This document shows, piece by piece, positions 1 to 64,000 of a stretch of 64,000 nucleotides of DNA; within the stretch, counting starts at the first letter, position 1, and every line of letters begins with the position of its first letter. This DNA is from Archangium lipolyticum (GTDB lineage: Bacteria; Myxococcota; Myxococcia; Myxococcales; Myxococcaceae), in contig NZ_JANKBZ010000027.1 of the NCBI RefSeq assembly GCF_024623785.1, forward strand, positions 62,001 through 126,000, read 5' to 3'. The notes under the pieces are model-generated. The model saw nothing but the letters and a program-made list of their open reading frames with translations, did no database searches and was not told where the DNA came from. The position numbers were made by a program, and so were the translations under genes.

Positions 1-1
1 G

Positions 2-706
2 GGGACGGAGCACGTGCTGGTGCTGGGGGTGGTGCCGAGGCGCCAGGGCACGCTGGACGTGGACGTGGCCTGGGTGGACACGGTGCGCGGGGACGTGGCG
101 AAGCGCGCGGTGACGGGCATGGCGCCGGCGATGCTCGCGCGGGACTTGAGGCCGGTGGTGGCGGCGCTGGTGCCGGCCTTCGCGCGCAAGGGGTGGGGGG
201 GCGTGGTGGTGCCGGGCGCGGCGCGGCTGCGCGTGGACGGACGGATGATGGGCGGGCCGGACGAGGTGGTGGCGTTGACGGCGGGGCCGCACGAGGTGGA
301 CGTGCTGCTGCCCTCGGGCGAGGCAACCCTCATGCGCGAGCAGATACAGGAGGGCGTGCTCTTGCGCCTGGAGCCGAGGCCGGACTTCCTGCCGGACGCC
401 ACGGAGTCCCGAGCCCCGCGCGGCAAGGGGCTGCGAGCCGCCTCGTATGTCACCTTCAGCCTGGGAGCGCTCGCGGTGGCGGGCTCGCTGGTGGCCGGCG
501 GGCTGTCGCGGGGCTCCCTGCGGGGGGTGGAGTCCTGCGAGGGCCGCGAGCGCGACTGCACCTCCTTCACCCGGGCGGGCTCCGCGCATGAGCAGGCCGG
601 GCGCTACGCGCGCACGGGCAACGTGCTGCTCGGCGCGGGCGCGGGCCTGGCGGCGGTGGGCGCCGGCCTCTTCGTCTTCGACCTCCTCTCCACCCCGTCC
701 GAGTAG
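2..706 (+). CDS. CsgG/TolB-like sensor membrane protein with two C-terminal membrane helices (5' partial)
   Basis: The frame is open at the left edge, so the true start lies outside the window. The visible N-terminus (GTEHVLVLGVVPRRQGTLDVD) matches the second half of a CsgG/TolB-N/LpoB-like domain, in which a nucleophile-free alpha/beta unit ends with 'vvG.v...g.l.v....vD...g'. A PEGA-like beta segment follows (about residues 70-120), then two hydrophobic helices flanking a loop with two cysteines (VESCEGRERDC). The protein at 46831-46079 has the same order: lvrGval, vDreg, helix, C-loop-C, helix ending in MGAGALLGAGGAVFF; here the last helix reads LLGAGAGLAAVGAGLFVF. Both genes abut a Cys-rich lipoprotein gene. 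Function is unknown; an envelope role is inferred from the helices and the neighbour. The stop overlaps or nearly touches the next start. Confidence 0.75.
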   Translation, partial: GTEHVLVLGVVPRRQGTLDVDVAWVDTVRGDVAKRAVTGMAPAMLARDLRPVVAALVPAFARKGWGGVVVPGAARLRVDGRMMGGPDEVVALTAGPHEVDVLLPSGEATLMREQIQEGVLLRLEPRPDFLPDATESRAPRGKGLRAASYVTFSLGALAVAGSLVAGGLSRGSLRGVESCEGRERDCTSFTRAGSAHEQAGRYARTGNVLLGAGAGLAAVGAGLFVFDLLSTPSE

Positions 707-711
707 TGTCC

Positions 712-2139
712 ATGCCCTCGACCGATCGCCTCGTCCGTCTCTCCCTGCTCGCGCTCGGCGCGTGCGTCGCACTGGCCATCGCCTGCTACGAGGTCCCCGA
801 GGTCCGCGGCTACTACTCCTGCCTGGAGGACGCGGAGTGTGGGGATGGGGGCTTCGTCTGCGACGACGGGGTGTGTTGCCGCGAGCGGGAGGACCCGCTG
901 TGCATTGGCCGGGTGCTGGACGGGGGCACCTGCCTGGATGGCGGCACGCCGACGACGTTCTTCGAGGATCTGGACGAGGACGGCTTCGGCAACCTCACCC
1001 GGCCGCTCTACCGCTGCTCGCCGCCCCTGTCGGTGCCGACGGTCACCAACAGTGACGACTGCAACGACAACCCGGTTGCCGGAGGCCGGCTCTTCTTCCC
1101 GGACGCCCCCGAGCAGTGCGACGGCCTGGACAACAGCTGTGACGGCGTCATCGACGAGGGGCTCGATGGTGGCCTCTACTACCGCGACCAGGACAACGAC
1201 GGCTTCGGCGACCCCAAGCAGCAGGGAACGTTCTGCCAGAAGCCGGTGGGCTGGGCGGACAACGCGCAGGACTGCCTCGCGAACAACGGCGCCGTCCATC
1301 CCGGGGCCCTCGAGGTGTGCAACGGCCTGGACGACGACTGCAACCTGCAGACGGACGACATCCCCGAGCTGAACCAGCCGTGCGCCGTTCCCGGCCGCCT
1401 CGGAGTGTGCGCCGAGGGGCGCCGGGCGTGTGTCAGCGGGAAGGACACCTGCCGCCAGCTCGTCAACCCCGCGCCGTCGGACACGTGCAATGCGAAGGAC
1501 GACGACTGCGACGGCACCACGGACGAAAGGCCCGACTGTGGCGGGCCCACCAGATTCTTCGCGGACCCCTCGGTGGTGGTCGGCGCCCGGCACCTGAACT
1601 CGGCCCTCAATGGCGTGGTGGGCGGGTGCCTGAAGGACAACACCGCCTACGCGAACGCCTCCCCGGCGGACACCGTGTCGGGCGATGTGTGGTCCGGGTC
1701 GGACCAGTACAGCCATGTCTTCTGGGCGGAGCGGGACGGGGGGACGTGGGACCTGTCGCGTCCCCAGACCACGCTCAAGCTGTGGGTCACCTTCACCAGC
1801 TCCGGGGGCACCTTCAGCAACCCGGATGGCGGGCTGAACCGTTGGGCCTCCCACAACCAGCCGGTCGTGCTCCTGTGTGGGCCGGGGGGCTTCCTCCGGC
1901 TGGTGCGCCCCGGCTCCCTGCTGACCTCCGCTGGGACGGTCAACATCACCGAGGGCATCCCCCTGCCTCCTCCGGACGGGGGCGCCTGGGTCATCGGCGC
2001 CAACAGCACCTCGGACGTCCAGGGGGTGCTCCGCCAGGTGAAGCGGGTGGAGGTGCTGGTCCAGCCGGCGGCCACCTCCACCACGGGGACGCCCGTCGGC
2101 TTCAGGGCCGACTTCCATCCGGACTTCGGCTTGCCCTAG
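712..2139 (+). CDS. Lipoprotein with MopE-type metal-binding motif repeats
   Basis: 475 residues starting at ATG 712; GTG 706 in the same frame is possible but would overlap the upstream stop. The N-terminus MPSTDRLVRLSLLALGACVALAIAC is a lipoprotein signal with cysteine 25 as the lipidation site. A Cys-rich stretch follows (SCLEDAECGDGGFVCDDGVCC), then several repeats of the pfam11617-like 'putative metal-binding' motif found in MopE and myxobacterial surface proteins: DLDEDGFGN, CDGLDNSCDGVIDEG, DQDNDGFGDP, CNGLDDDCN, CNAKDDDCDGTTDE. These acidic loops probably bind calcium or another divalent metal. The C-terminal 180 residues have no motif I recognise. It sits 5 bases after the membrane-protein gene and probably shares its transcript. 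The N-terminal Cys pattern resembles that of the lipoprotein at 46082-45003. Confidence 0.8.
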   Translation: MPSTDRLVRLSLLALGACVALAIACYEVPEVRGYYSCLEDAECGDGGFVCDDGVCCREREDPLCIGRVLDGGTCLDGGTPTTFFEDLDEDGFGNLTRPLYRCSPPLSVPTVTNSDDCNDNPVAGGRLFFPDAPEQCDGLDNSCDGVIDEGLDGGLYYRDQDNDGFGDPKQQGTFCQKPVGWADNAQDCLANNGAVHPGALEVCNGLDDDCNLQTDDIPELNQPCAVPGRLGVCAEGRRACVSGKDTCRQLVNPAPSDTCNAKDDDCDGTTDERPDCGGPTRFFADPSVVVGARHLNSALNGVVGGCLKDNTAYANASPADTVSGDVWSGSDQYSHVFWAERDGGTWDLSRPQTTLKLWVTFTSSGGTFSNPDGGLNRWASHNQPVVLLCGPGGFLRLVRPGSLLTSAGTVNITEGIPLPPPDGGAWVIGANSTSDVQGVLRQVKRVEVLVQPAATSTTGTPVGFRADFHPDFGLP

Positions 2140-2283
2140 GCATTCCCCTCCCTTCTAGATCGGAGCACTCCGGGAGCGAGGCGGTTGCGTCCCGCTCGTT
2201 TTCAATGCTAAGCGGCGCCCGCGCGTAGGAAGGGTGGGGTGGGGCGGCGAGGAAACCCGTGGTTTTCCCGGGGGTTGTCAGGC

Positions 2284-2547
2284 ATGGCGGAGAAGGAGCC
2301 CGGGAAGGACACGGAAGGAAGCGAGCTGGGCGAGACGGCCCGGCAGATGAGGGCGGCGGAGCCGTACATCGCCGCGGTGTGGAAGCTGACGGGTGGGGCG
2401 GTGGTGGGGGTGCTGGGTGGGTACTTCCTGGACAAGTGGCTGGGGACGTCTCCCTGGTTCTTGCTGGGGTTGAGCCTGGTGGGGATCTCCGTGGGGTTCT
2501 ACGGGTTCCTCCACGAGATGGCTCGGTTGGGGAAGCGGAAGCGGTGA
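2284..2547 (+). CDS. AtpZ/AtpI-family small membrane protein of the ATP synthase operon
   Basis: 87 residues with two predicted membrane helices: KLTGGAVVGVLGGYFLDKWLG and SPWFLLGLSLVGISVGFYGFLHEM. The G-G-x-x-D-K-x-L-G-T-x-P-x-x pattern is typical of AtpZ/AtpI-like proteins encoded at the head of F-type ATP synthase operons, where they help assemble the c-ring or import Mg2+. ATG 2284 is preferred over the upstream in-frame start because MAEKEPGKD is the normal polar N-terminus of the family. The stop codon TGA overlaps the GTG start of the next gene (GTGA), which suggests translational coupling. Confidence 0.85.
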   Translation: MAEKEPGKDTEGSELGETARQMRAAEPYIAAVWKLTGGAVVGVLGGYFLDKWLGTSPWFLLGLSLVGISVGFYGFLHEMARLGKRKR

Positions 2548-2942
2548 GGCACCAGGGCGCGGAGACGTTCCGGACGCATGCCGGACTGGCGGCGGGGGTG
2601 ATGGGGGTGGGGTTGGCGCTCGCGGCCTTCCTTCCGAGGGAGGCGGAGGCGCGGCAGTCGGCGGTCATCGGGGTGGCGCTGGCGGCGGTGACGGGGGTGG
2701 TGAGCCTGGTGCTCAAGCGGCGGGCGGTGCGCAGGGATTTGAATGCCGCGCTGAAGGTGGTGGGGGTGGTGTTCGGGATGCGGGCAGTGGGCGTGGTGGT
2801 GGGGCTGCTGTGGGTGGTGCAGAGGGGATTGGGGGCGGTGGCGTTCGTGGCGGGGTTCTTCGGCACCTACTTCGTGCTGCAGTGGATTGAAGTGAGCTAC
2901 GTGATGGCCGCGTCCCGGGACGCGGCGGGCGGAGACGAGTGA
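2544..2942 (+). CDS. atpI: ATP synthase protein I
   Basis: 132 residues read from GTG 2544, overlapping the preceding gene by four bases. Four hydrophobic helices alternate with basic loops: [36 protein letters not shown] followed by [27 protein letters not shown], and [17 protein letters not shown]. This is the architecture of AtpI, an accessory subunit that assists c-ring assembly and is encoded directly before atpB. The assignment rests on this topology and on gene order, because AtpI sequences are poorly conserved. The stop codon overlaps the ATG of atpB (TGATG). Confidence 0.8.
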
Positions 2943-4003
2943 TGCGCAAGGCAATGGTTCTTCTCGTCGGGTTGATGGCCGGTGTGGCGTTCGCCTCGCC
3001 GGGCGCTCAGGACGAGCACGGTGGGACGGGCCAGGAGAAGGAGGGGGAGGACGTGGCGGGCTACATCCTCCACCACGTCTCGGACTCGCCGGAGTACGAG
3101 ATCGAGATTCCCCTCAGCCACGACCACAAGGCCATCCACCTGCCGCAGATCCTCATCCCCTTCCGGGACGGGGCGTGCACGCCGCAGCAGACGGACCACG
3201 GGACGGTGATTCCGGGTCTGGGGGCGGGCTGCCTGGACCTGTCCATCACCAAGCACACGGTGATGATGTGGCTGGCGGCGGTGCTGCTCATCGGCTCGCT
3301 GCTGCTCTTCAGCAACCGGGACAAGACGAAGCTGGTGCCGCGGGGCACCGGGGCCAACCTCTTCGAGATGCTCGTGCTGTTCGTGCGTGACGAGCTGGCC
3401 ATCAAGAACATCGGCAAGGAGGAGGGCCCGCGCTACACGCCCTACCTGCTGACGGCGTTCTTCTTCATCCTCTTCATGAACCTGCTGGGTCTGTTTCCCT
3501 GGATGGCGACGGCCACGGGTAACATCGCGGTGACCTGCGGCCTGGCGCTGTGCACCTTCGTGCTGACGCAGGTGGCGGGCATCCGCGCCGCGGGCCTCGG
3601 TGGCTACCTGGCGCACCTGACGGGCGGCGTGGCCCCCTGGCTGTGGCCCATCATGGTGCCGGTGGAGATCCTGGGCCTGTTCACCAAGCCCTTCGCGCTC
3701 ACCATCCGTCTCTTCGCCAACATGCTGGCGGGCCACATCGTCATCTTCTTCCTGCTCGGCCTCATCTTCATGCTCGGCCACCCGGCGGTGGCGCTGGTGA
3801 GCGTGCCCTTCGCGCTGGGCATCTACCTGCTGGAGCTGTTCGTGGCCTTCGTGCAGGCGTACGTCTTCACGATGCTCTCGGCGCTCTTCATCGGCATGGG
3901 CGTGGCCATGGGCCACCACGGCCACGGCGAGCACGAGCACGCGGACCACAAGGAGACGGGCCACAGCCACGACCATGGCAAGGCCCACATGCTGGGCTCC
4001 TGA
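2942..4003 (+). CDS. atpB: F0F1 ATP synthase subunit a
   Basis: 353 residues from ATG 2942 (GTG 2939 is an alternative). Subunit a forms the two proton half-channels against the c-ring in the inner membrane. The diagnostic motif [13 protein letters not shown] contains the essential arginine, and the last helices ([19 protein letters not shown]) are typical. The N-terminus has a signal-like helix ([19 protein letters not shown]) and then an unusually long hydrophilic, His/Asp-rich stretch before the first core helix ([19 protein letters not shown]), which makes the protein longer than the usual 230-290 residues. The C-terminus is a His-rich tail ([19 protein letters not shown]), unusual for subunit a and possibly metal-binding. 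The gene follows atpI with a one-base overlap. Confidence 0.96.
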
Positions 4004-4146
4004 GGTCTACATCGAGTTAGCGGGGCCTCGAGGTATGGGGCCCCGGTGAGTACCCGGCGATTCGAAAGGTCGCCGGAGGTCGTCCCAAAGGGCAGCAACG
4101 ACCCCCCCACAAGTGGGTCCCCTCCGAAGAAAGAAGAAGCACTCCC
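4004..4146 (+). promoter_or_regulatory. Structured leader between atpB and atpE
   Basis: This 143-base gap holds a GC-rich inverted repeat, CCGGCGA at 4054-4060 and TCGCCGG at 4070-4076 with a nine-base loop. An A/G-rich stretch (GAAGAAAGAAGAAG) then ends just before atpE and can serve as an extended ribosome-binding region. Subunit c is needed in many copies per enzyme, so a long leader that boosts translation or adjusts mRNA stability is plausible. The repeat is visible; its role is inference. Confidence 0.4.
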
Positions 4147-4377
4147 ATGACCAACGTCGCTCTCGCCTTCCTCGCCGCCGGCATCGGTGCCGGCCTCGCC
4201 ATCATCGGCGCCGCCCTGGGCATCGGCCGTCTGGCCGCCGCCGCCATGGACGCCACGGGCCGTCAGCCGGCCGCCGGCGGTGACATCCGCACCACCATGA
4301 TCATCGCCGCGGCGCTCATCGAAGGCGCCACGCTGTTCGCGCTGGTCGTCTGCATCCTGCTCGCCATCAAGACCTGA
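4147..4377 (+). CDS. atpE: F0F1 ATP synthase subunit c
   Basis: 76 residues forming the two-helix hairpin of the proteolipid ring. Helix 1 carries the glycine-rich packing motif (AGIGAGLAIIGAALGIG). The polar loop is ATGRQPAAGGD, containing the RQP that contacts F1. Helix 2 (TMIIAAALIEGATLFALVVCILLA) carries the ion-binding carboxylate Glu59. The Glu is followed by Gly-Ala rather than by the Ser/Thr-Tyr signature of sodium-binding rings, which favours proton coupling; this is an inference from sequence only. The gene lies between atpB and atpF, separated from each by about 140 bases. Confidence 0.96.
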   Translation: MTNVALAFLAAGIGAGLAIIGAALGIGRLAAAAMDATGRQPAAGGDIRTTMIIAAALIEGATLFALVVCILLAIKT

Positions 4378-4519
4378 TTCAGGTTCTGGTCGAGTAGGAC
4401 TCCGGGTCCGGCGCTCGCTCGCTCAGGCGGGGGGCGCCGGTCCTCGTAGCACCCAGGTTGTCGAGTCGTTTCCGTCGTACCCGCAGTACTCCTGACGCCG
4501 TACCCCCGCGAAGGCCGCC
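4378..4519 (+). promoter_or_regulatory. Spacer with inverted repeat between atpE and atpF
   Basis: The 142-base gap contains CCGGCGC at 4408-4414 and its complement GCGCCGG at 4434-4440. There is no T-run, so this is not a clear intrinsic terminator. It may act as an RNA-processing or attenuation element that separates the high-demand atpE message from atpF. Only the repeat itself is seen. Confidence 0.3.
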
Positions 4520-5056
4520 ATGCTCCTGCCCAACGTTCTCGCCGCCAGCAGCTTCGTCGAGGTCCGCCCGGGCCTCATCTTCTGGACCCTCGTCACCTTC
4601 ATCATCGTCGCGATCATCCTGCGCTGGAAGGCCTGGGGTCCCATCCTGTCGCTGGTGGAGGAGCGCGAGAAGCAGATCGCCAGCTCCATCGAGGCGGCCA
4701 AGCGGGAGCGCGCCGAGGCCGAGAAGCTGCTGGCCGAGCAGAAGACGGCCATCGCCGAGGCCCGCCGTGACGCGCAGGAGATGCTCCGCCGCAACCAGCA
4801 GGAGGTGGAGAAGTTCCGCGAGGAGCTGATGGCCAAGAGCCGCAAGGAGGCCGAGGAGTTCAAGGCCTCGGCGCAGCGTGAGATCCAGGAGCAGAAGTCC
4901 AAGGCGATCGCCGAGGTGAAGGCGATGGCGGTGGACCTGGCGATGGAGGTGGCGAGCAAGCTGATCAACGAGCGCCTGGACGACAGCAAGCACCGCGCGC
5001 TGGCCGAGCAGTTCGTGCAGGGCCTGCCCAAGGGCTCGCCGACGACCCGGGCGTAA
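4520..5056 (+). CDS. atpF: F0F1 ATP synthase subunit b
   Basis: 178 residues. A single N-terminal membrane helix (GLIFWTLVTFIIVAIILRW) is followed by the conserved KAWGPIL segment and a long, highly charged amphipathic helix (EEREKQIASSIEAAKRERAEAEKLLAEQKTAIAEARRDAQ) that forms the peripheral stalk dimer. The length is normal for a bacterial subunit b. In the common operon order atpH, A, G, D and C would follow, but here the next gene is ychF, so the F1 genes must be elsewhere in the genome. The protein ends with a short low-complexity tail (LPKGSPTTRA). Confidence 0.94.
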   Translation: MLLPNVLAASSFVEVRPGLIFWTLVTFIIVAIILRWKAWGPILSLVEEREKQIASSIEAAKRERAEAEKLLAEQKTAIAEARRDAQEMLRRNQQEVEKFREELMAKSRKEAEEFKASAQREIQEQKSKAIAEVKAMAVDLAMEVASKLINERLDDSKHRALAEQFVQGLPKGSPTTRA

Positions 5057-5101
5057 TCACCCGGATTTCCGGGTCCGCGCAACGCTGTTCAGGAATCCAA
5101 T

Positions 5102-6211
5102 ATGGCGCTTTCCATCGGCATCGTCGGTCTGCCCAACGTGGGCAAGTCCACCCTGTTCAACGCACTCTCGGCGGCGGGGGCCCAGGCGGCCAACTACCCG
5201 TTCTGCACCATCGAACCGAACGTGGGCGTGGTGCCGGTGCCGGACGATCGTCTGGACAAGCTGACGGCGCTGGTGAAGCCGCTCAAGAAGATCCCCACGT
5301 CGCTGGAGTTCGTGGACATCGCGGGTCTGGTGCGAGGCGCGTCGAAGGGCGAGGGACTGGGCAACCAGTTCCTGGGCAACATCCGGCAGGTGGACGCGGT
5401 GCTGCACGTGCTGCGCTGCTTCGTGGACGACAACGTCACCCACGTGGAGGGTGGCGTGGACCCGGTGCGGGACCGGGACGTGGTGGACACGGAGCTGTGC
5501 CTGAAGGACCTGGAGACGGTGGAGAAGCGCCGCGAGCGCACCCAGAAGAACGCCAAGATGGGCGGCAAGGCGGGCGACGAGGCGAAGGCGGAGCTGGCGG
5601 TGCTGGACAAGGTGAAGGCGGGGTTGGACTCGGCCATCACGGTGCGCGCGCAGAAGCTGACGGCCGAGGAGCGGGCGGTCCTGAAGGATCTGTTCCTGCT
5701 GACGGACAAGCCGGTGCTGTACGTGGCGAACATCAGCGAGAAGCAGATCGGCAAGGAAGACTCGGACCCGATGGTGCAGCGGGTGCGGGAGATGGCGGCG
5801 AAGGAGGGGGCGGGGGTGGTGGCGCTGGCGGCGGCGATGGAGGCGGAGATCCAGCAGTTGCCGGAGGAGGAGCGTCCGGGGTTCCTGGAGAGCGCGGGGC
5901 TGAGCGAGCCAGGGCTGCACAAGGTGGTGCGTGAGGGGTACAAGCTGCTGGGCCTGCAGACGTACTTCACGGTGGGCGAGCAGGAGTGCCGTGCGTGGAC
6001 GATCCACAAGGGTGACAAGGCGCCGCAGGCGGCGGGAGTCATCCACTCGGACTTCGAGCGAGGCTTCATCAAGGCCGAGGTGATGAGGTGGGAAGACCTC
6101 ATCAAGTACGGCAGCGAGTCGGCGGTGAAGGAGAAGGGGCTGCTGAGAGTGGAAGGCAAGGAGTACGTTGTGCAGGACGGCGACTGCATGCACTTCCGCT
6201 TCAACGTGTAG
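5102..6211 (+). CDS. ychF: Ribosome-binding ATPase YchF (Obg family)
   Basis: 369 residues, essentially identical in plan to E. coli YchF (363). It has the P-loop GLPNVGKSTLFNAL, switch region FCTIEPNVGVVPVPD, the G3 motif VDIAGLVRGASKGEGLGNQFL, and the adenine-specific NISE motif in place of the NKxD of GTPases. A central coiled-coil insertion and a C-terminal TGS domain (LLGLQTYFTVGEQECRAWTI, HSDFERGFIKAEV, VEGKEYVVQDGDCMHFRFNV) complete it. It binds ribosomes, hydrolyses ATP and takes part in stress-related control of translation. The gene follows atpF after 45 bases and may be co-transcribed. Two REP-like palindromes follow its stop codon. Confidence 0.97.
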   Translation: MALSIGIVGLPNVGKSTLFNALSAAGAQAANYPFCTIEPNVGVVPVPDDRLDKLTALVKPLKKIPTSLEFVDIAGLVRGASKGEGLGNQFLGNIRQVDAVLHVLRCFVDDNVTHVEGGVDPVRDRDVVDTELCLKDLETVEKRRERTQKNAKMGGKAGDEAKAELAVLDKVKAGLDSAITVRAQKLTAEERAVLKDLFLLTDKPVLYVANISEKQIGKEDSDPMVQRVREMAAKEGAGVVALAAAMEAEIQQLPEEERPGFLESAGLSEPGLHKVVREGYKLLGLQTYFTVGEQECRAWTIHKGDKAPQAAGVIHSDFERGFIKAEVMRWEDLIKYGSESAVKEKGLLRVEGKEYVVQDGDCMHFRFNV

Positions 6212-6223
6212 AGAAGCAACAAC

Positions 6224-6257
6224 CCCTCTCCCTTCGGGAGAGGGACGGGGTGAGGGT
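6224..6257 (+). repeat. REP-like palindromic element, copy 1
   Basis: The unit consists of an inverted repeat (CCCTCTCCC, three bases, GGGAGAGGG) followed by GGGGTGAGGGT. This copy starts 12 bases after the ychF stop and has loop TTC and spacer AC instead of the consensus TCT and CT. Six copies occur in the window. Directly after a gene, such a hairpin could stabilise the mRNA 3' end or assist termination. Confidence 0.85.
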
Positions 6258-6281
6258 ATCGAGGACCACGGGTTCCGATCA

Positions 6282-6316
6282 CCCTCTCCCTCTGGGAGAG
6301 GGCTGGGGTGAGGGTC
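6282..6316 (+). repeat. REP-like palindromic element, copy 2
   Basis: Consensus copy: CCCTCTCCC, TCT, GGGAGAGGG, CT, GGGGTGAGGGTC. It lies 24 bases after copy 1 in the same orientation, so the ychF 3' end has a tandem pair. It is identical over about 35 bases to copy 6, and copy 3 is its reverse complement. Confidence 0.87.
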
Positions 6317-6376
6317 TACGGATCCCCCCGGGTTCCCCAGGAAGAACCCCCGAATCCAGGAATCCCCACAGGGACC

Positions 6377-6655
6377 TCAAGCAGGCCCGCGCAGAGCCGT
6401 GTAGACCCACAGGGCGACGGCGAGCACGGCGACGCCTGTGGAGAGGATGGCGGCCTTGCGAGAGCGACCCGCCTCGTCCGGATACTTCCGAGCGCGGAGC
6501 CACATGCCGCCGACGCGCACGACGACGAAGAACGCGAGCAGGAGCACGCCGATCCACTGCCAGCCGGCGGGCCGGGTGAGGGCGACGGCCCAGGCGGCGA
6601 TGAAGGCAACGTTGCCGAGCAGGAGCAACAACTGGAGACGGACGAAGGGGCTCAT
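6377..6655 (-). CDS. Small integral membrane protein of unknown function
   Basis: 92 residues if it starts at ATG 6655 (MSPFVRLQLLLLLGNVAFI). An in-frame ATG at 6754 would add 33 residues (MSIARFPTRAGVTSRTV...). Three hydrophobic helices are visible: LQLLLLLGNVAFIAAWAVAL, WIGVLLLAFFVVVRVGGMW and AAILSTGVAVLAVALWVYTAL, with an Arg/Lys-rich loop (RARKYPDEAGRSRK) between the second and third. I do not recognise the family. It faces ychF convergently, with the two REP elements between the stop codons. Confidence 0.65.
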   Translation of the reverse strand: MSPFVRLQLLLLLGNVAFIAAWAVALTRPAGWQWIGVLLLAFFVVVRVGGMWLRARKYPDEAGRSRKAAILSTGVAVLAVALWVYTALRGPA

Positions 6656-6822
6656 GGGGTTTCGGTAAGGCACGAAGAGGGCGGAGTCCAGCGCCTCGTC
6701 GGTCACCGTGCGTGAAGTGACACCGGCGCGCGTTGGAAACCGAGCGATGGACATCGGTGGGAACCCGAGCAGCGGGTATCGTGGGAACGAGGGACCCACC
6801 ACAGAACCTCAGGTACTTCTGG

Positions 6823-7500
6823 ATGAACACCAGAACAGTTACTCAGAAGCTCGTGGCAGTGAGTCTCAGCCTTCTTCTTGCTTCCTGTAGCGCTGCCCGG
6901 CCGGTGGCTGCGGGCCCGTTCGGGCCGCAGGATCTGAGCAGGTACGTGCTCGTGCTCGAGGAGTCTCATGATGGGCAGGTCACGCACTCATGGATGCCGC
7001 TCAAGGATTTCGATCTGGCAAACCATCAATACCAGATGAGCAGGATGGGAGCCGATCCGCGCATCGTGCGTGTCTCGAGACCCGCAGAGGAGTATTGCCG
7101 AGGCCGGCGTAAACAATGTGAGGAAGACTGCTTCGCCAGCAGCAGACCCATCCAAGTCGGTCACCTGATCTATCCAAGGCATCGAGGCCCCTGGCGCATC
7201 AACAAGAGCTGGTGGTGTCCGGAGGCCTGCGGAATCCTCGAAGACATGTGTAGGAGGGGAATGGGCGATTGGGCAGAGGAGTCTGTTGCGGAATTCACGG
7301 AGATAGGGCCCGCCGTCGATTGGGTCAGGAATCATCGTGAAGAGATTCTCGTGGGCAGCATCGTCGTCATCGCTGGAGTCGCTTTCGTGGCCGTGATGGC
7401 CTCGGGCGGTGGTGCCCTTTTCCTGGTGCCTCTCCTGGTCCTGGCGGAAAACACTTCTGGGAAGTTCCCTGCATCCCGGATTGCGGAGGCCACGCGGTGA
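6823..7500 (+). CDS. SitA-like lipoprotein (putative polymorphic-toxin family)
   Basis: 225 residues from ATG 6823. The N-terminus MNTRTVTQKLVAVSLSLLLASCSAARPVAAG is a lipoprotein signal with the lipobox LASC. The body has the pattern of a large myxobacterial lipoprotein family: GPFGPQDLSRYVLVLEESHDGQVTHSWMPLKDFDL, a Cys-rich middle (CRGRRKQCEEDC, CPEACGILEDMC), then VDWVRNHREEILVGSIVVIAGVAFVAVMASGGGALFLVPLLVLAEN. From memory, family members resemble SitA proteins, lipoprotein toxins passed between cells by TraA/B outer-membrane exchange. Here only about 15 residues follow the hydrophobic segment, so no separate toxin domain is seen. It overlaps the next gene by four bases (GTGA), an arrangement typical of toxin/immunity pairs. 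The assignment is an inference. Confidence 0.6.
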   Translation: MNTRTVTQKLVAVSLSLLLASCSAARPVAAGPFGPQDLSRYVLVLEESHDGQVTHSWMPLKDFDLANHQYQMSRMGADPRIVRVSRPAEEYCRGRRKQCEEDCFASSRPIQVGHLIYPRHRGPWRINKSWWCPEACGILEDMCRRGMGDWAEESVAEFTEIGPAVDWVRNHREEILVGSIVVIAGVAFVAVMASGGGALFLVPLLVLAENTSGKFPASRIAEATR

Positions 7501-8345
7501 GAATCCATGAGGCCCTCGCACGGGCGTCACAATTCACTGCACCTCGCTGGAGAACAGCCAGGGATGAAGGCAGAGAAGAAGAAATGCGGCTCTGGCATTA
7601 CGTGGACGAGCACATCTCCTTCATCAACGGAACGGGCCAGGCCTACCAATTCGAGGACTACCTCGAGGGGATGGCTCACTCGCCCAGTCCCTACGTGAGT
7701 GCCGCTCTCGGTGCGCGCGGGAACGCGATCTCGGCCAAGGCAATGGAGCTTCTCCTCGAGGTCCTGGACGAGACGGCTGGACCTGAACAGAAGCAACTCG
7801 CGCTCATTCTCATCGGCCTTCTCGATTTCATGGCTGACACGGAACAGGCCGATGACTTCGAGGACTACTTCACAAACAGACTCGAATACGCCCCACTCGC
7901 CATTGCTTCCTTTACGTCGCGTGACGAGGCGCGGGCATGGCTGGATGGCCTCGAGGATCCCCCCAGCCCGGCCCGAATACTGATTGGCGACGAATACCAC
8001 CAGGTCTGGTGTTCTCGCGAAGACGGCACTCGTGACATCTCCCGTGACTACATCCTGGAGCCATACCTGGAAGCGCTCACCGCAAGAGGGTTGCCTCCAA
8101 CGATGCCATCGTTCGATACCCGCCCTCAGGCAGAGGAGTGGTTGACGAACCACCCGGCCACTCCCTTTGCCTTCGTCTCGATTGCTGGGGAGCACTACCT
8201 CGCCGTACGTCACAAGAGACTGAATCGGCACACCTTCCATCATGTGGCTTCCACGTTGAAGGAATGGGAGGAAGAGAAGAAGAGGTCCGCCGAACGCCAG
8301 AGAGAACTCGATGCGGAGTACGGGGGCTCAGGGACAGGCGAGTAA
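7497..8345 (+). CDS. Partner of SitA-like lipoprotein (immunity-like or effector protein)
   Basis: 282 residues from GTG 7497, translationally coupled to the lipoprotein gene before it. It is soluble, acidic, and has no signal or membrane segment. The N-terminal half is helical (RLWHYVDEHISFINGTGQAYQFEDYLEG). The second half contains a repeated unit: FTSRDEARAWLDGLEDPPSPARILIGDEYHQVWCSRED and FDTRPQAEEWLTNHPATPFAFVSIAGEHYLAVRHKRLNRH, two copies of a small alpha-beta fold built on 'eA..WL......pp......i.geyh.v'. I recall similar proteins next to myxobacterial lipoproteins of this class, but their activity is not established to my knowledge. Given that the lipoprotein lacks a toxin domain, this gene could be either the antidote or the effector. 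Confidence 0.55.
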   Translation: MRIHEALARASQFTAPRWRTARDEGREEEMRLWHYVDEHISFINGTGQAYQFEDYLEGMAHSPSPYVSAALGARGNAISAKAMELLLEVLDETAGPEQKQLALILIGLLDFMADTEQADDFEDYFTNRLEYAPLAIASFTSRDEARAWLDGLEDPPSPARILIGDEYHQVWCSREDGTRDISRDYILEPYLEALTARGLPPTMPSFDTRPQAEEWLTNHPATPFAFVSIAGEHYLAVRHKRLNRHTFHHVASTLKEWEEEKKRSAERQRELDAEYGGSGTGE

Positions 8346-8407
8346 CCCCGCCTGCTCAGAGCGTTGAGTCATTGGGGCATCTGGTTTGATGTCCATGGAC
8401 ACGCTTC

Positions 8408-9721
8408 CTATTGCTGGCCGGGTGATGAAGTTGCGGACGCCGTGACGGGAACGCCCACATAGCGGGCCCGTGGTCGCAGCAGGTGGCCCTGTTCGCGTTG
8501 TTCCAGTACATGCGCGACCCATCCCGCGGTGCGCCCCATCGCGAACAGCGCCGTCGCCGCTCCCGCTGGTAACTCCAGCGCAGAGGTCAGCGCCACCAGC
8601 CCGAAGTCCACCGCGGGTGCCGGGTGTCCCGCCTCCCGCATCGTCTCCTCCACCGCGCGCAGCACCCGCACGCCCACCGGCTCCGGGCGGAACGCATACG
8701 CCGCCTCGAGCAATGGCGGCGTGCGCGGATCTCCCTCCGGGTACAGCTGGTGTCCGAAGCCCGGTACCGTTTCGCCCCGCCGCAGCCGCTCGAGCACCGC
8801 CGTACGAGCTCGCTCCGGCCTGCCCACCTCCTGCAGCAGGGCCTCGATGCGGTCACACGAGCCCCCGTGCTTTGGCCCCGAGAGCGCCGCCAGTGCCGCG
8901 CTCATGCACGCGTACAGGTCCGCTCCCGAGGACGCCGTCACCCGCGCCGCGAAGGTGGACACGTTCAGCTCGTGGTCCGCGCACAGCACCAGCGCCCGGT
9001 CCAGCACCTCCGGCGCCCGCTTCGCCGTCGCCCCCCACGCCACCGCCAGCGAGGCCGCCACCGTCTCCTCCTTCAGCGCCCGGGTCACCCGCGAGGGCGC
9101 GTGCGCCGCGCACACCCACGCCGCGAGGTGCCGCAGCAGGCGCCGCCCTCGCAGCTTCTCCTGCTCCACAGGGGCCGCGAAGCGCACCTCGTCCCAGGCT
9201 CCCAGCAGTGGCACCACCGCCGACAGCACCGTCAGCGGCGGCGAGCGCTTCGGCAGCAACTCCGCCACCGCCGAGGGCTGCACGGGCAGCTCCGGCGAGG
9301 GCCACCGCGCCGGCTGCGCGGGCAGCTCGCCCGTCCAGAGCAGCTCCGCCACGTCCTCGAAGCTCCGTCCCTCCACCGCGAGCCGCACCGCCGGTTGACC
9401 CCGGTAGGCCAGCCCCTCCGCCCCTATCCGCGACACCGCCGAGTCGATGACGGGCTCGCCCCAACGCAGCGCTCCCGCCGCCACCGCCGTGTGTCCCGCC
9501 CGCGCGTCATGGCGTGCCTTCAATCGCTCGAGGTCCGCTCGGACATACCGGTTCTCCTTCGTCCCCGGCTCCGGCACGCAGCGCACCAGGCCCCGACTCA
9601 CGTACGTGTAGAGCGTCGCCCGCTTCACGCCCAGCAGCGCCGCCGCCTCCGCCGCCGGCACCAGCTCCTCATGCCGACTGTCGAATCGAGATTGAGCCTT
9701 CGGCTCCCGCGCTTTAACCAT
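8408..9721 (-). CDS. Citrate synthase family protein with N-terminal helix-turn-helix
   Basis: 437 residues from ATG 9721. Residues about 20-60 form an excisionase/MerR-like DNA-binding helix-turn-helix (LVPAAEAAALLGVKRATLYTYVSRGLVRCVPEPG, then ENRYVRADLERLKAR). The rest is a citrate synthase-type fold. The catalytic set appears complete: the histidine in CADHELNVSTFAARV, the histidine in GPKHGGSCDRI, and the aspartate in APAVDFGLVAL, plus PGFGHQLYPEGDPR, which contains a substrate-binding arginine. It may be a citrate or methylcitrate synthase, or a metabolite-sensing regulator that uses the synthase fold as ligand domain; the sequence cannot decide. The gene is divergent from the one at 9970, with a 248-base spacer that holds a REP copy. 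Confidence 0.85.
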   Translation of the reverse strand: MVKAREPKAQSRFDSRHEELVPAAEAAALLGVKRATLYTYVSRGLVRCVPEPGTKENRYVRADLERLKARHDARAGHTAVAAGALRWGEPVIDSAVSRIGAEGLAYRGQPAVRLAVEGRSFEDVAELLWTGELPAQPARWPSPELPVQPSAVAELLPKRSPPLTVLSAVVPLLGAWDEVRFAAPVEQEKLRGRRLLRHLAAWVCAAHAPSRVTRALKEETVAASLAVAWGATAKRAPEVLDRALVLCADHELNVSTFAARVTASSGADLYACMSAALAALSGPKHGGSCDRIEALLQEVGRPERARTAVLERLRRGETVPGFGHQLYPEGDPRTPPLLEAAYAFRPEPVGVRVLRAVEETMREAGHPAPAVDFGLVALTSALELPAGAATALFAMGRTAGWVAHVLEQREQGHLLRPRARYVGVPVTASATSSPGQQ

Positions 9722-9850
9722 TCGCCGTGTCTCCCCGGGCCCATTGTCGACTCGACTCGATGGTTCGTCGAGATGAGGCCGTGAGGAGCGGGTCACCCTG
9801 CAGGTCCCTCATTGCCACCCGGCCTTCTTGAGCCCCGGGTGCCTCGCGAA

Positions 9851-9885
9851 GACCCTCACCCCAGCCCTCTCCCAGAGGGAGAGGG
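9851..9885 (-). repeat. REP-like palindromic element, copy 3
   Basis: On the minus strand this is the exact consensus: CCCTCTCCC, TCT, GGGAGAGGG, CT, GGGGTGAGGGTC. Unlike the other copies it lies between two divergent genes (9721 and 9970), upstream of both, so it cannot be a simple 3'-end stabiliser here. Confidence 0.87.
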
Positions 9886-9969
9886 AGCATCGGCCCACCC
9901 TCCACGTCGTCAACTCGCAGGAACTCCCCACAGGTGGGCTACTGGGATGGCGAGGTAGAGTGAGGCCCC

Positions 9970-10473
9970 ATGGCCTCCCTCCTCGATTCGCTCGAACGCT
10001 CGCGCCTCCTCAAGGACCGGGAGGCGGCTCGCGAGGTGCTCAACCCCGAGGAGCCTCCCCATGTGTCCCTCCTGCGTCTGTGTGACGCGGGTCTCCTCGC
10101 CGGCGGCCTCACCGTCTCCTTCGGGGTCCGGCCCGATGAGCTCGTCGGACCCCTGACGCTGGCCATGGGCGGTGCCGCCCGGCGCTTCAAGGTCGTCGAC
10201 GTGCGCGAGCGCCCCGTCCTGGAGCTCCACATCCTCGCCGGTGACGTGTCCGAACGCTGGGAGGTGGAGGACCTCTGGGCCCTCGTGCACAACCTCAACA
10301 GCCTCTACCGCGAGGCCCCCGATGTGCGCGCCGTCGCCGTGCTCGGGGAGTGGAACGACGCGCTTCAGCTCCTGTGCGTGGACAAGCGCTCCCTGCCCCG
10401 GCTCCTGCGCGAGCGCTTCTTCGCGCCTCGCAACCGGGATGCGCTGGAGCGCAGGGGGGATGACAGTCGTTGA
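9970..10473 (+). CDS. Uncharacterised cytoplasmic protein
   Basis: 167 residues with normal high-GC codon use. The sequence has no signal peptide or membrane helix and reads as one compact alpha/beta domain: LLRLCDAGLLAGGLTVSFGVRPDELVGPLTLAMGGAARRFKVVDVRERPVLELHILAGDVSERWEVEDLWALVHNLNSLYREAPDVRAVAVLGEWNDALQLLCV. I do not recognise the family. A REP copy starts five bases after its stop, and it faces the Rieske gene convergently. Confidence 0.7.
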   Translation: MASLLDSLERSRLLKDREAAREVLNPEEPPHVSLLRLCDAGLLAGGLTVSFGVRPDELVGPLTLAMGGAARRFKVVDVRERPVLELHILAGDVSERWEVEDLWALVHNLNSLYREAPDVRAVAVLGEWNDALQLLCVDKRSLPRLLRERFFAPRNRDALERRGDDSR

Positions 10474-10478
10474 GCGAA

Positions 10479-10514
10479 GACCCTCACCCCCCGCCCTCTC
10501 CCAGGGGGAGAGGG
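10479..10514 (-). repeat. REP-like palindromic element, copy 4
   Basis: Minus-strand orientation with a changed loop (CCCTCTCCC, CCT, GGGAGAGGG) and a one-base-longer spacer before GGGGTGAGGGTC. It fills the gap between the convergent genes ending at 10473 and 10522, where it could act as a bidirectional 3'-end hairpin. Confidence 0.83.
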
Positions 10515-10521
10515 TGCATGC

Positions 10522-11526
10522 TCAACTCGCGAGCGGGGCTTCGGTGACGGAGCTCTCTCTCGAGCCCCACTTCTTGCGCTCCAGGTACCAGCGCCGGAAG
10601 GCCAGCGTGGCCCGGTCCGTCGCCACGCTGCGCTCCTCGGAGACCGGCGGCGCCTCGACGGGATCGCTCGACTCCACCACCGCCTGGTCCTCGCGCAGGA
10701 TGCGCTTGTTGTAGCGGTCGAGCACGGCCGCCAGCGGCTGGAGCTTCAGGAAGTCGCGCGTGCTCACCAGCATCATCCGCGTGTGCGTCGCATCCACCGG
10801 CACGCAGTACATGTGCAGCCGCATGATGCGCTTGGGGATGGGGACGTGCATCGCCATTCCATTGGGCCGCAGCCACTCCAGGCCCGCTGCGCTGGTCACC
10901 CCGTCCAGGCTCCACGAGGTGCGGAAGCCCGTGGGCGTGGGGTGCACCTCCATCTCCATCTTCGAGTCCGGCTTCATCCTCCGCCACAGCGGCCCGCCGA
11001 TGGTGCGCCGGTGCACGAAGGGCAGGTGCGGCGAGTCCAGCATGTTCTCCATCGCCCGCGTCCAGTGTGCGTTCCACGTCTCCGCGTAGTGCCACACGTG
11101 GATGCCCTCCTGTTCCATCACCGGGGGCACCGCCGGCTCGTCCGGGGCCTCGGCTCCCGGGCGCGTGTAGAGCCAGATGAGGCCTCCGCGCTCGCGCACC
11201 GGGAAGACCGTGGCGGCGAAGCGCTGGCGCTTCTCCTCGGGCATGGGGTTGAGCGGAATGTGCGTGCACGCTCCGCCCGCACCGAAGCGCCACCCGTGGA
11301 AGGGGCACTCCAGGCACCCGTCCTTCCCCACCTTCCCCAGCGACAACTTCACTCCCCGGTGCGGGCAGCGGTCATGCAGCGCCTGCACCCGGCCCTGGTT
11401 GTCCCGGAACAGCACGACGCGCTCCGACGCCACCGTCAGCCCGTAGGGCTCCCTGCCCACCTCGCGAGACATGGCCACCGGCGTCCATACGTCCGCGAAG
11501 CCCTCGTCGGCGAAACCGTCCAGCAT
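10522..11526 (-). CDS. Rieske non-heme iron oxygenase, alpha-subunit type
   Basis: 334 residues. The Rieske [2Fe-2S] site is complete: Cys54 and His56 in RCPHRG, Cys74 and His77 in CPFHGW. The mononuclear-iron site is also present: NMLDSPHLPFVH with Asp164, His167 and His172. This fits a ring-hydroxylating or demethylating oxygenase of the vanillate O-demethylase/chlorophyllide a oxygenase-like group, which takes electrons from a separate reductase; no reductase is encoded nearby. The start is supported by GGGAGGAG seven bases upstream. The upstream AT-rich spacer is shared with a divergent TetR gene that is a likely regulator. The substrate is not predictable. Confidence 0.9.
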   Translation of the reverse strand: MLDGFADEGFADVWTPVAMSREVGREPYGLTVASERVVLFRDNQGRVQALHDRCPHRGVKLSLGKVGKDGCLECPFHGWRFGAGGACTHIPLNPMPEEKRQRFAATVFPVRERGGLIWLYTRPGAEAPDEPAVPPVMEQEGIHVWHYAETWNAHWTRAMENMLDSPHLPFVHRRTIGGPLWRRMKPDSKMEMEVHPTPTGFRTSWSLDGVTSAAGLEWLRPNGMAMHVPIPKRIMRLHMYCVPVDATHTRMMLVSTRDFLKLQPLAAVLDRYNKRILREDQAVVESSDPVEAPPVSEERSVATDRATLAFRRWYLERKKWGSRESSVTEAPLAS

Positions 11527-11664
11527 GCGCTCCTCCCGCCTGTACCTCTCTCGGGATAGAATATTCAGGTTGGTTTATTTAATTTCAAGTCGAAGTGTGA
11601 AGGGAGCAGGGGCACGGCCCTCGCATGGGTGGATTTCCTACTCCATGCGGGCTATTCAAGGCGC
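11527..11664. promoter_or_regulatory. Divergent promoter region between Rieske and TetR genes
   Basis: A short AT-rich island (about 11555-11590) stands out in very GC-rich surroundings. On the minus strand TTGAAA is followed 16-19 bases later by GAATAT/TATTCT, a plausible -35/-10 pair for the Rieske gene. The palindrome GAATATTC lies inside. TetR proteins usually bind palindromes in exactly this kind of shared spacer, so autoregulation and repression of the oxygenase are inferred. Confidence 0.45.
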
Positions 11665-12285
11665 ATGGCCCGGGTGAAGGGGAGCCGCAACGCGGACTAC
11701 GAGAAGGAGCGGGAGCGCCTGCTGGAGGCGGTCCGCGTGCGCCTGCTCGCTCCCGACGGTGCCCAGGCGAGCTTCCGGGAGCTCGCGGAGGTGGCCGGGG
11801 TGAGCGTGGCCACGCTGCGTCACTACTTCGGCTCGCGCGAGGCGCTGCTGTCGGAGGTCATGGCGGACATGCACCGGCGCGGCCTGCCGTACCTGCTCGC
11901 CGCGGCCACCGAGCCCCATGGCCCGGTGCGCGAGTCGCTCCAGTGGTTCCTCCAATCGCTCCTCACGGGCTGGCGCCTGGGCGTGGGCGCGGTGCACGCC
12001 TTCGGCCTCACCGCGAGCGTGGGACACGAGACGCTGGGGCCGGTGTACGTGCAGGAGCTGCTGGAGCCCACGCTCCAGTCAGCGGAGGCGCGGCTGTCCC
12101 GCCACATCGCGGACGGAGAGCTGCGGCGCTGCGATGTGCGCCACGCGGCGCTGGAGCTGGTGTGCCCGGTGGTGCTCGGCCTGCTGCACCAGGTGCAGCT
12201 CTCGGGCGCGCGCTGCCGGCCGCTGGACGTGGAGCGCTTCCTGGAGGACCACCTGGAGACGTTCCTCCGGGCCTACGCTCCCTAG
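11665..12285 (+). CDS. TetR-family transcriptional regulator
   Basis: 206 residues from ATG 11665. The N-terminal DNA-binding domain is canonical: ERLLEAVRVRLLAPDGAQASFRELAEVAGVSVATLRHYFGSREALLSEVMADM, with the 'vs..tlr.yF.sreaLl' helix-turn-helix signature. The remaining helices form the ligand and dimer domain. It is divergent from the Rieske oxygenase, which suggests control of that gene in response to its substrate. The stop codon overlaps that of the convergent gene at 12282 within the sequence CTAG. Confidence 0.9.
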   Translation: MARVKGSRNADYEKERERLLEAVRVRLLAPDGAQASFRELAEVAGVSVATLRHYFGSREALLSEVMADMHRRGLPYLLAAATEPHGPVRESLQWFLQSLLTGWRLGVGAVHAFGLTASVGHETLGPVYVQELLEPTLQSAEARLSRHIADGELRRCDVRHAALELVCPVVLGLLHQVQLSGARCRPLDVERFLEDHLETFLRAYAP

Positions 12286-12833
12286 TCGACGCCCAGGATG
12301 AGGCCGAGCGTGGCCAGCGTCATCGCGGGGCCCTGTTGCGCGAGCGCGGGAGGAATCGCGAGGAGCACGGGCCGCTCCGGCCTGCCTCCACACGAGCGCG
12401 AGCCCATGTAGCCTCCCTCCCGGGTGGCCTTCAGGTCGTAGCTGCACGGGCCCACCGTGGCGGTGAAGCGCTCCGGCGTGATGTTCATCCGCGCGATGCC
12501 GCCATGGAAGCTGCCCGTCGCCTCTATCTCGTTGCCCTTGTGCTCGAAGCTCAGCCGGGTCAGCTCGCTGCCCACGGTGCCGCCCAGCTCCTGGCCGTTG
12601 AGGCCGAGGAACACCGTCCGGCCGAAGGCCCTCCCGCGCAGCGTCTTCCCATCGCGGGCCAGCTGCAGGTCGGGGCCGGTGACACGGTCCCCGGTGACCC
12701 GTGCGCTGATGGCCGCGTTGGGCGTGCGTAGATAGAGGTACTGGGTGCCGCCCTGCGCGGCCGCCGTCCCCAGAGCGAGCAGGGCGGCCATCCCGAGAAG
12801 TGGACCGATTCGCTTCGCGTATGAGTGCTTCAT
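12282..12833 (-). CDS. Secreted protein of unknown function
   Basis: 183 residues from ATG 12833. The signal peptide MKHSYAKRIGPLLGMAALLALGTAAAQG probably cleaves after the AAA/AQ region. The mature part is beta-rich: QYLYLRTPNAAISARVTGDRVTGPDLQLARDGKTLRGRAFGRTVFLGLNGQELGGTVGSELTRLSFEHKGNEIEATGSFHGGIARMNITPERFTATVGPCSYDL, with only two well-spaced cysteines (GPCSYDL, SRSCGG) that might form one disulphide. I do not recognise the family. It is convergent with the TetR gene. Confidence 0.7.
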   Translation of the reverse strand: MKHSYAKRIGPLLGMAALLALGTAAAQGGTQYLYLRTPNAAISARVTGDRVTGPDLQLARDGKTLRGRAFGRTVFLGLNGQELGGTVGSELTRLSFEHKGNEIEATGSFHGGIARMNITPERFTATVGPCSYDLKATREGGYMGSRSCGGRPERPVLLAIPPALAQQGPAMTLATLGLILGVD

Positions 12834-13053
12834 GCCCGGAGGATAAGGACGGAGGGGCCCCCATGTGGCGGGCCCCTGCCCGTCCGCTCGTGGGGGAGCC
12901 TCCGGGGAGGGGAGGCGTGGCGGGATGGCGCGGCGGGCGGCTGCCCGGTTGCCGGGTGTGAGCGCGGGGCGCGGGTGCTCGCGAGGTTCACTATCCGTCG
13001 CGGGGAGACGCAATGCGTTGCCCAGCGTTCTTTCCCGGCGTTACGCTGGTTTC

Positions 13054-13518
13054 GTGCCTCCCGAGCCTCCTTCCCGAAAGACGCAGGGTGATGGACGCCC
13101 CCAGGGTCGTGGGGCCTCCGGAATCATCCGGATCCTCTTCGTGGCCGACGACGCCGGCCTGCGCGAGACCGCCCGCCGGGAGCTCACCCCGGGCTTCGAG
13201 CTGCTCCCCGCGAACACCTTCGCCCTGGCCCTGCCCCTGCTCGACCTCGAGCCGGCTCCCACCGCCATCATCGTCGACCTGGGGCTCGCCGACGCGAAGG
13301 GGGCGGCGGACTTCCTCTCCACCCTCGTGGAGCGGGACTACCCCGGCCCTCGCATCCTCTTGTCCAGGAAGTTCCGGCCCGCGGAGGCCTCCACCCTCAG
13401 CCAGTCCAGCATCATCCACTTCGCCCTCGCCACCCCCTGGGCCGCGGGCGAGCTGCGCGTCTTCGTGGAGGCCGCGCTCGGGTTCCGCCCCTTCCCGAGT
13501 TCCTTGCAGGCCATATGA
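13054..13518 (+). CDS. Response-regulator receiver-like protein
   Basis: 154 residues if read from GTG 13054; no strong ribosome-binding site decides between this and other in-frame starts, since the frame is open from 12865. The core IRILFVADDAGLRETARRELTPGFELLPANTFALALPLLDLEPAPTAIIVDLGLADAKGAADFLSTL has the order of a CheY-like receiver: a DD pair after strand 1 (ADD) and a putative phospho-acceptor Asp in IIVDLGLAD. The usual lysine near the end is not clear (ILLSRKFRP is off register). It is therefore a divergent and possibly non-phosphorylated single-domain receiver. Confidence 0.6.
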   Translation: MPPEPPSRKTQGDGRPQGRGASGIIRILFVADDAGLRETARRELTPGFELLPANTFALALPLLDLEPAPTAIIVDLGLADAKGAADFLSTLVERDYPGPRILLSRKFRPAEASTLSQSSIIHFALATPWAAGELRVFVEAALGFRPFPSSLQAI

Positions 13519-13633
13519 TTCTCGAGCGCGGGCGGGCGGCCGCGCCGCGCCACGTCCTCCTGCGGACGCGCCGGCTTCGCATTATCCTGGCGCTGGTTCC
13601 GAAGGAATTCGGCCAGAAGAAGAGTGGTGGCCC

Positions 13634-14188
13634 GTGTTGTCCTGGTGGAAGGTCGTGAAGAGCAAGTACCGGCGTGCCCGTGTGCGCATCCTGCGCGGCG
13701 CGGGCGGTCCGGAGGAGATCGCCGCCGGCATGGCGCTGGGGCTGTTCATCGCCCTGCTGCCCATCATGGGCCTGCAACTGCCCCTGGCCCTCTTCGTCGC
13801 CGAGGTGTTTCGCCGGGTGACGCACTTCCAGCTCTCGCGCGTTGCCGCCGCCGCGGGCGTGTGGCTCAACAATCCCGTCACCGCCGCCCCCGTGTATGGG
13901 CTCTGCTATCTCGTCGGCCGGCCCATCGCGCACCGCCTCCTTCCGGCATCGCAGCAGCAGGCCGGCGTCGAGGCCGCGGCCTTCGACCTGAGCGCGTTCT
14001 CCTTCTCCGGTCCCGGTGCGCTCGAGGTGATGCTCGGCCTCGTCATCGGGGGCGTGCTGTTGGGCGTGCCCACCGCGTGGGTGGGCTATCGCATCACCTA
14101 CGGCATGGTGGTCCGCCAGCACCAGCGTCGCGAGGAGCGCCGGGCTCGCCGCCAGGCCCGGTTCCTGCGTCCGGTCCCCGAGGTGTAG
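13634..14188 (+). CDS. DUF2062 membrane protein
   Basis: 184 residues read from GTG 13634 (TTG 13637 is equally possible). The pattern GGPEEIAAGMALGLFIALLPIMGLQLPLALFVAEVFR followed by HFQLSRVAAAAGVWLNNPVTAAPVYGLCYLVG is the signature of DUF2062 proteins, which have a conserved P-x-x-G-x-Q and a W-x-x-N-P-x-T motif between membrane helices. A third helix (GALEVMLGLVIGGVLLGVPTAWVGYRITYGMVV) precedes a basic tail (RQHQRREERRARRQARF). In some bacteria the domain is attached to glycosyltransferases or transport-like proteins; its function is unknown. Confidence 0.85.
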   Translation: MLSWWKVVKSKYRRARVRILRGAGGPEEIAAGMALGLFIALLPIMGLQLPLALFVAEVFRRVTHFQLSRVAAAAGVWLNNPVTAAPVYGLCYLVGRPIAHRLLPASQQQAGVEAAAFDLSAFSFSGPGALEVMLGLVIGGVLLGVPTAWVGYRITYGMVVRQHQRREERRARRQARFLRPVPEV

Positions 14189-14272
14189 GGGGCACGCGCC
14201 CGCCCAGGGCGCCTCGAAGGTCACGCGAGCATTTTTTCCCGGGCAACGCTCCGTGCGAAAACCCGGGCACCC

Positions 14273-16099
14273 ATGAACCGAGCCTCGCTCCTGTTCGTCC
14301 TGCTCTCCGTCTCGTCGTGTGCCACTCCCACCGCGAGCACCGTGGCCCGTGCCCCCGGGGCCTCCGCTCCCGCGTCCACCGAGGACGCGCGCTTCGCCGC
14401 CCTCCTCGAGGAGGATTGGCAGTGGCGCCTGCGCGAGTTCCCCCTGTTCGCCACCGCCATCGGGGACTCGCGCTACGACGACCGGTTGTCCGACCTCTCC
14501 TTCGAAGCCATCGACCGGCGCAAGCAGCACCTGCGCGACGTGCGGCGCCAGCTCGAGGGCATCGACCCCGCCCGCCTCTCCGAGTCCGCCCGGCTCGACT
14601 ACCAGCTCTTCCTGTGCGAGCTCGACGAGTCCATCGAGGGCCTGCGCTTCCCCGACGAGTACATCCAGCTCTCCCAGCTCGACGGGCCCCACACGCTCCT
14701 GCCCGAGCTCTCCGTCTCCATGCCCCGGGGCACGGTGAAGAACCACGAGGACTTCATCCAGCGCATGAAGCTCCTGCCCGTGTACATGGCGCAGTCCATC
14801 GCGCTGATGCGCAAGGGCGCGGAGACCGGTGTCACTCCGCCCCGTGTCACCCTGCGCGACGTGGCCGGCCTCATCCGGAACCAGCTCGTCGACGACCCCA
14901 CGAAGAGCCCCATCTACACCAACGTCTTCTCCTCCTTCCCCGCCTCCATCCCTCCCGAGGCCCAGGCCCGGCTGCGCGAGCAGGCCGTCATCGCCCTGCG
15001 CGAGTCCGTGTTCCCCGCCTACCGCGAGCTGCTCCGCTTCTTCGTCGACGAGTACCTGCCGCGCACCCGTGAGTCCATCGCCCTCTCCGCCCTGCCCGAT
15101 GGCGCGGCCTGGTACGCGTGGAACGTGCGGCGGATGACCACCACGGAGTTGTCGCCCGAGCAGATTCATCAACTGGGGCTCTCGGAGGTGGCGCGCATCC
15201 GCGCGGAGATGGAGCGGGTGAAGGCCCAGGCGGGCTTCAAGGGAGACCTCCCCGCGTTCTTCACCTTCCTGCGCACGGATCCGCGCTTCTTCTTCGACAG
15301 CAAGGACGCGCTGCTCGTCGCCTACCGCGACATCGCCAAGCGCGTGGACCCCGAGCTGCCGCGCCTCTTCGGCCGCCTGCCCCGGCTGCCGTACGGTGTC
15401 TTCCCCGTCCCCGAGTACTCCGAGAGGACGCAGACGACGGCGTACTACATGCGCGGCTCAATCGAGGCCGGGCGCGCCGGACGGTTCTACGCCAACACGT
15501 ATGACCTGAAGTCCCGCCCCAGGTGGGAGATGGAGGCCCTCACGCTCCACGAGGCCGTGCCCGGTCATCACCTCCAGCTCGCCCTCGCGCAGGAGCTGAC
15601 GGACGTGCCGAAGTTCCGCCGCTTCGGGGGCTATACCGCCTTCATCGAGGGCTGGGGCTTGTATGCCGAGTCGCTCGGGCCGGAGATCGGGATGTATCGC
15701 GACCCGTACGCGAAGTTCGGCCAGCTCACCTACGAGATGTGGCGCGCCATCCGGCTCGTGGTCGACACCGGCATGCACGCCAAGGGGTGGTCGCGCGAGC
15801 AGGCCATCCAGTTCTTCAAGGACAACGCCAGCAAGGCGGAGCACGACATCGTCGTGGAGGTGGACCGCTACATCGTCTGGCCCGGACAGGCCCTCGCGTA
15901 CAAGCTGGGCGAGCTGAAGCTGAAGGAGCTGCGCGCTCATGCCACGAAGGAACTGGGTCCTCGCTTCGACGTGCGTGCCTTTCATGACGAGGTGCTGGGT
16001 CAGGGGGCGCTGCCGCTCTCCATCCTGGAGGCCCGTGTGAAGGCGTGGGTGGCACGGCAGACGCAGGTCTCCTCCGGAGATGCCGCGGTCACCCGGTAG
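14273..16099 (+). CDS. DUF885 lipoprotein, putative zinc metallopeptidase
   Basis: 608 residues. The signal MNRASLLFVLLSVSSC places a lipidated cysteine at residue 16. The body is a full-length DUF885 domain, distantly related to M32 carboxypeptidases. The conserved pair is the active-site motif LTLHEAVPGHHLQLALAQ and, about 30 residues later, FIEGWGLYAESLG, which supplies the third metal ligand. Other typical segments are FFFDSKDALLVAYRDIAKR and AYYMRGSIEAGRAGRFYANTYD. It is probably periplasmic or anchored in the outer membrane and degrades peptides. A REP copy begins at the last base of its stop codon. Confidence 0.9.
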   Translation: MNRASLLFVLLSVSSCATPTASTVARAPGASAPASTEDARFAALLEEDWQWRLREFPLFATAIGDSRYDDRLSDLSFEAIDRRKQHLRDVRRQLEGIDPARLSESARLDYQLFLCELDESIEGLRFPDEYIQLSQLDGPHTLLPELSVSMPRGTVKNHEDFIQRMKLLPVYMAQSIALMRKGAETGVTPPRVTLRDVAGLIRNQLVDDPTKSPIYTNVFSSFPASIPPEAQARLREQAVIALRESVFPAYRELLRFFVDEYLPRTRESIALSALPDGAAWYAWNVRRMTTTELSPEQIHQLGLSEVARIRAEMERVKAQAGFKGDLPAFFTFLRTDPRFFFDSKDALLVAYRDIAKRVDPELPRLFGRLPRLPYGVFPVPEYSERTQTTAYYMRGSIEAGRAGRFYANTYDLKSRPRWEMEALTLHEAVPGHHLQLALAQELTDVPKFRRFGGYTAFIEGWGLYAESLGPEIGMYRDPYAKFGQLTYEMWRAIRLVVDTGMHAKGWSREQAIQFFKDNASKAEHDIVVEVDRYIVWPGQALAYKLGELKLKELRAHATKELGPRFDVRAFHDEVLGQGALPLSILEARVKAWVARQTQVSSGDAAVTR

Positions 16100-16133
16100 A
16101 CCCTCACCCCGTCCCTCTCCCAGAGGGAGAGGG
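16099..16133 (-). repeat. REP-like palindromic element, copy 5
   Basis: Minus-strand orientation: CCCTCTCCC, TCT, GGGAGAGGG, then AC and GGGGTGAGGGTC. It touches the stop codon of the DUF885 gene, the tightest placement of the six copies. Confidence 0.85.
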
Positions 16134-16271
16134 GTGGTGGGCCATCTTGCCCTCGCTTCCTCGTCAGTCCTCGTGGGGGAGCGGGCGGACGGGCCAGGCC
16201 CTCCTGTGTCACATCCGGCTCTCTTCCTCTCCAACCGTCTTGGGTGTGACGCACTGAGAGGGAGAGTCGAT

Positions 16272-17165
16272 ATGGCGGATATCCATACCCCGTCGCCTAT
16301 GTGTGGCGCCGAATGTGACGCTCGCATGCACAGGCCCCGGAACACGGACGAGGCGCTCGTCTGCATGCGCAAGAAACTCCGGGAGTTCTACGCCTCCGGC
16401 GACAAGCGGGCCATCTTCCTGCGCGCCTACTACGTCATGACGACCCAGGTGAACGCCTCGGTCCATGGTGGCAACGAGGACTTCGATCAGCCCATCTTCT
16501 TCGACCCCGAGTGGGTCGATCGGCTCGCGGGCCGGTTCGCCCAGCTCTACTTCCAGTCCCTCCAGAAGCCGGCCTGCAAGGCCTGGAAGATCGCCATGGA
16601 GCGGGCCGCCAGCCCTCATGCCTCGAGCGTTCTCCAGAACATGGTGCTCGGCATCAACGCCCACATCAACTTCGACCTGGCCAATGGCGTCCACGAATTC
16701 ATTCGACGAGCCGGAGAGCATCGGGACGCGGAGCTCATGGCCCGGCGGAAGTTCGACCATGACCAGATGAACAACGTCCTCGTGCGTTGCAACCCGAAGA
16801 TCCAGGACATCCTCGGGCGCGAGTTCGGCGGAGGCATGCGGCTGTTCAGCGGCGTCCTGGGCAAGTTCGACGAGCTGCTCACCAGCACGGGGCTGCGGTA
16901 CTACCGGGACCGCGTCTGGTGCAACGTGCTCGGGTTGCTGTCGGCGAAGGGCCCGGAGGAGCTCGCCAAGGTGCGGCTGCGGCTCGAATGGGAAGCCCAG
17001 CAGGTGGCCGAGTTCATCATCGACGGCAGCTGGATGAACAAGCTGGTGTATGGAATGGACAGCATCCTGTGCCGGCGGAACTTCCAGGGCAGGTTCCAGC
17101 CGGACGAGGCCGGAGCCATCCACGCCATGGGGCGCATGGACCACCGTCTTCAGCTGCCTCATTAG
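16272..17165 (+). CDS. DUF5995-like helical protein
   Basis: 297 residues from ATG 16272, preceded by the purine-rich GAGAGGGAGAG. No signal or membrane segment is seen. The segment VLGINAHINFDLANGVHEFIRRAGEHRDAELMARRKFDHDQMNNVLVRCNPKIQDIL resembles DUF5995 proteins, whose mark is 'G.NAHINrDL' inside an all-helical fold. FFDPEWVDRLAGRFAQLYFQSL upstream and AWKIAMERAASP fit the same family. The assignment comes from memory of that motif and the activity is unknown. The gene converges with the kinase at 17162-21139, and the stop codons overlap by four bases. Confidence 0.65.
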   Translation: MADIHTPSPMCGAECDARMHRPRNTDEALVCMRKKLREFYASGDKRAIFLRAYYVMTTQVNASVHGGNEDFDQPIFFDPEWVDRLAGRFAQLYFQSLQKPACKAWKIAMERAASPHASSVLQNMVLGINAHINFDLANGVHEFIRRAGEHRDAELMARRKFDHDQMNNVLVRCNPKIQDILGREFGGGMRLFSGVLGKFDELLTSTGLRYYRDRVWCNVLGLLSAKGPEELAKVRLRLEWEAQQVAEFIIDGSWMNKLVYGMDSILCRRNFQGRFQPDEAGAIHAMGRMDHRLQLPH

Positions 17166-20100
17166 AGGAGCGCGTGCGCCTCCAGCTCGTGCAGGGCCCG
17201 CCGCTCGAAGGTGGCGGCCCCCTGCTCCCGCGCCAACCGCACGGCCCGCTGGAAACACTCGCGCGCCTCCGGCTCGTGGCCGAGCGCCCGCAGGGCCTCT
17301 CCGCGCAGCCGGTGCAGCTCGGCCTCGTAGAAGTGCTCTCCCGACGTCTTGGCCCGCTCCAGCCCCTCGGTGGTGAGCTCCAGCGCCTCACGGGGCTGCC
17401 CCAGCTTGAGGTACAGGCCCGCCAGCAGGCCGAGGTCGTGGTGCCGCTGGCCGGCGCGGATGCCCGGCTCTTCCCAGCCCCGCATGGTCTCGCGCATGAG
17501 CGCCAGTCTTCCCTTCGGGTCCCCCGCTTCCGACAGGGCCCAGATGCGGATGAGCGTGGCCCAGACCCTCCAGGCGCGGAACCCGTGCTCGTTCGAGAGC
17601 GTGATGGCCTCCTCGGACCACTCCAGCGCGCACTCCGCTTCGCCCCGCAGCTGGCAGGCCACGGCCAGGTATGTCAGCACGCTGGCGGACGTGTGCGCGT
17701 GGCCGATGTTCCGCGCCAGCTCTAGCGCCTCCCGGCTGTACTGGAGCGCTTCCTCCTCCCGGCCGAGCACCGAGTGCACCATCGCCCCGATGGCCAGCGC
17801 CGTGGCGCGCGGGTTGATCCACTGCGTCTCGGCCATGGCCCGCTGCTCCTCGAGCGGCAGCTCCGAGCACTCCAGGGTCTTCTCCACGTGCTTCAGGGCC
17901 GCGGGCATGTGTCCCCAGATGAAGCAGTCCACCGCCATCATCCGGTGCCCCAGGGCGAGCAGCTCCCCATCCTGGTGGCGCTCGCCCCGGGCCACGAGCT
18001 GCTCGGCGAGTTCGTGCGCCAGGGTGTACTCCGCCCGCGAGAAGAAGTAGGCGAAGAGCCCGAAGTAGGACAGCCGCAGCCGTGGCAGCGCCTCGCCCAC
18101 CTGGTGGATGAGCTCGCGCGCCCGGGTGTACGTCCGCTCCACCTCCTCCGAGCGGTAGCCCTGCACCTGGGCCAGCGGCGTCCCCAGGGCGATGAGCAGC
18201 CGCAACTCCCGCTGCAGCCGCCGCGGCTCCTCGGGCAGCAGGCGCAGCATCCGCAGGGCCTGCCGGAAGTGGCTCACCGCCTCCTGGTTGGCCGAGCGCA
18301 GGCTCGCGTTGTGTCCCGCCCGCTCCCAGTAGGGCAGGGCCCGGGCGTACTCGCCGGCCTCGGTGAAGTGGTGGGCGAGCAACTCCGGCTGTGCCTCCGC
18401 CACCTCGGGGGATTGCTCCAGCAAGGCCTGGGTGATGCGCTGGTGGAGCCGCCGGCGCGCTCCGAGCGGCAGCGAGCGCCACGCCGCGTCCTGGAGGAGG
18501 GCATGGCGGAACTGGTAGCCGGGGGGCCCGGTGCCCTCGGCGCGGGGTTGCAGCACCCCGGAGGCAACCAGGCCCTCCAGGTCGCGCCGCAGCGAAGCGG
18601 GTCTCTGCCGCGTCAGCGCCGTCAGCAGCGCGTGCGAGAAGCCTCGCCCGAGCGCCGCGCAGGACTGGGCCAGCGCCTTCTGCCGGGCGGGCAGTAGATC
18701 CAACCGCGCCAGCAACAGCTCGTTGAGGGTGATGGGGATGGAGCCGGGTGTCCCATGCTCCAGCACCATGTGCGTCATCTCCTCCACGAAGAGGGGGATG
18801 CCGTCCGTCCGGGCCACGAGCTGTTGGATCAGCCCCGGGGGCAGCGCATGGCCGTGGGCGGACTCGCGAACCAGGGCGGCGGTGAGCTCCGGTGGCAGTC
18901 GCTCCAGCGTGAGCGTGTGCATCCAGGGACGGCGAGGCCAGGTGGGGTGGAAGTCGGGCCGGGCGCTGAGGACGAAGAGGACGCGCTCCTTCTCCACCCG
19001 CTCCAGGAGGTAGCCGAGCAGCTCCAGCGTGGAGGGGTCCGCCCAGTGCAGATCCTCCACCACGCCGAGCACCGGCCGCTCGCGGGCCACGCGCGACAGC
19101 AGCTCCGCCACGGCCTCGAAGGTGCGCTCCTTGCGCCACTCCGGCGAGAGCTGGGGAAAGGGGAGTCCCTCGGGCAGGGGCTGCGAGAGGAGCTGGACGA
19201 GGAGCGAGGTGTGCTCGGGGGATAGGCCCGGCTCTCGCGGTAACAGCGCGCGCGAGGGGAAGAGGCGCCGCAGTACCTCGATGGCGGGTTGGAAGGCGCT
19301 GGTGCTCGACTGCGGCCAGCACTGGACCTGGAAGTGCTCACACGGCTCCTGGCCCATCCGCTGGTGCAGCTCCTGGATGAGGCGGGACTTGCCGAGGCCC
19401 GCCTCTCCACTGACGAGGACGAAGGACCCCTTGCCCTGCCGCGCCTCGTTCCAGCATGCGAGGAGCCGCCGCAGCTCGTCCTCGCGTCCCACCAGCGGGG
19501 TGAGGCCCCCGGCGGCGGCGAGTGCCCGCTCGAAGCGGAACGTCGCTGGCCGCTCGTGCAGCACCCGGTGGAGGCCGAGGGGCCGCGGCCCCGAGAGGCC
19601 CCGGTATGGGCGGGACCCGAGCGCCTCGGTCTCGAACGTCGCGCGCACCAGCGCCCAGGTGGACTCGCTGAGGACGACGGTGTGGGGCTCGGCCTGCTCC
19701 GCCAGCCAGGTGGCCACCTTCGGGGCCTCGCCCTGGAGGAGCAGCGCCTGGCCTCCCTGGCCCCGGGTGTGCTCGCCCAGCGTCATCAGGTCCGTGTGGA
19801 TGCCCACCCGGAGGGCCAGGGCATCCGGAGGCAGATGCGGCAGCTTCCGTTGGAGGAACGCGGGGAGGTCCCGCACCAGGGCCAACCCCACCTGGACGGC
19901 GTGTTCCGAATCCTCCTCCCGCGCCACCGGGTAGCCGAAGCAGGCCAGCACCTCGTCACCGAGGTACAGGGCGATGGAGCCGCCCCGCAGCTGGACGAGC
20001 TCCGCGCAGCGCTGTTGGAAGGCATCCTCCAACTCGCCCAGCTCCTCGGTGTCCAGTGGTTCCACCAGCCCGGCCAGTCCGCTCAACTGGCAGGACACGA

Positions 20101-21139
20101 GCGTCACCTGCCGGCGCTCGGCGGCCACGGTGCGCACGCTCCGCCCGTGGTAGCCGAGCCGCTCGGTCAGCTCGCGCAGCTCCTCCACGAGCTCCTGCGC
20201 CGTCTGGTAGCGCTGCTCGGGGGCCTTGGCCAGCAGCGTGGCCAGCAGGGGTTCCACCTCCCGGGGTAGCTCCGGGTGGTACTCGCGCACGGGCGGAATG
20301 GGCTCGTCGGAGAGCACCCGCGCGCGCAACTCGGGAATGGTGGTGGTCGGATAGGGGAGGGTGCCGGTGAGCATTTCGTACAGCACGACTCCCGCGGACC
20401 AGATGTCGGTCCGCTCATCCTGCCGCCGGCCCGTCCACTGTTCCGGCGCCATGTAGGCTGGCGTGCCGGCGCTGGGCAGGTCGAGGAAACCGGGTGCCGT
20501 CCCCTCCTCCAGCAGCCACGCCAGGCCGAAGTCGAGCAGCTTCACCTCGCCCTGCCGGGTGAGGAAGACATTGCTCGGCTTCATGTCCCGGTGGATGACG
20601 TGGTGCTCGTGGGCGTGGGCCAGCCCCGCGGCGATGCCGGACATGATCTCCAGGGCGCGCTGGGGCTCCAACCGCTGCTCCCGCCGCAGCACCGACGAGA
20701 GCGATTCTCCCTCCAGACATTCCATGATGAGGAAGGGAATGCGCGGCTCCCAGGGCGCGCCGGACCACTCGGACGTGTCGAAGAGGCGGACGATGTTGGC
20801 ATGGGCCAGCTGCGCGATGGCCCGGGCCTCCTGCTGCAGCATCGAGACGAGCTCCTCATCCGCCAGGGGGGAGCGAGGGAGCAGGAACTTGAGCGCCACC
20901 TCGCGCCTCAGCCGCGAGTCCCAGGCCCGGAACACCCGGCCCATGGAGCCGCCGCCCAGCTGCTCGAGAATCTGGAAGCGGTGGCCGTCGCGTCCTCCCA
21001 GCTGCTCGCCCTGGGTCGGAAGGCGCAGCAGGGAGGGGCCTCCGGCGACGGCCCTTGCCAGCTCGTCGCCGAAGTCCGAGTCCTCGAATCCTGGGTCCGA
21101 GGAGTCTCCGCCTCCGCTCCGACCGGTGTTGTCTGGCAT
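17162..21139 (-). CDS. Ser/Thr protein kinase with degenerate cyclase domain, AAA ATPase and TPR array
   Basis: 1325 residues. The kinase domain (about 55-330) has GGGSMGRVF, Lys84 in VALKFL, Asp185 in VIHRDMKPSN and Asp203 in LLDFGLAW, so it should be active. A class III nucleotidyl cyclase-like domain follows (about 345-470); its second metal site (YLGDEVLACFGYPVA) is kept, but the first Asp is replaced by Gln (VTLVSCQLSGL versus the usual 'fDlvGst'), so cyclase activity is unlikely. A predicted AAA/NACHT-type ATPase with Walker A SGEAGLGKSRLI and Walker B-like VLGVVEDLHWADPS occupies about 530-800. The rest is a TPR array. Such kinases integrate signals in myxobacteria. The gene is divergent from a CHASE hybrid kinase across 192 bases. 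Confidence 0.93.
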   Translation of the reverse strand: MPDNTGRSGGGDSSDPGFEDSDFGDELARAVAGGPSLLRLPTQGEQLGGRDGHRFQILEQLGGGSMGRVFRAWDSRLRREVALKFLLPRSPLADEELVSMLQQEARAIAQLAHANIVRLFDTSEWSGAPWEPRIPFLIMECLEGESLSSVLRREQRLEPQRALEIMSGIAAGLAHAHEHHVIHRDMKPSNVFLTRQGEVKLLDFGLAWLLEEGTAPGFLDLPSAGTPAYMAPEQWTGRRQDERTDIWSAGVVLYEMLTGTLPYPTTTIPELRARVLSDEPIPPVREYHPELPREVEPLLATLLAKAPEQRYQTAQELVEELRELTERLGYHGRSVRTVAAERRQVTLVSCQLSGLAGLVEPLDTEELGELEDAFQQRCAELVQLRGGSIALYLGDEVLACFGYPVAREEDSEHAVQVGLALVRDLPAFLQRKLPHLPPDALALRVGIHTDLMTLGEHTRGQGGQALLLQGEAPKVATWLAEQAEPHTVVLSESTWALVRATFETEALGSRPYRGLSGPRPLGLHRVLHERPATFRFERALAAAGGLTPLVGREDELRRLLACWNEARQGKGSFVLVSGEAGLGKSRLIQELHQRMGQEPCEHFQVQCWPQSSTSAFQPAIEVLRRLFPSRALLPREPGLSPEHTSLLVQLLSQPLPEGLPFPQLSPEWRKERTFEAVAELLSRVARERPVLGVVEDLHWADPSTLELLGYLLERVEKERVLFVLSARPDFHPTWPRRPWMHTLTLERLPPELTAALVRESAHGHALPPGLIQQLVARTDGIPLFVEEMTHMVLEHGTPGSIPITLNELLLARLDLLPARQKALAQSCAALGRGFSHALLTALTRQRPASLRRDLEGLVASGVLQPRAEGTGPPGYQFRHALLQDAAWRSLPLGARRRLHQRITQALLEQSPEVAEAQPELLAHHFTEAGEYARALPYWERAGHNASLRSANQEAVSHFRQALRMLRLLPEEPRRLQRELRLLIALGTPLAQVQGYRSEEVERTYTRARELIHQVGEALPRLRLSYFGLFAYFFSRAEYTLAHELAEQLVARGERHQDGELLALGHRMMAVDCFIWGHMPAALKHVEKTLECSELPLEEQRAMAETQWINPRATALAIGAMVHSVLGREEEALQYSREALELARNIGHAHTSASVLTYLAVACQLRGEAECALEWSEEAITLSNEHGFRAWRVWATLIRIWALSEAGDPKGRLALMRETMRGWEEPGIRAGQRHHDLGLLAGLYLKLGQPREALELTTEGLERAKTSGEHFYEAELHRLRGEALRALGHEPEARECFQRAVRLAREQGAATFERRALHELEAHALL

Positions 21140-21331
21140 GACATCCCCCAGTCCTCCCCACCGGGCAGCCCACGTCGGTGTGCCGTCCCAAGCGACCCGA
21201 CCCGAACAAGCTAGGGACCCCTTGGAGCGCGAGCAACGAGGCCGCCCGCGAGGGCAGTGGGGCGTTCATCACCGGGCGTGGATGGAGAGGGCGCCGCTGG
21301 TGCGTTGTGGCTCTGCTCCAACGGCTCACCC

Positions 21332-23608
21332 GTGACGAAACTCCTTCGCCCTCCCTCTCTGCTCCGGCTCCCGCGCAACCTCGTTCCCTGGGGCGTGCTC
21401 GCTCTCTCGCTGCTGCTCACGTGCTGTGTGAGCCTGCTGCTGAAGACCAACGTCCGGGCAATCGACGAGGCACGCTTCGAGAACCGGGTGCAGGCCGCCT
21501 CCGACCGCATCGAGCGCCGGCTGGATACCTATATCGCGCTGCTGGAAGGGACCGAGGGCCTGTTCGCCACCCAGCACGACGTGACGCCAACCGAGTTCTC
21601 CGAGTTCGTCCAGCTGCTGCGGGTGCAGCTCCAGTACCCCGGCATCCAGGGAATTGGCTTCTCCCGGCGCTTCTCGCCCGGGGAACGTCCCGCCCTGGAG
21701 CACTGGGCACGCACGGCGGGAGGGATGCCAGACTTCCACGTCTGGCCGGAGAGCACCGGGAGCGAGCTCCACTCCGTCGTCTTCCTGGAGCCGCGCGACG
21801 CGAGGAACCAGGCGGCCATGGGCTACAACATGTACTCCGAGCCCACCCGCCGGGAGGCCATGGCGCGGGCCCGGGACACGGGGCGGCCCGCCCTCACCGC
21901 CAAGGTGACGCTCAAGCAGGAGATTCACGAGGAGAAGCAGGCGGGCTTCCTGCTGTACCTGCCCGTCTACCGGGGAGGCCGCGTGCCGGACACGGTGGAG
22001 GGGCGGCGTGAAGCGCTCGTCGGCTTCGTCTACAGCCCCTTCCGCGCGGGCGACCTGCTCCGCGGCATCTTCGGCACCGAGCGGCAGCCGCGCGTGGCCT
22101 TCGAGCTCTACGACGGCCCGGTGGTGGACCCCGAGAACCTGCTGCACAGCTCGCACGGCGCCGGGGCCATGCCGGGTGCGCCCATGTTCACCACCACCGC
22201 GACGATCACCGTGGCCGGGCGGCCGTGGACGCTCTCTTTCGCCTCGCTGCCCGTCTTCGACGAGTTGGCCTCGGCGCGGCTGGTGCTGCCCTTCTCGGTG
22301 GCGGGAGTGCTGGTGAGCCTGGCCTTCTTCCTCATGACGCTTGCCCAGGTGCGGGCGCGCACGGAGGCGGAGCGGAGCGCGGATGGGTTGCGCGTGGCCC
22401 TGAGGGAGCGGGCCCGCGTGGAGGCGCAGTTGCGCGAGGCGGACCAGCGCAAGGACGACTTCCTCGCCATGCTCGCCCATGAGCTGCGCAATCCCCTGGC
22501 CCCGGTGCTCACCGCCGTGCAACTCATGGAGCGCAAGCAACGGGAGGGGCAGCACCTCGACCGGGAACGTGAGGTGGTGGAGCGCCAGGTGCACCACATG
22601 CGGCGGCTGGTGGATGACCTGCTCGACGTGTCGCGGGTGACGCGGGGGAAGATCCAGCTCCAGAAGCGGCCGTTGGAGTTGGTGGCCGCGGTGGGGCGTG
22701 CGCTGGATGCGGCGCGGCCCTTCTCCGAGTCACGGGGGCACACCCTGCGCGCGGAGCTGCCGGTGGGGCCGGTGTGGACGGAGGCGGACCCGGTGCGCAT
22801 GGAGCAGGTGCTCACCAACCTGCTGCACAACGCGGCCAAGTACTCGGAGCGCGGTGGCCGCATCACCCTGACGCTGGAGCAAGAGGGGGGCGAGGCGGTG
22901 ATGCGGGTAGCGGACACGGGGATGGGGATTCCCGCCGAGGCGCTGCCGCACCTCTTCGAGCCCTTCATGCAGGTGGCGCGCACGCTGGACCGGGCGCAGG
23001 GCGGACTGGGCCTGGGGCTGACGCTGGTGAAGCGGCTGGTGGAGATGCACGGCGGGCGCGTGGAGGTGGCGAGCGAGGGAGTCGGCCGGGGCAGTGTCTT
23101 CACGGTGCGGCTGCCGGTGCTGCCCGAGGCGCGGGTGCCGGTGGTGTCCGAGGCCACGCGGCCCGAGCGGGAGACGCCCTCCGTGGGCCGCCGCGTGCTC
23201 GTGGTGGACGACAACGTGGATGCCGCGGAGCTGCTCGGCGAGGTGCTGGAGCTGGATGGGCACCAGGTGACGGTGGTGCACGATGGCCTGACGGCACTGG
23301 AGCACGTGGACCGAGTGGACCCCGACGTGGTCTTCCTCGACATCGGCCTGCCGGGAATGGACGGGTACGAGGTGGCGCGCCGGATGAGGCAGCGGCCGGG
23401 TGGCGCGGACCTGCGGCTGGTGGCGCTCACCGGCTACGGGCAGGCCTCGGACCGTCAGCGCTCGCGCGAGGCGGGCTTCGATACCCACCTCGTCAAGCCG
23501 GTGGATCTCGACACGCTGCGCGAGCTGGTGGCGGACGCGGAGAGGCCCGCGAGGACGCGACCGGAGCGCGCCGCGGACTGGTGCTCCGAGGGTTCCTTCC
23601 GCGGGTAG
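21332..23608 (+). CDS. Membrane hybrid histidine kinase with CHASE sensor and receiver
   Basis: 758 residues read from GTG 21332. An N-terminal helix (LVPWGVLALSLLLTCCVSLLL) and a second one (LVLPFSVAGVLVSLAFFLMTLA) enclose a periplasmic CHASE domain; typical motifs are IQGIGFSRRF, VVFLEPRDARNQAAMGYNMYSEPTRREAM and LYLPVYRGG. Next come HisKA (LAMLAHELRNPLAPVLTA), an ATPase domain with N (LTNLLHNAAKYS), G1 (DTGMGIP) and G2 (GGLGLGLTL) boxes, and a C-terminal receiver (LVVDDNVDAAELL, VVFLDIGLPGMDGYEV, LVKPVD) with phospho-acceptor Asp. CHASE domains often sense cytokinin-like or small organic ligands. There is no output domain, so signalling probably continues through a phosphotransfer protein. 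Confidence 0.93.
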   Translation: MTKLLRPPSLLRLPRNLVPWGVLALSLLLTCCVSLLLKTNVRAIDEARFENRVQAASDRIERRLDTYIALLEGTEGLFATQHDVTPTEFSEFVQLLRVQLQYPGIQGIGFSRRFSPGERPALEHWARTAGGMPDFHVWPESTGSELHSVVFLEPRDARNQAAMGYNMYSEPTRREAMARARDTGRPALTAKVTLKQEIHEEKQAGFLLYLPVYRGGRVPDTVEGRREALVGFVYSPFRAGDLLRGIFGTERQPRVAFELYDGPVVDPENLLHSSHGAGAMPGAPMFTTTATITVAGRPWTLSFASLPVFDELASARLVLPFSVAGVLVSLAFFLMTLAQVRARTEAERSADGLRVALRERARVEAQLREADQRKDDFLAMLAHELRNPLAPVLTAVQLMERKQREGQHLDREREVVERQVHHMRRLVDDLLDVSRVTRGKIQLQKRPLELVAAVGRALDAARPFSESRGHTLRAELPVGPVWTEADPVRMEQVLTNLLHNAAKYSERGGRITLTLEQEGGEAVMRVADTGMGIPAEALPHLFEPFMQVARTLDRAQGGLGLGLTLVKRLVEMHGGRVEVASEGVGRGSVFTVRLPVLPEARVPVVSEATRPERETPSVGRRVLVVDDNVDAAELLGEVLELDGHQVTVVHDGLTALEHVDRVDPDVVFLDIGLPGMDGYEVARRMRQRPGGADLRLVALTGYGQASDRQRSREAGFDTHLVKPVDLDTLRELVADAERPARTRPERAADWCSEGSFRG

Positions 23609-23650
23609 TCGCTACCCGAGGTGGGTGTTTTCACCGCCGCTGGTCAGCGG

Positions 23651-24056
23651 CTTGACGCATTCTCCTAAAAATGTGCTTCGCGCGGCGGCTCGCAAGCACT
23701 ACGCGGAGTTGTACCCGCGGTTCGCGGAGGTCCTGTCCGATCAGGGGCGTACTCTTCCCATCCACCATCGGCGCCAGCTCGAACACGCGCACCTCTTCCC
23801 CGATGAAGACATCAACGCGGGAGAAAACCTGGCGATGTTGCAAAGGCACGTTCACAGGGAGATCAACTTCTTGTGGGGGAGGTTTCGACAGGCTCGTTCC
23901 AACCCGACAGCGGATGAAGTGAGACGCGCCGCCGAAATCATTGATAGGCATTTCGAGGGTCATGCCCGTGGCCTCCAACGTGGACCGGTTCTTCGACACC
24001 CTCTCGCGCTACCTGGAGCTCAAGGCCGCGGACCCGAGCTGCCAGGAGTCGGGTGA
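23651..24056 (+). pseudogene. Remnant of a polymorphic-toxin nuclease-like C-terminal domain
   Basis: The frame reads HSPKNVLRAAARKHYAELYPRF, then RTLPIHHRRQLEHAHLFPDEDINAGENLAMLQRHVHREINFLWGRFRQARSNPTADEVRRAAEIIDRHFE. This resembles the C-terminal nuclease-like region of myxobacterial polymorphic toxins (pattern 'R.lpiHHrrpLEyAHLFP..diN...NL......vH..iN..W..fR'). No N-terminal delivery domain, signal or ribosome-binding site precedes it: the upstream gene is the hybrid kinase, which ends at 23608. The frame then runs 95 bases into the following gene, so the original 3' end may also be altered. Base composition at 23640-23700 is lower in GC than the neighbourhood. It is best read as a decayed toxin end; a very short free-standing protein from GTG 23673 is possible. 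Confidence 0.5.
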
Positions 24057-24213
24057 TGTGGATATCGGCTTTCCCTACGATGCGATCGAGCTCATCGCAC
24101 GGGACGAGCGGCTGGTGGAGTTGATGCGCGCGGGGAGCTTCGACTCGTTGATGAAGTATGTGGAAGACGAGACTCGCCGCTGGGCCGCGAAGGTGATGGG
24201 CACTCCGGTGTGA
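23962..24213 (+). CDS. Small immunity-like protein next to toxin remnant
   Basis: 83 residues from ATG 23962: MPVASNVDRFFDTLSRYLELKAADPSCQ, then DVDIGFPYDAIELIARDERLVELMRAGSFDSLMKYVEDETRRWAAKVMG. It is acidic and all-helical, without signal or membrane segment. The position directly behind the toxin remnant, with coding overlap, is the usual place for an antidote gene. I do not recognise the sequence family; the immunity role is inferred from context and size. Confidence 0.5.
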   Translation: MPVASNVDRFFDTLSRYLELKAADPSCQESGDVDIGFPYDAIELIARDERLVELMRAGSFDSLMKYVEDETRRWAAKVMGTPV

Positions 24214-24246
24214 GTGCCCTTTCCCTCGCCGTGGAGCGACGGGCCG

Positions 24247-24822
24247 CTACTGCTCCTTCTTCGAGGGGCGCAGGATGATGACCTTTCCTCCGTTCTCGTC
24301 CCGCTCCACCGTGCCCGGCTGCGGCTTGCTCGCCGGGGTCGCGCCCTCGGCGCTCAGGGGAATGGACTGCGAGGACTCGTAGATGCGGCCCTGCACCTCC
24401 ATCCGCACGTCCACGACGGCATGGCCGGAGACGCCCGGGGGCACCGTCACGGTGACCTCGTGGACGGCGGGCTGACCCGGCTCGCAGGTGGGGTGCTGCT
24501 TCTCGGCACCCTGCACCACGACTCCCTCCGTGCCGCGCACGCGCGTGCTCAGCGAGGTGCAGGTCTGCTCCGGGACGACAGTGGCCACGAGGGTGAGCGG
24601 CGACTCCGCCTTCACACTGCCCCGAGGCGTGGCTCGCAGGGTGAAGGGCGGCCGGGCCTTGCCGCCGTTCCAGGGCTCCGCCTTCCGGTCCGTCTTGGGC
24701 GCGGGAGTGGAGGGGCGCGCCACGGGAGCGGGTGCCTCCGGGGCGGGGGGCTTGTGGGCCTCGGCGGGCGTGGCGGCCGCACAGCCGAGGGCCAATGTCG
24801 CGATGAGCACGGGGGTTCGCAT
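24247..24822 (-). CDS. Lipoprotein with low-complexity linker and Ig-like region
   Basis: 191 residues from ATG 24822, with AAGGAA about 10 bases upstream. MRTPVLIATLALGCAAATPAEA carries a lipobox (LALGC). A Pro/Ala-rich linker (HKPPAPEAPAPVARPSTPAPK) leads to a beta-rich domain (PFTLRATPRGSVKAESPLTLVATVVPEQTCTSLSTRVRGTEGVVVQGAEKQHPTCEPGQPAVHEVTVTVPPGVSGHAVVDVRMEVQG) that looks like one Ig-type sandwich with a disulphide. It lies 26 bases behind the metalloprotease gene in the same direction, so the two are likely expressed together. Its role is unknown; it could be a surface partner of the protease. Confidence 0.75.
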   Translation of the reverse strand: MRTPVLIATLALGCAAATPAEAHKPPAPEAPAPVARPSTPAPKTDRKAEPWNGGKARPPFTLRATPRGSVKAESPLTLVATVVPEQTCTSLSTRVRGTEGVVVQGAEKQHPTCEPGQPAVHEVTVTVPPGVSGHAVVDVRMEVQGRIYESSQSIPLSAEGATPASKPQPGTVERDENGGKVIILRPSKKEQ

Positions 24823-24848
24823 GTCGTGGAGTTCCTTCCGGGTGTCGC

Positions 24849-27077
24849 TCACGGGGTGATGGTCACGGTCCAGCCGGTCACCTCGGACTCGTAGCCCTCG
24901 ATGTCGAGCACGTACTCGGTGCCGGGCACGGAGTCGAACGTCGTCTGCTCACAGCCATTCTCGGTCGCCGCACGGGCGACGAGCTCGCCGCCGCCGTAGA
25001 CGTAGAAGTCGAGCACGTCCTGTGCGCACGTGGCGCCCTGGAGGTTGGAGAGGCTCACCGTGGTACGCGTGCCCGTGGCGGTGAAGCGGTACCAGCGGTT
25101 GTAGCCGAACTTGTTGTAGGCGTAGTTGTAGCCACCGGAGTTCGTCCGGTCGTGGGCGGTGGGCTCGTTGGCTCCAGAAGCCAGCACCCGGTACAGGCGC
25201 CAGAAGTCCGCCGGCTGGTAGTTGAAGGTATCCGCGGGGTAGCCGCGCGCTCCCACGGCGCCCTGCGCGTAGTGCGCGCCGATGTCGTTGTCGACGTCGA
25301 AGAGGTCGGCCGTGTCCCCGCTGCCCTTGCACCGGCCGGCGCACAGCGCGTCGTAGGGCGTGTCGAGGACCCGCTCCCACAGGTCGCGCAGGGTTTCCGC
25401 CGAGGCGCCGTAGCGCTGGTTGTACGCGGCCGCGAAGGTGTGCACGGTGGTGAAGGCCGGCTGCGTCCGGTGGGCGTTGCGCAGCACGTCGTGGATGCGG
25501 TCGTAGTTGCCGCTGCTTGCCGTGGCATCCCGGTTCTCGTACAGGCTCCAGAGGAGGTACTGGACGCTCGTCTCGCTGTACACACCGCGGTCATCCCCCT
25601 GGGGCGTCACGGCCACCGGGATGGTGAAGCCGGAGCCCTGCTTGCGGCCGGAGGTGTCCACGTACACCGGGTCATTGAAGGTCATGCCGGAGAAGGCGTT
25701 GCCATACCCTTCACCGAAGGCGACCGTGGGCACCAGGGACTGCGCGGACGAATGCGAGCCGCCGATGCTGTCCGAGCGGTAGAGCCGGTCCTCCAGGAAG
25801 TGGCCGAACTCGTGCGCGATGACGTGGTCGTCGTACTCGTCGGTGTCCACGCCCTCCTGGCCGAGGATGAAGAGGTTGGAGACGTCGTCCACGCGCGTGT
25901 AGTGCGAGGTGCCGATGGCGCCGGTCTGCCACTTGCCCGACTCGTCGGTGTTGTTGGGGCTCCAGTTGGCCCGCAGCAGCGGGAGGGCCATCTTCGGGTC
26001 CGCGGTGCACACGCGCTCCATGGCGCTCACCAGGGTGTCCAGGAGGGCGAAGGGCGCGCCGGTACGGTCGGTGTAGCCGGACGTGTCGTGAGCGATTCCG
26101 GCGTGCATGTCCGCATCGAGGTTGGAGCCCGTGAAGGTGTCGGACTGCATGGCGTAGCGGGCCTGCTCCCGGGTGTTGTCCACGAGGTGGACCTCCCACG
26201 AGGCGCCCCGGCAGTCGTCCTGGCCGATGCCGTCCGGCTGGTAGTCCGTCACGGCCGAGCCGGCGTAGACGCGCACCACGTAGGGCTGCGCGCCCGGCAG
26301 GCTCATGGAGTACGTCCCGTCATCGCGCGTCAGGGTGCTGGCGAGCACGGTGCCCGAGGGCTGCTCCACGGCCTGCACCAGCGCCCGGCGCACCGGACGG
26401 GACTTCTTGTTCGCGTAGTCGAGCCCCGAGCCGGTCGGCCCATGGCGAGTGGGCACATGGTCGTAGGTGAGGGTGCCGCCCAGCCGGAGGCCCGGGCCGC
26501 AGATGACGAGGATGTTCGTCACGTCGGCGGCGTCCAGGGTTCCCCTGCCACCCTCCACTACGCAGGCGCTGCCCTCGGGATGGGTGCGGACGGTGACCTT
26601 GTAGGCCTCGCCCGAGCTCAGGCGGCTGGGGAAGGTATGGGCGCCGTTGGCCGTGATGGTGATCGGGTCGGTGCCGTTGTTCTGTAGCACCAGCGTTCCC
26701 GTGAGCTGCGACACCGTCACGCCGATGCCGTAGCGCAGGTCCTGGCAGGCCACCTTGACGTTGGTGGCGGGCTCGTCACCGATGTCGCCACTGCCCTGCG
26801 TCACCTCACAGGTCTGTCCGCGGGGCTGGGTGAGGATCGCGACCTGATAGGCCGTGCCAGGCTCGAGCAGCTTGGGGAAGAGGAAGGGGCCGTTGTTGCT
26901 CACCGTCAGCTGCTCGCCGCCGTTGAGCTGGAGGACCAGGGAGCCGCGCAGGCCCTGCACCGAGCCTCCCACGGGTTGGGCCACCAGGCCGCAGCCCGCG
27001 GCGAGGAGGCTGTTGAGCAACACGAAGGCCACGAGGCGGGCGGCACGGGGCTCGCCGAGGAGTCGGTCGGAGGTCAT
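24849..27077 (-). CDS. Secreted zinc metalloprotease lipoprotein
   Basis: 742 residues from ATG 27077. The signal MTSDRLLGEPRAARLVAFVLLNSLLAAGC ends in a lipobox. Two repeated beta domains follow (LVLQLNGGEQLTVSNNGPFLFPKLLEPGTAYQVAI and LVLQNNGTDPITITANGAHTFPSRLSSGEAYKVTV), each with a Cys pair. A carboxypeptidase-regulatory-like beta domain comes next (RPVRRALVQAVEQPSG, TLTRDDGTYSMSLPGAQPYVVRVYA). The catalytic region has VIAHEFGHFLED at about residue 420, a gluzincin-type HExxH, with FGEGYGNAFSG downstream as a candidate third ligand. A C-terminal pre-peptidase-like beta domain (DVLDFYVYGGGELVARAATENGCEQ) closes it. It probably degrades prey or matrix protein outside the cell. Confidence 0.87.
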   Translation of the reverse strand: MTSDRLLGEPRAARLVAFVLLNSLLAAGCGLVAQPVGGSVQGLRGSLVLQLNGGEQLTVSNNGPFLFPKLLEPGTAYQVAILTQPRGQTCEVTQGSGDIGDEPATNVKVACQDLRYGIGVTVSQLTGTLVLQNNGTDPITITANGAHTFPSRLSSGEAYKVTVRTHPEGSACVVEGGRGTLDAADVTNILVICGPGLRLGGTLTYDHVPTRHGPTGSGLDYANKKSRPVRRALVQAVEQPSGTVLASTLTRDDGTYSMSLPGAQPYVVRVYAGSAVTDYQPDGIGQDDCRGASWEVHLVDNTREQARYAMQSDTFTGSNLDADMHAGIAHDTSGYTDRTGAPFALLDTLVSAMERVCTADPKMALPLLRANWSPNNTDESGKWQTGAIGTSHYTRVDDVSNLFILGQEGVDTDEYDDHVIAHEFGHFLEDRLYRSDSIGGSHSSAQSLVPTVAFGEGYGNAFSGMTFNDPVYVDTSGRKQGSGFTIPVAVTPQGDDRGVYSETSVQYLLWSLYENRDATASSGNYDRIHDVLRNAHRTQPAFTTVHTFAAAYNQRYGASAETLRDLWERVLDTPYDALCAGRCKGSGDTADLFDVDNDIGAHYAQGAVGARGYPADTFNYQPADFWRLYRVLASGANEPTAHDRTNSGGYNYAYNKFGYNRWYRFTATGTRTTVSLSNLQGATCAQDVLDFYVYGGGELVARAATENGCEQTTFDSVPGTEYVLDIEGYESEVTGWTVTITP

Positions 27078-27316
27078 AGGGGCTGGACCCCGAGGGTAGC
27101 GGAGCCGCTCCCCTGACTCCAACCGGGGCCCACCTCATCCACCACGTTCCGGCCCGTTCGCCGGGCTGGCGGGGGGACGTCTTCACCGAGGGCCGTGGTT
27201 CCGTTTCTGTCACTGCGCAGTGCGTTGTCGGTGCGAGTGTCGGATGACGAACGGAGTTTCCATTCCTTCGTATCCCCCCCGGATTACCGGGTTATCGGAG
27301 CCCCCTGATATGCTCG

Positions 27317-27350
27317 CGCGTGACGTGGTCGTTACGGTTCACGTGACGCG
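27317..27350. promoter_or_regulatory. Imperfect inverted repeat upstream of the uracil-catabolism operon
   Basis: CGCGTGACGTG (27317-27327) and CACGTGACGCG (27340-27350) match as an inverted repeat in 10 of 11 positions with a 12-base spacer. GCTCGCG/CGCGAGC flanks extend it if a two-base bulge is allowed. The right arm ends 24 bases before the GTG start of the dehydrogenase gene. This is the size and placement of a repressor or activator operator. No regulator gene is adjacent. Confidence 0.5.
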
Positions 27351-27374
27351 AGCGTCAAAAGTGGGGGAGCGCGA

Positions 27375-28859
27375 GTGTCCTTCGTCCAGTTGCCCGAGAG
27401 CGTTACCACCTGCCGCAATCTCGTGGGAGGGGAGTGGCTCGTTCCGCGAGATGCCTCGCTGCTCGACGTGCACAGCCCGTATACGGGTGGAGTCATCGGA
27501 CGGGTGCCGCTGACACCCGCCGATGGGGTGGCGCAGGCGGTGGATGCCGCACGCTCCGCGGCGCCCGCCTGGCGCGCCACGCCCCTGCGCGAGCGCACCA
27601 CGCTCATGGGCCGCTTCCGCACGCTGCTCGAGAGCAACCTGGAGCGCCTGGCCCACCTCGCCGCCAGCGAGGCCGGCAAGACGGTGGCCGAGGCCCGCGC
27701 GGGAATCCTCAAGGGCCTGGAGGTGTGTGACTTCGCGCTGTCGCTGCAGAACCTCGACACGGGCGGCGCGCTGGAGGTGAGCCGCGGCGTCACGTGCGAG
27801 TTCCGGCGCGAGCCGCTCGGAGTGGTGGCGGGGATTACTCCCTTCAACTTCCCGGCGATGGTGCCGCTGTGGATGTTCCCCATCGCGGTGACGGTGGGCA
27901 ACGCGTTCATCCTCAAGCCCTCGGAGAAGGTGCCCCTGACGGCGTGCGCGCTGGGCGAGCTCATGGTGGAGGCGGGGATTCCCCGCGGTGTCTTCTCCGT
28001 GGTGCACGGCGGGCGCGAGACGGTGGAGGCGCTGGTGGCGCACCCGGACGTGCGCGCGCTGGCCTTCGTGGGCTCCTCGCCCGTGGCGCGGCGCGTGTAC
28101 GCGGAGGGCAGCGCGCAGGGCAAGCGCGTGCTGGCGCTCGGCGGGGCGAAGAACCACCTCATCGTCGTGCCCGACGCGGACGAGGCCCTCACCGCGCAGT
28201 CCGTGGTGGACTCCTTCACCGGATGCGCCGGCCAGCGCTGCATGGCGGCCAGCGTGCTGCTCGCGGTGGGGGACGTGGAGCGCATCCTCGGCCGAGTGGT
28301 GGAGCGCGCCTCCCGGCTGGAGGTGGGGGGCGGCATGGGCGCCATCATCGACCGGGCGAGCCTGTCGCGGCTGGAGGCGGCCATCGCCACGGCGGAGCGG
28401 GCGGGTGCGCGGGTGTTGCTGGATGGGCGCGGGAAGAAGCCCGCGGGCGAGCCGTGGTCGGGTGGCCACTGGCTGGGGCCGACGATTCTCGATGGCGTGC
28501 GCCCGGACATGGAGGCGGCGCAGCGGGAGCTGTTCGGCCCGGTGCTGTCCATCGTTCGAGTGCCCACGCTGTCGGCGGCGTTGGAGGTGGAGAACGCCTC
28601 GCCGTATGGCAACGCGGCCTCCATCTTCACCACCAATGGCGCGGTGGCGCAGGCGGTGGTGGAGGGAGCGCGCGTGGGCATGGTGGGCGTCAACGTGGGC
28701 GTGCCCGTGCCTCGTGAGCCCTTCTCCTTCGGTGGCACCGGTGAGTCGAAGTTCGGCCACGGTGACATCACCGGTGTGTCCAGCCTGGGTTTCTGGACGG
28801 ACCTGAAGAAGGTCACCCGCAAGTGGACCTCTCGTACCGACGGCAGCTGGATGAGCTGA
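27375..28859 (+). CDS. mmsA: CoA-acylating (methyl)malonate-semialdehyde dehydrogenase
   Basis: 494 residues from GTG 27375. It is an aldehyde dehydrogenase of the MMSDH subfamily: TPFNFPAMVPLWMFPIAVTVGNAFILKPSEKVPL, LGGAKNH where other ALDHs have the general-base Glu (ELGG), and the catalytic Cys289 in GCAGQRCMAAS. This family converts malonate or methylmalonate semialdehyde to acetyl- or propionyl-CoA with release of CO2. Here it heads an operon of uracil-catabolism genes, so the likely substrate is the three-carbon semialdehyde or its precursor 3-hydroxypropionate left after uracil ring breakdown. That is an inference from gene order. Confidence 0.9.
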   Translation: MSFVQLPESVTTCRNLVGGEWLVPRDASLLDVHSPYTGGVIGRVPLTPADGVAQAVDAARSAAPAWRATPLRERTTLMGRFRTLLESNLERLAHLAASEAGKTVAEARAGILKGLEVCDFALSLQNLDTGGALEVSRGVTCEFRREPLGVVAGITPFNFPAMVPLWMFPIAVTVGNAFILKPSEKVPLTACALGELMVEAGIPRGVFSVVHGGRETVEALVAHPDVRALAFVGSSPVARRVYAEGSAQGKRVLALGGAKNHLIVVPDADEALTAQSVVDSFTGCAGQRCMAASVLLAVGDVERILGRVVERASRLEVGGGMGAIIDRASLSRLEAAIATAERAGARVLLDGRGKKPAGEPWSGGHWLGPTILDGVRPDMEAAQRELFGPVLSIVRVPTLSAALEVENASPYGNAASIFTTNGAVAQAVVEGARVGMVGVNVGVPVPREPFSFGGTGESKFGHGDITGVSSLGFWTDLKKVTRKWTSRTDGSWMS

Positions 28860-28916
28860 CGCGTCTTCCCCCGCTGTTTCCCTTCACCGCTGCGCGCACT
28901 CCGAGGAGGGCGCCTC

Positions 28917-30170
28917 ATGGCCGACAAGAAGCCCGTCAATCACATCCGTCTCACCTCTCACCCGGACAGCGATGGCCAGGTCACTCCCATCCGCTGGGGA
29001 GAATCCGAGCCCCTGCGCCGGGGACCCGTCATCGCCACGCTGACGGAGCCCGCGCATCGCAACGTCATTGGGACCCACTCGGGCTCGTACGCCATCTACC
29101 GGGCCGTCGCCGTGGCGGCTGGACAGCTGACGGCGGACCATCGGGCGGACCTCACCAACACCGCGCCCGCGGTGCAGATCGGCCCTCACAAGGCCTGGTT
29201 CGACCCCGAGCGCATCGTCTCGATGGACCCGTGGGGCGCGGTGGCTCCGCAGGCCTTCCGGGGCTACCTGGACCAGGGCATGGACATCCGGCCCACCATC
29301 GCCATCACTCGCGCGCACATCAACATGCCCGAGCTGCGTGATGCCATCACCGCCGGCCGCCTCAAGCCGGATGGCAGGATTCTCTGTGCGAACGGGGATG
29401 TCAGCGTGGTGAAGGCCGCGGTGGAGCCGGTGTGGTACCTGCCGGGCATCGCGAAGCGCTTCGGCCTCAGCGAGGCGGCGCTGCGCCGCGGCCTCTTCGA
29501 GCAGACCGGCGGCATGTTCCCCGAGCTCATCACCCGCTCGGACCTGGAGGTGTTCCTGCCGCCGATCGGAGGGCTGACGCTCTACTTCTTCGGGGACATG
29601 GACACCATCTCCAACCCCGACGTGCCGCTGGCGGTGCGCGTGCACGACGAGTGCAACGGCTCGGACGTGTTCGGCAGCGACATCTGCACGTGCCGGCCGT
29701 ACCTCACGCACGGCATCGAGGTGTGCATCCAGACGGCGCAGGAGGGCGGAGCGGGCGTCATCGTCTACTCGCGCAAGGAGGGCCGCGCGCTGGGCGAGGT
29801 GACGAAGTTCCTCGTCTACAACGCGCGCAAGCGTCAGGAGGGCGGGGACTCGGCGGCGACCTACTTCCACCGCACCGAGTGCGTGGCCGGCGTGCAGGAC
29901 ATGCGCTTCCAGGAGCTGATGCCGGATGCGCTGCACTGGCTGGGCATCACCCGCATCCACCGCTTCGTGTCCATGAGCGACATGAAGCACGACGCCATCG
30001 TCCGGTCGGGAATCGAGATTCTCGAGCGCGTGCCGATTCCGGAGGAGCTGGTTCCCGCCGACGCCAAGGTGGAGATGGAGGCGAAGAAGGCCGCCGGCTA
30101 CTTCACCACGGGCAAGGTGGCCTCGAAGGAGGAGCTCGTGGAGGTGAAGGGCAGGGCGCTCGATGCGTGA
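28917..30170 (+). CDS. GTP cyclohydrolase II-like uracil catabolism protein (Urc1 type)
   Basis: 417 residues from ATG 28917 with GAGGAGGG just upstream. The C-terminal half is a RibA-type fold with zinc ligands: DECNGSDVFGSDICTCRPYLTHGIE contains three cysteines in the C-x10-C-x-C spacing of GTP cyclohydrolase II. An N-terminal extension of about 200 residues, absent from RibA, and the neighbouring DUF1688 and uracil phosphoribosyltransferase genes identify it as Urc1, an enzyme of the URC route first described in the yeast Lachancea (Saccharomyces) kluyveri. In that route uracil is first converted to UMP and the pyrimidine ring is then opened; Urc1 is the likely ring-opening enzyme. The end overlaps the next gene by eight bases. 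Confidence 0.87.
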   Translation: MADKKPVNHIRLTSHPDSDGQVTPIRWGESEPLRRGPVIATLTEPAHRNVIGTHSGSYAIYRAVAVAAGQLTADHRADLTNTAPAVQIGPHKAWFDPERIVSMDPWGAVAPQAFRGYLDQGMDIRPTIAITRAHINMPELRDAITAGRLKPDGRILCANGDVSVVKAAVEPVWYLPGIAKRFGLSEAALRRGLFEQTGGMFPELITRSDLEVFLPPIGGLTLYFFGDMDTISNPDVPLAVRVHDECNGSDVFGSDICTCRPYLTHGIEVCIQTAQEGGAGVIVYSRKEGRALGEVTKFLVYNARKRQEGGDSAATYFHRTECVAGVQDMRFQELMPDALHWLGITRIHRFVSMSDMKHDAIVRSGIEILERVPIPEELVPADAKVEMEAKKAAGYFTTGKVASKEELVEVKGRALDA

Positions 30171-31350
30171 GGCATCCACCGTCGCGTATCTGAGGAGCCC
30201 TCGCGCCATCCGTGAGCGCTGCCGGGCCCTGTTGGAGCTGGGGCTCGCCGGGAAGCTGAAGCACTTCCGCGTGGACATGGAGCGCGTGCCCGCCGTGGCG
30301 GACTACGTGCTGGAGGTGACGCGCGCGGCGTACCCCACGCTGGAGATTCCGGTGCACAGCCGCTGGGGACACTTCGACGTGGGCGGCGTGCGGCGCAATG
30401 CGGAACTGGATGCGCGTCTGGCCTCGCTGCCGCCCGCCGAGCGGGCCCGGGCGAAGCTGGACCTGGTCATCACCAGCGTGCTGTTGGACGCGGGCAGTGG
30501 TCCCACGTGGAAGTACGTGGAGTCCGGTGGTGGCACGTATGTGCGCTCCGAGGGCCTGGCCGTGGCCAGCTTCCGCATGTTCCTCGCGGGAGCGTTCTCC
30601 TCGGATGCGCGCCAGCCGTTGCGCGCGGACGCGGAGGGGTTGCAGCGGTTGAGCCTGGAGTCCCTGGCGAAAGGCTTCCAGGTGACGGAGGCCAATCCAC
30701 TCGCGGGGCTGGAGGGGCGGCTCGCGCTGTTGCAGGGGCTGGGCCGGGCGCTGCCGAGACCCGGAGCGCTCTACGACATGCTGGCGGCGAAGGGCGCGAA
30801 GGTGCCCGCGGCGGAGGTGCTGGGGCAGGTGCTGGAGTCGCTGGGGCCCATCTGGCCGGGGCGCATCACCCTGGAGGGCGTGAACCTGGGGGATGTGTGG
30901 CCGCACTCGGCGCTGGGGGCCGAGGGCAGCCCGGAGTCGCTGGTGCCCTTCCACAAGCTGTCGCAGTGGCTGACGTACTCGCTGCTGGAGCCGCTGGAGG
31001 AAGGCGGCATCCAGGTGACGGACCTGGACGCACTGACGGGTCTGCCGGAGTACCGCAACGGTGGGCTGCTGGTGGACCTGGGCGCGCTGGTGCCGAGGGA
31101 CGCGCGGCTGCTCTCGGATGCGTACGCGCCGGGAGCGGAGCCCATCGTGGAGTGGAGGGCGCTGACGGTGGCGCTGCTGGACGAGGTGGCGAAGCGGGTG
31201 CGCGAGCGGCTGGGGCTGACGGCGGAGCAACTGCCGTTGGCGAAGGTGCTGCAGGGGGGGACGTGGAGCGCGGGGAGACGGATCGCCGCGGAGAAGCGTC
31301 CTGGGGGCACGCCGCCCATCCGTATCGAGAGTGACGGGACGGTGTTCTGA
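30163..31350 (+). CDS. DUF1688 uracil catabolism protein (Urc4 type)
   Basis: 395 residues from ATG 30163, inside the end of the preceding gene. The sequence matches DUF1688/Urc4 in length and motifs: YLRSPRAIRERCRALLELGLAGKLKHFRVDMERVPAVADYVLEVTRAAYP, VHSRWGHFDVGG, VITSVLLDAGSGPTWKYVE, SEGLAVASFRMFLAGAFSSDA and FHKLSQWLTYSLLEPLEEGG. Urc4 is essential for uracil use in yeast, but its chemical step is not settled to my knowledge. Overlap with the Urc1-type gene implies stoichiometric expression. A REP copy starts eight bases after its stop. Confidence 0.9.
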   Translation: MREASTVAYLRSPRAIRERCRALLELGLAGKLKHFRVDMERVPAVADYVLEVTRAAYPTLEIPVHSRWGHFDVGGVRRNAELDARLASLPPAERARAKLDLVITSVLLDAGSGPTWKYVESGGGTYVRSEGLAVASFRMFLAGAFSSDARQPLRADAEGLQRLSLESLAKGFQVTEANPLAGLEGRLALLQGLGRALPRPGALYDMLAAKGAKVPAAEVLGQVLESLGPIWPGRITLEGVNLGDVWPHSALGAEGSPESLVPFHKLSQWLTYSLLEPLEEGGIQVTDLDALTGLPEYRNGGLLVDLGALVPRDARLLSDAYAPGAEPIVEWRALTVALLDEVAKRVRERLGLTAEQLPLAKVLQGGTWSAGRRIAAEKRPGGTPPIRIESDGTVF

Positions 31351-31357
31351 GAATGCC

Positions 31358-31392
31358 CCCTCTCCCTCTGGGAGAGGGCTGGGGTGAGGGTC
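31358..31392 (+). repeat. REP-like palindromic element, copy 6
   Basis: Plus-strand consensus copy, identical over 35 bases to copy 2. It sits inside the operon between the Urc4-type gene and upp, and could act as an mRNA processing or stability element that lowers or uncouples upp expression. Confidence 0.87.
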
Positions 31393-31423
31393 TTCTTTTT
31401 ACTCGAGCAGCGAGGAGGGAGCC

Positions 31424-32062
31424 GTGACGTACTCGGACAATTGCACCGTGGTGGACCACCCGTTGGTGAAGCACAAGCTGACGCTGATGCGGCGCAAGGA
31501 CACGAGCACGGCCTCGTTCCGAGCGCTGTTGCAGGAGATCTCCCTGCTGCTCGCCTACGAGGCGATGAGGGACCTGAAGCTGCGCGATGAGACCATCGAG
31601 ACGCCGATGATGCAGACGGTGGCGCCGGTGCTGGAGGGCAAGAAGCTGGTGCTGATCGCCATCCTCCGGGCGGGGCAGGGCATCCTGGACGGGATGCTGC
31701 AACTGGTGCCGAGCGCCCGGGTGGGACACATCGGCCTGTACAGGGATCCGAAGACGCTGGCGGCGGTGGAGTACTACTACAAGGTGCCGAACCAGCTGGC
31801 GGACCGTGACGTCATCGTGTGCGATCCGATGCTGGCGACGGGGAATTCGGCGGTGGCGGCGCTCAACCGCATCAAGCGGAGCAAGCCGGGGAGCCTGCGT
31901 TTCGTCTGCCTGCTGGCGTGCCCCGAGGGCCTGGCGAACCTGCGCGAGCACCACCCGGACGTGCACGTCTTCACGGCGGCGGTGGACGAGAAGCTCGACG
32001 AGCACGGCTACATCCTGCCGGGTCTGGGGGACGCGGGCGACCGGCTCTTCGGGACGCGGTAG
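31424..32062 (+). CDS. upp: Uracil phosphoribosyltransferase
   Basis: 212 residues from GTG 31424, preceded by GAGGAGGGA. It makes UMP from uracil and PRPP. Typical UPRT features: [39 protein letters not shown] at the N-terminus, [29 protein letters not shown], the PRPP-binding loop [21 protein letters not shown], and the uracil-binding C-terminus [18 protein letters not shown]. In the URC pathway (Urc6 in yeast) this enzyme provides the first committed step, which fits its position behind the Urc1- and Urc4-type genes. It may also serve pyrimidine salvage. Confidence 0.95.
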
Positions 32063-32080
32063 TCGCGGGTTGCCGCACCT

Positions 32081-32108
32081 GGCCCGAGAGCGATCTTCCT
32101 CTTGGGCC
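32081..32108 (+). terminator. Hairpin after upp, possible terminator
   Basis: GGCCCGAGAG (32081-32090) can pair with CTCTTGGGCC (32099-32108) around an eight-base loop, with one G-U wobble. It lies 18 bases after the upp stop. There is no T-run afterwards, so termination may need Rho or may be weak. Confidence 0.4.
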
Positions 32109-32173
32109 AGCGCCTGCGGTGAGCGGAGAGCTTGCGTGGCGCGGTACCCGGTGGCGAGGCATGCTGCCGGCGC

Positions 32174-32771
32174 ATGAACCCCCCGTCCTGGCGGCACGTA
32201 GCCGTGGCCCTGTGGCTCGTCCTGCCCATCTCCTGCGCCACGTCTCCGGAGAGCGCTCCTCTGGGCGAACGGCCTTTGACGGAGCCGAAAGTGGTGCGGA
32301 CGCGCGTGCTTCCCGGTGGTGCACTGCGGCTTTCCTGTACAGATGGTGGCGGACGGTACCGTCATCGTCACGGGAGTTGCCGCGGGCACGGCGGCGTCCG
32401 CGGTAGGTAGTGCCTGCACCGATGGCGCCGAGAAGAAGGACGGCTACCATTGGCATCACCTCGCCACGAACAAGAACGACCTCTCGACGGCATCGGGTGG
32501 ACCCTGGACGCCCAGGTTCGAGGAATTCTTCGAACTGGCGGACATGAGCCTGGATGCAGCGGAGAACCTCGTCTACCTCGAGGGCCATAAAGGTCCGCAT
32601 CCGGAGGAGTACCACCGCGAGGTGCACAGGAGACTCGGCCAGGCGCTTCAAGGCTGCGCAACTGTCTCTCGATGCGGAATCAAGCTGGTGAATGCGCTCA
32701 GGGAAATCGCGGAGGAGGTCTGCACCCCTGGCTCATCCCTCCACCTGCTGGTAACGAAATCCCAGGACTGA
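32174..32771 (+). pseudogene. AHH-nuclease lipoprotein toxin, frameshifted
   Basis: The 5' part starts at ATG 32174 and encodes a lipoprotein signal, MNPPSWRHVAVALWLVLPISC, then ATSPESAPLGERPLTEPKVVRTRVLPGGALR. The 3' part, in the next frame, continues FPVQMVADGTVIVTGVAAGTAASAVGSAC and ends in an AHH-type nuclease domain: DGYHWHHLATNKND, GGPWTPRFEEFFELADMSLDAAENLVYLEGHKGPHPEEYHREVHRRL. Skipping one base at about 32330 (the extra C in CGGCTTTCC) joins them in one frame with no lost residues. SitA-type and related myxobacterial toxins have this plan. Either the toxin is inactivated, or the base is a sequencing error, or frameshifting is programmed. An Imm11-type immunity gene follows intact. 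Confidence 0.75.
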
Positions 32772-32787
32772 TGCCGGAACGGAAGAC

Positions 32788-33351
32788 ATGCCCAAGTACT
32801 ACGAATTGGACGATGACATGCGCATTCCGAACCGTTGGCACTTGAGGCGTCCCATTGACGAGCATGGGCAGAAGCTCAATCCCTGGCAGTTCACCGAAGG
32901 CCGCCGGTTCGAGCCTCAGGGCATCATCCGGTTTCCCGTGAAGCCCGATGGGGTGACGATGGACTTCACCCTGGACGCTTTCTCGACCCCCGTGGTCCAC
33001 GGTCGTGTCGTCCAACTCTTCGAGCGCCTGGGCATCCAGGAAGTGCAGTTCCTTCCCGTTCAGGTAGAGGGCCACGTCGGGCCCTACTTCATCCTCAATG
33101 CCCTTCGCACTCTCCGGTGCATTGACGACGTTCGGTGCGAGGAGGTGCGGTACTTCAAACCCGAGGACGGCGAACCGGAGAGGGTGGGCGAGTACAAATA
33201 CGTAAAAGGCATGCGCATCGACCCGGCGAAGGCCGGGGACAGCCGTATCTTCCGCACCTGGGGCTGGTCGCTGGCCCTCATCGTCTCCGAGGACCTCAAA
33301 CAGGCCATGGAGGCGGAGGGCCTCACCGGCACGCGGTTCGTCGAGGTGTGA
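32788..33351 (+). CDS. Imm11-type immunity protein
   Basis: 187 residues from ATG 32788. The sequence MPKYYELDDDMRIPNRWHLRRPIDEHGQKLNPWQFTEGRRFEPQGIIRFPVKPDG, then PVVHGRVVQLFERLGIQEVQFLPVQVEGHVGPYFILNALRTLRCIDDVRCEEVRYF and IFRTWGWSLALIVSEDLKQAMEAEGLTGTRFVEV, fits the Imm11 (DUF1629-like) family, which accompanies AHH and related nuclease toxins in myxobacteria. It should bind and block the toxin encoded 17 bases upstream. It stays intact although its toxin gene is frameshifted, so it could still protect against sister-cell toxin. The family name is from memory. Confidence 0.78.
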   Translation: MPKYYELDDDMRIPNRWHLRRPIDEHGQKLNPWQFTEGRRFEPQGIIRFPVKPDGVTMDFTLDAFSTPVVHGRVVQLFERLGIQEVQFLPVQVEGHVGPYFILNALRTLRCIDDVRCEEVRYFKPEDGEPERVGEYKYVKGMRIDPAKAGDSRIFRTWGWSLALIVSEDLKQAMEAEGLTGTRFVEV

Positions 33352-33637
33352 GGAGGCCCCGGATTGCATCCGGCTCGCACCGCGGTTACCTTACTGACCG
33401 CGATGATTCTCCTGACGTGCCAGCGTCGATTTAGCCGCCCCCCGAGCCCCACCGGGTACGGGGAGGCCGTGCTGCGTCGCTAGCGCGCTCTCTCTCGGCG
33501 GATCGCCTCTCGGCGTGACGCTCGCCCGGACCAGGGGTTCGGGGGGTTCCGAGCGTGGCGTCGCCAACTCCTCCCTCCGAGGACCGGGCGTCGCCTGGAG
33601 CCGTTTCCTTCCACTCCAGCACCGAGAGAGCCCTTCC

Positions 33638-34780
33638 ATGTCCGTCTGCATCCTCAGCGTCGATGACGTCCGCCGTGCCCTGTCCATCCGTGACCTGACC
33701 GACCCTTCCTCCGGCCCCCATGCCATGCAGCGTCTCGTCGACGACGCGCTCGCCGCCCTCCGTGAAGCGTGGCGGTGTGACGTCCGCCTGCACCGGCGCA
33801 GCCCCATCGTCTCCATCACCGACAACTACGACCGGCTGCGCTACCCACCCGAGGGCGCCGCGCGCGACGCCCGCTACACCCGCTACGTCTGTGACACCGC
33901 CCTGCTGCGCACCCAGACCTCGGCGATGATTCCTCCGCTGCTCCGTCAGCTCGCCGCCTCACCCCAGCCTCCCGAGGACGTGCTGCTCGCCTGCCCCGGG
34001 CTCGTCTACCGGCGCGACTGCATCGACCGGTTGCACACCGGCGAGCCCCACCAGATGGACCTCTGGCGCGTCCGGCGCGGAGCACCCCTCGGCACGGAGG
34101 AGCTGCTTCTCATGGTGGAAACCGTGGTGCACGCCCTGCTGCCCGGACGCGAACTGCGCACCACTCCCGCCCGTCACCCGTACACCACGGATGGCTTGCA
34201 GATCGACGTCCGGCACGGGGCGGAGTGGGTGGAGATCGGCGAGTGCGGCCTCGCCCACCCGGCGCTGCTCGCCGAGAGCGGGCTCGACACGGCGCACACC
34301 ACCGGGCTCGCCATGGGGCTCGGCATGGACCGCATCCTCATGCTGCGCAAGGGCCTCGACGACATCCGCCTGCTGCGCTCCGAGGACCCGCGCATCGCCT
34401 CGCAGTTGCTCGACCTGGAGCCCTACCGCGAGGTGTCCTCCATGCCCGCCGTCCGCCGCGACCTGTCCCTGGTGCTCGAGGGCGACACCACCTCCGAGGA
34501 GCTCGGAGACGTCGTACGTGCCGTGCTCGGCCCCCGGGCCGACGTGGTGGAGACCGTCGAGGTGCTCTCGGAGACGCCCTATGAGGCGCTGCCGCCCGCC
34601 GCCATCCAGCGGCTCGGCATCTCACCCGGGCAGAAGAACGTGCTGCTGCGCGTGGTGCTGCGCGCGCTCGACCGCTCGCTGACCCACGCCGAGTGCAACG
34701 AGCTGCGCGACACCCTCTACGCCGCTCTGCACCGGGGCACCGCCTGGCAGTGGGCGGCGGCTGCTCCCGCACACCCCTGA
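33638..34780 (+). CDS. PheS-related stand-alone ligase with FDX-ACB domain
   Basis: 380 residues from ATG 33638. Residues about 40-260 resemble the class II catalytic core of phenylalanyl-tRNA synthetase alpha: YDRLRYPPEGAARDARYTRYVCDTALLRTQTSAMIPPLLR (motif 2 region), DLWRV, and motif 3 GLAMGLGMDRILMLRKGLDDIRLLRSEDPRIASQLLDL. A C-terminal FDX-ACB anticodon-binding-like domain follows (RRDLSLVLEGDTTSEELGDVVRAVLG, then QKNVLLRVVLRALDRSLTHAE). The arrangement is that of monomeric mitochondrial PheRS, but the N-terminal tRNA-binding coiled coil is missing. I recall such proteins being catalogued as a PheS-related 'mystery ligase' (SrmL). The substrate is unknown; a true PheST pair is expected elsewhere. 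Confidence 0.75.
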   Translation: MSVCILSVDDVRRALSIRDLTDPSSGPHAMQRLVDDALAALREAWRCDVRLHRRSPIVSITDNYDRLRYPPEGAARDARYTRYVCDTALLRTQTSAMIPPLLRQLAASPQPPEDVLLACPGLVYRRDCIDRLHTGEPHQMDLWRVRRGAPLGTEELLLMVETVVHALLPGRELRTTPARHPYTTDGLQIDVRHGAEWVEIGECGLAHPALLAESGLDTAHTTGLAMGLGMDRILMLRKGLDDIRLLRSEDPRIASQLLDLEPYREVSSMPAVRRDLSLVLEGDTTSEELGDVVRAVLGPRADVVETVEVLSETPYEALPPAAIQRLGISPGQKNVLLRVVLRALDRSLTHAECNELRDTLYAALHRGTAWQWAAAAPAHP

Positions 34781-34811
34781 AGGGCGCCCCGGTGGCTCGC
34801 GGCGGAGGTGA

Positions 34812-35477
34812 CTACTCCGCCGCGCTGGCGTCGGCGCCCTGCTTCGCCGCCTCGCGAGCCGCCTGCCCGCGCACCTGCATCGAGCCCAGCATCCGGTCGA
34901 TCCACCGGTGGCTGATGCCGAAGTTCTTGTCCGGGCAGGCGAAGTGGTGCGCCATGTGGTGCGCGCGCAGCGCCTTGCCCCAGTTCGTCCACGGCTTCTT
35001 GTAGTGCACCGCCCAGTGCAGGTAGTCGTAGGCGAGGTAGCCCACCACGATGCCGACGAAGTAGGGAATCGTGGCGTCCGGCCGGCCCACCAGCCACAGC
35101 AGCCCGCCGATGACGATGGCCAGCGGGATGCTCGCGCCCAGCGGCATCACCAGCCGCTGCGGATCATCCGGGTACGTGTGGTGGTAGCCGTGGATGATGG
35201 CGTGGAAGCGCCGGGTGAGCGGCCCGTTCCCCTCCCAGTGGAAGAGGTTGCGGTGCAGCGTGTACTCCATGAAGCACCACGTGAGGTATCCCAGGGGCGC
35301 GAACAGCGCGACCATGCCCGGGCGGGTCGTCCCGCTCCACAGGCCCCAGGCCAGCATGGCCGTGATGATCGGGATGTAGAAGATGAACGGGGTGACGGGG
35401 TGGATCTTCGAGGCGGCTTCGAGGAAGTTGTTCTCGAACATCCGCGCGGAGGAGTGGCGCTCGTACTCGGTCTTCAT
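34812..35477 (-). CDS. Fatty acid hydroxylase/sterol desaturase family protein
   Basis: 221 residues from ATG 35477. Four membrane segments surround His clusters of the membrane di-iron family: EYTLHRNLFHWEG, HAIIHGYHHTYPDDPQRLVMP, HWAVHYKK and RAHHMAHHFACPDKNFGIS. The closest pattern is fatty acid 2-hydroxylase (the FA2H/Scs7 catalytic part without the cytochrome b5 domain), which hydroxylates acyl chains of sphingolipid-type molecules. Myxobacteria make 2-hydroxy fatty acids and sphingolipids, so this role is plausible. The end of the gene converges on the PheS-like gene, 31 bases away. Confidence 0.85.
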   Translation of the reverse strand: MKTEYERHSSARMFENNFLEAASKIHPVTPFIFYIPIITAMLAWGLWSGTTRPGMVALFAPLGYLTWCFMEYTLHRNLFHWEGNGPLTRRFHAIIHGYHHTYPDDPQRLVMPLGASIPLAIVIGGLLWLVGRPDATIPYFVGIVVGYLAYDYLHWAVHYKKPWTNWGKALRAHHMAHHFACPDKNFGISHRWIDRMLGSMQVRGQAAREAAKQGADASAAE

Positions 35478-35757
35478 GGCCGTACCAGCTTCGTGGCGGG
35501 GTGTCGGTAGGAGCCGGCCCCCGGAAGGGCAACAGGGGTGTTGCCTGGCGGACACCGCCGGCCTCCTTATATACCCACAGCCCCGGCCGGGTGCGTCACG
35601 AAAAAGGGGGCGAATCCCCGCCCGTGTCCGGTGGATGAAGTGGGCCTCCCCACCCCGTCCCAAGCCGCCTGCCCGCCTGGGCTCCAGGCTTCTGGGCGGC
35701 GCCTACCCTTGGAGCGGAAGTTGCGGCATCCTGGATTTCTCCGGAGGACCTGAACGG

Positions 35758-36207
35758 ATGCGCCGAAGAATCCAGAGCGCCGTGTATGCCACCCTGCTGA
35801 CAGGGAGTGCCCTGTTGTCCGGGGGGGTGAGCGTCGCCAACACCGCCTCTCCCCCCATCCGGGTGGATGTGTCCACGGACGCGCTGGAGTCCGGCACTCC
35901 CGTGCGCACCGCGGCGCCCGCCTCGCTCGTGCACCTCGTGCTCGCGCAGGCCTCACCCAAGAAGGACGCGGACCCCGCCGCCCTCTTCGCGCGCCTGGGC
36001 TGCACCCTGTGCCACGCCCCGGGCGCGCGCTACCACGACCGCATCGTCAAGGCCGCCAGCAAGCCCGAACAGGAACTGGCGAAGTGGATCCGCAACCCCG
36101 AGCAGTTCGTCCCCGGCACCTCCATGCCCACGTACGCCTCGCTCATCGACGAGCCCACGGCGCTCATGCTGGCGCGGTGGATCCGCTCGGGTGGCCCCGG
36201 CAAGTAG
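35758..36207 (+). CDS. Exported mono-heme cytochrome c
   Basis: 149 residues from ATG 35758. The N-terminus MRRRIQSAVYATLLTGSALLSGGVSVANTA is a signal peptide. A spacer of about 45 residues leads to one c-type heme site, CTLCH, with Cys82, Cys85 and axial His86. Met123 in VPGTSMPTYASL is the probable sixth ligand. The fold matches a small class I cytochrome c (WIRNPEQFVPGTSMP, LARWIRSGG). It ends 12 bases before the M55 peptidase gene, so the two may be co-transcribed, although no functional link is known. Confidence 0.88.
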   Translation: MRRRIQSAVYATLLTGSALLSGGVSVANTASPPIRVDVSTDALESGTPVRTAAPASLVHLVLAQASPKKDADPAALFARLGCTLCHAPGARYHDRIVKAASKPEQELAKWIRNPEQFVPGTSMPTYASLIDEPTALMLARWIRSGGPGK

Positions 36208-36219
36208 AGGAGGAGCGGT

Positions 36220-37869
36220 ATGCGTGCGCGCCGGGCCCTGCTCGTCGTCGACCTCGAGGGCGTGGCCGGGGTGGACTCCCCCGCCGCGCTCATCTCCGGG
36301 ACTCCCGAGTACGTGCGCTCCCGGGCCCTCCTCACGGCGGAGGTGAACGCCGCGATCGAGGGCCTGCTCGCGGCGGGCTTCCATCAGGTGCGGGTGAGCG
36401 ACAGCCACCTGTGCGGCTCCGGCGAGTCCAACCTGCTGTCCGAGTCGCTGCACCCCTCGGCCGAGCCGTGTTTCCTCGAGGAGGATGCGTACGCCGCTTC
36501 CTTCTTCGACGACGTCCAGGCGGTGGCCTGCCTGGGCATGCACGCGGCGGCGGGCTCGGCGGGCTTCGGCGCACACACGGTGGATCTGCTCGGCGCATGG
36601 ACGTGCGCGGGCCGGGCGCTGTCGGAGGCGGACCTCGTGCTGGCGCTGGCGGCGGAGGCCGGCGTGCCGGCGGTGTTCGTCTCGGGCGACGACGTGCTCC
36701 AGGCCTCGCTGGCTGGCCGCGTGGGCTGCGTGCGCACCAAGGTGGCCCTCTCCGTCACCCGTGCCTCCTCGCGCCCTCCCGAGGAGGTGCTGGTGGAACT
36801 GACCCGCGCCGCCGCGTTCCCGGCCCGGCCGGTGGAGCCCCTCCCGGACGCGCCGCTCGTCCTCACCTTCAAGAGCGGACACCAGGCGGCGCTCGCCGCG
36901 GAGACTGGCGCCCGGCGGTTGGACCGCTACCGCGTGGAGGTGGAGGGCCCCTCCTTCCGCGAGCGCTACACACGGGCGCTGCGCGCCGCGTCGGCCGCGA
37001 GCTCGGTGTTGGCGGACGCGGTGGCGGACGTGCCCGGCAGTCCCGACTTCACCCGTGATGCCTCGGCCCTCTTCCACCTGCCGGGGCCTCCCGTACATCC
37101 GCCCCCACCCGCGACGGAGGCGACGGAGCGGGCACTGCGGGCCTTCCTCTCGCTGACGGAGGAGGGGGACGACGAGTCACGGGCGCTGCGCGCGTTGACG
37201 CTCCACATGTTGGAGGGCCATGCGCCCGGGGCCTTCGCGCGGCTCGGGTTGGGCGCCACGCTGGCGGCGGCGGTGGCCGCGCTGGCGGAGGTTCCATTGG
37301 CGCTCCCCTTCGGGTTGCCCGCCGAGGTGGGCATGTCCCGGGTGGATGCCTGGTACGTGCTCCGCGAGCGGGGCCTGCCCCATGCCCCGCTGGAGCCGGA
37401 GGCCCTCCGCGCCTACCTGGAGTACCTCAATGGCCAGGACGAGGGTCTCCACGCGTGGCTGCTGGGCGAGATGGCCGCCACGTGCGGCATGGACGTGCGC
37501 CTGTCGATTCCCGAACGGGCCCTGCGCTCCACGTGGCGCCTGGCGGACCTCTACTGGCTCACGCACCTGTACCTGCTGGACACCCGCTACCTGCGCTTGC
37601 CGCTGAAGGACCCGGGCGCGGCGGCGTGGACGGAGGAGCTGCTGGTGGCCACGCCCTGGGTGGTGGAGCAGGGCCACGTGGACCTGGCGGCGGAGGTGGC
37701 CTTCTGTCTGCAATGCGCGGGCGAGTCTGGGGGCGGAGCCCACGCGCTCCTCCTGTCGCTGCTCCGCGAGCACCAACGGCCCGACGGCGCGATGGAGGAT
37801 GCGCATGCCACCGCGGGCGCGCTCCTTGCTTTCGCTGGAGCCGAGGAGCGCCATCCGTCCTCGCGGTGA
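36220..37869 (+). CDS. M55 D-aminopeptidase fused to a helical-toroid-like domain
   Basis: 549 residues. Residues 1-275 are an M55 (DppA-type) peptidase. Metal and catalytic positions match DppA: Asp11 and Glu13 in VVDLEGVAGV, His63 in VSDSHLCG, His108 in CLGMHAAAG, His119 in FGAHTVDL and Glu136. DppA cleaves D-amino acid peptides, for example from cell-wall breakdown. The C-terminal 270 residues are extra and alpha-helical (LRAYLEYLNGQDEGLHAWLLGEMAATCG, AEVAFCLQCAGESGG, SLLREHQRPDGAMEDAHATAGALLAFAG). The 'LL..HQ.pdGa.ed..ha' pattern recalls alpha/alpha-toroid repeat proteins, but I do not recognise the family. The fusion is unusual, as most M55 proteins are about 275 residues. Confidence 0.83.
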   Translation: MRARRALLVVDLEGVAGVDSPAALISGTPEYVRSRALLTAEVNAAIEGLLAAGFHQVRVSDSHLCGSGESNLLSESLHPSAEPCFLEEDAYAASFFDDVQAVACLGMHAAAGSAGFGAHTVDLLGAWTCAGRALSEADLVLALAAEAGVPAVFVSGDDVLQASLAGRVGCVRTKVALSVTRASSRPPEEVLVELTRAAAFPARPVEPLPDAPLVLTFKSGHQAALAAETGARRLDRYRVEVEGPSFRERYTRALRAASAASSVLADAVADVPGSPDFTRDASALFHLPGPPVHPPPPATEATERALRAFLSLTEEGDDESRALRALTLHMLEGHAPGAFARLGLGATLAAAVAALAEVPLALPFGLPAEVGMSRVDAWYVLRERGLPHAPLEPEALRAYLEYLNGQDEGLHAWLLGEMAATCGMDVRLSIPERALRSTWRLADLYWLTHLYLLDTRYLRLPLKDPGAAAWTEELLVATPWVVEQGHVDLAAEVAFCLQCAGESGGGAHALLLSLLREHQRPDGAMEDAHATAGALLAFAGAEERHPSSR

Positions 37870-38130
37870 CAGCCCGGGTGGCGACCATCTTCCCAAGGCA
37901 GAGAAAAGCTTTTCCAGGATGACCCTGTAGGGACATGTGCGCGTGGCCCGCGGAGCGTTGAGCGTTCCACGCTCCGTCGAGCACAACGTCGAGCGAAGGA
38001 CTTCTCAGCTGTCGAGAGTCATACCTCCAGGGCTTTTCGCGACTTCCGGCCCATGCTGGGAGAGCCGTGCATCCCCACCCTGATTTTCGGCCCCTGGTGA
38101 TCCCAGGCGGCCGGGAGTCGGAGGTGCGCC

Positions 38131-39108
38131 ATGGGTTTCACGTCTATCAAGGGTCTGCGGAGCGGGATGGCCGGGCGTGGGGCGGGTTGGAGTGTGGCGG
38201 CGTGGGTCCTCACGTCGGTGCTGTCCCTGGTGGGTGCCGTTGGCTGTGGGGTGCAGGAGTCGACCTTCGAGGAGGAGCAGGAGCTGCACACGCAGGAGCG
38301 GGCCATCCAGGAGGACAATGGCCTGTCGCTCAATGGCCTGTCGCTCAATGGCCTGTCGCTCAACGGCCTGTCGCTCAACGGCCTGTCGCTCAACGGCCTG
38401 TCCACCACGGATTTCTCCAATTGGTTCAACGGCAACCCGGCCGGCAATGAGCTGCTGATGCGCTACATCGTCCGCTGCGCGGTGCCCGCGAACCAGACGC
38501 GCAGCTTCACCAACCCCTCCACGGGCGTCGTCTACACGTGGTCGGGCGGGCTGGGTCTGGCGCCGGCCTGGTCGAGCGGAGCCCCGGCCACCGTGGCGGA
38601 GCAGCAGATCATCTCCGCGTGCCTGGGGGCCCACGCCAACAACTACGGGCTGCACGTCTCCATCTCCGTGCTGGGGCGCGACTCGTCCGGGGCGAACATC
38701 CCCTACACCTCCGCCGAGCTGGCGCTCTTCTCCCGGCGCGAGTCGTGCTTCTTCGGCAACGTCTTCAACAACGAGGGGCTCTTCGCCGGCAACGACCGCA
38801 GCGCCCTGGCCGAGGACGAGAGCACCCCGCGCCCGTGCGGACTGAAGGGTTACGGGGCGACGAGCAACGCGGCCTGCGCGCAGCTGAAGCGGATCGGCCA
38901 GTGCGAGCAGTACTGCACGCTGGACCCGAGCGGCACCTTCTACACGCACTGCTCCGTCAACGGCGTGCAGTACAAGCCGCTCACCACCCGCATCCGCTCG
39001 CAGGACGTCCACCGCTGCGGCGATGGCGTCTGCCAGCAGGGCGAGAGCTGCGGCTGGGGCGTCACCGCCGACAGCTGCCTGCTCGACTGTGGCACCTGCG
39101 CCCAGTGA
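38131..39108 (+). CDS. Lipoprotein with NGLSL pentapeptide repeats
   Basis: 325 residues from ATG 38131, with GGAGGTG upstream. A long signal (VAAWVLTSVLSLVGAVGC) ends in a lipobox. A linker (GVQESTFEEEQELHTQERAIQED) precedes nearly six copies of NGLSL, then STTDFSNWFNGNPAGNELLMRYIVRCAVPANQTRSF. The mature domain has many cysteines (RESCFFGN, STPRPCG, NAACAQLKRIGQCEQYCTL) and a C-terminal CGDGVCQQGESCGWGVTADSCLLDCGTC that resembles a Cys-rich 'gdG.C...E.c..cp.DC' module common in myxobacterial surface proteins. I recall NGLSL runs in other lipoproteins of this group; the function is unknown. Confidence 0.85.
   Translation: MGFTSIKGLRSGMAGRGAGWSVAAWVLTSVLSLVGAVGCGVQESTFEEEQELHTQERAIQEDNGLSLNGLSLNGLSLNGLSLNGLSLNGLSTTDFSNWFNGNPAGNELLMRYIVRCAVPANQTRSFTNPSTGVVYTWSGGLGLAPAWSSGAPATVAEQQIISACLGAHANNYGLHVSISVLGRDSSGANIPYTSAELALFSRRESCFFGNVFNNEGLFAGNDRSALAEDESTPRPCGLKGYGATSNAACAQLKRIGQCEQYCTLDPSGTFYTHCSVNGVQYKPLTTRIRSQDVHRCGDGVCQQGESCGWGVTADSCLLDCGTCAQ
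38317..38403 (+). repeat. 15-base tandem repeat encoding NGLSL
   Basis: Five full units and one partial unit of AAYGGCCTGTCGCTC, nearly identical at DNA level (Y changes from T to C after the third unit). Such near-perfect copies suggest recent slippage and possible length variation between strains. Confidence 0.92.
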
Positions 39109-39117
39109 GGGCGGGCC

Positions 39118-40491
39118 TCACCGCTGGCGGCGCTCCACGCGCATGGGCATGGGGCCGCGGGGACGCAGTGAGACGTGGGGCTCGGGCTCCACGGCCACCC
39201 CGGGCACCCCGCGCAGGCGGAAGCGCTGCACCACCATGGCGAGGATGAGCTGCGCCTCCATCATCGCGAAGTTGCTGCCGATGCACTGGCGCTGCCCACC
39301 GCCGAAGGGCAGGTAGGCCCAGCGGGGCCGGTCCTTGCCGTTCTCCGGGAGGAAGCGTGTGGGCTCGAAGCGCTCCGGCTCTGTCCAGAAGTCCGGGTGC
39401 CGGTGGGTGACGTAGGGGACGAGGATGACCATGTCCCCCTTGGGAATCCGATAGCCGTCCACCACGTCCTCCTCCTGGGCCACCCGGGGGATGGCCCAGA
39501 TGGGCGGGTAGAGGCGCATGGCCTCCTCGAAGACGCAGCACACGTAGCGCAACTTCGGCAGGTCCTCCACCGTGGGCACGCGCCCGCCGAGCGCCGTGTC
39601 CACCTCCTCGTGCAGGCGGGCCTCCACCTCGGGGTGCTGCTCCAGCAGGTGGAAGGTCCACGCGAGCGCGGTGGCCGTCGTCTCGTGCCCGGCCAGCAGC
39701 AGCGTCATCACCTCGTCGCGCAGTTGCAGGTCGTCGAAGGCGTCGCCGGTGTCCGCGTCGCACGCCACCATCAGCATGCCGAGCAGATCCTCCGTGTTCG
39801 CGGCGGCTCCCGCGGCGCGGCGCTGGGAGATGATGCCGTTGACGATGCGGTCCAGCGTGTCCGCGGCCTGGCGGAAGGCGCGGTTGGCGCGCGTGGGCAG
39901 CCGGTAGAGCTGGGGCAGGTAGGGCAGGGGGGAGATGATGCGCTCGTTGGTGACGGAGAGCGCCGTGGTGAAGGCCTCGCCCACCTCGCGCGTCTGCTCG
40001 CTCACGTCCGTGCTGAAGAGGGCGCGCACCACCACGGTGAGGGTGAGCCGCATCATCTCCTGGAAGACGGGCAGCGGCTGGCCCGCGTCCACCGGGGGCT
40101 CCCAGGTCTGGAGCATCTCGGCGGTGGTGCGCGTCATCATCTCGCCGAGCGCTGTCAGCCGCTCCTTGTGGAAGGCGGGCTGGGAGAGCCGGCGCTGGCG
40201 CTTCCAGAAGTCGCCCTCGGCGGTGAGCAGGCCGTTGCCCACCAGGGGGCGCGTCTTGTCGAAGACGGTGCCCTTCGTGTAGCGGGCGCTCGCGTCGGCG
40301 AGCACGTGCTTGACGTGGTCCGGGTGGGTGAGCTGCTCCACGAACATGTGGCCCATGCGGTAGCGCACCACATCCCCGAGACGGTTGCGGGTGTTCAGGA
40401 ACAGGCCGAGGGGGTTGTTCGCGCGCTCGAGCAGGTGACCCCAGAGCCAATGGCCCGGGGGCATGGGAGGCAGCGGTGCGGAGGTCGTCAT
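39118..40491 (-). CDS. Cytochrome P450
   Basis: 457 residues from ATG 40491. The P450 signatures are complete: I-helix oxygen-activation motif LLLAGHETTATAL, ExxR in CVFEEAMRLYPP, and the heme-thiolate loop YLPFGGGQRQCIGSNFAM. The N-terminus begins PPMPPGHWLWGHLLERANNPLGLFLNTRNRLGDVV, without a membrane anchor, as in soluble bacterial P450s. Proline-rich start and overall pattern resemble CYP102/CYP4-like fatty-acid or terpenoid hydroxylases. The redox partner is not in the window. The gene converges with the NGLSL lipoprotein; only nine bases separate the stops. Confidence 0.95.
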   Translation of the reverse strand: MTTSAPLPPMPPGHWLWGHLLERANNPLGLFLNTRNRLGDVVRYRMGHMFVEQLTHPDHVKHVLADASARYTKGTVFDKTRPLVGNGLLTAEGDFWKRQRRLSQPAFHKERLTALGEMMTRTTAEMLQTWEPPVDAGQPLPVFQEMMRLTLTVVVRALFSTDVSEQTREVGEAFTTALSVTNERIISPLPYLPQLYRLPTRANRAFRQAADTLDRIVNGIISQRRAAGAAANTEDLLGMLMVACDADTGDAFDDLQLRDEVMTLLLAGHETTATALAWTFHLLEQHPEVEARLHEEVDTALGGRVPTVEDLPKLRYVCCVFEEAMRLYPPIWAIPRVAQEEDVVDGYRIPKGDMVILVPYVTHRHPDFWTEPERFEPTRFLPENGKDRPRWAYLPFGGGQRQCIGSNFAMMEAQLILAMVVQRFRLRGVPGVAVEPEPHVSLRPRGPMPMRVERRQR

Positions 40492-40603
40492 GGTCTTCGG
40501 TCGGGTCGAAAGAGGCGAGCTGTGTGTACGCCGCGTCGCGTCGCGGGGCCAGATTACAGAATTCCACTGACGCCATACGTTCATGCATGCCCGGAGCGAA
40601 ACC

Positions 40604-41152
40604 ATGGTGACGCGACGTGAAATCATCGGAGTCCTGGGTTCGGGGACGGAGGAGCACCGGGCCTGGGTGGAGCCGCTGGCGCGGTGGATCGCCGAGCGGG
40701 GCTTCCACCTGCTGACCGGAGCGGGAGGCGGGGTGATGCGCGCGGCGGCGGAGGCCTTCGTCGCGGTGGAGGGGCGCGAGGGTCTCTCCCTGGGCATCGT
40801 CCCGGGCTCGGTAGAGGACGGCGCCTGGAGGCCGAAGCCGGGCTACCCCAACCCGGCGGTGGAGCTGCCCATCCTCACGCACCTGCCGCTGAGCGGCGAG
40901 CGGGGGACGGAGCCGATGAGCCGCAACCACCTCAACGTGCTCACCGCGCACGCGCTGGTGGTGCTGCCGGGCGGCGCGGGCACGGTGTCCGAGGTGGTGC
41001 TCGCGCTGCGCTACGGCAAGCCGCTCATCCTCTTCGGCCCGCGCGAGGCCTTCCGCGACTTTCCCCCGGAGGTGGAGCGCACGGAGTCCCTGACGCGGGT
41101 GTTGGATTTTCTCATTTCCGCACCGCGTGAGAACACTCCGTCATCGGGTTGA
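40604..41152 (+). CDS. SLOG/LOG-like Rossmann protein (TIGR00725 type)
   Basis: 182 residues from ATG 40604, chosen over ATG 40583 because GGAG lies 7-8 bases upstream. The sequence is a lysine-decarboxylase-like Rossmann fold: IIGVLGSGTEEHRAWVEPLARWIAERGFHLLTGAGGGVMRAAAEAF, then SRNHLNVLTAHALVVLPGGAGTVSEVVLALRYGKPLILFGP. The PGGxGTxxE motif marks nucleotide-binding proteins of the SLOG superfamily, which includes cytokinin-activating LOG enzymes and molybdenum-cofactor carrier-like proteins. It lacks a clear arginine signature that would prove LOG activity, so only a nucleotide-related role is proposed. Confidence 0.8.
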   Translation: MVTRREIIGVLGSGTEEHRAWVEPLARWIAERGFHLLTGAGGGVMRAAAEAFVAVEGREGLSLGIVPGSVEDGAWRPKPGYPNPAVELPILTHLPLSGERGTEPMSRNHLNVLTAHALVVLPGGAGTVSEVVLALRYGKPLILFGPREAFRDFPPEVERTESLTRVLDFLISAPRENTPSSG

Positions 41153-41238
41153 GGTCAGCGGGAACCCGACGCGCTCGTTCCGCGGTTGCTGGGCGCCTGC
41201 CCGCATGCATGATGCGCCGCGCCAAGAAGGAGGCTCCT

Positions 41239-41517
41239 ATGAAGAACCGAATCGTGACGTTGGTGGCGGCCCTGGGACTCGCGATGACCCTGAGCGGCTG
41301 CAAGAGCGACTGCAGTGTCTCCTGCGAGCGGTACCAGGAGTGTGTCTCGGCCAACCTCAACGTGGACCGGTGTACGGACCAGTGCAACTCGAGGTCGGAG
41401 GACGACAAGAATTTCGCGACCCGGGCGGAGGACTGCGCGAAGTGCGTCGAGGACAAGACCTGCTCGGAGGCCAACAGCCGTTGCTGGGACGAGTGCCTCC
41501 CCGTCATCGACGACTGA
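41239..41517 (+). CDS. Small cysteine-rich lipoprotein
   Basis: 92 residues from ATG 41239, preceded by AAGGAGG. The signal MKNRIVTLVAALGLAMTLSGC ends in a good lipobox. The 70-residue mature part has ten further cysteines in C-x3-C spacing: CSVSCERYQEC, DRCTDQC, CAKCVEDKTC, RCWDEC. This is a helix-hairpin-type disulphide scaffold. I do not recognise the family; the pattern of paired C-x3-C suggests antiparallel helices held by disulphides. It is followed by the terminator of the opposite-strand subtilase gene. Confidence 0.8.
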   Translation: MKNRIVTLVAALGLAMTLSGCKSDCSVSCERYQECVSANLNVDRCTDQCNSRSEDDKNFATRAEDCAKCVEDKTCSEANSRCWDECLPVIDD

Positions 41518-41518
41518 G

Positions 41519-41568
41519 AAGAAAAATGCCCACGGCACCGGACGGGGGAATGACCCGGTGCCGTGGGC
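41519..41568 (-). terminator. Intrinsic terminator of the subtilase gene
   Basis: A perfect 14-base-pair stem, GCCCACGGCACCGG (41528-41541) with its complement at 41555-41568, has a 13-base loop. On the minus strand the stem is followed by ATTTTTCTTCTC, a T-run as expected of a Rho-independent terminator for the gene ending at 41593. On the plus strand it may also stop read-through from the lipoprotein gene, but no T-run follows there. Confidence 0.88.
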
Positions 41569-41592
41569 GTGTCGCGCGAGTGGAGGTTCGCG

Positions 41593-43506
41593 CTACGGCG
41601 TGACAGGGACGAGCGTGTCCACCTCGGCGGTGCCCGTGTAGCTGGTGGGCGTGTTGAGGTAGCCCTTCAGCACCACGCGCCAGGTCCCCGCCACCGGGCG
41701 CGGAATGGACACCGACTCCGCGGAGGAGGTGCCAGTGGCGCCGTTGGCCACCAGGTTGCCGCTCGGGTCATACACGTAGAGATCCAGATCGAGCGCCGGG
41801 TTGCCCCAGCTGGTGGTGACGCGCAGGGCGTTCGCGCCCGCGGGCACCGTGAGGGTGTGCTCGTGCTTCGCCTCGACGAGGCTGATGTCCACCACCGGCA
41901 GCTTCACCGTCAGGCCCACGTTGCCGCTCCAGCCGGGCAGGGCCGTGGTGACGGTGGTGGTGCGGGTGCCAGCGGACTCGGAGGCCGCGCGCACGGCGGC
42001 GTAGGCATCCGCGTAGCCCGCGCCCGCCTCCCACTCCTCGAGCTTGCGCGTGGCGCCCGTGGTGGCGTCCTGCGCGTAGATGGGCTTCGCGGTGGACGTC
42101 AGCGCCGCCAGCACGCCATCCATGTTGAGCGCCGGGTTGACCTCCAGCATCAGCGCGACGACGCCGCTCAGGTGCGGGGTGGCCATGGAGGTGCCATCCA
42201 GCGCCGCGTAGAAGGGCTCCGGGTGCAGGCCGTCCAGGCCCAGGTAGGGCTGCGCCACGGTGGCCGTGATGGCGCGCGCCGCGACGATGGCCACGCCGGG
42301 CAGGGTGATGTCCGGGTGGTGGTTGGCGTCACCCGGGATGCCGCGGCTGGAGAAGCTGGCGAGCTGGCCCGGCACGCCCTTGCTGACGAGCGGGTTGGTG
42401 GCCGCGCTGGTGTCCTTGGCCGCGCCCGCCGCCACCGAGATGACGCACGGCGAGGCGCTGTACGGGTTGAGCGTGTCCGCGTCCGGGCCGTCGTTGCCCG
42501 CCGCGAAGGCCACCACCACGCCCTCGTCGTAGGCGCGCTTGGAGGCGATGCTGATGGGATCGAACGGCGCGAAGTGGCTGCCGCTGGAGCCCCACGAGTT
42601 GGAGATGACGCGGACGTTGTACGTCTCTCGGATGTCCGGGCTCATCAGGTAGTCGAAGCCCTGCAGCGAGTAGAGGATGCTGATGGCCTCGCCCGCGCCC
42701 ACCGCGAGCAGCTTCGCGCCCGGGGCCACGCCCTTGTACTTACCGCCGGAGCGCGCCCCCGAGCCGCCGATGGTGCTCGCCACGTGCGTGCCGTGGCCGC
42801 TAGTGAGATCGCTGTTGGGCACGTCCACGTAGAGCGCGCCGCCCACGCCCACTTCCACGATGGGGGCCACCACCTTCACGTTCTTCACCAGGTTGGGGAA
42901 GTCCCCGTGCGTGCCGTCCACGCCCGAGTCGATGACGCCCACGCCCACGCCCGCGCCGGTGGCACCGTAGGCCGTGCGCGCCGTGTCCGCGCCGATGTAG
43001 TGGACGCTCTCGTCCAGGAAGTAGTGCAGCGGCCGGTCCTGGTAGATGGAGATGAGGCCGAGCGGCTGCAGCACCGTGCGCAGCGTGCCCAGCAGCACCG
43101 GGGTGACGGGGACCTTGATCGCCACCATGGGCAGCGCCTGGAAGGCTCCGAGCTTGTCACCCAGCGACAGGCCGAGCGTGCTCTTCAGCAGGTCCACCGC
43201 GGGCGCCACCGCCTCCTGCGTGTTGAAGGAGAGGATGAGCGTCTTCACCATTCCGTCGGCGGCGAGTCCCGGCTCCACCACTGCCTGGGTGAGAGCCGCC
43301 TGCGCCTGGGGGTTGGAGTAGAGGGCGGTGCAGGCGCTCGGGGGCGTGGCGGAGGGCTGCTCCGGCTCCACGACGGGCTTCTTCCCCTTGAGCGCGGCGC
43401 TGGTCGAGCGGATCCGGGCCGTCTCCGCGTCCGAGCTGGAGGCGCCGCAGCCGGAGAGGAGGGCGGTGGTGGTGAGGGTGAGGCCCAGCGTCTTGATGGC
43501 GTTCAT
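41593..43506 (-). CDS. Subtilisin-like serine protease lipoprotein (S8)
   Basis: 637 residues. The signal MNAIKTLGLTLTTTALLSGC is lipidated at Cys20. A propeptide-like region (about 30-165) precedes the catalytic domain. The triad is complete: Asp193 in GVIDSGVDGTH, His238 in SGHGTHVAS, Ser440 in LDGTSMATPH, with oxyanion Asn338 in AAGNDGP. The C-terminal 120 residues form a P-proprotein or pre-peptidase-like beta domain (WSGNVGLTVKLPVVDISLV, HTLTVPAGANALRVTTSWGNPALDLDLYVYDPSGNLVA). It is probably a secreted or surface protease that digests prey protein. A strong terminator follows the gene. Confidence 0.94.
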   Translation of the reverse strand: MNAIKTLGLTLTTTALLSGCGASSSDAETARIRSTSAALKGKKPVVEPEQPSATPPSACTALYSNPQAQAALTQAVVEPGLAADGMVKTLILSFNTQEAVAPAVDLLKSTLGLSLGDKLGAFQALPMVAIKVPVTPVLLGTLRTVLQPLGLISIYQDRPLHYFLDESVHYIGADTARTAYGATGAGVGVGVIDSGVDGTHGDFPNLVKNVKVVAPIVEVGVGGALYVDVPNSDLTSGHGTHVASTIGGSGARSGGKYKGVAPGAKLLAVGAGEAISILYSLQGFDYLMSPDIRETYNVRVISNSWGSSGSHFAPFDPISIASKRAYDEGVVVAFAAGNDGPDADTLNPYSASPCVISVAAGAAKDTSAATNPLVSKGVPGQLASFSSRGIPGDANHHPDITLPGVAIVAARAITATVAQPYLGLDGLHPEPFYAALDGTSMATPHLSGVVALMLEVNPALNMDGVLAALTSTAKPIYAQDATTGATRKLEEWEAGAGYADAYAAVRAASESAGTRTTTVTTALPGWSGNVGLTVKLPVVDISLVEAKHEHTLTVPAGANALRVTTSWGNPALDLDLYVYDPSGNLVANGATGTSSAESVSIPRPVAGTWRVVLKGYLNTPTSYTGTAEVDTLVPVTP

Positions 43507-43609
43507 GCGATGTGTTTCCCCGAGCTGTGATGGAGGGCCCGCGGTGTGTGACCGCGGGCGCCCCCCGTCTTCATTGCGGCGGGCTTTCCGCCTTGGATCC
43601 GCCGTCCGG

Positions 43610-44248
43610 TCAGTTCGACGGCGGCGTCAGGTAGTGGGCGGTCTGCACGGTGCCGTTGATGTCGACGGTGATGCTCTGGTCGGGCGTGCCCACCGGGATG
43701 CTTGGGATGCCGGCGTCGCGCTCGGGGATGACGATCGTCTTGCCGTCGAAGGTGATGACCTTGCCGGGCGCCGTCAGCGGCTGTCCCACGATGTTGAGCA
43801 CGATGCCGCCCACGTCCGCGGTGCCCCCCGGCAGGGTGATGGCCGAGGCGGGGATGTAGACGGGGACCGCCGGGGTGCTCACGCCATCGAGGTTGATGCA
43901 GCGGTTGGGCGTGAGGTTGAGCTCCGGGATGGTGACGGAGAGGGAGGGGATGTTCTGGGTGAGGCCCGGGACGAACACCGGCGAGCCATCCGTGCCCAGC
44001 ACCGGGCCGGGCAGGCTCACCGAGTAGCCGAGGATGGTCTGCCCCGTCTCATCCAGGTGGACCTGGATGGGCTGGATGGCGGCATCGCTGTCCGGGACGA
44101 CGACGGTGACGGCCGGCGTGGCCACCGTGTACGAGTCGACGTGGCCGATGACGTAGACGCAGGTGGGCTCGGCCATGGCCAGGCCCGGCACGGCCATGCC
44201 AGCGAACGCGGCGCCAACGAGGAAACGCTTCAGGTGACGGGTGCTCAT
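43610..44248 (-). CDS. Exported beta-rich protein, paralogue of the next gene
   Basis: 212 residues. The signal peptide MSTRHLKRFLVGAAFAGMAVPGLAMAEP probably cleaves after AMA. The mature protein begins CVYVIGHVDSYTVATPAVTVVVPDSD and is rich in Pro, Val, Thr and Gly, with short strands (GGIVLNIVGQPLTAPGKVITFDGKTIVIPERDAGIPSIPVG). Only two mature cysteines are present (PTCVYV, NRCINL), likely one disulphide. The gene at 44931-44386 shares the 'C.YV', 'StPAlvVPv.as', 'v.sIVL....P.t.pGhvltl.g' and 'tarYLpP' segments, so the two are tandem paralogues. I do not recognise the family. Confidence 0.75.
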   Translation of the reverse strand: MSTRHLKRFLVGAAFAGMAVPGLAMAEPTCVYVIGHVDSYTVATPAVTVVVPDSDAAIQPIQVHLDETGQTILGYSVSLPGPVLGTDGSPVFVPGLTQNIPSLSVTIPELNLTPNRCINLDGVSTPAVPVYIPASAITLPGGTADVGGIVLNIVGQPLTAPGKVITFDGKTIVIPERDAGIPSIPVGTPDQSITVDINGTVQTAHYLTPPSN

Positions 44249-44385
44249 GGGGTGCTCCTCAAGAGGCGCGAGGAGGGTTCTTCGGTCGGAGCTCGTGCCC
44301 CGCCTGCATCGCGCCTTCCTTCATTTCTTGGGAAAAGCCCCTGTCATTGGATCGCCTGGATTTAAAAATTATTTTCCGGGCGGTT

Positions 44386-44931
44386 TCAGGGCACCCTTTT
44401 CGCGGTGCTCTCCACGGCCAGGTCGCGGGTGGGTGGGAGGTAGCGGGCCGTCGTCGGGATGCCGCCCAACCGGAAGGTGATGGAGGGCTCGGGCATGTCC
44501 CACGAGGTGGTGGGAGTGGCGTCGCCGGGCGAGGGGAGGACGAGGAGGTCGCCGCCCTCGAGGGTGAGGACGTGCCCGGGCCGGGTTACCGGGTGCGCCC
44601 CGAAGTCGAGCACGATGGACCCCACCTCCATGAGTGTTTCCGGGCTCTCGAACAGCGAGGCGTGGACGGGGACGACGAGGGCGGGAGTGCTCTCGCCCTC
44701 ACGGGTGCACGTGCGCGGTGACAGGGCTCGGCCGTGGCCGGGCTCGTCGAGGTGGACGAGGGGAATGGCTGGCATCACCACGGGGGTGGGATCGGCCCGG
44801 CGCAGCACGTAGGCGCAAGGGGGCTCGGTCGAGCGCAGGGGCGCCACGACCAGCCCCGCCAATCCCAGACCCGCGAGGAGGGAACTCCAGCGATGGAGAC
44901 TCCCCCTCGGCTGCTCAGACGGATGATGCAT
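44386..44931 (-). CDS. Exported or membrane-anchored protein, paralogue of the previous gene
   Basis: 181 residues from ATG 44931. An N-terminal hydrophobic segment (RWSSLLAGLGLAGLVVAPL) acts as signal or anchor. The mature region CAYVLRRADPTPVVMPAIPLVHLDEPGHGRALSPRTCTREGESTPALVVPVHASLFESPETLMEVGSIVLDFGAHPVTRPGHVLTLEGGDLLVLPSPGDATP aligns with the gene at 44248-43610, with weaker identity and a shorter middle. It retains two cysteines at the same places. An AT-rich spacer (44340-44385) lies between the two genes and may hold the promoter of the other copy. Confidence 0.7.
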   Translation of the reverse strand: MHHPSEQPRGSLHRWSSLLAGLGLAGLVVAPLRSTEPPCAYVLRRADPTPVVMPAIPLVHLDEPGHGRALSPRTCTREGESTPALVVPVHASLFESPETLMEVGSIVLDFGAHPVTRPGHVLTLEGGDLLVLPSPGDATPTTSWDMPEPSITFRLGGIPTTARYLPPTRDLAVESTAKRVP

Positions 44932-45002
44932 CCCTCGCGACTGGCTCACGAGGGGTATTGAAGGAGGCGCGAGGGAGTGGATCTCCGCGCCGGCCGAGGC
45001 AC

Positions 45003-46082
45003 TCAGTCGACCTTCAGCGACAGCTTCAACTGCTTCGTGTCGAACGCGTCCGATACGGTGAGGGTGAAGCCGTACGGTTCCACCGCCGCCTGCGTGGGCG
45101 TGCCGGAGAGGATGCCCGTACTCGACAGCATGAGACCCGGGGGAAGGGTGCTGCCAGCCGCCACCTTCCAGGTGACGGTGCCCGTGCTGCCGGAAGTCTG
45201 GAGGGTATAGGTGTAGGCCGAGCCCTGGCGCCCATCGGGGACGGCGCGGGTCAGCACGCACATGTACAGGGTCTGGCAGGAGCCGGTGGTGATTTGAAGC
45301 GTCCGGGTGACGACCTGCGGAGGCTCGTCGGAGTCCGTCACCCGCACCTCGAAGGCGCGAGTGACGCCCCCATTGTCCGGGTTCCCCTCGAGCCTCCCAT
45401 TGGGGAGCAGGATGATGTTGCCGGGCAGGGTGCTGCCCGCGACGAGCTCGAACTTGTAGGGCAGCTTGCCCCCGGTGGCCGAGAGCTGTTCCGTATAGGG
45501 TTTGCCGCTCGGCACATCCGCCAGGAAGCCCGGCCCGGCCATGCGCAGTAGGGGCCGGATGCTCAGGGAGAACTCCTGGCTGGCGCGCTGGGGCGTCGTG
45601 TCCTGGTCCACCACTTCAAGGGTGAAGCGGAAGTCTCCGGCCGCGGTGGGCTTGCCGGACAGCTCGCCCTTCGCGTTGAGCTCCAGGCCCGGCGGAAGCT
45701 GCCCGGGGGAGGAGAAGGTGTAGGGCGGAGTCCCGCCGCTCGCCTGGAACCGGTAGAGGAAGCTCGCCAACTCCAACCCCGGCCCGGGGCCATCCGGGAG
45801 GAGCAGGAGCGGCTCCGGCCCCGAGTCCGGGACGCCCGAGTCCGTGGTGCCAGCGTCCGCGCCCGGCTCCGGCGTGCCCCCATCCGAGTCCAACCCGGTG
45901 GGGCAGGGGCCTCGTTCACCGCAGTCCGGGAGACAGACGCCCTCGGAGGCCAGACACGTCCAGCCCGAGGCGCACGCGCCCTGGGCATCGCACACGGGGA
46001 AGCGGGAGAGGTCCGGTTGGAACACGCAGGCCGCGAGCCCGAGCAGCGCGGCCAGTCCCCACACCGTCGGCCAGTGCTTCAC
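45003..46082 (-). CDS. Lipoprotein with putative Ig (He_PIG-like) domains
   Basis: 359 residues from GTG 46082, which overlaps the stop of the upstream gene (GTGA). MKHWPTVWGLAALLGLAAC is a lipoprotein signal. A short Cys-rich module follows (FPVCDAQGACASGWTCLASEGVCLPDCGERGPC), then three putative Ig domains of the He_PIG type, each with 'G..PY.f....LPpGL.L...G.lsG.Pt..g.f.f.v.v.D': RFQASGGTPPYTFSSPGQLPPGLELNAKGELSGKPTAAGDFRFTLEVVD, LSATGGKLPYKFELVAGSTLPGNIIL and LQTSGSTGTVTWKVAAGSTLPPGLML. This gene is third in an operon with a caspase-like protease and a CsgG/TolB-like membrane protein. It is probably an adhesive or ligand-presenting surface protein. Confidence 0.85.
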   Translation of the reverse strand: MKHWPTVWGLAALLGLAACVFQPDLSRFPVCDAQGACASGWTCLASEGVCLPDCGERGPCPTGLDSDGGTPEPGADAGTTDSGVPDSGPEPLLLLPDGPGPGLELASFLYRFQASGGTPPYTFSSPGQLPPGLELNAKGELSGKPTAAGDFRFTLEVVDQDTTPQRASQEFSLSIRPLLRMAGPGFLADVPSGKPYTEQLSATGGKLPYKFELVAGSTLPGNIILLPNGRLEGNPDNGGVTRAFEVRVTDSDEPPQVVTRTLQITTGSCQTLYMCVLTRAVPDGRQGSAYTYTLQTSGSTGTVTWKVAAGSTLPPGLMLSSTGILSGTPTQAAVEPYGFTLTVSDAFDTKQLKLSLKVD

Positions 46083-46831
46083 GGTGTCTCCCAGACGAAG
46101 AAGACGGCCCCGCCCGCGCCCAGCAGCGCGCCGGCTCCCATCAGCAGGTTGGCCGTGCGGGTCTGTTGTTGCCCCTGCCGCAGGCGTCCGGCGAAGCACG
46201 AGCGGAAGGCCTCGCCCTCGCCGGTGCAGCCCGCGTTGCCCGTGGAGAGGCCCGCCTGCGAGCGGCGCGCGGCCAGTCCGAAGCCCACTCCGGCCGCGAG
46301 CGCGACACCTCCGGCCGCCAGCATCACGGTGGGCCACGCCTTCCTCACGCCCTTCTCCTTCCGGGGCGAGGGCCGCGCCGCCCAGAGCTCACCGAAGGCC
46401 TCGCGAGCCCGAGCCTCCTCCATTCCGGGAGGAAGTCCCTCTCCGGAGAGCTGGACGAAGGTATGGGACTCCTGGCCCTCGCGGTCCACCAGCGTGAGCG
46501 CCACGGAGCGCCCTCCGCCCACGCCGAGCGCCACGCCGCGCACCAGCCGCTCCGCGCCGAGCGCCTGTGTCTGCGAGCCCCGGCACGCCGCGTTCACGCA
46601 GCCGGGGAGCCGGCCTCCCTGGTCGCGCACCTTGGCCACTGTGCTCGCGCGAGACTCCAGACAGAGGCCGGAGGTGCTCTCCACCGCTCGGCGCACGGCG
46701 TCCTCCAACTGGCGCGCCTCGGCGCTCGGGAGCGCCACGGGTTGGAAGGGGACGAGCACCACCCGCTCGCCTCCACACGGGGCAGGTGCCCCCGCCAGCG
46801 ACAGCATCAGCGCGAAGGAGGGGAGACTCAT
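46079..46831 (-). CDS. CsgG/TolB-like membrane protein of the caspase module
   Basis: 250 residues from ATG 46831 (ATGA overlap with the upstream stop). A signal peptide (MSLPSFALMLSLAGAPAPC) is followed by a CsgG/TolB-N-like domain: ERVVLVPFQPVALPSAEARQLEDAVRRAVESTSGLCLESRASTVAKVRDQ, CVNAACRGSQTQALGAERLVRGVALGVGGGRSVALTLVDREGQE. Two C-terminal helices (AWPTVMLAAGGVALAAGVGFGLAA and TANLLMGAGALLGAGGAVFFVW) flank a loop with Cys residues (GCTGEGEAFRSC). The same plan occurs at 2-706. It probably sits in the envelope with its sensor domain in the periplasm. Function is unknown; coupling on both sides implies a complex. Confidence 0.8.
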   Translation of the reverse strand: MSLPSFALMLSLAGAPAPCGGERVVLVPFQPVALPSAEARQLEDAVRRAVESTSGLCLESRASTVAKVRDQGGRLPGCVNAACRGSQTQALGAERLVRGVALGVGGGRSVALTLVDREGQESHTFVQLSGEGLPPGMEEARAREAFGELWAARPSPRKEKGVRKAWPTVMLAAGGVALAAGVGFGLAARRSQAGLSTGNAGCTGEGEAFRSCFAGRLRQGQQQTRTANLLMGAGALLGAGGAVFFVWETP

Positions 46832-48090
46832 GGAGACAGGTCTGCCTGTTGCTCGGGCGCCACGGGCGTCTGCCCGAGGCTGGCCATGTAGCCGGTGTAG
46901 AAGCGGGGGCCGAAGGGCACGGAGAAGAGCTTCTCCTCGAAGGCGTCCTGCACGGCGCCACGCGAGGCGAAGGTGTTCTCGCGCCAGGTGAGGCTCGCGG
47001 CGTCCACCACCGCGCCCGCCCGGGTGAGCGGGAAGGGGGCCTCGCGTCCTGGCGCGTGCAGGAAGTAGCTGGACGCGAGCGGCAGCCCCAGCACGAGTGA
47101 GCGCTCACGCTCCTTGTTGAACTCCGCCACGCGCAGGCCGCGTGCATCCTCCACCCAGAGCCGGCCCTCCAGTCCCGCGGGGAGCAGGAGGAAGCCCAGG
47201 CGCGCCTTGTCCCCCAGGTTCACCAGGGGCGCGGAGCGGTCGAGCGCGGGCGGTTGGATGGACACGTCGAGCCGGCCGCGCACGTCCGCCACGCCCTGGT
47301 TGGCGGCGGCGACGAAGGCGCTCAGCTCCGAGTACTCGATGCGCCCGTCCGCGTTGACGTCCGCGGCACCGGCGAGCGCCGAGCGCACCTGGTGGCTGAA
47401 GACGCCCGAGCGGATGGCGCTCCACTCGTGGCTCTCCTGCTCGCGGGAGGTGGACAGCACGGCGCCCACATGCGGGTAGCGCGCCAGCTCGCGCGTGGCC
47501 AGCAGGCCCTGCACCGCCTGCACCTGGGCGGGAGCCACCGGCAGCGCGCCGCGCGAGTTGACGAAGAAGTACGAATCACACGCATCCACGATGAGGTGGA
47601 TGAAGCTGGCGGTGCTGGGTGCGATGACCTGCGAGAACAGCTCCGTGCGGGTGAAGGGCCCATCCAGGAGGCTCACCGTGCCCTCGCCAGCGGCCCCGCG
47701 CTTTCCATGGCCGGTGAAGACGAAATACAGCACCGGGATGGCGCCGCGTGCCCTGTCCTCGGACATGCGGGCATTCAGACGGCCGAGGGCCTCCTTGAGC
47801 GCGGCGCGGGTGGGCGGGCGCGTCCGGGCGGCGAGCCCCGGGTGGAGCGCCTGGGTCTCCGAGTCCATCACCGAGAGGAGCACCGCCTCCCGGGTGCGGG
47901 GGGCGAAGAGCTCGTAATAGCGCGCCCCGTCATCGTCGGCGTAGCGCAGGGGCGCCTGCTTGGGCTCGAGCCCGGTGTTGTTGGCGACGATGAGGGCGTA
48001 GCTCACCTGCTCGGGTGCGGCGCTCGCGGCGGCGCCGACGAGGAGCAGGGCCCACGACAGGGCCAGCGGAGCGCATCGGAGGAGTCGCAT
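46828..48090 (-). CDS. Caspase-like (C14) protease with EF-hand motif
   Basis: 420 residues from ATG 48090. The signal peptide MRLLRCAPLALSWALLLVGAAASAAP indicates export, unusual for caspase-type enzymes. The catalytic dyad is visible: His128 in YFVFTGHGKRG and Cys171 in LIVDACDSYFF. Residues 244-255, DVNADGRIEYSE, fit an EF-hand calcium loop with ligands at all canonical positions. It is followed by ELSAFVAAAN and a beta-rich C-terminus. This is the first gene of a three-gene operon (overlaps at 46828-46831 and 46079-46082) and is divergent from the ECF sigma gene. Metacaspase-like enzymes often need calcium, so calcium-controlled activation in the periplasm is inferred. Confidence 0.85.
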   Translation of the reverse strand: MRLLRCAPLALSWALLLVGAAASAAPEQVSYALIVANNTGLEPKQAPLRYADDDGARYYELFAPRTREAVLLSVMDSETQALHPGLAARTRPPTRAALKEALGRLNARMSEDRARGAIPVLYFVFTGHGKRGAAGEGTVSLLDGPFTRTELFSQVIAPSTASFIHLIVDACDSYFFVNSRGALPVAPAQVQAVQGLLATRELARYPHVGAVLSTSREQESHEWSAIRSGVFSHQVRSALAGAADVNADGRIEYSELSAFVAAANQGVADVRGRLDVSIQPPALDRSAPLVNLGDKARLGFLLLPAGLEGRLWVEDARGLRVAEFNKERERSLVLGLPLASSYFLHAPGREAPFPLTRAGAVVDAASLTWRENTFASRGAVQDAFEEKLFSVPFGPRFYTGYMASLGQTPVAPEQQADLSP

Positions 48091-48291
48091 GCACGGCAGA
48101 GTGTCTCCGGGAGGGTGAGAGGGCCGCAAGGTGCTACGGGTACGCGAGGGTGGCACAGAGGGAGGACGCACTGTGTCGATCATTGGACGGGAGGATTTTC
48201 GAGCCTGGACGATCCAACCCAACCGACAACGGACAATTTCAACCTGACAGGTGGATGACGCGGGCGGCGGGGCACGGTAAGTCGCCGAGGG
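48091..48291. promoter_or_regulatory. Divergent promoter region between caspase operon and ECF sigma gene
   Basis: This 201-base spacer must hold the promoters of both operons. The part at 48215-48260 is the least GC-rich (AACCGACAACGGACAATTTCAACC). No exact ECF -35 GGAAC motif was found, so I can name no promoter elements. Confidence 0.35.
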
Positions 48292-48921
48292 ATGGAGTGG
48301 GATGAGCGGACATTGCAGCGCTTCCGGGAGGGTGAACCAGAGACCCTGGGACGTGTGTACCGGGCACATGCCGAGGCGCTGGCACGGGGGCTGAGGGCCA
48401 TGGCGTGGCGGAGGGTCGGGCATGCCAGGGGCGCGCTGGAGCTGGAGAACACGGTGCTGGAGACGTTCGCCCGTGCCTTCGAGCCGAGGACGCGGGCGGC
48501 GTACGACGGGGTGAGACCTTACGGGCACTTCCTGGTGGGCATCGCGCGCAACGTGTTGCTGGAGCAGTCCAGGCAGCGCGAGGTGGCGGTGGGGTTGGAG
48601 CCCTTCGAGGGCAAGGGCGAGGTGCCGGAAGAGGGCGCGGGGCTGGCGCAGACGCTGGAGGACCGGGAGGTGGAGGCGCTGCTGGCGAGCTTCAAGGAGG
48701 GGCTGACGGAGGAGGAGCGGCGGCTGTTCGAGCTGCGCTTCGGCGAGGAGGAGCTGGCGCAGGAGGGAGCGGCGGAGCGGCTGGGGCTGACACGCATCCA
48801 GGTGAGGCGCCGGGAGCTGGGGTTGAAGACGCGGCTGCTCGAGTTCCTTCAAGCCCGCGGCTACCTGGAAGGGATGGAAGTGAAGGGGTGGAGCTTCTTC
48901 AAGCGGCGAGGCCAGTCATGA
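48292..48921 (+). CDS. ECF-type RNA polymerase sigma factor
   Basis: 209 residues. Region 2 reads TLQRFREGEPETLGRVYRAHAEALARGLRAMAWRR, then ELENTVLETFARAFEPRTRAAYDGVRPYGHFLVGIARNVLLEQSRQ, typical of ECF sigma-70 proteins. Region 4 is LTEEERRLFELRFGEEELAQEGAAERLGLTRIQVRRRELGLKTRLLEFL, a helix-turn-helix. It overlaps the downstream zinc-finger anti-sigma gene by four bases (ATGA), the classic arrangement. It is divergent from the caspase operon at 48090, which is its most likely target. The signal it responds to is unknown. Confidence 0.9.
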   Translation: MEWDERTLQRFREGEPETLGRVYRAHAEALARGLRAMAWRRVGHARGALELENTVLETFARAFEPRTRAAYDGVRPYGHFLVGIARNVLLEQSRQREVAVGLEPFEGKGEVPEEGAGLAQTLEDREVEALLASFKEGLTEEERRLFELRFGEEELAQEGAAERLGLTRIQVRRRELGLKTRLLEFLQARGYLEGMEVKGWSFFKRRGQS

Positions 48922-49679
48922 CGAGGTGCGCGGACAGACAGGCGAAGCAGGCGCTGGCGGCGCTCTTCCAGGGGGAGCTGGACGGAGAGGGCTACACGCG
49001 GCTGCGCGCGCACGCGGCGGGGTGCGAGGAGTGCCGCGAGGCCTACGACAAGCTGGGCCGGGTGGAGTCGGCGCTGGAGAAGCGCGCGCTGCCGGCGGGC
49101 CGGGAGGCGCTGCTGGAGAAGGAGCTGCTGGCGCGCGTGGCGGCGGCCGCGAAGCCGGCCCGGGCCCCCGTTCCCGAGCGCAAGCGCTTCTTCGAGGGAT
49201 TCTTCGTGCCCGCGGCGCTGGGGCTGGCGGTCTGCACCGTGCTGGTGCTGGTGGTGGTGCCGCGCCTGGAGACGCAGCCGGCCGGGCCCGAGGAGTGGCG
49301 GTCTCGCGGAGCGGAGACGGGCACGAAGGCCTGGGGCCTGCGGGCCTTCTGCGTGGGGGCGGACGGAGCGGTGAAAGGTGAGGCGCGGCCGGGCGGGACG
49401 CTGGTCTGCGCGGAGGGAGGCGCGGTGCAGTTCAGCTACACGGCGCCGGAGGGGGCACGGCTCTCGGTGGTGGGGACGCCGCCCGGCGGGGAGCCGCTCC
49501 AGTTCTTCCCGCGAGAGGGCGAGGCGGCGGCCATCCCGGCGGGGGTGGACCAGCTGTTGCCCTACAGCACGCCGGTGGAGGGCGGCTGGCTCGCCGGGCC
49601 GCTGGAGGTCCAGGCGAGCTTCACGGATGCCCAGGGCCGCCCGCTGTCGACGACGCGCCTCACCCTCTCCCCGAGGTAG
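48918..49679 (+). CDS. zf-HC2 membrane anti-sigma factor
   Basis: 253 residues from ATG 48918, overlapping the sigma gene. The N-terminus MTRCADRQAKQALAALFQGELDGEGYTRLRAHAAGCEECREAYDKL has the anti-sigma zinc finger H-x3-C-x2-C (His32, Cys36, Cys39). One membrane helix (FFVPAALGLAVCTVLVLVVV, about 93-112) separates it from a periplasmic region of about 140 residues (RAFCVGADGAVKGEARPGGTLVCAEGGAVQFSYTAPEGARLSVVGTPPGG), which looks like a small beta domain with two cysteines. It should hold the sigma factor at the membrane until the outer domain senses its signal. Confidence 0.88.
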   Translation: MTRCADRQAKQALAALFQGELDGEGYTRLRAHAAGCEECREAYDKLGRVESALEKRALPAGREALLEKELLARVAAAAKPARAPVPERKRFFEGFFVPAALGLAVCTVLVLVVVPRLETQPAGPEEWRSRGAETGTKAWGLRAFCVGADGAVKGEARPGGTLVCAEGGAVQFSYTAPEGARLSVVGTPPGGEPLQFFPREGEAAAIPAGVDQLLPYSTPVEGGWLAGPLEVQASFTDAQGRPLSTTRLTLSPR

Positions 49680-49697
49680 AGCCCTCGGCTGTCCGGT

Positions 49698-50447
49698 TCA
49701 GTACGCGGCGGTGGCGGCGGGCTGGGCGGGCGAGAGCACGTCCGCCAGGTCGGTGGCCACGGTGAAGCCGTCGTGGAACACCACGCCCTGGGGCGCGATG
49801 GTCTCGTTCCGGTAGAGGCCCTGCTTCACGTAGACGCCCTGGCCCGGGTACAGCGTGGCCATGGGCGTGAGCGGAACGACCTGCTGTCCATTGTGGAACA
49901 TCTCCACGAAGCCCACGCCCGGGTCGGCGCTCCACTTCACGTGCACCACGAAGTCGTTCCAGACGCCGCGCTGCAGGGGCGCCTTCCAGACGTCCTGCGC
50001 CCGTTCCCCGCCCACGCGCATCCGCAGCTCCTCGCCGAAGACGTAGAACTCCATGGGAGGTGAGCCCGTCAGGCCCGTGTGGTGCCACTGGGTGAAGACC
50101 TGCCAGGTGCTCGCGCTGGGGTAGCTCTCGTCGAAGAGCGTGCTCCAGGAGTAGTACCGCTCCGCCCCTTCGCCCCCTCCATTCATGAGGGAGGCATCCA
50201 CGTAGACCAGCTCGTTGCGGTTGCCGCTGGCCTGGATGGGCTTGTCGCCCTGATCCACCTGCACGCGCATGGCATAGCTGCCCTCGCGCACCCGGTCGGC
50301 CTCCACGAGGAGACGGTTGCTGTTGACCATCTCCACCTTGTTCCACTGGGACATGTTCCCAGTCTCGAAATCGCCCTTCCACAGAACGCTCGCGCTCGCC
50401 ACGGTGGGGAGCAGCAGGAGACCGGAAAGCATCCAGGACTTCTTCAA
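49698..50447 (-). CDS. Secreted polysaccharide lyase-like protein
   Basis: 249 residues if started at TTG 50447, supported by AAAGGA six bases upstream and a normal signal peptide, MKKSWMLSGLLLLPTVASA; ATG 50432 is the next in-frame choice. The mature protein is a jelly-roll: VLWKGDFETGNMSQWNKVEMVNSNRLLVEADRVREGSYAMRVQVDQGDKPIQASGNRNELVYVD, then YYSWSTLFDESYPSASTWQVFTQWHHTG and GVWNDFVVHVKWSADPGVGFVEMFHNGQQVVPL. This resembles heparin-lyase I/PL20-like and related LamG-type glycan enzymes ('GD.E.Gd...W', 'R.E', 'W..f..HvkWs'). The substrate is unknown. Divergent from the HAMP-array kinase. Confidence 0.8.
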   Translation of the reverse strand: MKKSWMLSGLLLLPTVASASVLWKGDFETGNMSQWNKVEMVNSNRLLVEADRVREGSYAMRVQVDQGDKPIQASGNRNELVYVDASLMNGGGEGAERYYSWSTLFDESYPSASTWQVFTQWHHTGLTGSPPMEFYVFGEELRMRVGGERAQDVWKAPLQRGVWNDFVVHVKWSADPGVGFVEMFHNGQQVVPLTPMATLYPGQGVYVKQGLYRNETIAPQGVVFHDGFTVATDLADVLSPAQPAATAAY

Positions 50448-50664
50448 ACGGCATTCCTTTCGTTCGGGCTGGACGGAGGGGACAACCCACCGCGAGCCCT
50501 TCATTCCCCTCCCTGGCATGCCCGGGCGCCGGTGCGGGGCATTCCGGGGGGCGTGTGCGCTCGTCCGGCCGCCTGCTCCCGTGAGGGGCATTTCACCAGC
50601 AGGAACGAATGGAAGAAGTCCTCCGGTTGGGTCTACGCCCATCCACCCGCACTGGAGCAGACGC

Positions 50665-53600
50665 GTGAAGAGCCGCAACCGTCACCCCACCCGTACCCAG
50701 ACCGGGAAGAAGATCCGCAAGACCACCACCCTGGCGCGCCATTCGCACCCCCGTCCACGAAGGAGCGCGACGGCGGCGGCACTCGAGACGCTGCTGGAGT
50801 CGATGCGTGCCGTGACCTACGGAGACTTCTCCGTCCGGCTGCCACCGGAAGCGCAGCCGGCGGCGATGGAGGAGATCGCCCTCACCTTCAACGCCATGGT
50901 GGCGATGAACCAGCGGATGCAGGACGAGCTGGTGCGCGTGGAGCGCGTGGTGGGCCGCGAGGGACAGATGGCGGAGCGCGCCTCGCTGGGCCCGGTGAGC
51001 GGAGGCTGGGCCTCGAGCATCGGCTCCATCAACTCGCTCATCGCGGACCTGGTGCAGCCCACCACCGAGGTGGCGCGCGTGCTGGGCGCGGTGGCCCGAG
51101 GTGACCTCACCCAGAAGATGGCGTTGGACCTGCCCGGGCAGCCGGTGAAGGGCGAGTTCCTCCGCATCGGCACCACGGTGAACGCGATGGTGGACCAGCT
51201 GAGCTCCTTCGCCGCCGAAGTGACGCGCGTCGCGCGTGAAGTCGGTACGGAAGGGAAGCTGGGCGGCCAGGCGCGGGTGCCCGGGGTGGCCGGTACGTGG
51301 AAGGACCTCACGGACAGCGTGAACCAGCTGGCCAACAACCTGACCGCGCAGGTGCGAAACATCGCCGAGGTGACGACCTCGGTGGCGCGGGGTGACCTGT
51401 CGCGCAAGATCACGGTCGATGCGCGAGGCGAGGTGCTCGAGCTGAAGAACACCGTCAACACGATGGTGGATCAGCTCCGCTCGTTCGCTGGCGAAGTGAC
51501 GCGCGTCGCGAAGGAAGTGGGTACGGAAGGAAAGCTGGGAGGCCAGGCCGACGTGCCCGGCGTGTCCGGCGTGTGGAAGGACCTCACGGACAACGTGAAC
51601 CTGATGGCCTCCAACCTGACGACCCAGGTGCGAGGCATCGTGAAGGTGGTGACGGCGGTCGCCAACGGCGACCTGTCCCAGCGCCTGGTGGTGGATGCGA
51701 AGGGCGAGGTGGCCGCGCTGGCCGACACGCTCAACAGCATGACGAAGACCCTGGGCATCTTCGCCGACCAGGTGACGAGCGTCGCCAAGACGGTGGGCGT
51801 GGAAGGCAAGCTGGGCGCCCAGGCGGACGTGCCGGGTGTGGCGGGGACGTGGAAGGACCTCACGGACAACGTGAACCTGCTCGCCAACAACCTGACCGCG
51901 CAGGTGCGCAACATCGCGGAAGTCAGCACGGCCGTCGCCCGCGGTGACCTGTCCAAGAAGATCACGGTCGACGCCCGGGGCGAGGTGCTCGAGCTGAAGA
52001 ACACCATCAATACGATGGTGGAGCAGCTCCGCTCGTTCGCCGGTGAGGTGACCCGCGTCGCGAAGGAAGTGGGTACGGAAGGAAAGCTGGGCGGTCAGGC
52101 GGACGTGCCCGGCGTCTCCGGTACGTGGAAGGACCTCACGGACAACGTGAACTTCATGGCCTCCAACCTCACCAGCCAGGTGCGAAACATCGCGCTGGTG
52201 ACCACGGCGGTGGCCAATGGAGACCTGTCGCGGAAGATCACCGTCGACGTGAAGGGGGAAATCCTCGAGCTGAAGAACACCATCAATACGATGGTGGACC
52301 AGCTCCGGTCCTTCGCCGCGGAGGTGACGCGCGTCGCGCGCGAGGTGGGGACGGAAGGAAAGCTGGGCGGCCAGGCCGAGGTGCAGGGCGTGTCGGGCGT
52401 CTGGAAGGACCTGACCGACAGCGTGAACTCGATGGCGTCCAACCTCACCAACCAGGTGCGCAACATCGCCAAGGTGACGACGGCGGTGGCGAACGGTGAC
52501 CTGTCCAAGAAGATCACCGTCGATGCGAAGGGCGAGATTCTCGAGCTGAAGGACACCATCAACACGATGGTGGATCAGCTCAACGCGTTCGCCTCCGAGG
52601 TGACGCGCGTCGCCCGCGAGGTGGGTACCGAGGGCAAGCTGGGTGGCCAGGCGCGTGTGCCCGGTGTCGCCGGTACGTGGAAGGACCTCACGGACAACGT
52701 GAACCTGATGGCCCGCAACCTGACGACCCAGGTGCGCGGCATCGTCAAGGTGGTGACGGCGGTCGCCAATGGAGACCTCACCCAGAAGCTGGTCGTCGAC
52801 GCGAAGGGCGAGGTGGCCGCGCTGGCGGACACCATCAACAGCATGACCGACACCCTGGGCACCTTCGCCCAGCAGGTGTCCACGGTGGCCCGCGAGGTGG
52901 GTATCGAAGGGAAGCTGGGTGGCCAGGCCAAGGTGCCCGGTGCCCGCGGCGCCTGGAGGCAGCTGACCGACAACGTGAACCAGCTGGCCGGCAACCTGAC
53001 GTCTCAAGTGCGCGCCATCTCCGAGGTGGCCACCGCCGTGACGAAGGGTGACCTGACCCGGTCCATCTCGGTGGATGCGCAGGGCGAGGTGGCGGCCCTG
53101 TCCGACATCATCAACCAGATGATCGTCAACCTGAAGGAGACGACGCAGAAGAACACCGAGCAGGACTGGCTGAAGACGAACCTCGCGAAGTTCTCCGGCA
53201 TGATGCAGGGCCAGAAGAACCTGGAGGCCGTCTCCCGGCTCATCATGTCCGAGCTGACGCCCCTGGTCTCCGCGCACCACGGCGCCTTCTTCCTCATGGA
53301 CTCCGAGGATGGCGCGCCCGTGGCCAAGCTCACCTCCAGCTACGCCTACCGCGAGCGCAAGAACGTGGGCAACCGCTTCCGCCTCGGCGAGGGCCTGGTG
53401 GGCCAGTGCGCCCTGGAGAAGAAGACCATCCTCCTCACCCACGTGCCGGCGGACTACATCCGCATCACCTCCGGCCTGGGCGAGGCCAGCCCCCTCAACG
53501 TCATCGTCCTGCCCGTCCTCTTCGAGGGCGCGGTGAAGGCCATCATCGAGCTGGCCTCCTTCCACCCGTTCAGCACCATCCACCAGATCTTCCTGGACCA

Positions 53601-55944
53601 GCTCACCGAGAGCATTGGCGTGGTGTTGAACATGATCATGGCCAACATGCGCACCGAGGAGCTGCTGCGCCAGTCGCAGAGCCTCGCCAACGAGCTGCAG
53701 AGCCAGTCGCGCGAGCTCACCCAGCAGCAGGAGGAGCTCAAGCGCTCCAACTCGGCGCTGGAGGCCCAGGCCCTCGAGCTGGAGGAGAAGGCCAAACTGC
53801 TCGAGCAGCAGAACATCAAGGTGGAGGAGAAGAACCGCGAGGTGGAGCAGGCGCGCTCCTCCCTGGAGGAGAAGGCCGAGCAGCTCTCGCTCATCTCCAA
53901 GTACAAGAGCGAGTTCCTCGCCAACATGTCCCACGAGCTGCGCACGCCGCTCAACAGCATGCTGGTGCTGGCCAAGCTGCTCGCGGACAACTCCGACGGC
54001 TCACTCGGCCGCAAGCAGGTGGAGTACGCCGAGACCATCTACTCCTCGGGTGGGGACCTGCTGTCCCTCATCAACGAAATCCTCGACCTGTCCAAGGTGG
54101 AGGCGGGGAAGATGCAGGTGGAGCCGCGCGACTCCGCCGTGGCGGAGCTGGTGGAGTTCGCCCGCCGCACCTTCGGCCCCGTGGCCGAGCAGAAGCACCT
54201 GGGCTTCCTCACCGAGGTGGGCCCGGAAGTGCCGGCCACCGTCTTCACGGATCCGAAGCGGTTGCAGCAGATCCTCAAGAACCTGCTGTCCAACGCCTTC
54301 AAGTTCACCAGCACGGGCCAGGTGACGCTGCGCATCCGCATGGCGGACGCCGAGGAGCGCTTCGCCGCCCCCGAGCTGGTGGAGGCGGACACGGTGCTGG
54401 CCTTCTCCGTCATCGACACGGGCATTGGCATCCCCGAGGACAAGCAGAAGCTCATCTTCGAGGCCTTCCAGCAGGCGGATGGCACCACCAGCCGCAAGTA
54501 CGGCGGCACCGGCCTGGGGCTCTCCATCAGCCGCGAGCTGGCGCGGTTGCTGGGCGGAGAGATTCGCGTGAAGAGCGCTCGCGGCGCGGGCAGCACCTTC
54601 ACCCTCTACCTGCCGCGCAGCTACAGCGGCCCCGAGCGTGGGGGCGAGCCGGCCAGCGACGCGGACGTGGGCTACACCCCCATGCTGCGCGAGCTGTTGC
54701 CGCGTGACACGGTGCACGGCACCGCGGCCCCCCACCCGCTGGTGGACGACCGGGACAGCCTGGGCGCGGATGACAACGTGCTGCTGGTGGCGGTGGACGA
54801 CGTGGAGTTCGCCCACGGTCTGGTGACCGCCGCGCGCCAGCACGGCCTGAAGGCGCTGGTGGCCACCCGGGGTGACGTGGCGCTCTCGCTGGCCCAGCGG
54901 CTCAAGCCGTACGCCATCGTCCTGCAGCTCGGCCTGCCCGTCATCGACGGGTGGAGCGTGCTGGACCGCCTCAAGCGCGACCCGCGCACCCGCCGCATCC
55001 CCGTCCAGATGGTGAGCGTGGACCGGATGCGCGGCGCCTCGTGTGGTGGCGGCTTCGCCTACCTCGACCGGCCCTTCTCTCCCGAGGCCATCCAGGGCGC
55101 CTTCAGCCACCTGGAGCTCAAGCCCAACGGCGCGCCCCGGAAGCTGCTGCTGGTGGACCCCAAGCCCGAGCTGCGTGACTGCGTCCAGCAGCTCATCGAC
55201 ATGGGCGAGTCCCTGGAGATGCGCGAGCTGGAGTCGAGCGCCGCGGTGATGGCGCTCGACCGGGGTGAGGTGGACGCCCTGGCATTGGACCTGGCCGCGC
55301 CCGGTGGGCGGGGGATGAAGCTGCTGGTGGAGCTGGTGCGCCGGCCCGCCCGCCTGCCCCCCGTGCTCCTTTATAGTGGCTCGCAGCTGCTGCCGGATGA
55401 CGAGCGGCGGCTGCGGCGCTCGGCCGAGTCCGTGCTGCTCGAGGCGGCTGCCCGCTCGCCCGAGGCGGTGCTCGCCGAGGTGGGCCGCTTCCTGCGCCGG
55501 GTGGGGGATCAGTCCCGCGTGGCCAACGAGGAGGCCAAGGAGCTCACCCGCTCGCTCGCCGGCCGCAAGGTGCTGCTGGTGGACGACGATGCCCGCAACA
55601 TCTTCGCCCTCACCAGTGTCCTGGAGAGCCACGGCATGCATGTGACGTTCGCCCAGGACGGGCGAGCAGCCATGGACTTGATGGAGAAGAACCCGGAACT
55701 GGACGTGGTTCTGCTGGACGTGATGATGCCAGAGATGGACGGCTACCAGGCGATGCGCGCCATCCGTGCGGATTCCCGGTGGGCGTCGCTGCCGGTCATC
55801 GCCATCACCGCGCGGGCATTGAAGGACGACCGCGAGAAGTGCCTGGAAGCGGGCGCGTCCGATTACCTTTCGAAGCCGGTCGATACCGAGCGGCTGCTGG
55901 AGTTGATTCGCCGGTGGGTAGAGCCTTGCGCGGGAGCCAGATGA
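50665..55944 (+). CDS. Nik1-like cytoplasmic hybrid histidine kinase with HAMP array
   Basis: 1759 residues from GTG 50665 with GGAG upstream. No membrane helix is seen. After a basic N-terminus come about eight HAMP units; seven carry a near-identical linker ([25 protein letters not shown]) with exact 92-residue (276-base) spacing, about 51240-52990. A GAF domain (about residues 850-1000) and a coiled coil (about 1000-1090) lead to HisKA ([21 protein letters not shown]), then an ATPase with DTGIGIPE and [10 protein letters not shown]. Three receivers follow; the first has Gln in place of the phospho-acceptor Asp ([12 protein letters not shown]), the second is poor, the third is complete ([31 protein letters not shown]). 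This is the group III (Nik1/DhkC-like) type, known in fungal osmosensing. It overlaps the next kinase by four bases. Confidence 0.95.
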
Positions 55945-57509
55945 CAGCGATGACGTGGACCGAGGGGGGAATCGACCATCAGGCCCGGACGGACCTCCCG
56001 TCCGCACGCATCCTGGTGGTCGACGACCACGCACCGAATCTCCTCACGCTGGAAGCCACCCTGGGCGACCTGGGTGAGGTGGTGAAGGCCCACTCGGGAG
56101 AGGAGGCGCTCCTCCATCTGCTGCGGGAGGACTTCGCCCTCATCCTGCTGGATGTGCAGATGCCCGGGCTGGATGGTTTCGAGACGGCCCGCCTCATCAA
56201 GGAGCGCGAGCGCTCGCGCTTCATCCCCATCATCTTCCTCACCGCGCGCAGCCGGGACGCCTCGCACGTGTTCCGGGGCTATGCCCAGGGCGCGGTGGAC
56301 TATGTGCTCAAGCCCTTCGCGCCGGAAATCCTGCGCTCGAAGGTGTCCGTCTTCGTGGAGCTGTTCCTCAAGGAGGAGCAGCTCAAGCGGCAGGAGGCGC
56401 TGCTGCGCCGGCGCGAGCGCGAGGCCCTGGAGCGGGAGAGCGCCTACCGCTACCGGCTGCTCGGTGACGCCATGCCCCTGTGCGTGTTCGCCGCCAGCCC
56501 GGATGGACGGCTGCGCTATGGCAACCGGGCCTGGACGGAGCTGTCCGGCCTGCCCGCGGAGGCCGTGGAGGACTTATGGCGCTCGGAGGTGGTGCACGCG
56601 GAGGATCAATCCTCCGTGCATGCCGCCTGGTGCCACTCGGTGAGCACCGGCCAGCCCTTCGAGGTGCAGTTCCGGCTGCTGCGCCACAGTGACCTGGCGT
56701 ACCGCTGGCACCTGGGCCGCGCCGTGCCGGAGCGCAACGAGCGCGGGCGCATCACCGGGTGGATCATCACCGCCACGGACATCGACGACCAGAAGCGGGC
56801 CGAGGAGGAGCTGGCCCGGGCGAGCGCGGCGAAGGACGCCTTCATGGCGGCCGCCTCGCACGAGCTGCGCACGCCCCTGGCCGCCGCGAAGATGCAGGTG
56901 CAGCTGGCGAAGCGGAAGTTCGGCCACGAGCTGACGGACGGGCCGCGCCGGGCCTTCGAGGGGTTGGACCGGCAGGTGGACCGGATGACCAAGCTGGTGT
57001 CGGACCTGTTGGACGTGAGCCGGTTGCTCACGGGCCGGTTATCCCTGGAAGTGGAGGAGTTCGACCTGGTGCCCCTGTTGCGCACGTCCTGCGAGCGGCT
57101 GCAGGCGCTCTCCACGGACCATCGGCTGCGTCTGGAGGCCCCCGCGCGGCTCCCCATGCGGGGGGACCCGGGGCGTATCGAGCAGGTGGTGACCAACCTG
57201 GTCTCCAACGCCATCCGCTACTCCCCTCATGGGGGGCCGGTGGAACTGCGGGTCTGGGCCGAGGATGGCCAGGTGGCGCTCCGGGTGAGGGACCATGGCA
57301 TTGGCATCCCCTCGGAGAAGCTTGCGCTCATCTTCGAACGCTTCGGGCAGGCCCATGGCGCACGTTATGGCGGTCTTGGCTTGGGGTTGACGATTTCCCA
57401 GGGCATTATCGAGCAACATGGTGGGCGCATCTGGGCGGAGTCCCGGGGTGTGGAGGGCGAGGGTAGTACCTTCCACGTGCGCCTGCCCGTCCAATCCAGG
57501 CTTTCATGA
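55941..57509 (+). CDS. Hybrid sensor kinase: receiver-PAS-HisKA-ATPase
   Basis: 522 residues from ATG 55941, coupled to the preceding kinase by ATGA. An N-terminal receiver (RILVVDDHAPNLLTLEA, LILLDVQMPGLDGFETA, VLKPFAP) has the phospho-acceptor Asp. A PAS domain (RYRLLGDAMPLCVFAASPDGRLRYGNRAWTELSGLPAE, with a PAC region ITGWIITATDIDDQKRAEEEL) precedes HisKA ([19 protein letters not shown]) and the ATPase (VTNLVSNAIRYSPHGG, DHGIGIP, GGLGLGLTI). No membrane segment. Its place after the HAMP-array kinase suggests a relay: the upstream kinase's final receiver may pass phosphate, or the N-terminal receiver is a direct target. Confidence 0.93.
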   Translation: MTAMTWTEGGIDHQARTDLPSARILVVDDHAPNLLTLEATLGDLGEVVKAHSGEEALLHLLREDFALILLDVQMPGLDGFETARLIKERERSRFIPIIFLTARSRDASHVFRGYAQGAVDYVLKPFAPEILRSKVSVFVELFLKEEQLKRQEALLRRREREALERESAYRYRLLGDAMPLCVFAASPDGRLRYGNRAWTELSGLPAEAVEDLWRSEVVHAEDQSSVHAAWCHSVSTGQPFEVQFRLLRHSDLAYRWHLGRAVPERNERGRITGWIITATDIDDQKRAEEELARASAAKDAFMAAASHELRTPLAAAKMQVQLAKRKFGHELTDGPRRAFEGLDRQVDRMTKLVSDLLDVSRLLTGRLSLEVEEFDLVPLLRTSCERLQALSTDHRLRLEAPARLPMRGDPGRIEQVVTNLVSNAIRYSPHGGPVELRVWAEDGQVALRVRDHGIGIPSEKLALIFERFGQAHGARYGGLGLGLTISQGIIEQHGGRIWAESRGVEGEGSTFHVRLPVQSRLS

Positions 57510-57560
57510 CGGACCCGCCAGGGGGCGGGTCCGGCTGGGGTGGGGAGAAAGGGATGAAGT

Positions 57561-57959
57561 TTGCGCGCGGGCGATCTTCCCGAGGTAGTGCGGCGATTCA
57601 TCGTCGACCATGTCGATTCGGTGGAGCAGTTGGAGATCCTCCTGCTGCTCCATCAGCACCCGTCGCGCGCGTGGGACGCCGAGTCGGTGGCTCGCGAGCT
57701 GCGCATCTCCGCCCTCTCCGCGAGTGACCGGTTGGAGGACCAGGCCCGTGCCGGGTTGCTGGTCCGCGTGGAGGGGAGCCCGGGAGGGTTCCGCTATGCC
57801 CCGGGCACTCCGGCGCTGGACGAGGCGGTGAGCGGTCTGGCCACGGCGTATGCCGAGCGCCGGGTGACCGTCATCAACCTCATCTTCTCCAAGCCCGTCG
57901 ACAAGATACGGACCTTCGCGGATGCCTTCCGGTTGCGGAAGGGGGATGACAATGGCTGA
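57561..57959 (+). CDS. Small winged-helix regulator-like protein
   Basis: 132 residues from TTG 57561; a later in-frame GTG (57588) is possible. The region VEQLEILLLLHQHPSRAWDAESVARELRISALSASDRLEDQARAGLLVRVEGSPGGFRYAPGTPALDEAVSGLATAYAERRVTVINLIFSKP resembles a winged-helix DNA-binding fold with an ELRIS recognition-type turn, followed by a C-terminal helical tail. It starts 51 bases after the hybrid kinase gene and overlaps the next gene by eight bases. It may regulate or be co-expressed with the two small membrane proteins downstream. Confidence 0.7.
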   Translation: MRAGDLPEVVRRFIVDHVDSVEQLEILLLLHQHPSRAWDAESVARELRISALSASDRLEDQARAGLLVRVEGSPGGFRYAPGTPALDEAVSGLATAYAERRVTVINLIFSKPVDKIRTFADAFRLRKGDDNG

Positions 57960-58209
57960 GGCAGTCTTCGTTCTATGCGCGGTGACCAGCCTGGCCTGTG
58001 CGGTGCTGCTCCTCCGGGGCTATGCCCGCAACCGGGTTCCCCTGTTGCTGTGGAGCAGCCTGTGTTTCGTCGGGCTGGCGGTGAACAACATGCTGCTGGT
58101 GGTGGACCTGATCATCATCCCCGGGAGGGATCTGCTGCTGCTGCGCAACCTGTCCGCGCTCCTGTCGCTCGCGCTCCTGATCTTCGGACTCGTGTGGGAT
58201 TCCGAATGA
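57952..58209 (+). CDS. Small three-helix membrane protein (DUF5985-like), first
   Basis: 85 residues from ATG 57952. Three hydrophobic helices: EAVFVLCAVTSLACAVLLLRGY, LLLWSSLCFVGLAVNNMLLVVDLII and NLSALLSLALLIFGLVW. The protein ends WDSE. The 'R.Yar.r..lLlws.l.F..la..n' segment fits DUF5985 as I recall it. It overlaps both neighbours (8 and 4 bases), so the three genes form one tightly coupled unit. No function is known. Confidence 0.7.
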   Translation: MAEAVFVLCAVTSLACAVLLLRGYARNRVPLLLWSSLCFVGLAVNNMLLVVDLIIIPGRDLLLLRNLSALLSLALLIFGLVWDSE

Positions 58210-58508
58210 ACGACTTCATCTCCGGCATGACGTCCGCCCTGTGCTGTGTCGCGGGGCTGTTCTTCCTGCGGTTCTGGCGCAAGACGCGCGACAGGTTCTT
58301 CGCCTTCTTCGCCACCTCCTTCCTGCTGATGGCGGTGCACCGCATGGTGAGTCTGTACCTGCGGGACGACAGCGAGCACCTCCTCACGGCGTACGTCATC
58401 CGGCTGTTGACCTTCGTGCTCATCCTGGTGGCCATCGTGGACAAGAACCGTGGCACGCCGCGCAAGAAGGACTCGTCCCCGCCGCGGCCCGTGGACTCCG
58501 TCCGCTGA
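58206..58508 (+). CDS. Small three-helix membrane protein (DUF5985-like), second
   Basis: 100 residues from ATG 58206, coupled by ATGA. Its helices are ISGMTSALCCVAGLFFLRFW, DRFFAFFATSFLLMAVHRMV and AYVIRLLTFVLILVAIV. The layout of RFWRKTRDRFFAFFATSFLLMAVHR parallels the middle of the previous protein, so the pair are probably divergent duplicates and possibly form a heterodimer. A basic, Pro-rich cytosolic tail follows (DKNRGTPRKKDSSPPRPV). Confidence 0.7.
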   Translation: MNDFISGMTSALCCVAGLFFLRFWRKTRDRFFAFFATSFLLMAVHRMVSLYLRDDSEHLLTAYVIRLLTFVLILVAIVDKNRGTPRKKDSSPPRPVDSVR

Positions 58509-58510
58509 GC

Positions 58511-59296
58511 TCAGGTCCCGACGGAGACCGCGACCTCACCCAGTCCATCCACGGTGAGGCGGACGTGGTCTCCGGGCTTGAGCATGTGTGCCGCGGTGGC
58601 GGCGCCCGCGAGCACGATGCTGCCGGCGGGAAGGGATTGGCCGTGCTGCTCGAGCAGCTCGCACAGCTGGATGAGGGACAGCACCGGGTCTCCCGAGATG
58701 GCGTCCGAGCGCGCCGCCTGCACGCGCTCGCCATTCACCTCCATCACCATCTGGAGGTGGGGCAGGTCCAGCTCCCGGGGTGGCCGCTCGGTGGTGGCCA
58801 GCACGAAGAGCGAGGACGAGGAGTTGTCCGCCACCACGTCGGGCAGGGAGAAGTATTTGAAGTCGAGGTAGCGCGAGTCGAGGATCTCCATCGCGGCGAA
58901 GACGCTCGCGCAGGCATCCAGCGCCTGGTCGCGGGTGATGCGGCCGCGTAGCTCGCGCGAGGTGCGGAAGGCGATCTCCGGTTCGATCTTCGGGTGGATG
59001 GCGCCCTGGAGCCGCAGCGTGCCATGGGCGGGCACGCGCATGCGGTCGGTGAGCACCCCATACACCGGCGAGTCCAGGTTCATCTGCCGGCGCTTGGCCT
59101 CGGAGGTGAGCCCCATCTTCAGGCCCACCACGCGCTCGCCGCGAGCGGTGCGCAGGCGGATGCCCTCGGCCTGGATGGCATAGGCGTCCCGGAGGGTGAG
59201 GTCCGGGTGCTGCCGGGTGAGGGGCGGAATCTCCCGGGCCTCCAGCCGGGCCTGGTCCAGCAACAGCGCAAGCTCCGCCTGCATGTGTTCCGTCAT
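58511..59296 (-). CDS. 2-keto-4-pentenoate hydratase/4-oxalocrotonate decarboxylase family protein
   Basis: 261 residues. The sequence is of the FAH-like hydratase/decarboxylase type (MhpD/DmpE/DmpH): LRDAYAIQAEGIRLRTARGERVVGLKMGLTSEAKRRQMNLDSPVYGVLTDRM, KIEPEIAFR (metal-binding Glu pair in IEPEIAF), FAAMEILDSRYLDFKYFSLPDVVADNSSSSLFVL and AGAATAAHMLKPGDHVRLTVDGLGEVAVSV. These enzymes act late in meta-cleavage pathways of aromatic compounds. Here it stands alone; no other pathway genes are nearby, so the substrate is open. It converges with the DUF5985-like gene, two bases away. Confidence 0.9.
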   Translation of the reverse strand: MTEHMQAELALLLDQARLEAREIPPLTRQHPDLTLRDAYAIQAEGIRLRTARGERVVGLKMGLTSEAKRRQMNLDSPVYGVLTDRMRVPAHGTLRLQGAIHPKIEPEIAFRTSRELRGRITRDQALDACASVFAAMEILDSRYLDFKYFSLPDVVADNSSSSLFVLATTERPPRELDLPHLQMVMEVNGERVQAARSDAISGDPVLSLIQLCELLEQHGQSLPAGSIVLAGAATAAHMLKPGDHVRLTVDGLGEVAVSVGT

Positions 59297-59384
59297 GTGG
59301 CCATCTCCAGGAGGGCGGTGTCTTGAGGGGGGAGCCAGTCGCGTGTTTGAGTATGGACCCGCTGGTCAGGAAGAAGGAGTGTTC

Positions 59385-59924
59385 ATGACTCGCAGCACGC
59401 TTTCAAGCCATGTCGAAGTGTATGGGCAGAGTGTCCAGGCGTTGGTCAACGCCATGGAGTTCCTCAAGCTCAGGGCGCAACGGATCCTGGCCTCTCACGG
59501 CATCGAGTCGCTTCAGGCTGACAAGTGGTATCCAATGAACAGTGTTCTCTCGAGCTTCAACGACATCCTCGCACAGGTCGGACCGCACACCACACGCGCC
59601 ATTGGCCACGCCATTCCCAAGTCCTCTGTCTTTCCTCCCGCCATCTTCTCGTTCGAGACGGCCCTGCAGTCGCTCGACCAGGCCTACCGGATGAACCACC
59701 GGGGCTCGGGCGACATCGGCAGCTACCGCTACATCCCCGGGGTGGGCCGCACGGCCCAGATGGTGTGTGACAATCCCTACCCCTGTGATTTCGACCAGGG
59801 AATCATGGAGGCGCTCTACGACCGCTTCCCGCCCAAGGGCTCCATCGTGCTGCGCATCGAGCACGAGCACACGGGTTGCCGGGCGAAGGGCGCCCGTTCC
59901 TGTTCCTATCGCCTCAAGTGGTGA
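59385..59924 (+). CDS. V4R-like small-molecule-binding protein
   Basis: 179 residues from ATG 59385 with GAAGGAG upstream. The C-terminal part GIMEALYDRFPPKGSIVLRIEHEHTGCRAKGARSCSYRLKW has the 'H....C...G...C.Y...W' ending seen in V4R (4-vinyl reductase-type) and related myxobacterial sensor domains, where the conserved Cys/His may bind a ligand or metal. The N-terminal half is helical (VYGQSVQALVNAMEFLKLRAQRILASHGIESLQADKWYPMNSVLSSFNDILAQVGPHTTRAIGHAI). No signal or membrane helix. A sensory or scaffolding role is inferred only from the motif. Confidence 0.6.
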   Translation: MTRSTLSSHVEVYGQSVQALVNAMEFLKLRAQRILASHGIESLQADKWYPMNSVLSSFNDILAQVGPHTTRAIGHAIPKSSVFPPAIFSFETALQSLDQAYRMNHRGSGDIGSYRYIPGVGRTAQMVCDNPYPCDFDQGIMEALYDRFPPKGSIVLRIEHEHTGCRAKGARSCSYRLKW

Positions 59925-60093
59925 GTGCTCATGGCGGCCGTTCTGTCTGTAAATGGCCGTCATGATTGTATGGGTATGCGGGCCAGGGGCTTTGTCGGGT
60001 GATGTCGTTTTCGCGCATAAGCCCCATTTTTCATAGACAACAGATTTGGGGCATGGTTTAAATATGCGCGAACACTGAAACACGGAGGGAGCC

Positions 60094-60618
60094 ATGTCTC
60101 GTCACGTTCGCCGCCACCAATTGTTGGGCCTGGGTCTGGGTGCTCTGACGGGATTGTTGGTGGCCTGCGGCGGCGAGCAGCCGCGGGGTTCCACCTCGGA
60201 GGGCATGGTCTCCTCGACCTCGTCGCTCGAGGAGGCGGCTCCCGCCGGGATGATCGTCTACTCCACGCGGGGCAAGCCCGTGAGCGACGCGGGTTTCGTG
60301 TGGCTGGGGCCACCGGAGGTGCTGGGCGGGCAGGTGCTCGAGGGCAACCCGCAGATCTTCGCCCGCATCGACTACAGCCACGGCGGCAAGACGGTGGGCC
60401 TCTTCAAGGCGACGAAGGGGAAGATCCGGGTGACCTTCCCCTTCTCCGAGCACGCCACCATCCTCGAGGGTCAGGTCACCATCACGGACCAGACGGGCAA
60501 GCGCCACACGTTCAAGGAGGGTGACAGCTACTTCATCCGCCAGGGACAGGTGGTCACCTGGGAGGTGAAGGGCAAGGAGGTCATCAAGTCGTTCTTCAAC
60601 ATCGTCGAGCCCCAGTAG
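60094..60618 (+). CDS. Cupin-fold lipoprotein
   Basis: 174 residues from ATG 60094, with CGGAGGGA upstream. The signal MSRHVRRHQLLGLGLGALTGLLVAC ends in a lipobox; a Ser/Thr-rich linker follows. The domain VGLFKATKGKIRVTFPFSEHATILEGQVTITDQTGKRHTFKEGDSYFIRQGQVVTWEVKGKEVIKSFFNIV is a single cupin of the DUF861/Cupin_3 type: 'G......f.h...il.G.v.i.d..G....f..GD...i..G....w.v'. Usually such cupins are cytoplasmic, so the lipid anchor is noteworthy. The upstream 80 bases are AT-rich (TTTAAATATG near 60056-60065), a likely promoter zone. Confidence 0.82.
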   Translation: MSRHVRRHQLLGLGLGALTGLLVACGGEQPRGSTSEGMVSSTSSLEEAAPAGMIVYSTRGKPVSDAGFVWLGPPEVLGGQVLEGNPQIFARIDYSHGGKTVGLFKATKGKIRVTFPFSEHATILEGQVTITDQTGKRHTFKEGDSYFIRQGQVVTWEVKGKEVIKSFFNIVEPQ

Positions 60619-60625
60619 GGCGGGC

Positions 60626-61357
60626 TCAGGTGCCCACGCGGGCCAGGTCCTGGCCGGAGACGTGGGCCTGACGCGGACGCCAGTCGGACCGGGCCGCGGG
60701 GGCCAGCAACTCGGTGTGCAGCCCGTCGAACATGGCGTGGAAGGCCGCGTAGATGCGGTCCACCAGGGTGATGGCCTCTTCGCGCAACGCAGGCGTGAGC
60801 TCGATGCCGCGCAGCATCGCTTCCATCTGCTCCTCGAAGACCTCGTGCTGCTCCTCGGCCTCCATGTGGTGGTTGGAGAAGTACTTCAGCCGCTTGTCGG
60901 TGCCCGAGGCCTGGGTGAGGGCCGCGGTGCGGCTGAAGAAGGCGTGGCTGGTGGACTCCAGCGCCAGCACCAGCACCACGCGCAGCCGGTCATCCATCGG
61001 GCGGAGCACCTCGGCGAGCAGCTCGTAGCTGGCGTCACGGGTGTGCTCGTGCGGCCGGTCCCACAGGTCGGTGAGCGTCAGCGGACGGCCCATGAGCACG
61101 GCCACGTCCTCGAAGAACCAGTGGTCGTGCCCACGCTCCTCGGAGCGATGGCGGAGCATGAGCAGGTTGAGCTCGGGGTCCCTCACCCGCTGCGCGTTGA
61201 GACGCAGCACGTCCTGGAAGCTCATCACCCAGAAGGCCAGGCGCGGGGCGAAGGCCAGCACCTGCTCCAGCGGACGGTCCTGTCGGAGCTCGGCGAAGAA
61301 GGGGTGCTCGGAGAAACGGGCCTGTCGGACGCTGATGTGTTGCAGCACTGCCCTCAT
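60626..61357 (-). CDS. TenA/heme-oxygenase-fold iron-dependent protein
   Basis: 243 residues from ATG 61357 (GGGAGGGA upstream); codons upstream are open but lack a good start. All-helical, with His/Glu at spacings suited to a metal site: LRHRSEERGHDHWFFEDVAVL, ALESTSHAFFSR and YFSNHHMEAEEQHEVFEEQM. This is the pattern of the heme-oxygenase-like/TenA superfamily, including di-iron (HDO-type) enzymes that have E...H and D/E..H clusters in successive helices. The exact reaction cannot be told. It converges with the cupin lipoprotein seven bases away. Confidence 0.72.
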   Translation of the reverse strand: MRAVLQHISVRQARFSEHPFFAELRQDRPLEQVLAFAPRLAFWVMSFQDVLRLNAQRVRDPELNLLMLRHRSEERGHDHWFFEDVAVLMGRPLTLTDLWDRPHEHTRDASYELLAEVLRPMDDRLRVVLVLALESTSHAFFSRTAALTQASGTDKRLKYFSNHHMEAEEQHEVFEEQMEAMLRGIELTPALREEAITLVDRIYAAFHAMFDGLHTELLAPAARSDWRPRQAHVSGQDLARVGT

Positions 61358-61744
61358 GGTTCCCTCCCGTGCGAGATGCGAAGGGGGTTCCTCGTGGAGC
61401 CCCCACATGGACGGTTCTCTTCGATGCTGGATTGATGCCAAGAGGCTCGATGGGATCGTCTCGGAGCAAAAGCCTTCCAAGGCGTGCTCTCCGTACACCC
61501 ATGGCAAATCTTTTCGTTGTGTATGGGCATGGAAGAGCCTCGGCGGCGAAGCCTCGCGAGGAGTTTGAATAGGAATGAGAGGCACAAATGCAAATGAACC
61601 GCTCAGCGCATAACTTTGCATTTGCAGCGCGTGGTGGATTCACTCCCAGGCTCGGTCGGGAGTGACCCGGTGGGGTGTGAACGACCACGCGAGGGCCGGA
61701 GGCACCGGCCTCAATGACAGACAGTGTCGGTCAGCCGCGGTGCG
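61358..61744. other. Non-coding gap of 387 bases with an AT-rich inverted repeat
   Basis: This gap lies between the starts/ends of two minus-strand genes. The part nearest 61357 (61358-61560) has nothing I can identify beyond purine-rich text upstream of the TenA-like gene. The part at 61560-61630 is AT-rich, unlike its surroundings, and holds the perfect inverted repeat listed separately. Translations in the region look like non-coding frames. Confidence 0.6.
61585..61624. promoter_or_regulatory. Perfect 10-base inverted repeat, candidate operator
   Basis: CAAATGCAAA (61585-61594) and TTTGCATTTG (61615-61624) are perfect complements, with 20 bases between and a 30-base centre-to-centre distance, close to three helical turns. 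This spacing suits two bound protein dimers on one DNA face. It lies 228 bases upstream of the TenA-like start and 121 bases after the chemoreceptor stop on the same strand. Confidence 0.5.
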
Positions 61745-63217
61745 TTACCTGGAGGCGCGCGGGGACATGATGGCAGCGAGCTGCCGCGAGAGCTGGATGA
61801 GCTGGTTGGCCGTCTGGAGCGTCTGGGTGGAGCTGGCCTCGGTCTGACGCGCCGTCTGCGCCATCTCGTGGATGGCGGTGTTCACCTGCTCCACGGCCGT
61901 CGTCTGCTGCTGGGTGCTCAGCTCGATCTCCCGCGCCACGTCCAGGTTGGCGCGCACCAGCTCGGCGATGCGGCGGAAGTTGCCGGCCACGTCGCCGAAC
62001 TGCTTCGCGCTGCTCTGCACCGCCTTGGAGCCGTCCTCCGTGGCCATGATGGTGGTGTTGGAGGCGGCGCGAATCTCGTCGATGAGGACGCGGATGTCCT
62101 TGGTGGCGCCGCCCACGCGGTCCGCCAGCTTGCGGATTTCTTCCGCCACCACGGCGAAGCGCTTGCCGTGCTCCCCCGCCCCGGCGCTCTCGATGGTGGC
62201 GTTGATGGCCAGGATGTTCGTCTGCTCGGCCAGCTCGTTGATGATGTCCACGATGCCGCCGATCTCCTGCGAGCGCTTGCCCAGCTCCAGCATGTGATTG
62301 ACGATGGCATCCACCTGGTGGCGCACCGACTCGATGGCCTCCTGGGCGTGCTGCACCGTCTCGTTGCCGGTGCTGGCCGCGCCCGCCGTCTCGTCCGCCA
62401 CGCGCGCCACCTGCTGCGCGCTGCCGGCGATCTGCCGCGAGGTGGACAGCAGCTCCTGGACGGTGGAGGAGATCTCCGTCGTGGCCGAGGCCTGCTCGCG
62501 CGCGCCCGTGGCCTGCTGCGAGGCCGCCGACTGGAGCTCGGCCGAGGAGCTCTGCACCTGCTGGATGGCGGTCTCGAGCTTGCGGCCCAGGCTCCTGGCG
62601 ATGATCACGCCGATCAGCGTGACGAAGACGAGGACGCCGGCGCTCCCACCGCTGAAGAACCAGTTGAGCGTGCGCGAGCCCTTCGCCAGATAGGCATCAC
62701 GCGCCGCGAGCTGGTTGGCCTCGGTCCGGCGCATCTCCTCCATCGTCTGGTGGATGCCGTCCATCAGCCGCTTGCCCTCTCCGGTATCGAGGGTGGCCAG
62801 GGCGGCGCTGAACCCCTGGGTGCGGCGCAGCTCGGTGGTGTCGCGCAGCTGGACCAGCATCCGCTCGATGAGAGGCCGGAGCGTTTCCAGGCGGCGGGCC
62901 TGCTCGGGATTGCTGGAGAAGAGCTCGCGCAGGAGGGACAGCTCCCGGGTGAGCTCGGTCGCGGCCTGGGCGTGAGGCTCGAGGTAGGACGTGCTGCCGG
63001 TGAAGATGTACCCGCGCAGCCCCATCTCCGCGCCGTCGATTCGTGCGCGGATCCGATCGATTCCATTGAGGGTCTCGTGGCTGCGCTGCACGGAGGTGAG
63101 GGCGGTCGCGAAGCTGCGGGTGCTCTCGAAGGACGCGACCAGGAAGAGGCCGAGCAGCGCGGCGACCAGGAGGAAGCCGATGCGGAACTGCTGTCCCACC
63201 GTCCACTTCGAGAACAT
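61745..63217 (-). CDS. Methyl-accepting chemotaxis protein
   Basis: 490 residues from ATG 63217 (GAGAGG upstream). An N-terminal membrane helix ([18 protein letters not shown]) and a second one ([22 protein letters not shown]) enclose a four-helix CHASE3-like periplasmic domain ([65 protein letters not shown]). The cytoplasmic part has the hairpin tip of chemoreceptors ([54 protein letters not shown]) that binds CheA and CheW. A complete HAMP domain is not obvious. No che genes lie nearby, so it is an orphan receptor. Confidence 0.95.
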
Positions 63218-63424
63218 CGACACACCTCTCCTGCTGAGGGGCGGGGGCCTCCACCAGCGTTTTCCAGGGCGAACTCTACGGGTTCCAACCGCTTGTGCCA
63301 GCAACTGCCGGAATCACTCGCGGAAAACCCCGGCGGGCGGGCGTGCAACCGCTGGCACGGCGGAGGGGAGGCGGAAGCCAGGGGGCCTGGCCCGTGAAGG
63401 CCGGACCCCCGGAGCGGGTAGGGA

Positions 63425-64000
63425 CTACGGAGTGACGTCGAACTCGCCGGCGCGCAGCAGGTGCTCGATGGCGGGAGTCACCTCGGCGCTTCCCAGCTCC
63501 GCGAGGCGCACCGCGGGGAATCGGACCTCGAGGCCCCTGGCGAGCCGGTGGTACAGGGTGTTGGTGCCCAGCGAGTAGAGCTGCAGCCCGCGCAGGGCGT
63601 AGCTGCCGTCCAGCCGGGACAGCCCCGCGTGGCCGGCCTCGAAGCGCAGCGTCAGCGTGTGCGTGCCGGCGCCGAGCTGGTCCGTCACCTGGGCCTCGGC
63701 CACCGGCCGCTCGACGCCCCGCGCATCCGTCGCCACGAGCGTGCCCGTCACCTCGTAGCGGTCGAGCGCCTGGCTCTCGAGGACCACGTCCACCTCGAGG
63801 GCCGTCACCTTGCCGCCCTCACGCACCAGCCGCTCCCGGCCCACCGAGGCGATGCGCGCCGTCGGCACCGCGAAGCCGAAGGCGGTCTGCGCCAGTCGGT
63901 CGAAGGGCTGGCCGCCCGCCGTGCCCACCGCGCGCACCTCGAGCACCCACGCGCCCGTCTCGTCCTTCTCGTGCATGACGCGCGAGACCTGGGCCCGGTA
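63425..64000 (-). CDS. Beta-rich protein of unknown function (5' partial)
   Basis: The frame is open from 64000 (YRAQVSRVMHEKDETGAWVLEVRAVGTAGG), so the start lies beyond the right edge. The visible 191 codons read as beta-rich extracellular-type protein: GKVTALEVDVVLESQALDRYEVTGTLVATDARGVERPVAEAQVTDQLGAGTHTLTLRFEAGHAGLSRLDGSYALRGLQLYSLGTNTLYHRLARGLEVRF. This could be an Ig/DUF4785-like surface domain. There is no membrane helix in the visible part. The family is not recognised. Confidence 0.65.
   Translation of the reverse strand, partial: YRAQVSRVMHEKDETGAWVLEVRAVGTAGGQPFDRLAQTAFGFAVPTARIASVGRERLVREGGKVTALEVDVVLESQALDRYEVTGTLVATDARGVERPVAEAQVTDQLGAGTHTLTLRFEAGHAGLSRLDGSYALRGLQLYSLGTNTLYHRLARGLEVRFPAVRLAELGSAEVTPAIEHLLRAGEFDVTP

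Follow-up and report, generated by a model that had tools for sequence, protein, structure and literature searches.

A predicted exported caspase as candidate site-1 protease of a membrane anti-sigma factor in Archangium lipolyticum

A five-gene locus of Archangium lipolyticum (RefSeq assembly GCF_024623785.1) appears to encode a three-part envelope-signalling module, in which an exported caspase, related to proteases of cell death in animals and plants, probably acts as the site-1 protease that cuts a membrane anti-sigma factor and frees its ECF sigma factor. The same cutting signal is found in the stalk of the anti-sigma factor and in the self-processing loop of the caspase, and it is therefore suggested that the protease throws the switch. 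The caspase would most likely stand upstream, acting on the anti-sigma factor, which is opposite to the direction drawn in the first-pass annotation. The window, i.e. the whole stretch of DNA analysed, covers 64,000 nucleotides (contig NZ_JANKBZ010000027.1, positions 62,001 to 126,000), and coordinates below are those of the window.

Organization and conservation of the locus

The five genes lie in two divergent operons separated by a 201-bp intergenic region. Their placement in the first-pass annotation was confirmed, since an independent codon-usage gene call found all five ORFs to be coding, and the ATGA, ATGA and GTGA junction overlaps are seen in the sequence at 48918-48921, 46828-46831 and 46079-46082. 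The features are as follows (the arrow marks a predicted scissile bond):

45003..46082, minus strand: lipoprotein with three Ig-like (He_PIG) repeats and a lipobox
46079..46831, minus strand: exported protein, conserved in 26 loci (conserved cysteines, two-helix hairpin at the C-terminus)
46828..48090, minus strand: exported caspase/metacaspase-like cysteine protease, 420 aa, with signal peptide (model, Foldseek, invariant H128/C171)
47326..47361, minus strand: EF-hand-like Ca2+ loop of the caspase, D244-x-N-x-D-G-x-I-x-x-x-E255 (D244, D248, G249 and E255 invariant, 52/52)
47548..47553, minus strand: predicted self-processing site of the caspase, V-N-S-R180↓G181 (Cys+9)
47578..47586, minus strand: D169-A170-C171 of the caspase, predicted S1-pocket Asp and catalytic Cys (D169 and C171 invariant, 52/52)
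47707..47709, minus strand: catalytic His128 codon of the caspase (invariant, 52/52)
47929..47931, minus strand: D54, second predicted S1-pocket Asp of the caspase (invariant, 52/52)
48211..48236, plus strand: promoter-like element GATCCA-N15-GACAA upstream of the sigma gene, conserved across 22 aligned intergenic regions
48292..48921, plus strand: ECF-type sigma factor, 209 aa (Sigma70_r4 above the Pfam cut-off; adjoins the caspase in all orthologous loci)
48918..49679, plus strand: membrane anti-sigma factor (zf-HC2, one TM helix, disordered stalk, periplasmic beta-sandwich)
49290..49310, plus strand: E-E-W-R-S-R130↓G131 in the stalk of the anti-sigma factor, where the caspase is predicted to cut

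The genes for the sigma factor, anti-sigma factor, caspase, membrane protein and lipoprotein occur together in 27/27 orthologous loci examined, the conserved adjacency that the first-pass annotation had proposed to look for. The triad of ECF sigma factor, zinc-finger anti-sigma factor and exported caspase is present 13 times in this genome and also across the Myxococcota. An ECF-type gene adjoins 13/13 caspase genes called in this genome (56 Sigma70_r2 matches in 12.6 Mb), and elsewhere, among more than 150 loci, a sigma gene is in most cases adjacent to the caspase gene. Conservation of the linkage between exported caspase and ECF sigma/anti-sigma genes is strongly supported.

The two-helix-hairpin protein had been labelled CsgG/TolB-like. 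This label found no support, since the protein matched no Pfam or PDB profile, although absence of a match is not exclusion. It may serve as an anchor for the caspase, and in some relatives a two-helix tail is present on the caspase itself. The Ig-like nature of the lipoprotein was borne out by its three repeats (He_PIG, E 5e-28, Pfam). It bears a lipobox (L-A-A-C) at its N-terminus and is conserved within the module across the orthologous loci.

The exported caspase

The model of the caspase (pLDDT 84.8, pTM 0.85) has the caspase/metacaspase fold: the best PDB matches in Foldseek were metacaspase 9 (E 2.8e-6) and MALT1 (4.3e-6), and the VIA similarity gave a Z of 19.5 over residues 27-295. 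The direct Pfam search gave no C14 match for this protein, and C14 exceeded its cut-off for paralogues 22-41% identical to it, including one at 40%. His128 and Cys171, already recognized in the first-pass annotation as the catalytic pair, are invariant in 52/52 homologues. A signal peptide is predicted from the sequence. In other relatives, the caspase has a tail of outer-membrane-barrel character in place of a separate membrane protein.

D169 aligns with the D-S-C of metacaspase-4 and D54 with the Asp of L-R-G-C-V-N-D in the same protein. By sequence, D54 would correspond to Asp95, one of the S1-pocket residues of TbMCA2 (PMC4357240), and D54 and D169 are predicted to form an acidic S1 pocket that accepts a basic P1 residue. 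The profile of the EF-hand-like loop matches EF-hands of solved Ca-binding proteins. The loop that follows R180↓G181 is modelled with a pLDDT of about 55.

The sigma factor and its anti-sigma factor

Region 4 of the sigma factor was upheld by a Sigma70_r4 match of 27.7 bits (E 1.9e-6, Pfam cut-off 24.1). TIGR02937 scored 35.5 bits, below its cut-off of 42.9, and Sigma70_r2 was not matched in the Pfam search, region 2 being too diverged for Pfam.

The zf-HC2 domain claimed for the anti-sigma factor likewise passes the Pfam cut-off (E 1e-5), and H32, C36 and C39 of its H-x3-C-x2-C motif are invariant in the alignment. Its gene is located downstream of the cognate sigma gene with an ATGA overlap. 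From this motif and position, the protein is most likely a membrane class I zinc-binding anti-sigma factor. In the AlphaFold model, a TM helix (residues 97-113) is followed by a disordered stalk (pLDDT < 50) that carries R130↓G131, and by a beta-sandwich at about residues 140-251. Structure comparison assigned an Ig-like fold to this periplasmic domain (Z ~8), which was set aside as uninformative, the fold being too common. In this genome the domain occurs nowhere but in triads (9/9), and 7/7 genomes in which no caspase was found lack it.

Matching basic-small sites

Nearly every triad has an anti-sigma factor with a basic-small dipeptide in the disordered stalk, 8-31 residues past the TM helix. 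The motif is [W/F]-x-[A/S/P]-R↓[G/S] in the R clade, to which the window belongs, and R-x-K↓G in the K clade. The R-clade logo (51 triads) has W/F at P4, A/P/S at P2, R at P1 and G/S at P1', and K-G are the sole two invariant residues in the periplasmic regions of K-clade anti-sigma factors. The residue is basic in 19/19 sequences of anti-sigma alignment A4. Among 26 non-redundant caspase-linked anti-sigma factors, 25 have [RK][GS] no more than 30 aa past the TM helix, compared with a mean of 14 and a maximum of 23 in 2,000 shuffles. The R-clade motif matches the consensus L-X-P/S-R↓G of the MALT1 paracaspase (PMC4659944), which prefers Ser, Ala or Pro at S2 (PMC6207715).

The corresponding site of the caspase, at Cys+9, reads V-x-S-R↓G or R-x-K↓G. 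R or K occupies this position in every triad caspase of the R clade and in most of those of the K clade, and no [RK]-type site was found at Cys+9 in C14 proteins outside triads. The P1 residue is the same in caspase and anti-sigma factor with one mismatch in about 90, at locus L075 (R in the caspase, K in the anti-sigma factor). Within the K clade, R at P3 also agrees between the two proteins (23/3/3/9, p 2e-4). The raw Fisher p for the R/K pairing is 5e-22, but this value is not counted as repeated co-evolution, because the tree shows essentially one deep R/K switch; the agreement is therefore mostly conservation and not repeated co-switching. W223 was considered as the residue that decides between R and K, an idea weakened by L042, which has the Trp but K at both sites. 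In an A-x-C subfamily, nine caspases have no [RK]G at Cys+9 and their anti-sigma factors keep KG. The site is present in 41/41 caspase-linked cases, and the comparison with caspase-less loci gives p ~0.01 when counted by independent group.

Direction of control and alternative explanations

The order of events could be the reverse, with the caspase, membrane protein and lipoprotein as outputs of the sigma factor in envelope functions or cell death, and the anti-sigma factor switched by something else. Genes neighbouring ECF factors in operons are frequently their targets, which favours such an order, as does the intergenic region common to both operons. At L075, the one codirectional orthologous locus, all five genes stand behind the sigma gene, which makes co-regulation of the module genes with sigma possible. 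A cell-death role has also been suggested for Myxococcus xanthus metacaspases (PMC3501461). However, this explanation accounts neither for the matched [RK]G sites of caspase and anti-sigma factor nor for the restriction of the anti-sigma periplasmic domain to triads. The intergenic regions also argue against it. GATCCA-N15-GACAA, a candidate promoter, travels with the sigma gene where the module is split, partial versions being kept beside sigma in split and codirectional loci, and no counterpart was found in the caspase direction when intergenic regions were compared. A bidirectional sigma promoter was considered, and the caspase side has a different, TGGCA-like element. In the first-pass annotation, expression of the caspase set would be driven by the released sigma factor. 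Comparison of the loci favours the opposite direction, and we regard this explanation as unlikely.

It is also rather improbable that the [RK]G of the anti-sigma factor is a structural or docking element, the caspase binding it or using other substrates and signalling without cutting the anti-sigma factor. In many K-type proteins KG is only 3-5 residues ahead of the first beta strand, and the site is kept in four anti-sigma factors (L282, L327, L342 and L360) beside whose genes no caspase gene was found. Yet the site may lie anywhere between about 2 and 20 residues from the beta domain, the residue sits in the low-confidence stalk ahead of the domain, and the P1 of the site equals that of the caspase's own Cys+9 loop. 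Moreover, the domain persists in one Anaeromyxobacter-like clade and in L293, where the site was lost, as perhaps also in L297. That unrelated genes came to lie together by chance, the genome being large, is negligibly probable and was rejected because of the synteny, both here and elsewhere.

Proposed mechanism

Taken as a whole, these observations make the caspase most likely a site-1 protease of the anti-sigma factor that works in the periplasm, processes itself and probably depends on Ca2+. At rest, the ECF sigma factor would be held by the membrane anti-sigma factor. An envelope signal, possibly Ca2+ acting through the EF-hand-like loop, would lead the caspase to cleave itself at R180↓G181 and then to cut the anti-sigma stalk at R130↓G131, immediately outside the membrane. 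A site-2 (M50) protease would then deal with the remaining stump and free the sigma factor, while the membrane protein and the Ig-like lipoprotein probably anchor or sense. The parts of a site-1/site-2 control system were found, i.e. an exported protease, an exposed stalk and genomic M50 proteases (profile matches); we infer the cleavage, the order of the steps, the signal, the site-2 step and the sigma targets.

A broader proposal has, in our judgement, slightly better than even prospects. Across the phylum, exported caspases may be dedicated anti-sigma site-1 proteases in which the self-processing loop follows the MALT1-like code of the anti-sigma stalk, specific to each clade (phi-x-[S/A/P]-R↓G or R-x-K↓G), and which are tethered by membrane hairpins or outer-membrane barrels and couple the state of the outer membrane to transcription.

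Relation to known systems

The role of bacterial caspase homologues is a long-standing question that has mostly been met with speculation about cell death. If the present proposal is true, a large class of exported caspases, 13 of them in this genome, has a definite job, in which a known protein is cut at a predicted bond and genes are switched on. Paracaspase-like specificity would gain natural pairs of enzyme and substrate, and regulated proteolysis a first step of a new kind. The prediction reaches the level of the single residue.

The locus had been described as belonging to no known system. The linkage of sigma factor and metacaspase is, however, not undescribed, because it was published in 2012: metacaspase/sigma-70 operons were reported at 4/5 M. 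xanthus metacaspase loci, and operons of caspase homologues with sigma factors in Myxococcus, Anaeromyxobacter, Haliangium, Sorangium, Ralstonia and Fibrobacter (Asplund-Samuelsson 2012, PMC3501461). The triads almost certainly belong to this family of loci. The available portion of that paper gives the linkage and no anti-sigma factor, export, cleavage site, direction of control or mechanism; to that extent the earlier claim holds, and what is new here is comparative evidence for a mechanism.

Craspase, in which the caspase-like Csx29/TPR-CHAT cleaves Csx30 near a sigma factor (PMC10028731), also ties a caspase-like protease to ECF-type sigma control. Craspase is cytoplasmic, RNA-guided and of the CHAT family, whereas the protein described here is exported and paired with a zinc-finger membrane anti-sigma factor; it has a signal peptide and no Pfam match to CHAT, and by these two features does not fit the CHAT/Craspase type. 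For ECF54, with CHAT or subtilase neighbours (PMC8999054), protease-linked control was proposed without an anti-sigma factor, while the sigma factor of the window is accompanied by one. With MALT1 and type I/II metacaspases, the window caspase shares the fold, the His-Cys dyad, the predicted acidic S1 pocket and a presumed phi-x-[S/P/A]-R↓G preference; it differs from them in being bacterial and exported, with an EF-hand-like loop and other C-terminal domains. The layout resembles the regulated intramembrane proteolysis of other anti-sigma factors, RseA (by DegS-RseP) and RsiV (PMC4183432), with a membrane anti-sigma factor, an exposed stalk and a periplasmic cut followed by an M50 site-2 step. 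The difference is that the proposed site-1 enzyme here is a caspase-family cysteine protease, encoded together with its target and bearing a matching self-processing site.

Organization and conservation of the module

The window is part of an Archangium genome of 12.6 Mb. The five genes of the module were placed as in the first-pass annotation, with ATGA, ATGA and GTGA overlaps, which confirmed its observation.

45003-49679: ECF sigma and zf-HC2 membrane anti-sigma genes, divergent from genes for an exported caspase, a membrane protein and an Ig-like lipoprotein
41593-43506 and 43610-44862: secreted protease of the subtilisin type and a pair of related secreted proteins, adjoining the module
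50665-55944: very long hybrid histidine kinase, its kinase domain preceded by many near-identical repeats (KDLTDxVNxMAxNLTxQVRNI)

A codon-usage gene call recovered the same five genes, with the sigma start at a later codon. Pfam matched the zinc finger of the anti-sigma, region 4 of the sigma factor and the three Ig-like repeats of the lipoprotein. The Pfam search gave no C14 match for the window caspase, whose paralogues (22-41% identical) do match C14.

With the five proteins as tblastn queries, the adjacency of the five families proved conserved: all five genes lie within about 5 kb in 26 of the 27 orthologous loci compared (caspase identity 53-97%). In the 27th, from A. lansinium (L091), an insertion places sigma and anti-sigma about 6 kb away, and in one MAG (L075) the five genes are all codirectional. 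Unrelated genes (1-6 kb) are inserted between sigma and caspase in four Archangium genomes (L052-L055, L091), and both halves are retained. A promoter-like element, GATCCA-N15-GACAA, stays with the sigma gene. The secreted-protein neighbours recur at other Archangium-type loci, while at Corallococcus-type loci the subtilase is at the other end; these proteins are possible regulon members.

An ECF-type gene adjoins all 13 caspase genes called in the window's genome, and the usual arrangement is sigma, anti-sigma, caspase. As this genome has 56 Sigma70_r2 matches, the adjacency is not due to chance. Elsewhere in the phylum, the triad occurs in further families and classes.

The exported caspase

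The AlphaFold model of the window caspase (pLDDT 84.8) matches metacaspase 9 and MALT1, with a fold match of Z 19.5 across residues 27-295. Residues H128, C171, D54 and D169 are invariant in 52 homologues, so that the catalytic His and Cys named in the first-pass annotation are retained. Also invariant in these 52 is a loop (D244, D248, G249, E255) which resembles, by profile match, the EF-hands of solved calcium-binding proteins. The family profile matches metacaspase-4 (E 5.6e-5), D54 and D169 falling on the N-D and D-S-C aspartates. The S1 pocket of TbMCA2 includes Cys92, Asp95, Ser156 and Asp211 (PMC4357240). Judged by sequence, D54 would correspond to Asp95 and D169 to Asp211, an equivalence under which the enzyme should cleave after Arg or Lys, the preference stated for orthocaspases at large (PMC6426788).

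A matching candidate site in anti-sigma factor and caspase

The anti-sigma factor consists of a zinc finger, a single transmembrane helix, a stalk (residues 79-136, pLDDT < 50) and a folded beta domain from about residue 140. The stalk contains R130, part of the motif E-W-x-x-R-[GS]. Of 26 caspase-linked anti-sigmas (the set below 40% identity), 25 have [RK][GS] no more than 30 residues beyond the helix; 2,000 shuffles of the same residues gave a mean of 14 and never exceeded 23. In the R clade, with Arg at the predicted P1 (n=51), the site has W/F at P4 (46), A/P/S at P2 (44), R at P1 (50) and G/S at P1' (46). In 12 periplasmic regions of the K clade, with Lys at P1, only K and G are invariant. 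MALT1 cleaves L-X-P/S-R|G (PMC4659944), and its S2 pocket favours Ser, Ala and Pro (PMC6207715).

A similar site occurs at Cys+9 of the caspases: V-x-S-R|G in the R clade (Arg in 51/51) and R-x-K|G in the K clade (38 triads). In the window caspase model, the loop next to the site is disordered on its C-terminal side of the cysteine. C14 proteins outside triads have different residues there, and nine triad caspases (the A-x-C subfamily) are without the site. Caspase and partner anti-sigma share the same P1 in all two-site triads except that of L075. Since the tree has a single deep R/K switch, this pairing reflects mainly deep conservation. Within the K clade, Arg at P3 is present in both enzyme and anti-sigma in 23 triads, in one only in 3 and 3, and in neither in 9 (p 2e-4, a figure that ignores relatedness).

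One locus (L124:1785-9000) bears a K-clade and an R-clade triad, divergent and back to back. Most K-clade exported caspases (L041-L050, L200-L259) carry an extra 100-250 residues without transmembrane helices; their C-terminal ends (e.g. GVGYRF, GAGLRI, GWRF) resemble the outer-membrane beta-barrel signal, so that these proteins look like caspase-barrel fusions.

Loci and genomes without caspase

All nine copies of the anti-sigma periplasmic domain in the window's genome, the window's own included, are in triads. The domain was found in 26 of 29 genomes with C14 versus none of seven genomes where searches detected no caspase (p 1e-5), five of the latter being defined by the C14 profile and two by the P0003 (window caspase) search only. 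Among scored loci found by this domain, the dipeptide is retained in 41/41 that bear a caspase. With no adjoining caspase, one Anaeromyxobacter-like clade (the genus label is a guess), L293 and perhaps L297 (contig end) have lost it, and L282, L327, L342 and L360 keep it; counted by independent group, the difference gives p ~0.01. Of about 11 zinc-finger anti-sigmas without caspase in the window's genome, 1 has this dipeptide near the helix. At L282 (2764-6537), sigma and a triad-type anti-sigma with KG kept are followed, where the caspase is expected, by two proteins which we take from their appearance to be matrixin-type metalloproteases; the protease has possibly been swapped.

Proposed mechanism and comparison with known systems

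On the simplest reading, the exported caspase acts as site-1 protease of its anti-sigma. We consider it probable that it does so at the predicted site, a mechanism that would be new, specific and easy to test. The caspase would process itself with the same specificity, and a cellular M50 protease would act after it on the anti-sigma; M50 matches were found in the genome. The circuit of the first-pass annotation, in which an envelope signal releases sigma and sigma raises the caspase, membrane protein and lipoprotein, is probably incomplete in its direction; the caspase is proposed to act on the anti-sigma, with matching [RK]G sites in both. In relatives, the caspase itself bears a tail of two helices, or an extension whose end (C-terminal F/W/L/I) resembles that of an outer-membrane barrel. 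The caspase of the window's family is instead accompanied by a two-helix protein of its own gene and by a lipoprotein. We therefore suggest that these may tether or sense.

The first-pass annotation considered this system undescribed. However, Asplund-Samuelsson and colleagues (PMC3501461) reported four of the five M. xanthus metacaspases in operons with sigma-70 factors, and such operons also in Anaeromyxobacter, Haliangium, Sorangium, Ralstonia and Fibrobacter; the passages concerned raise a possible role in cell death and go no further into mechanism. No caspase serving an anti-sigma as site-1 protease was found in the literature searched, from which subscription papers and preprints were mostly absent, so that this negative is weak. 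Craspase (PMC10028731), ECF54 alongside CHAT proteins (PMC8999054) and EACC2-caspase loci that include ECF factors (PMC8195603) are neighbouring systems whose parts differ from those of the module. The caspase-sigma linkage is therefore already known, and we propose the action of the caspase on the anti-sigma as the new part.
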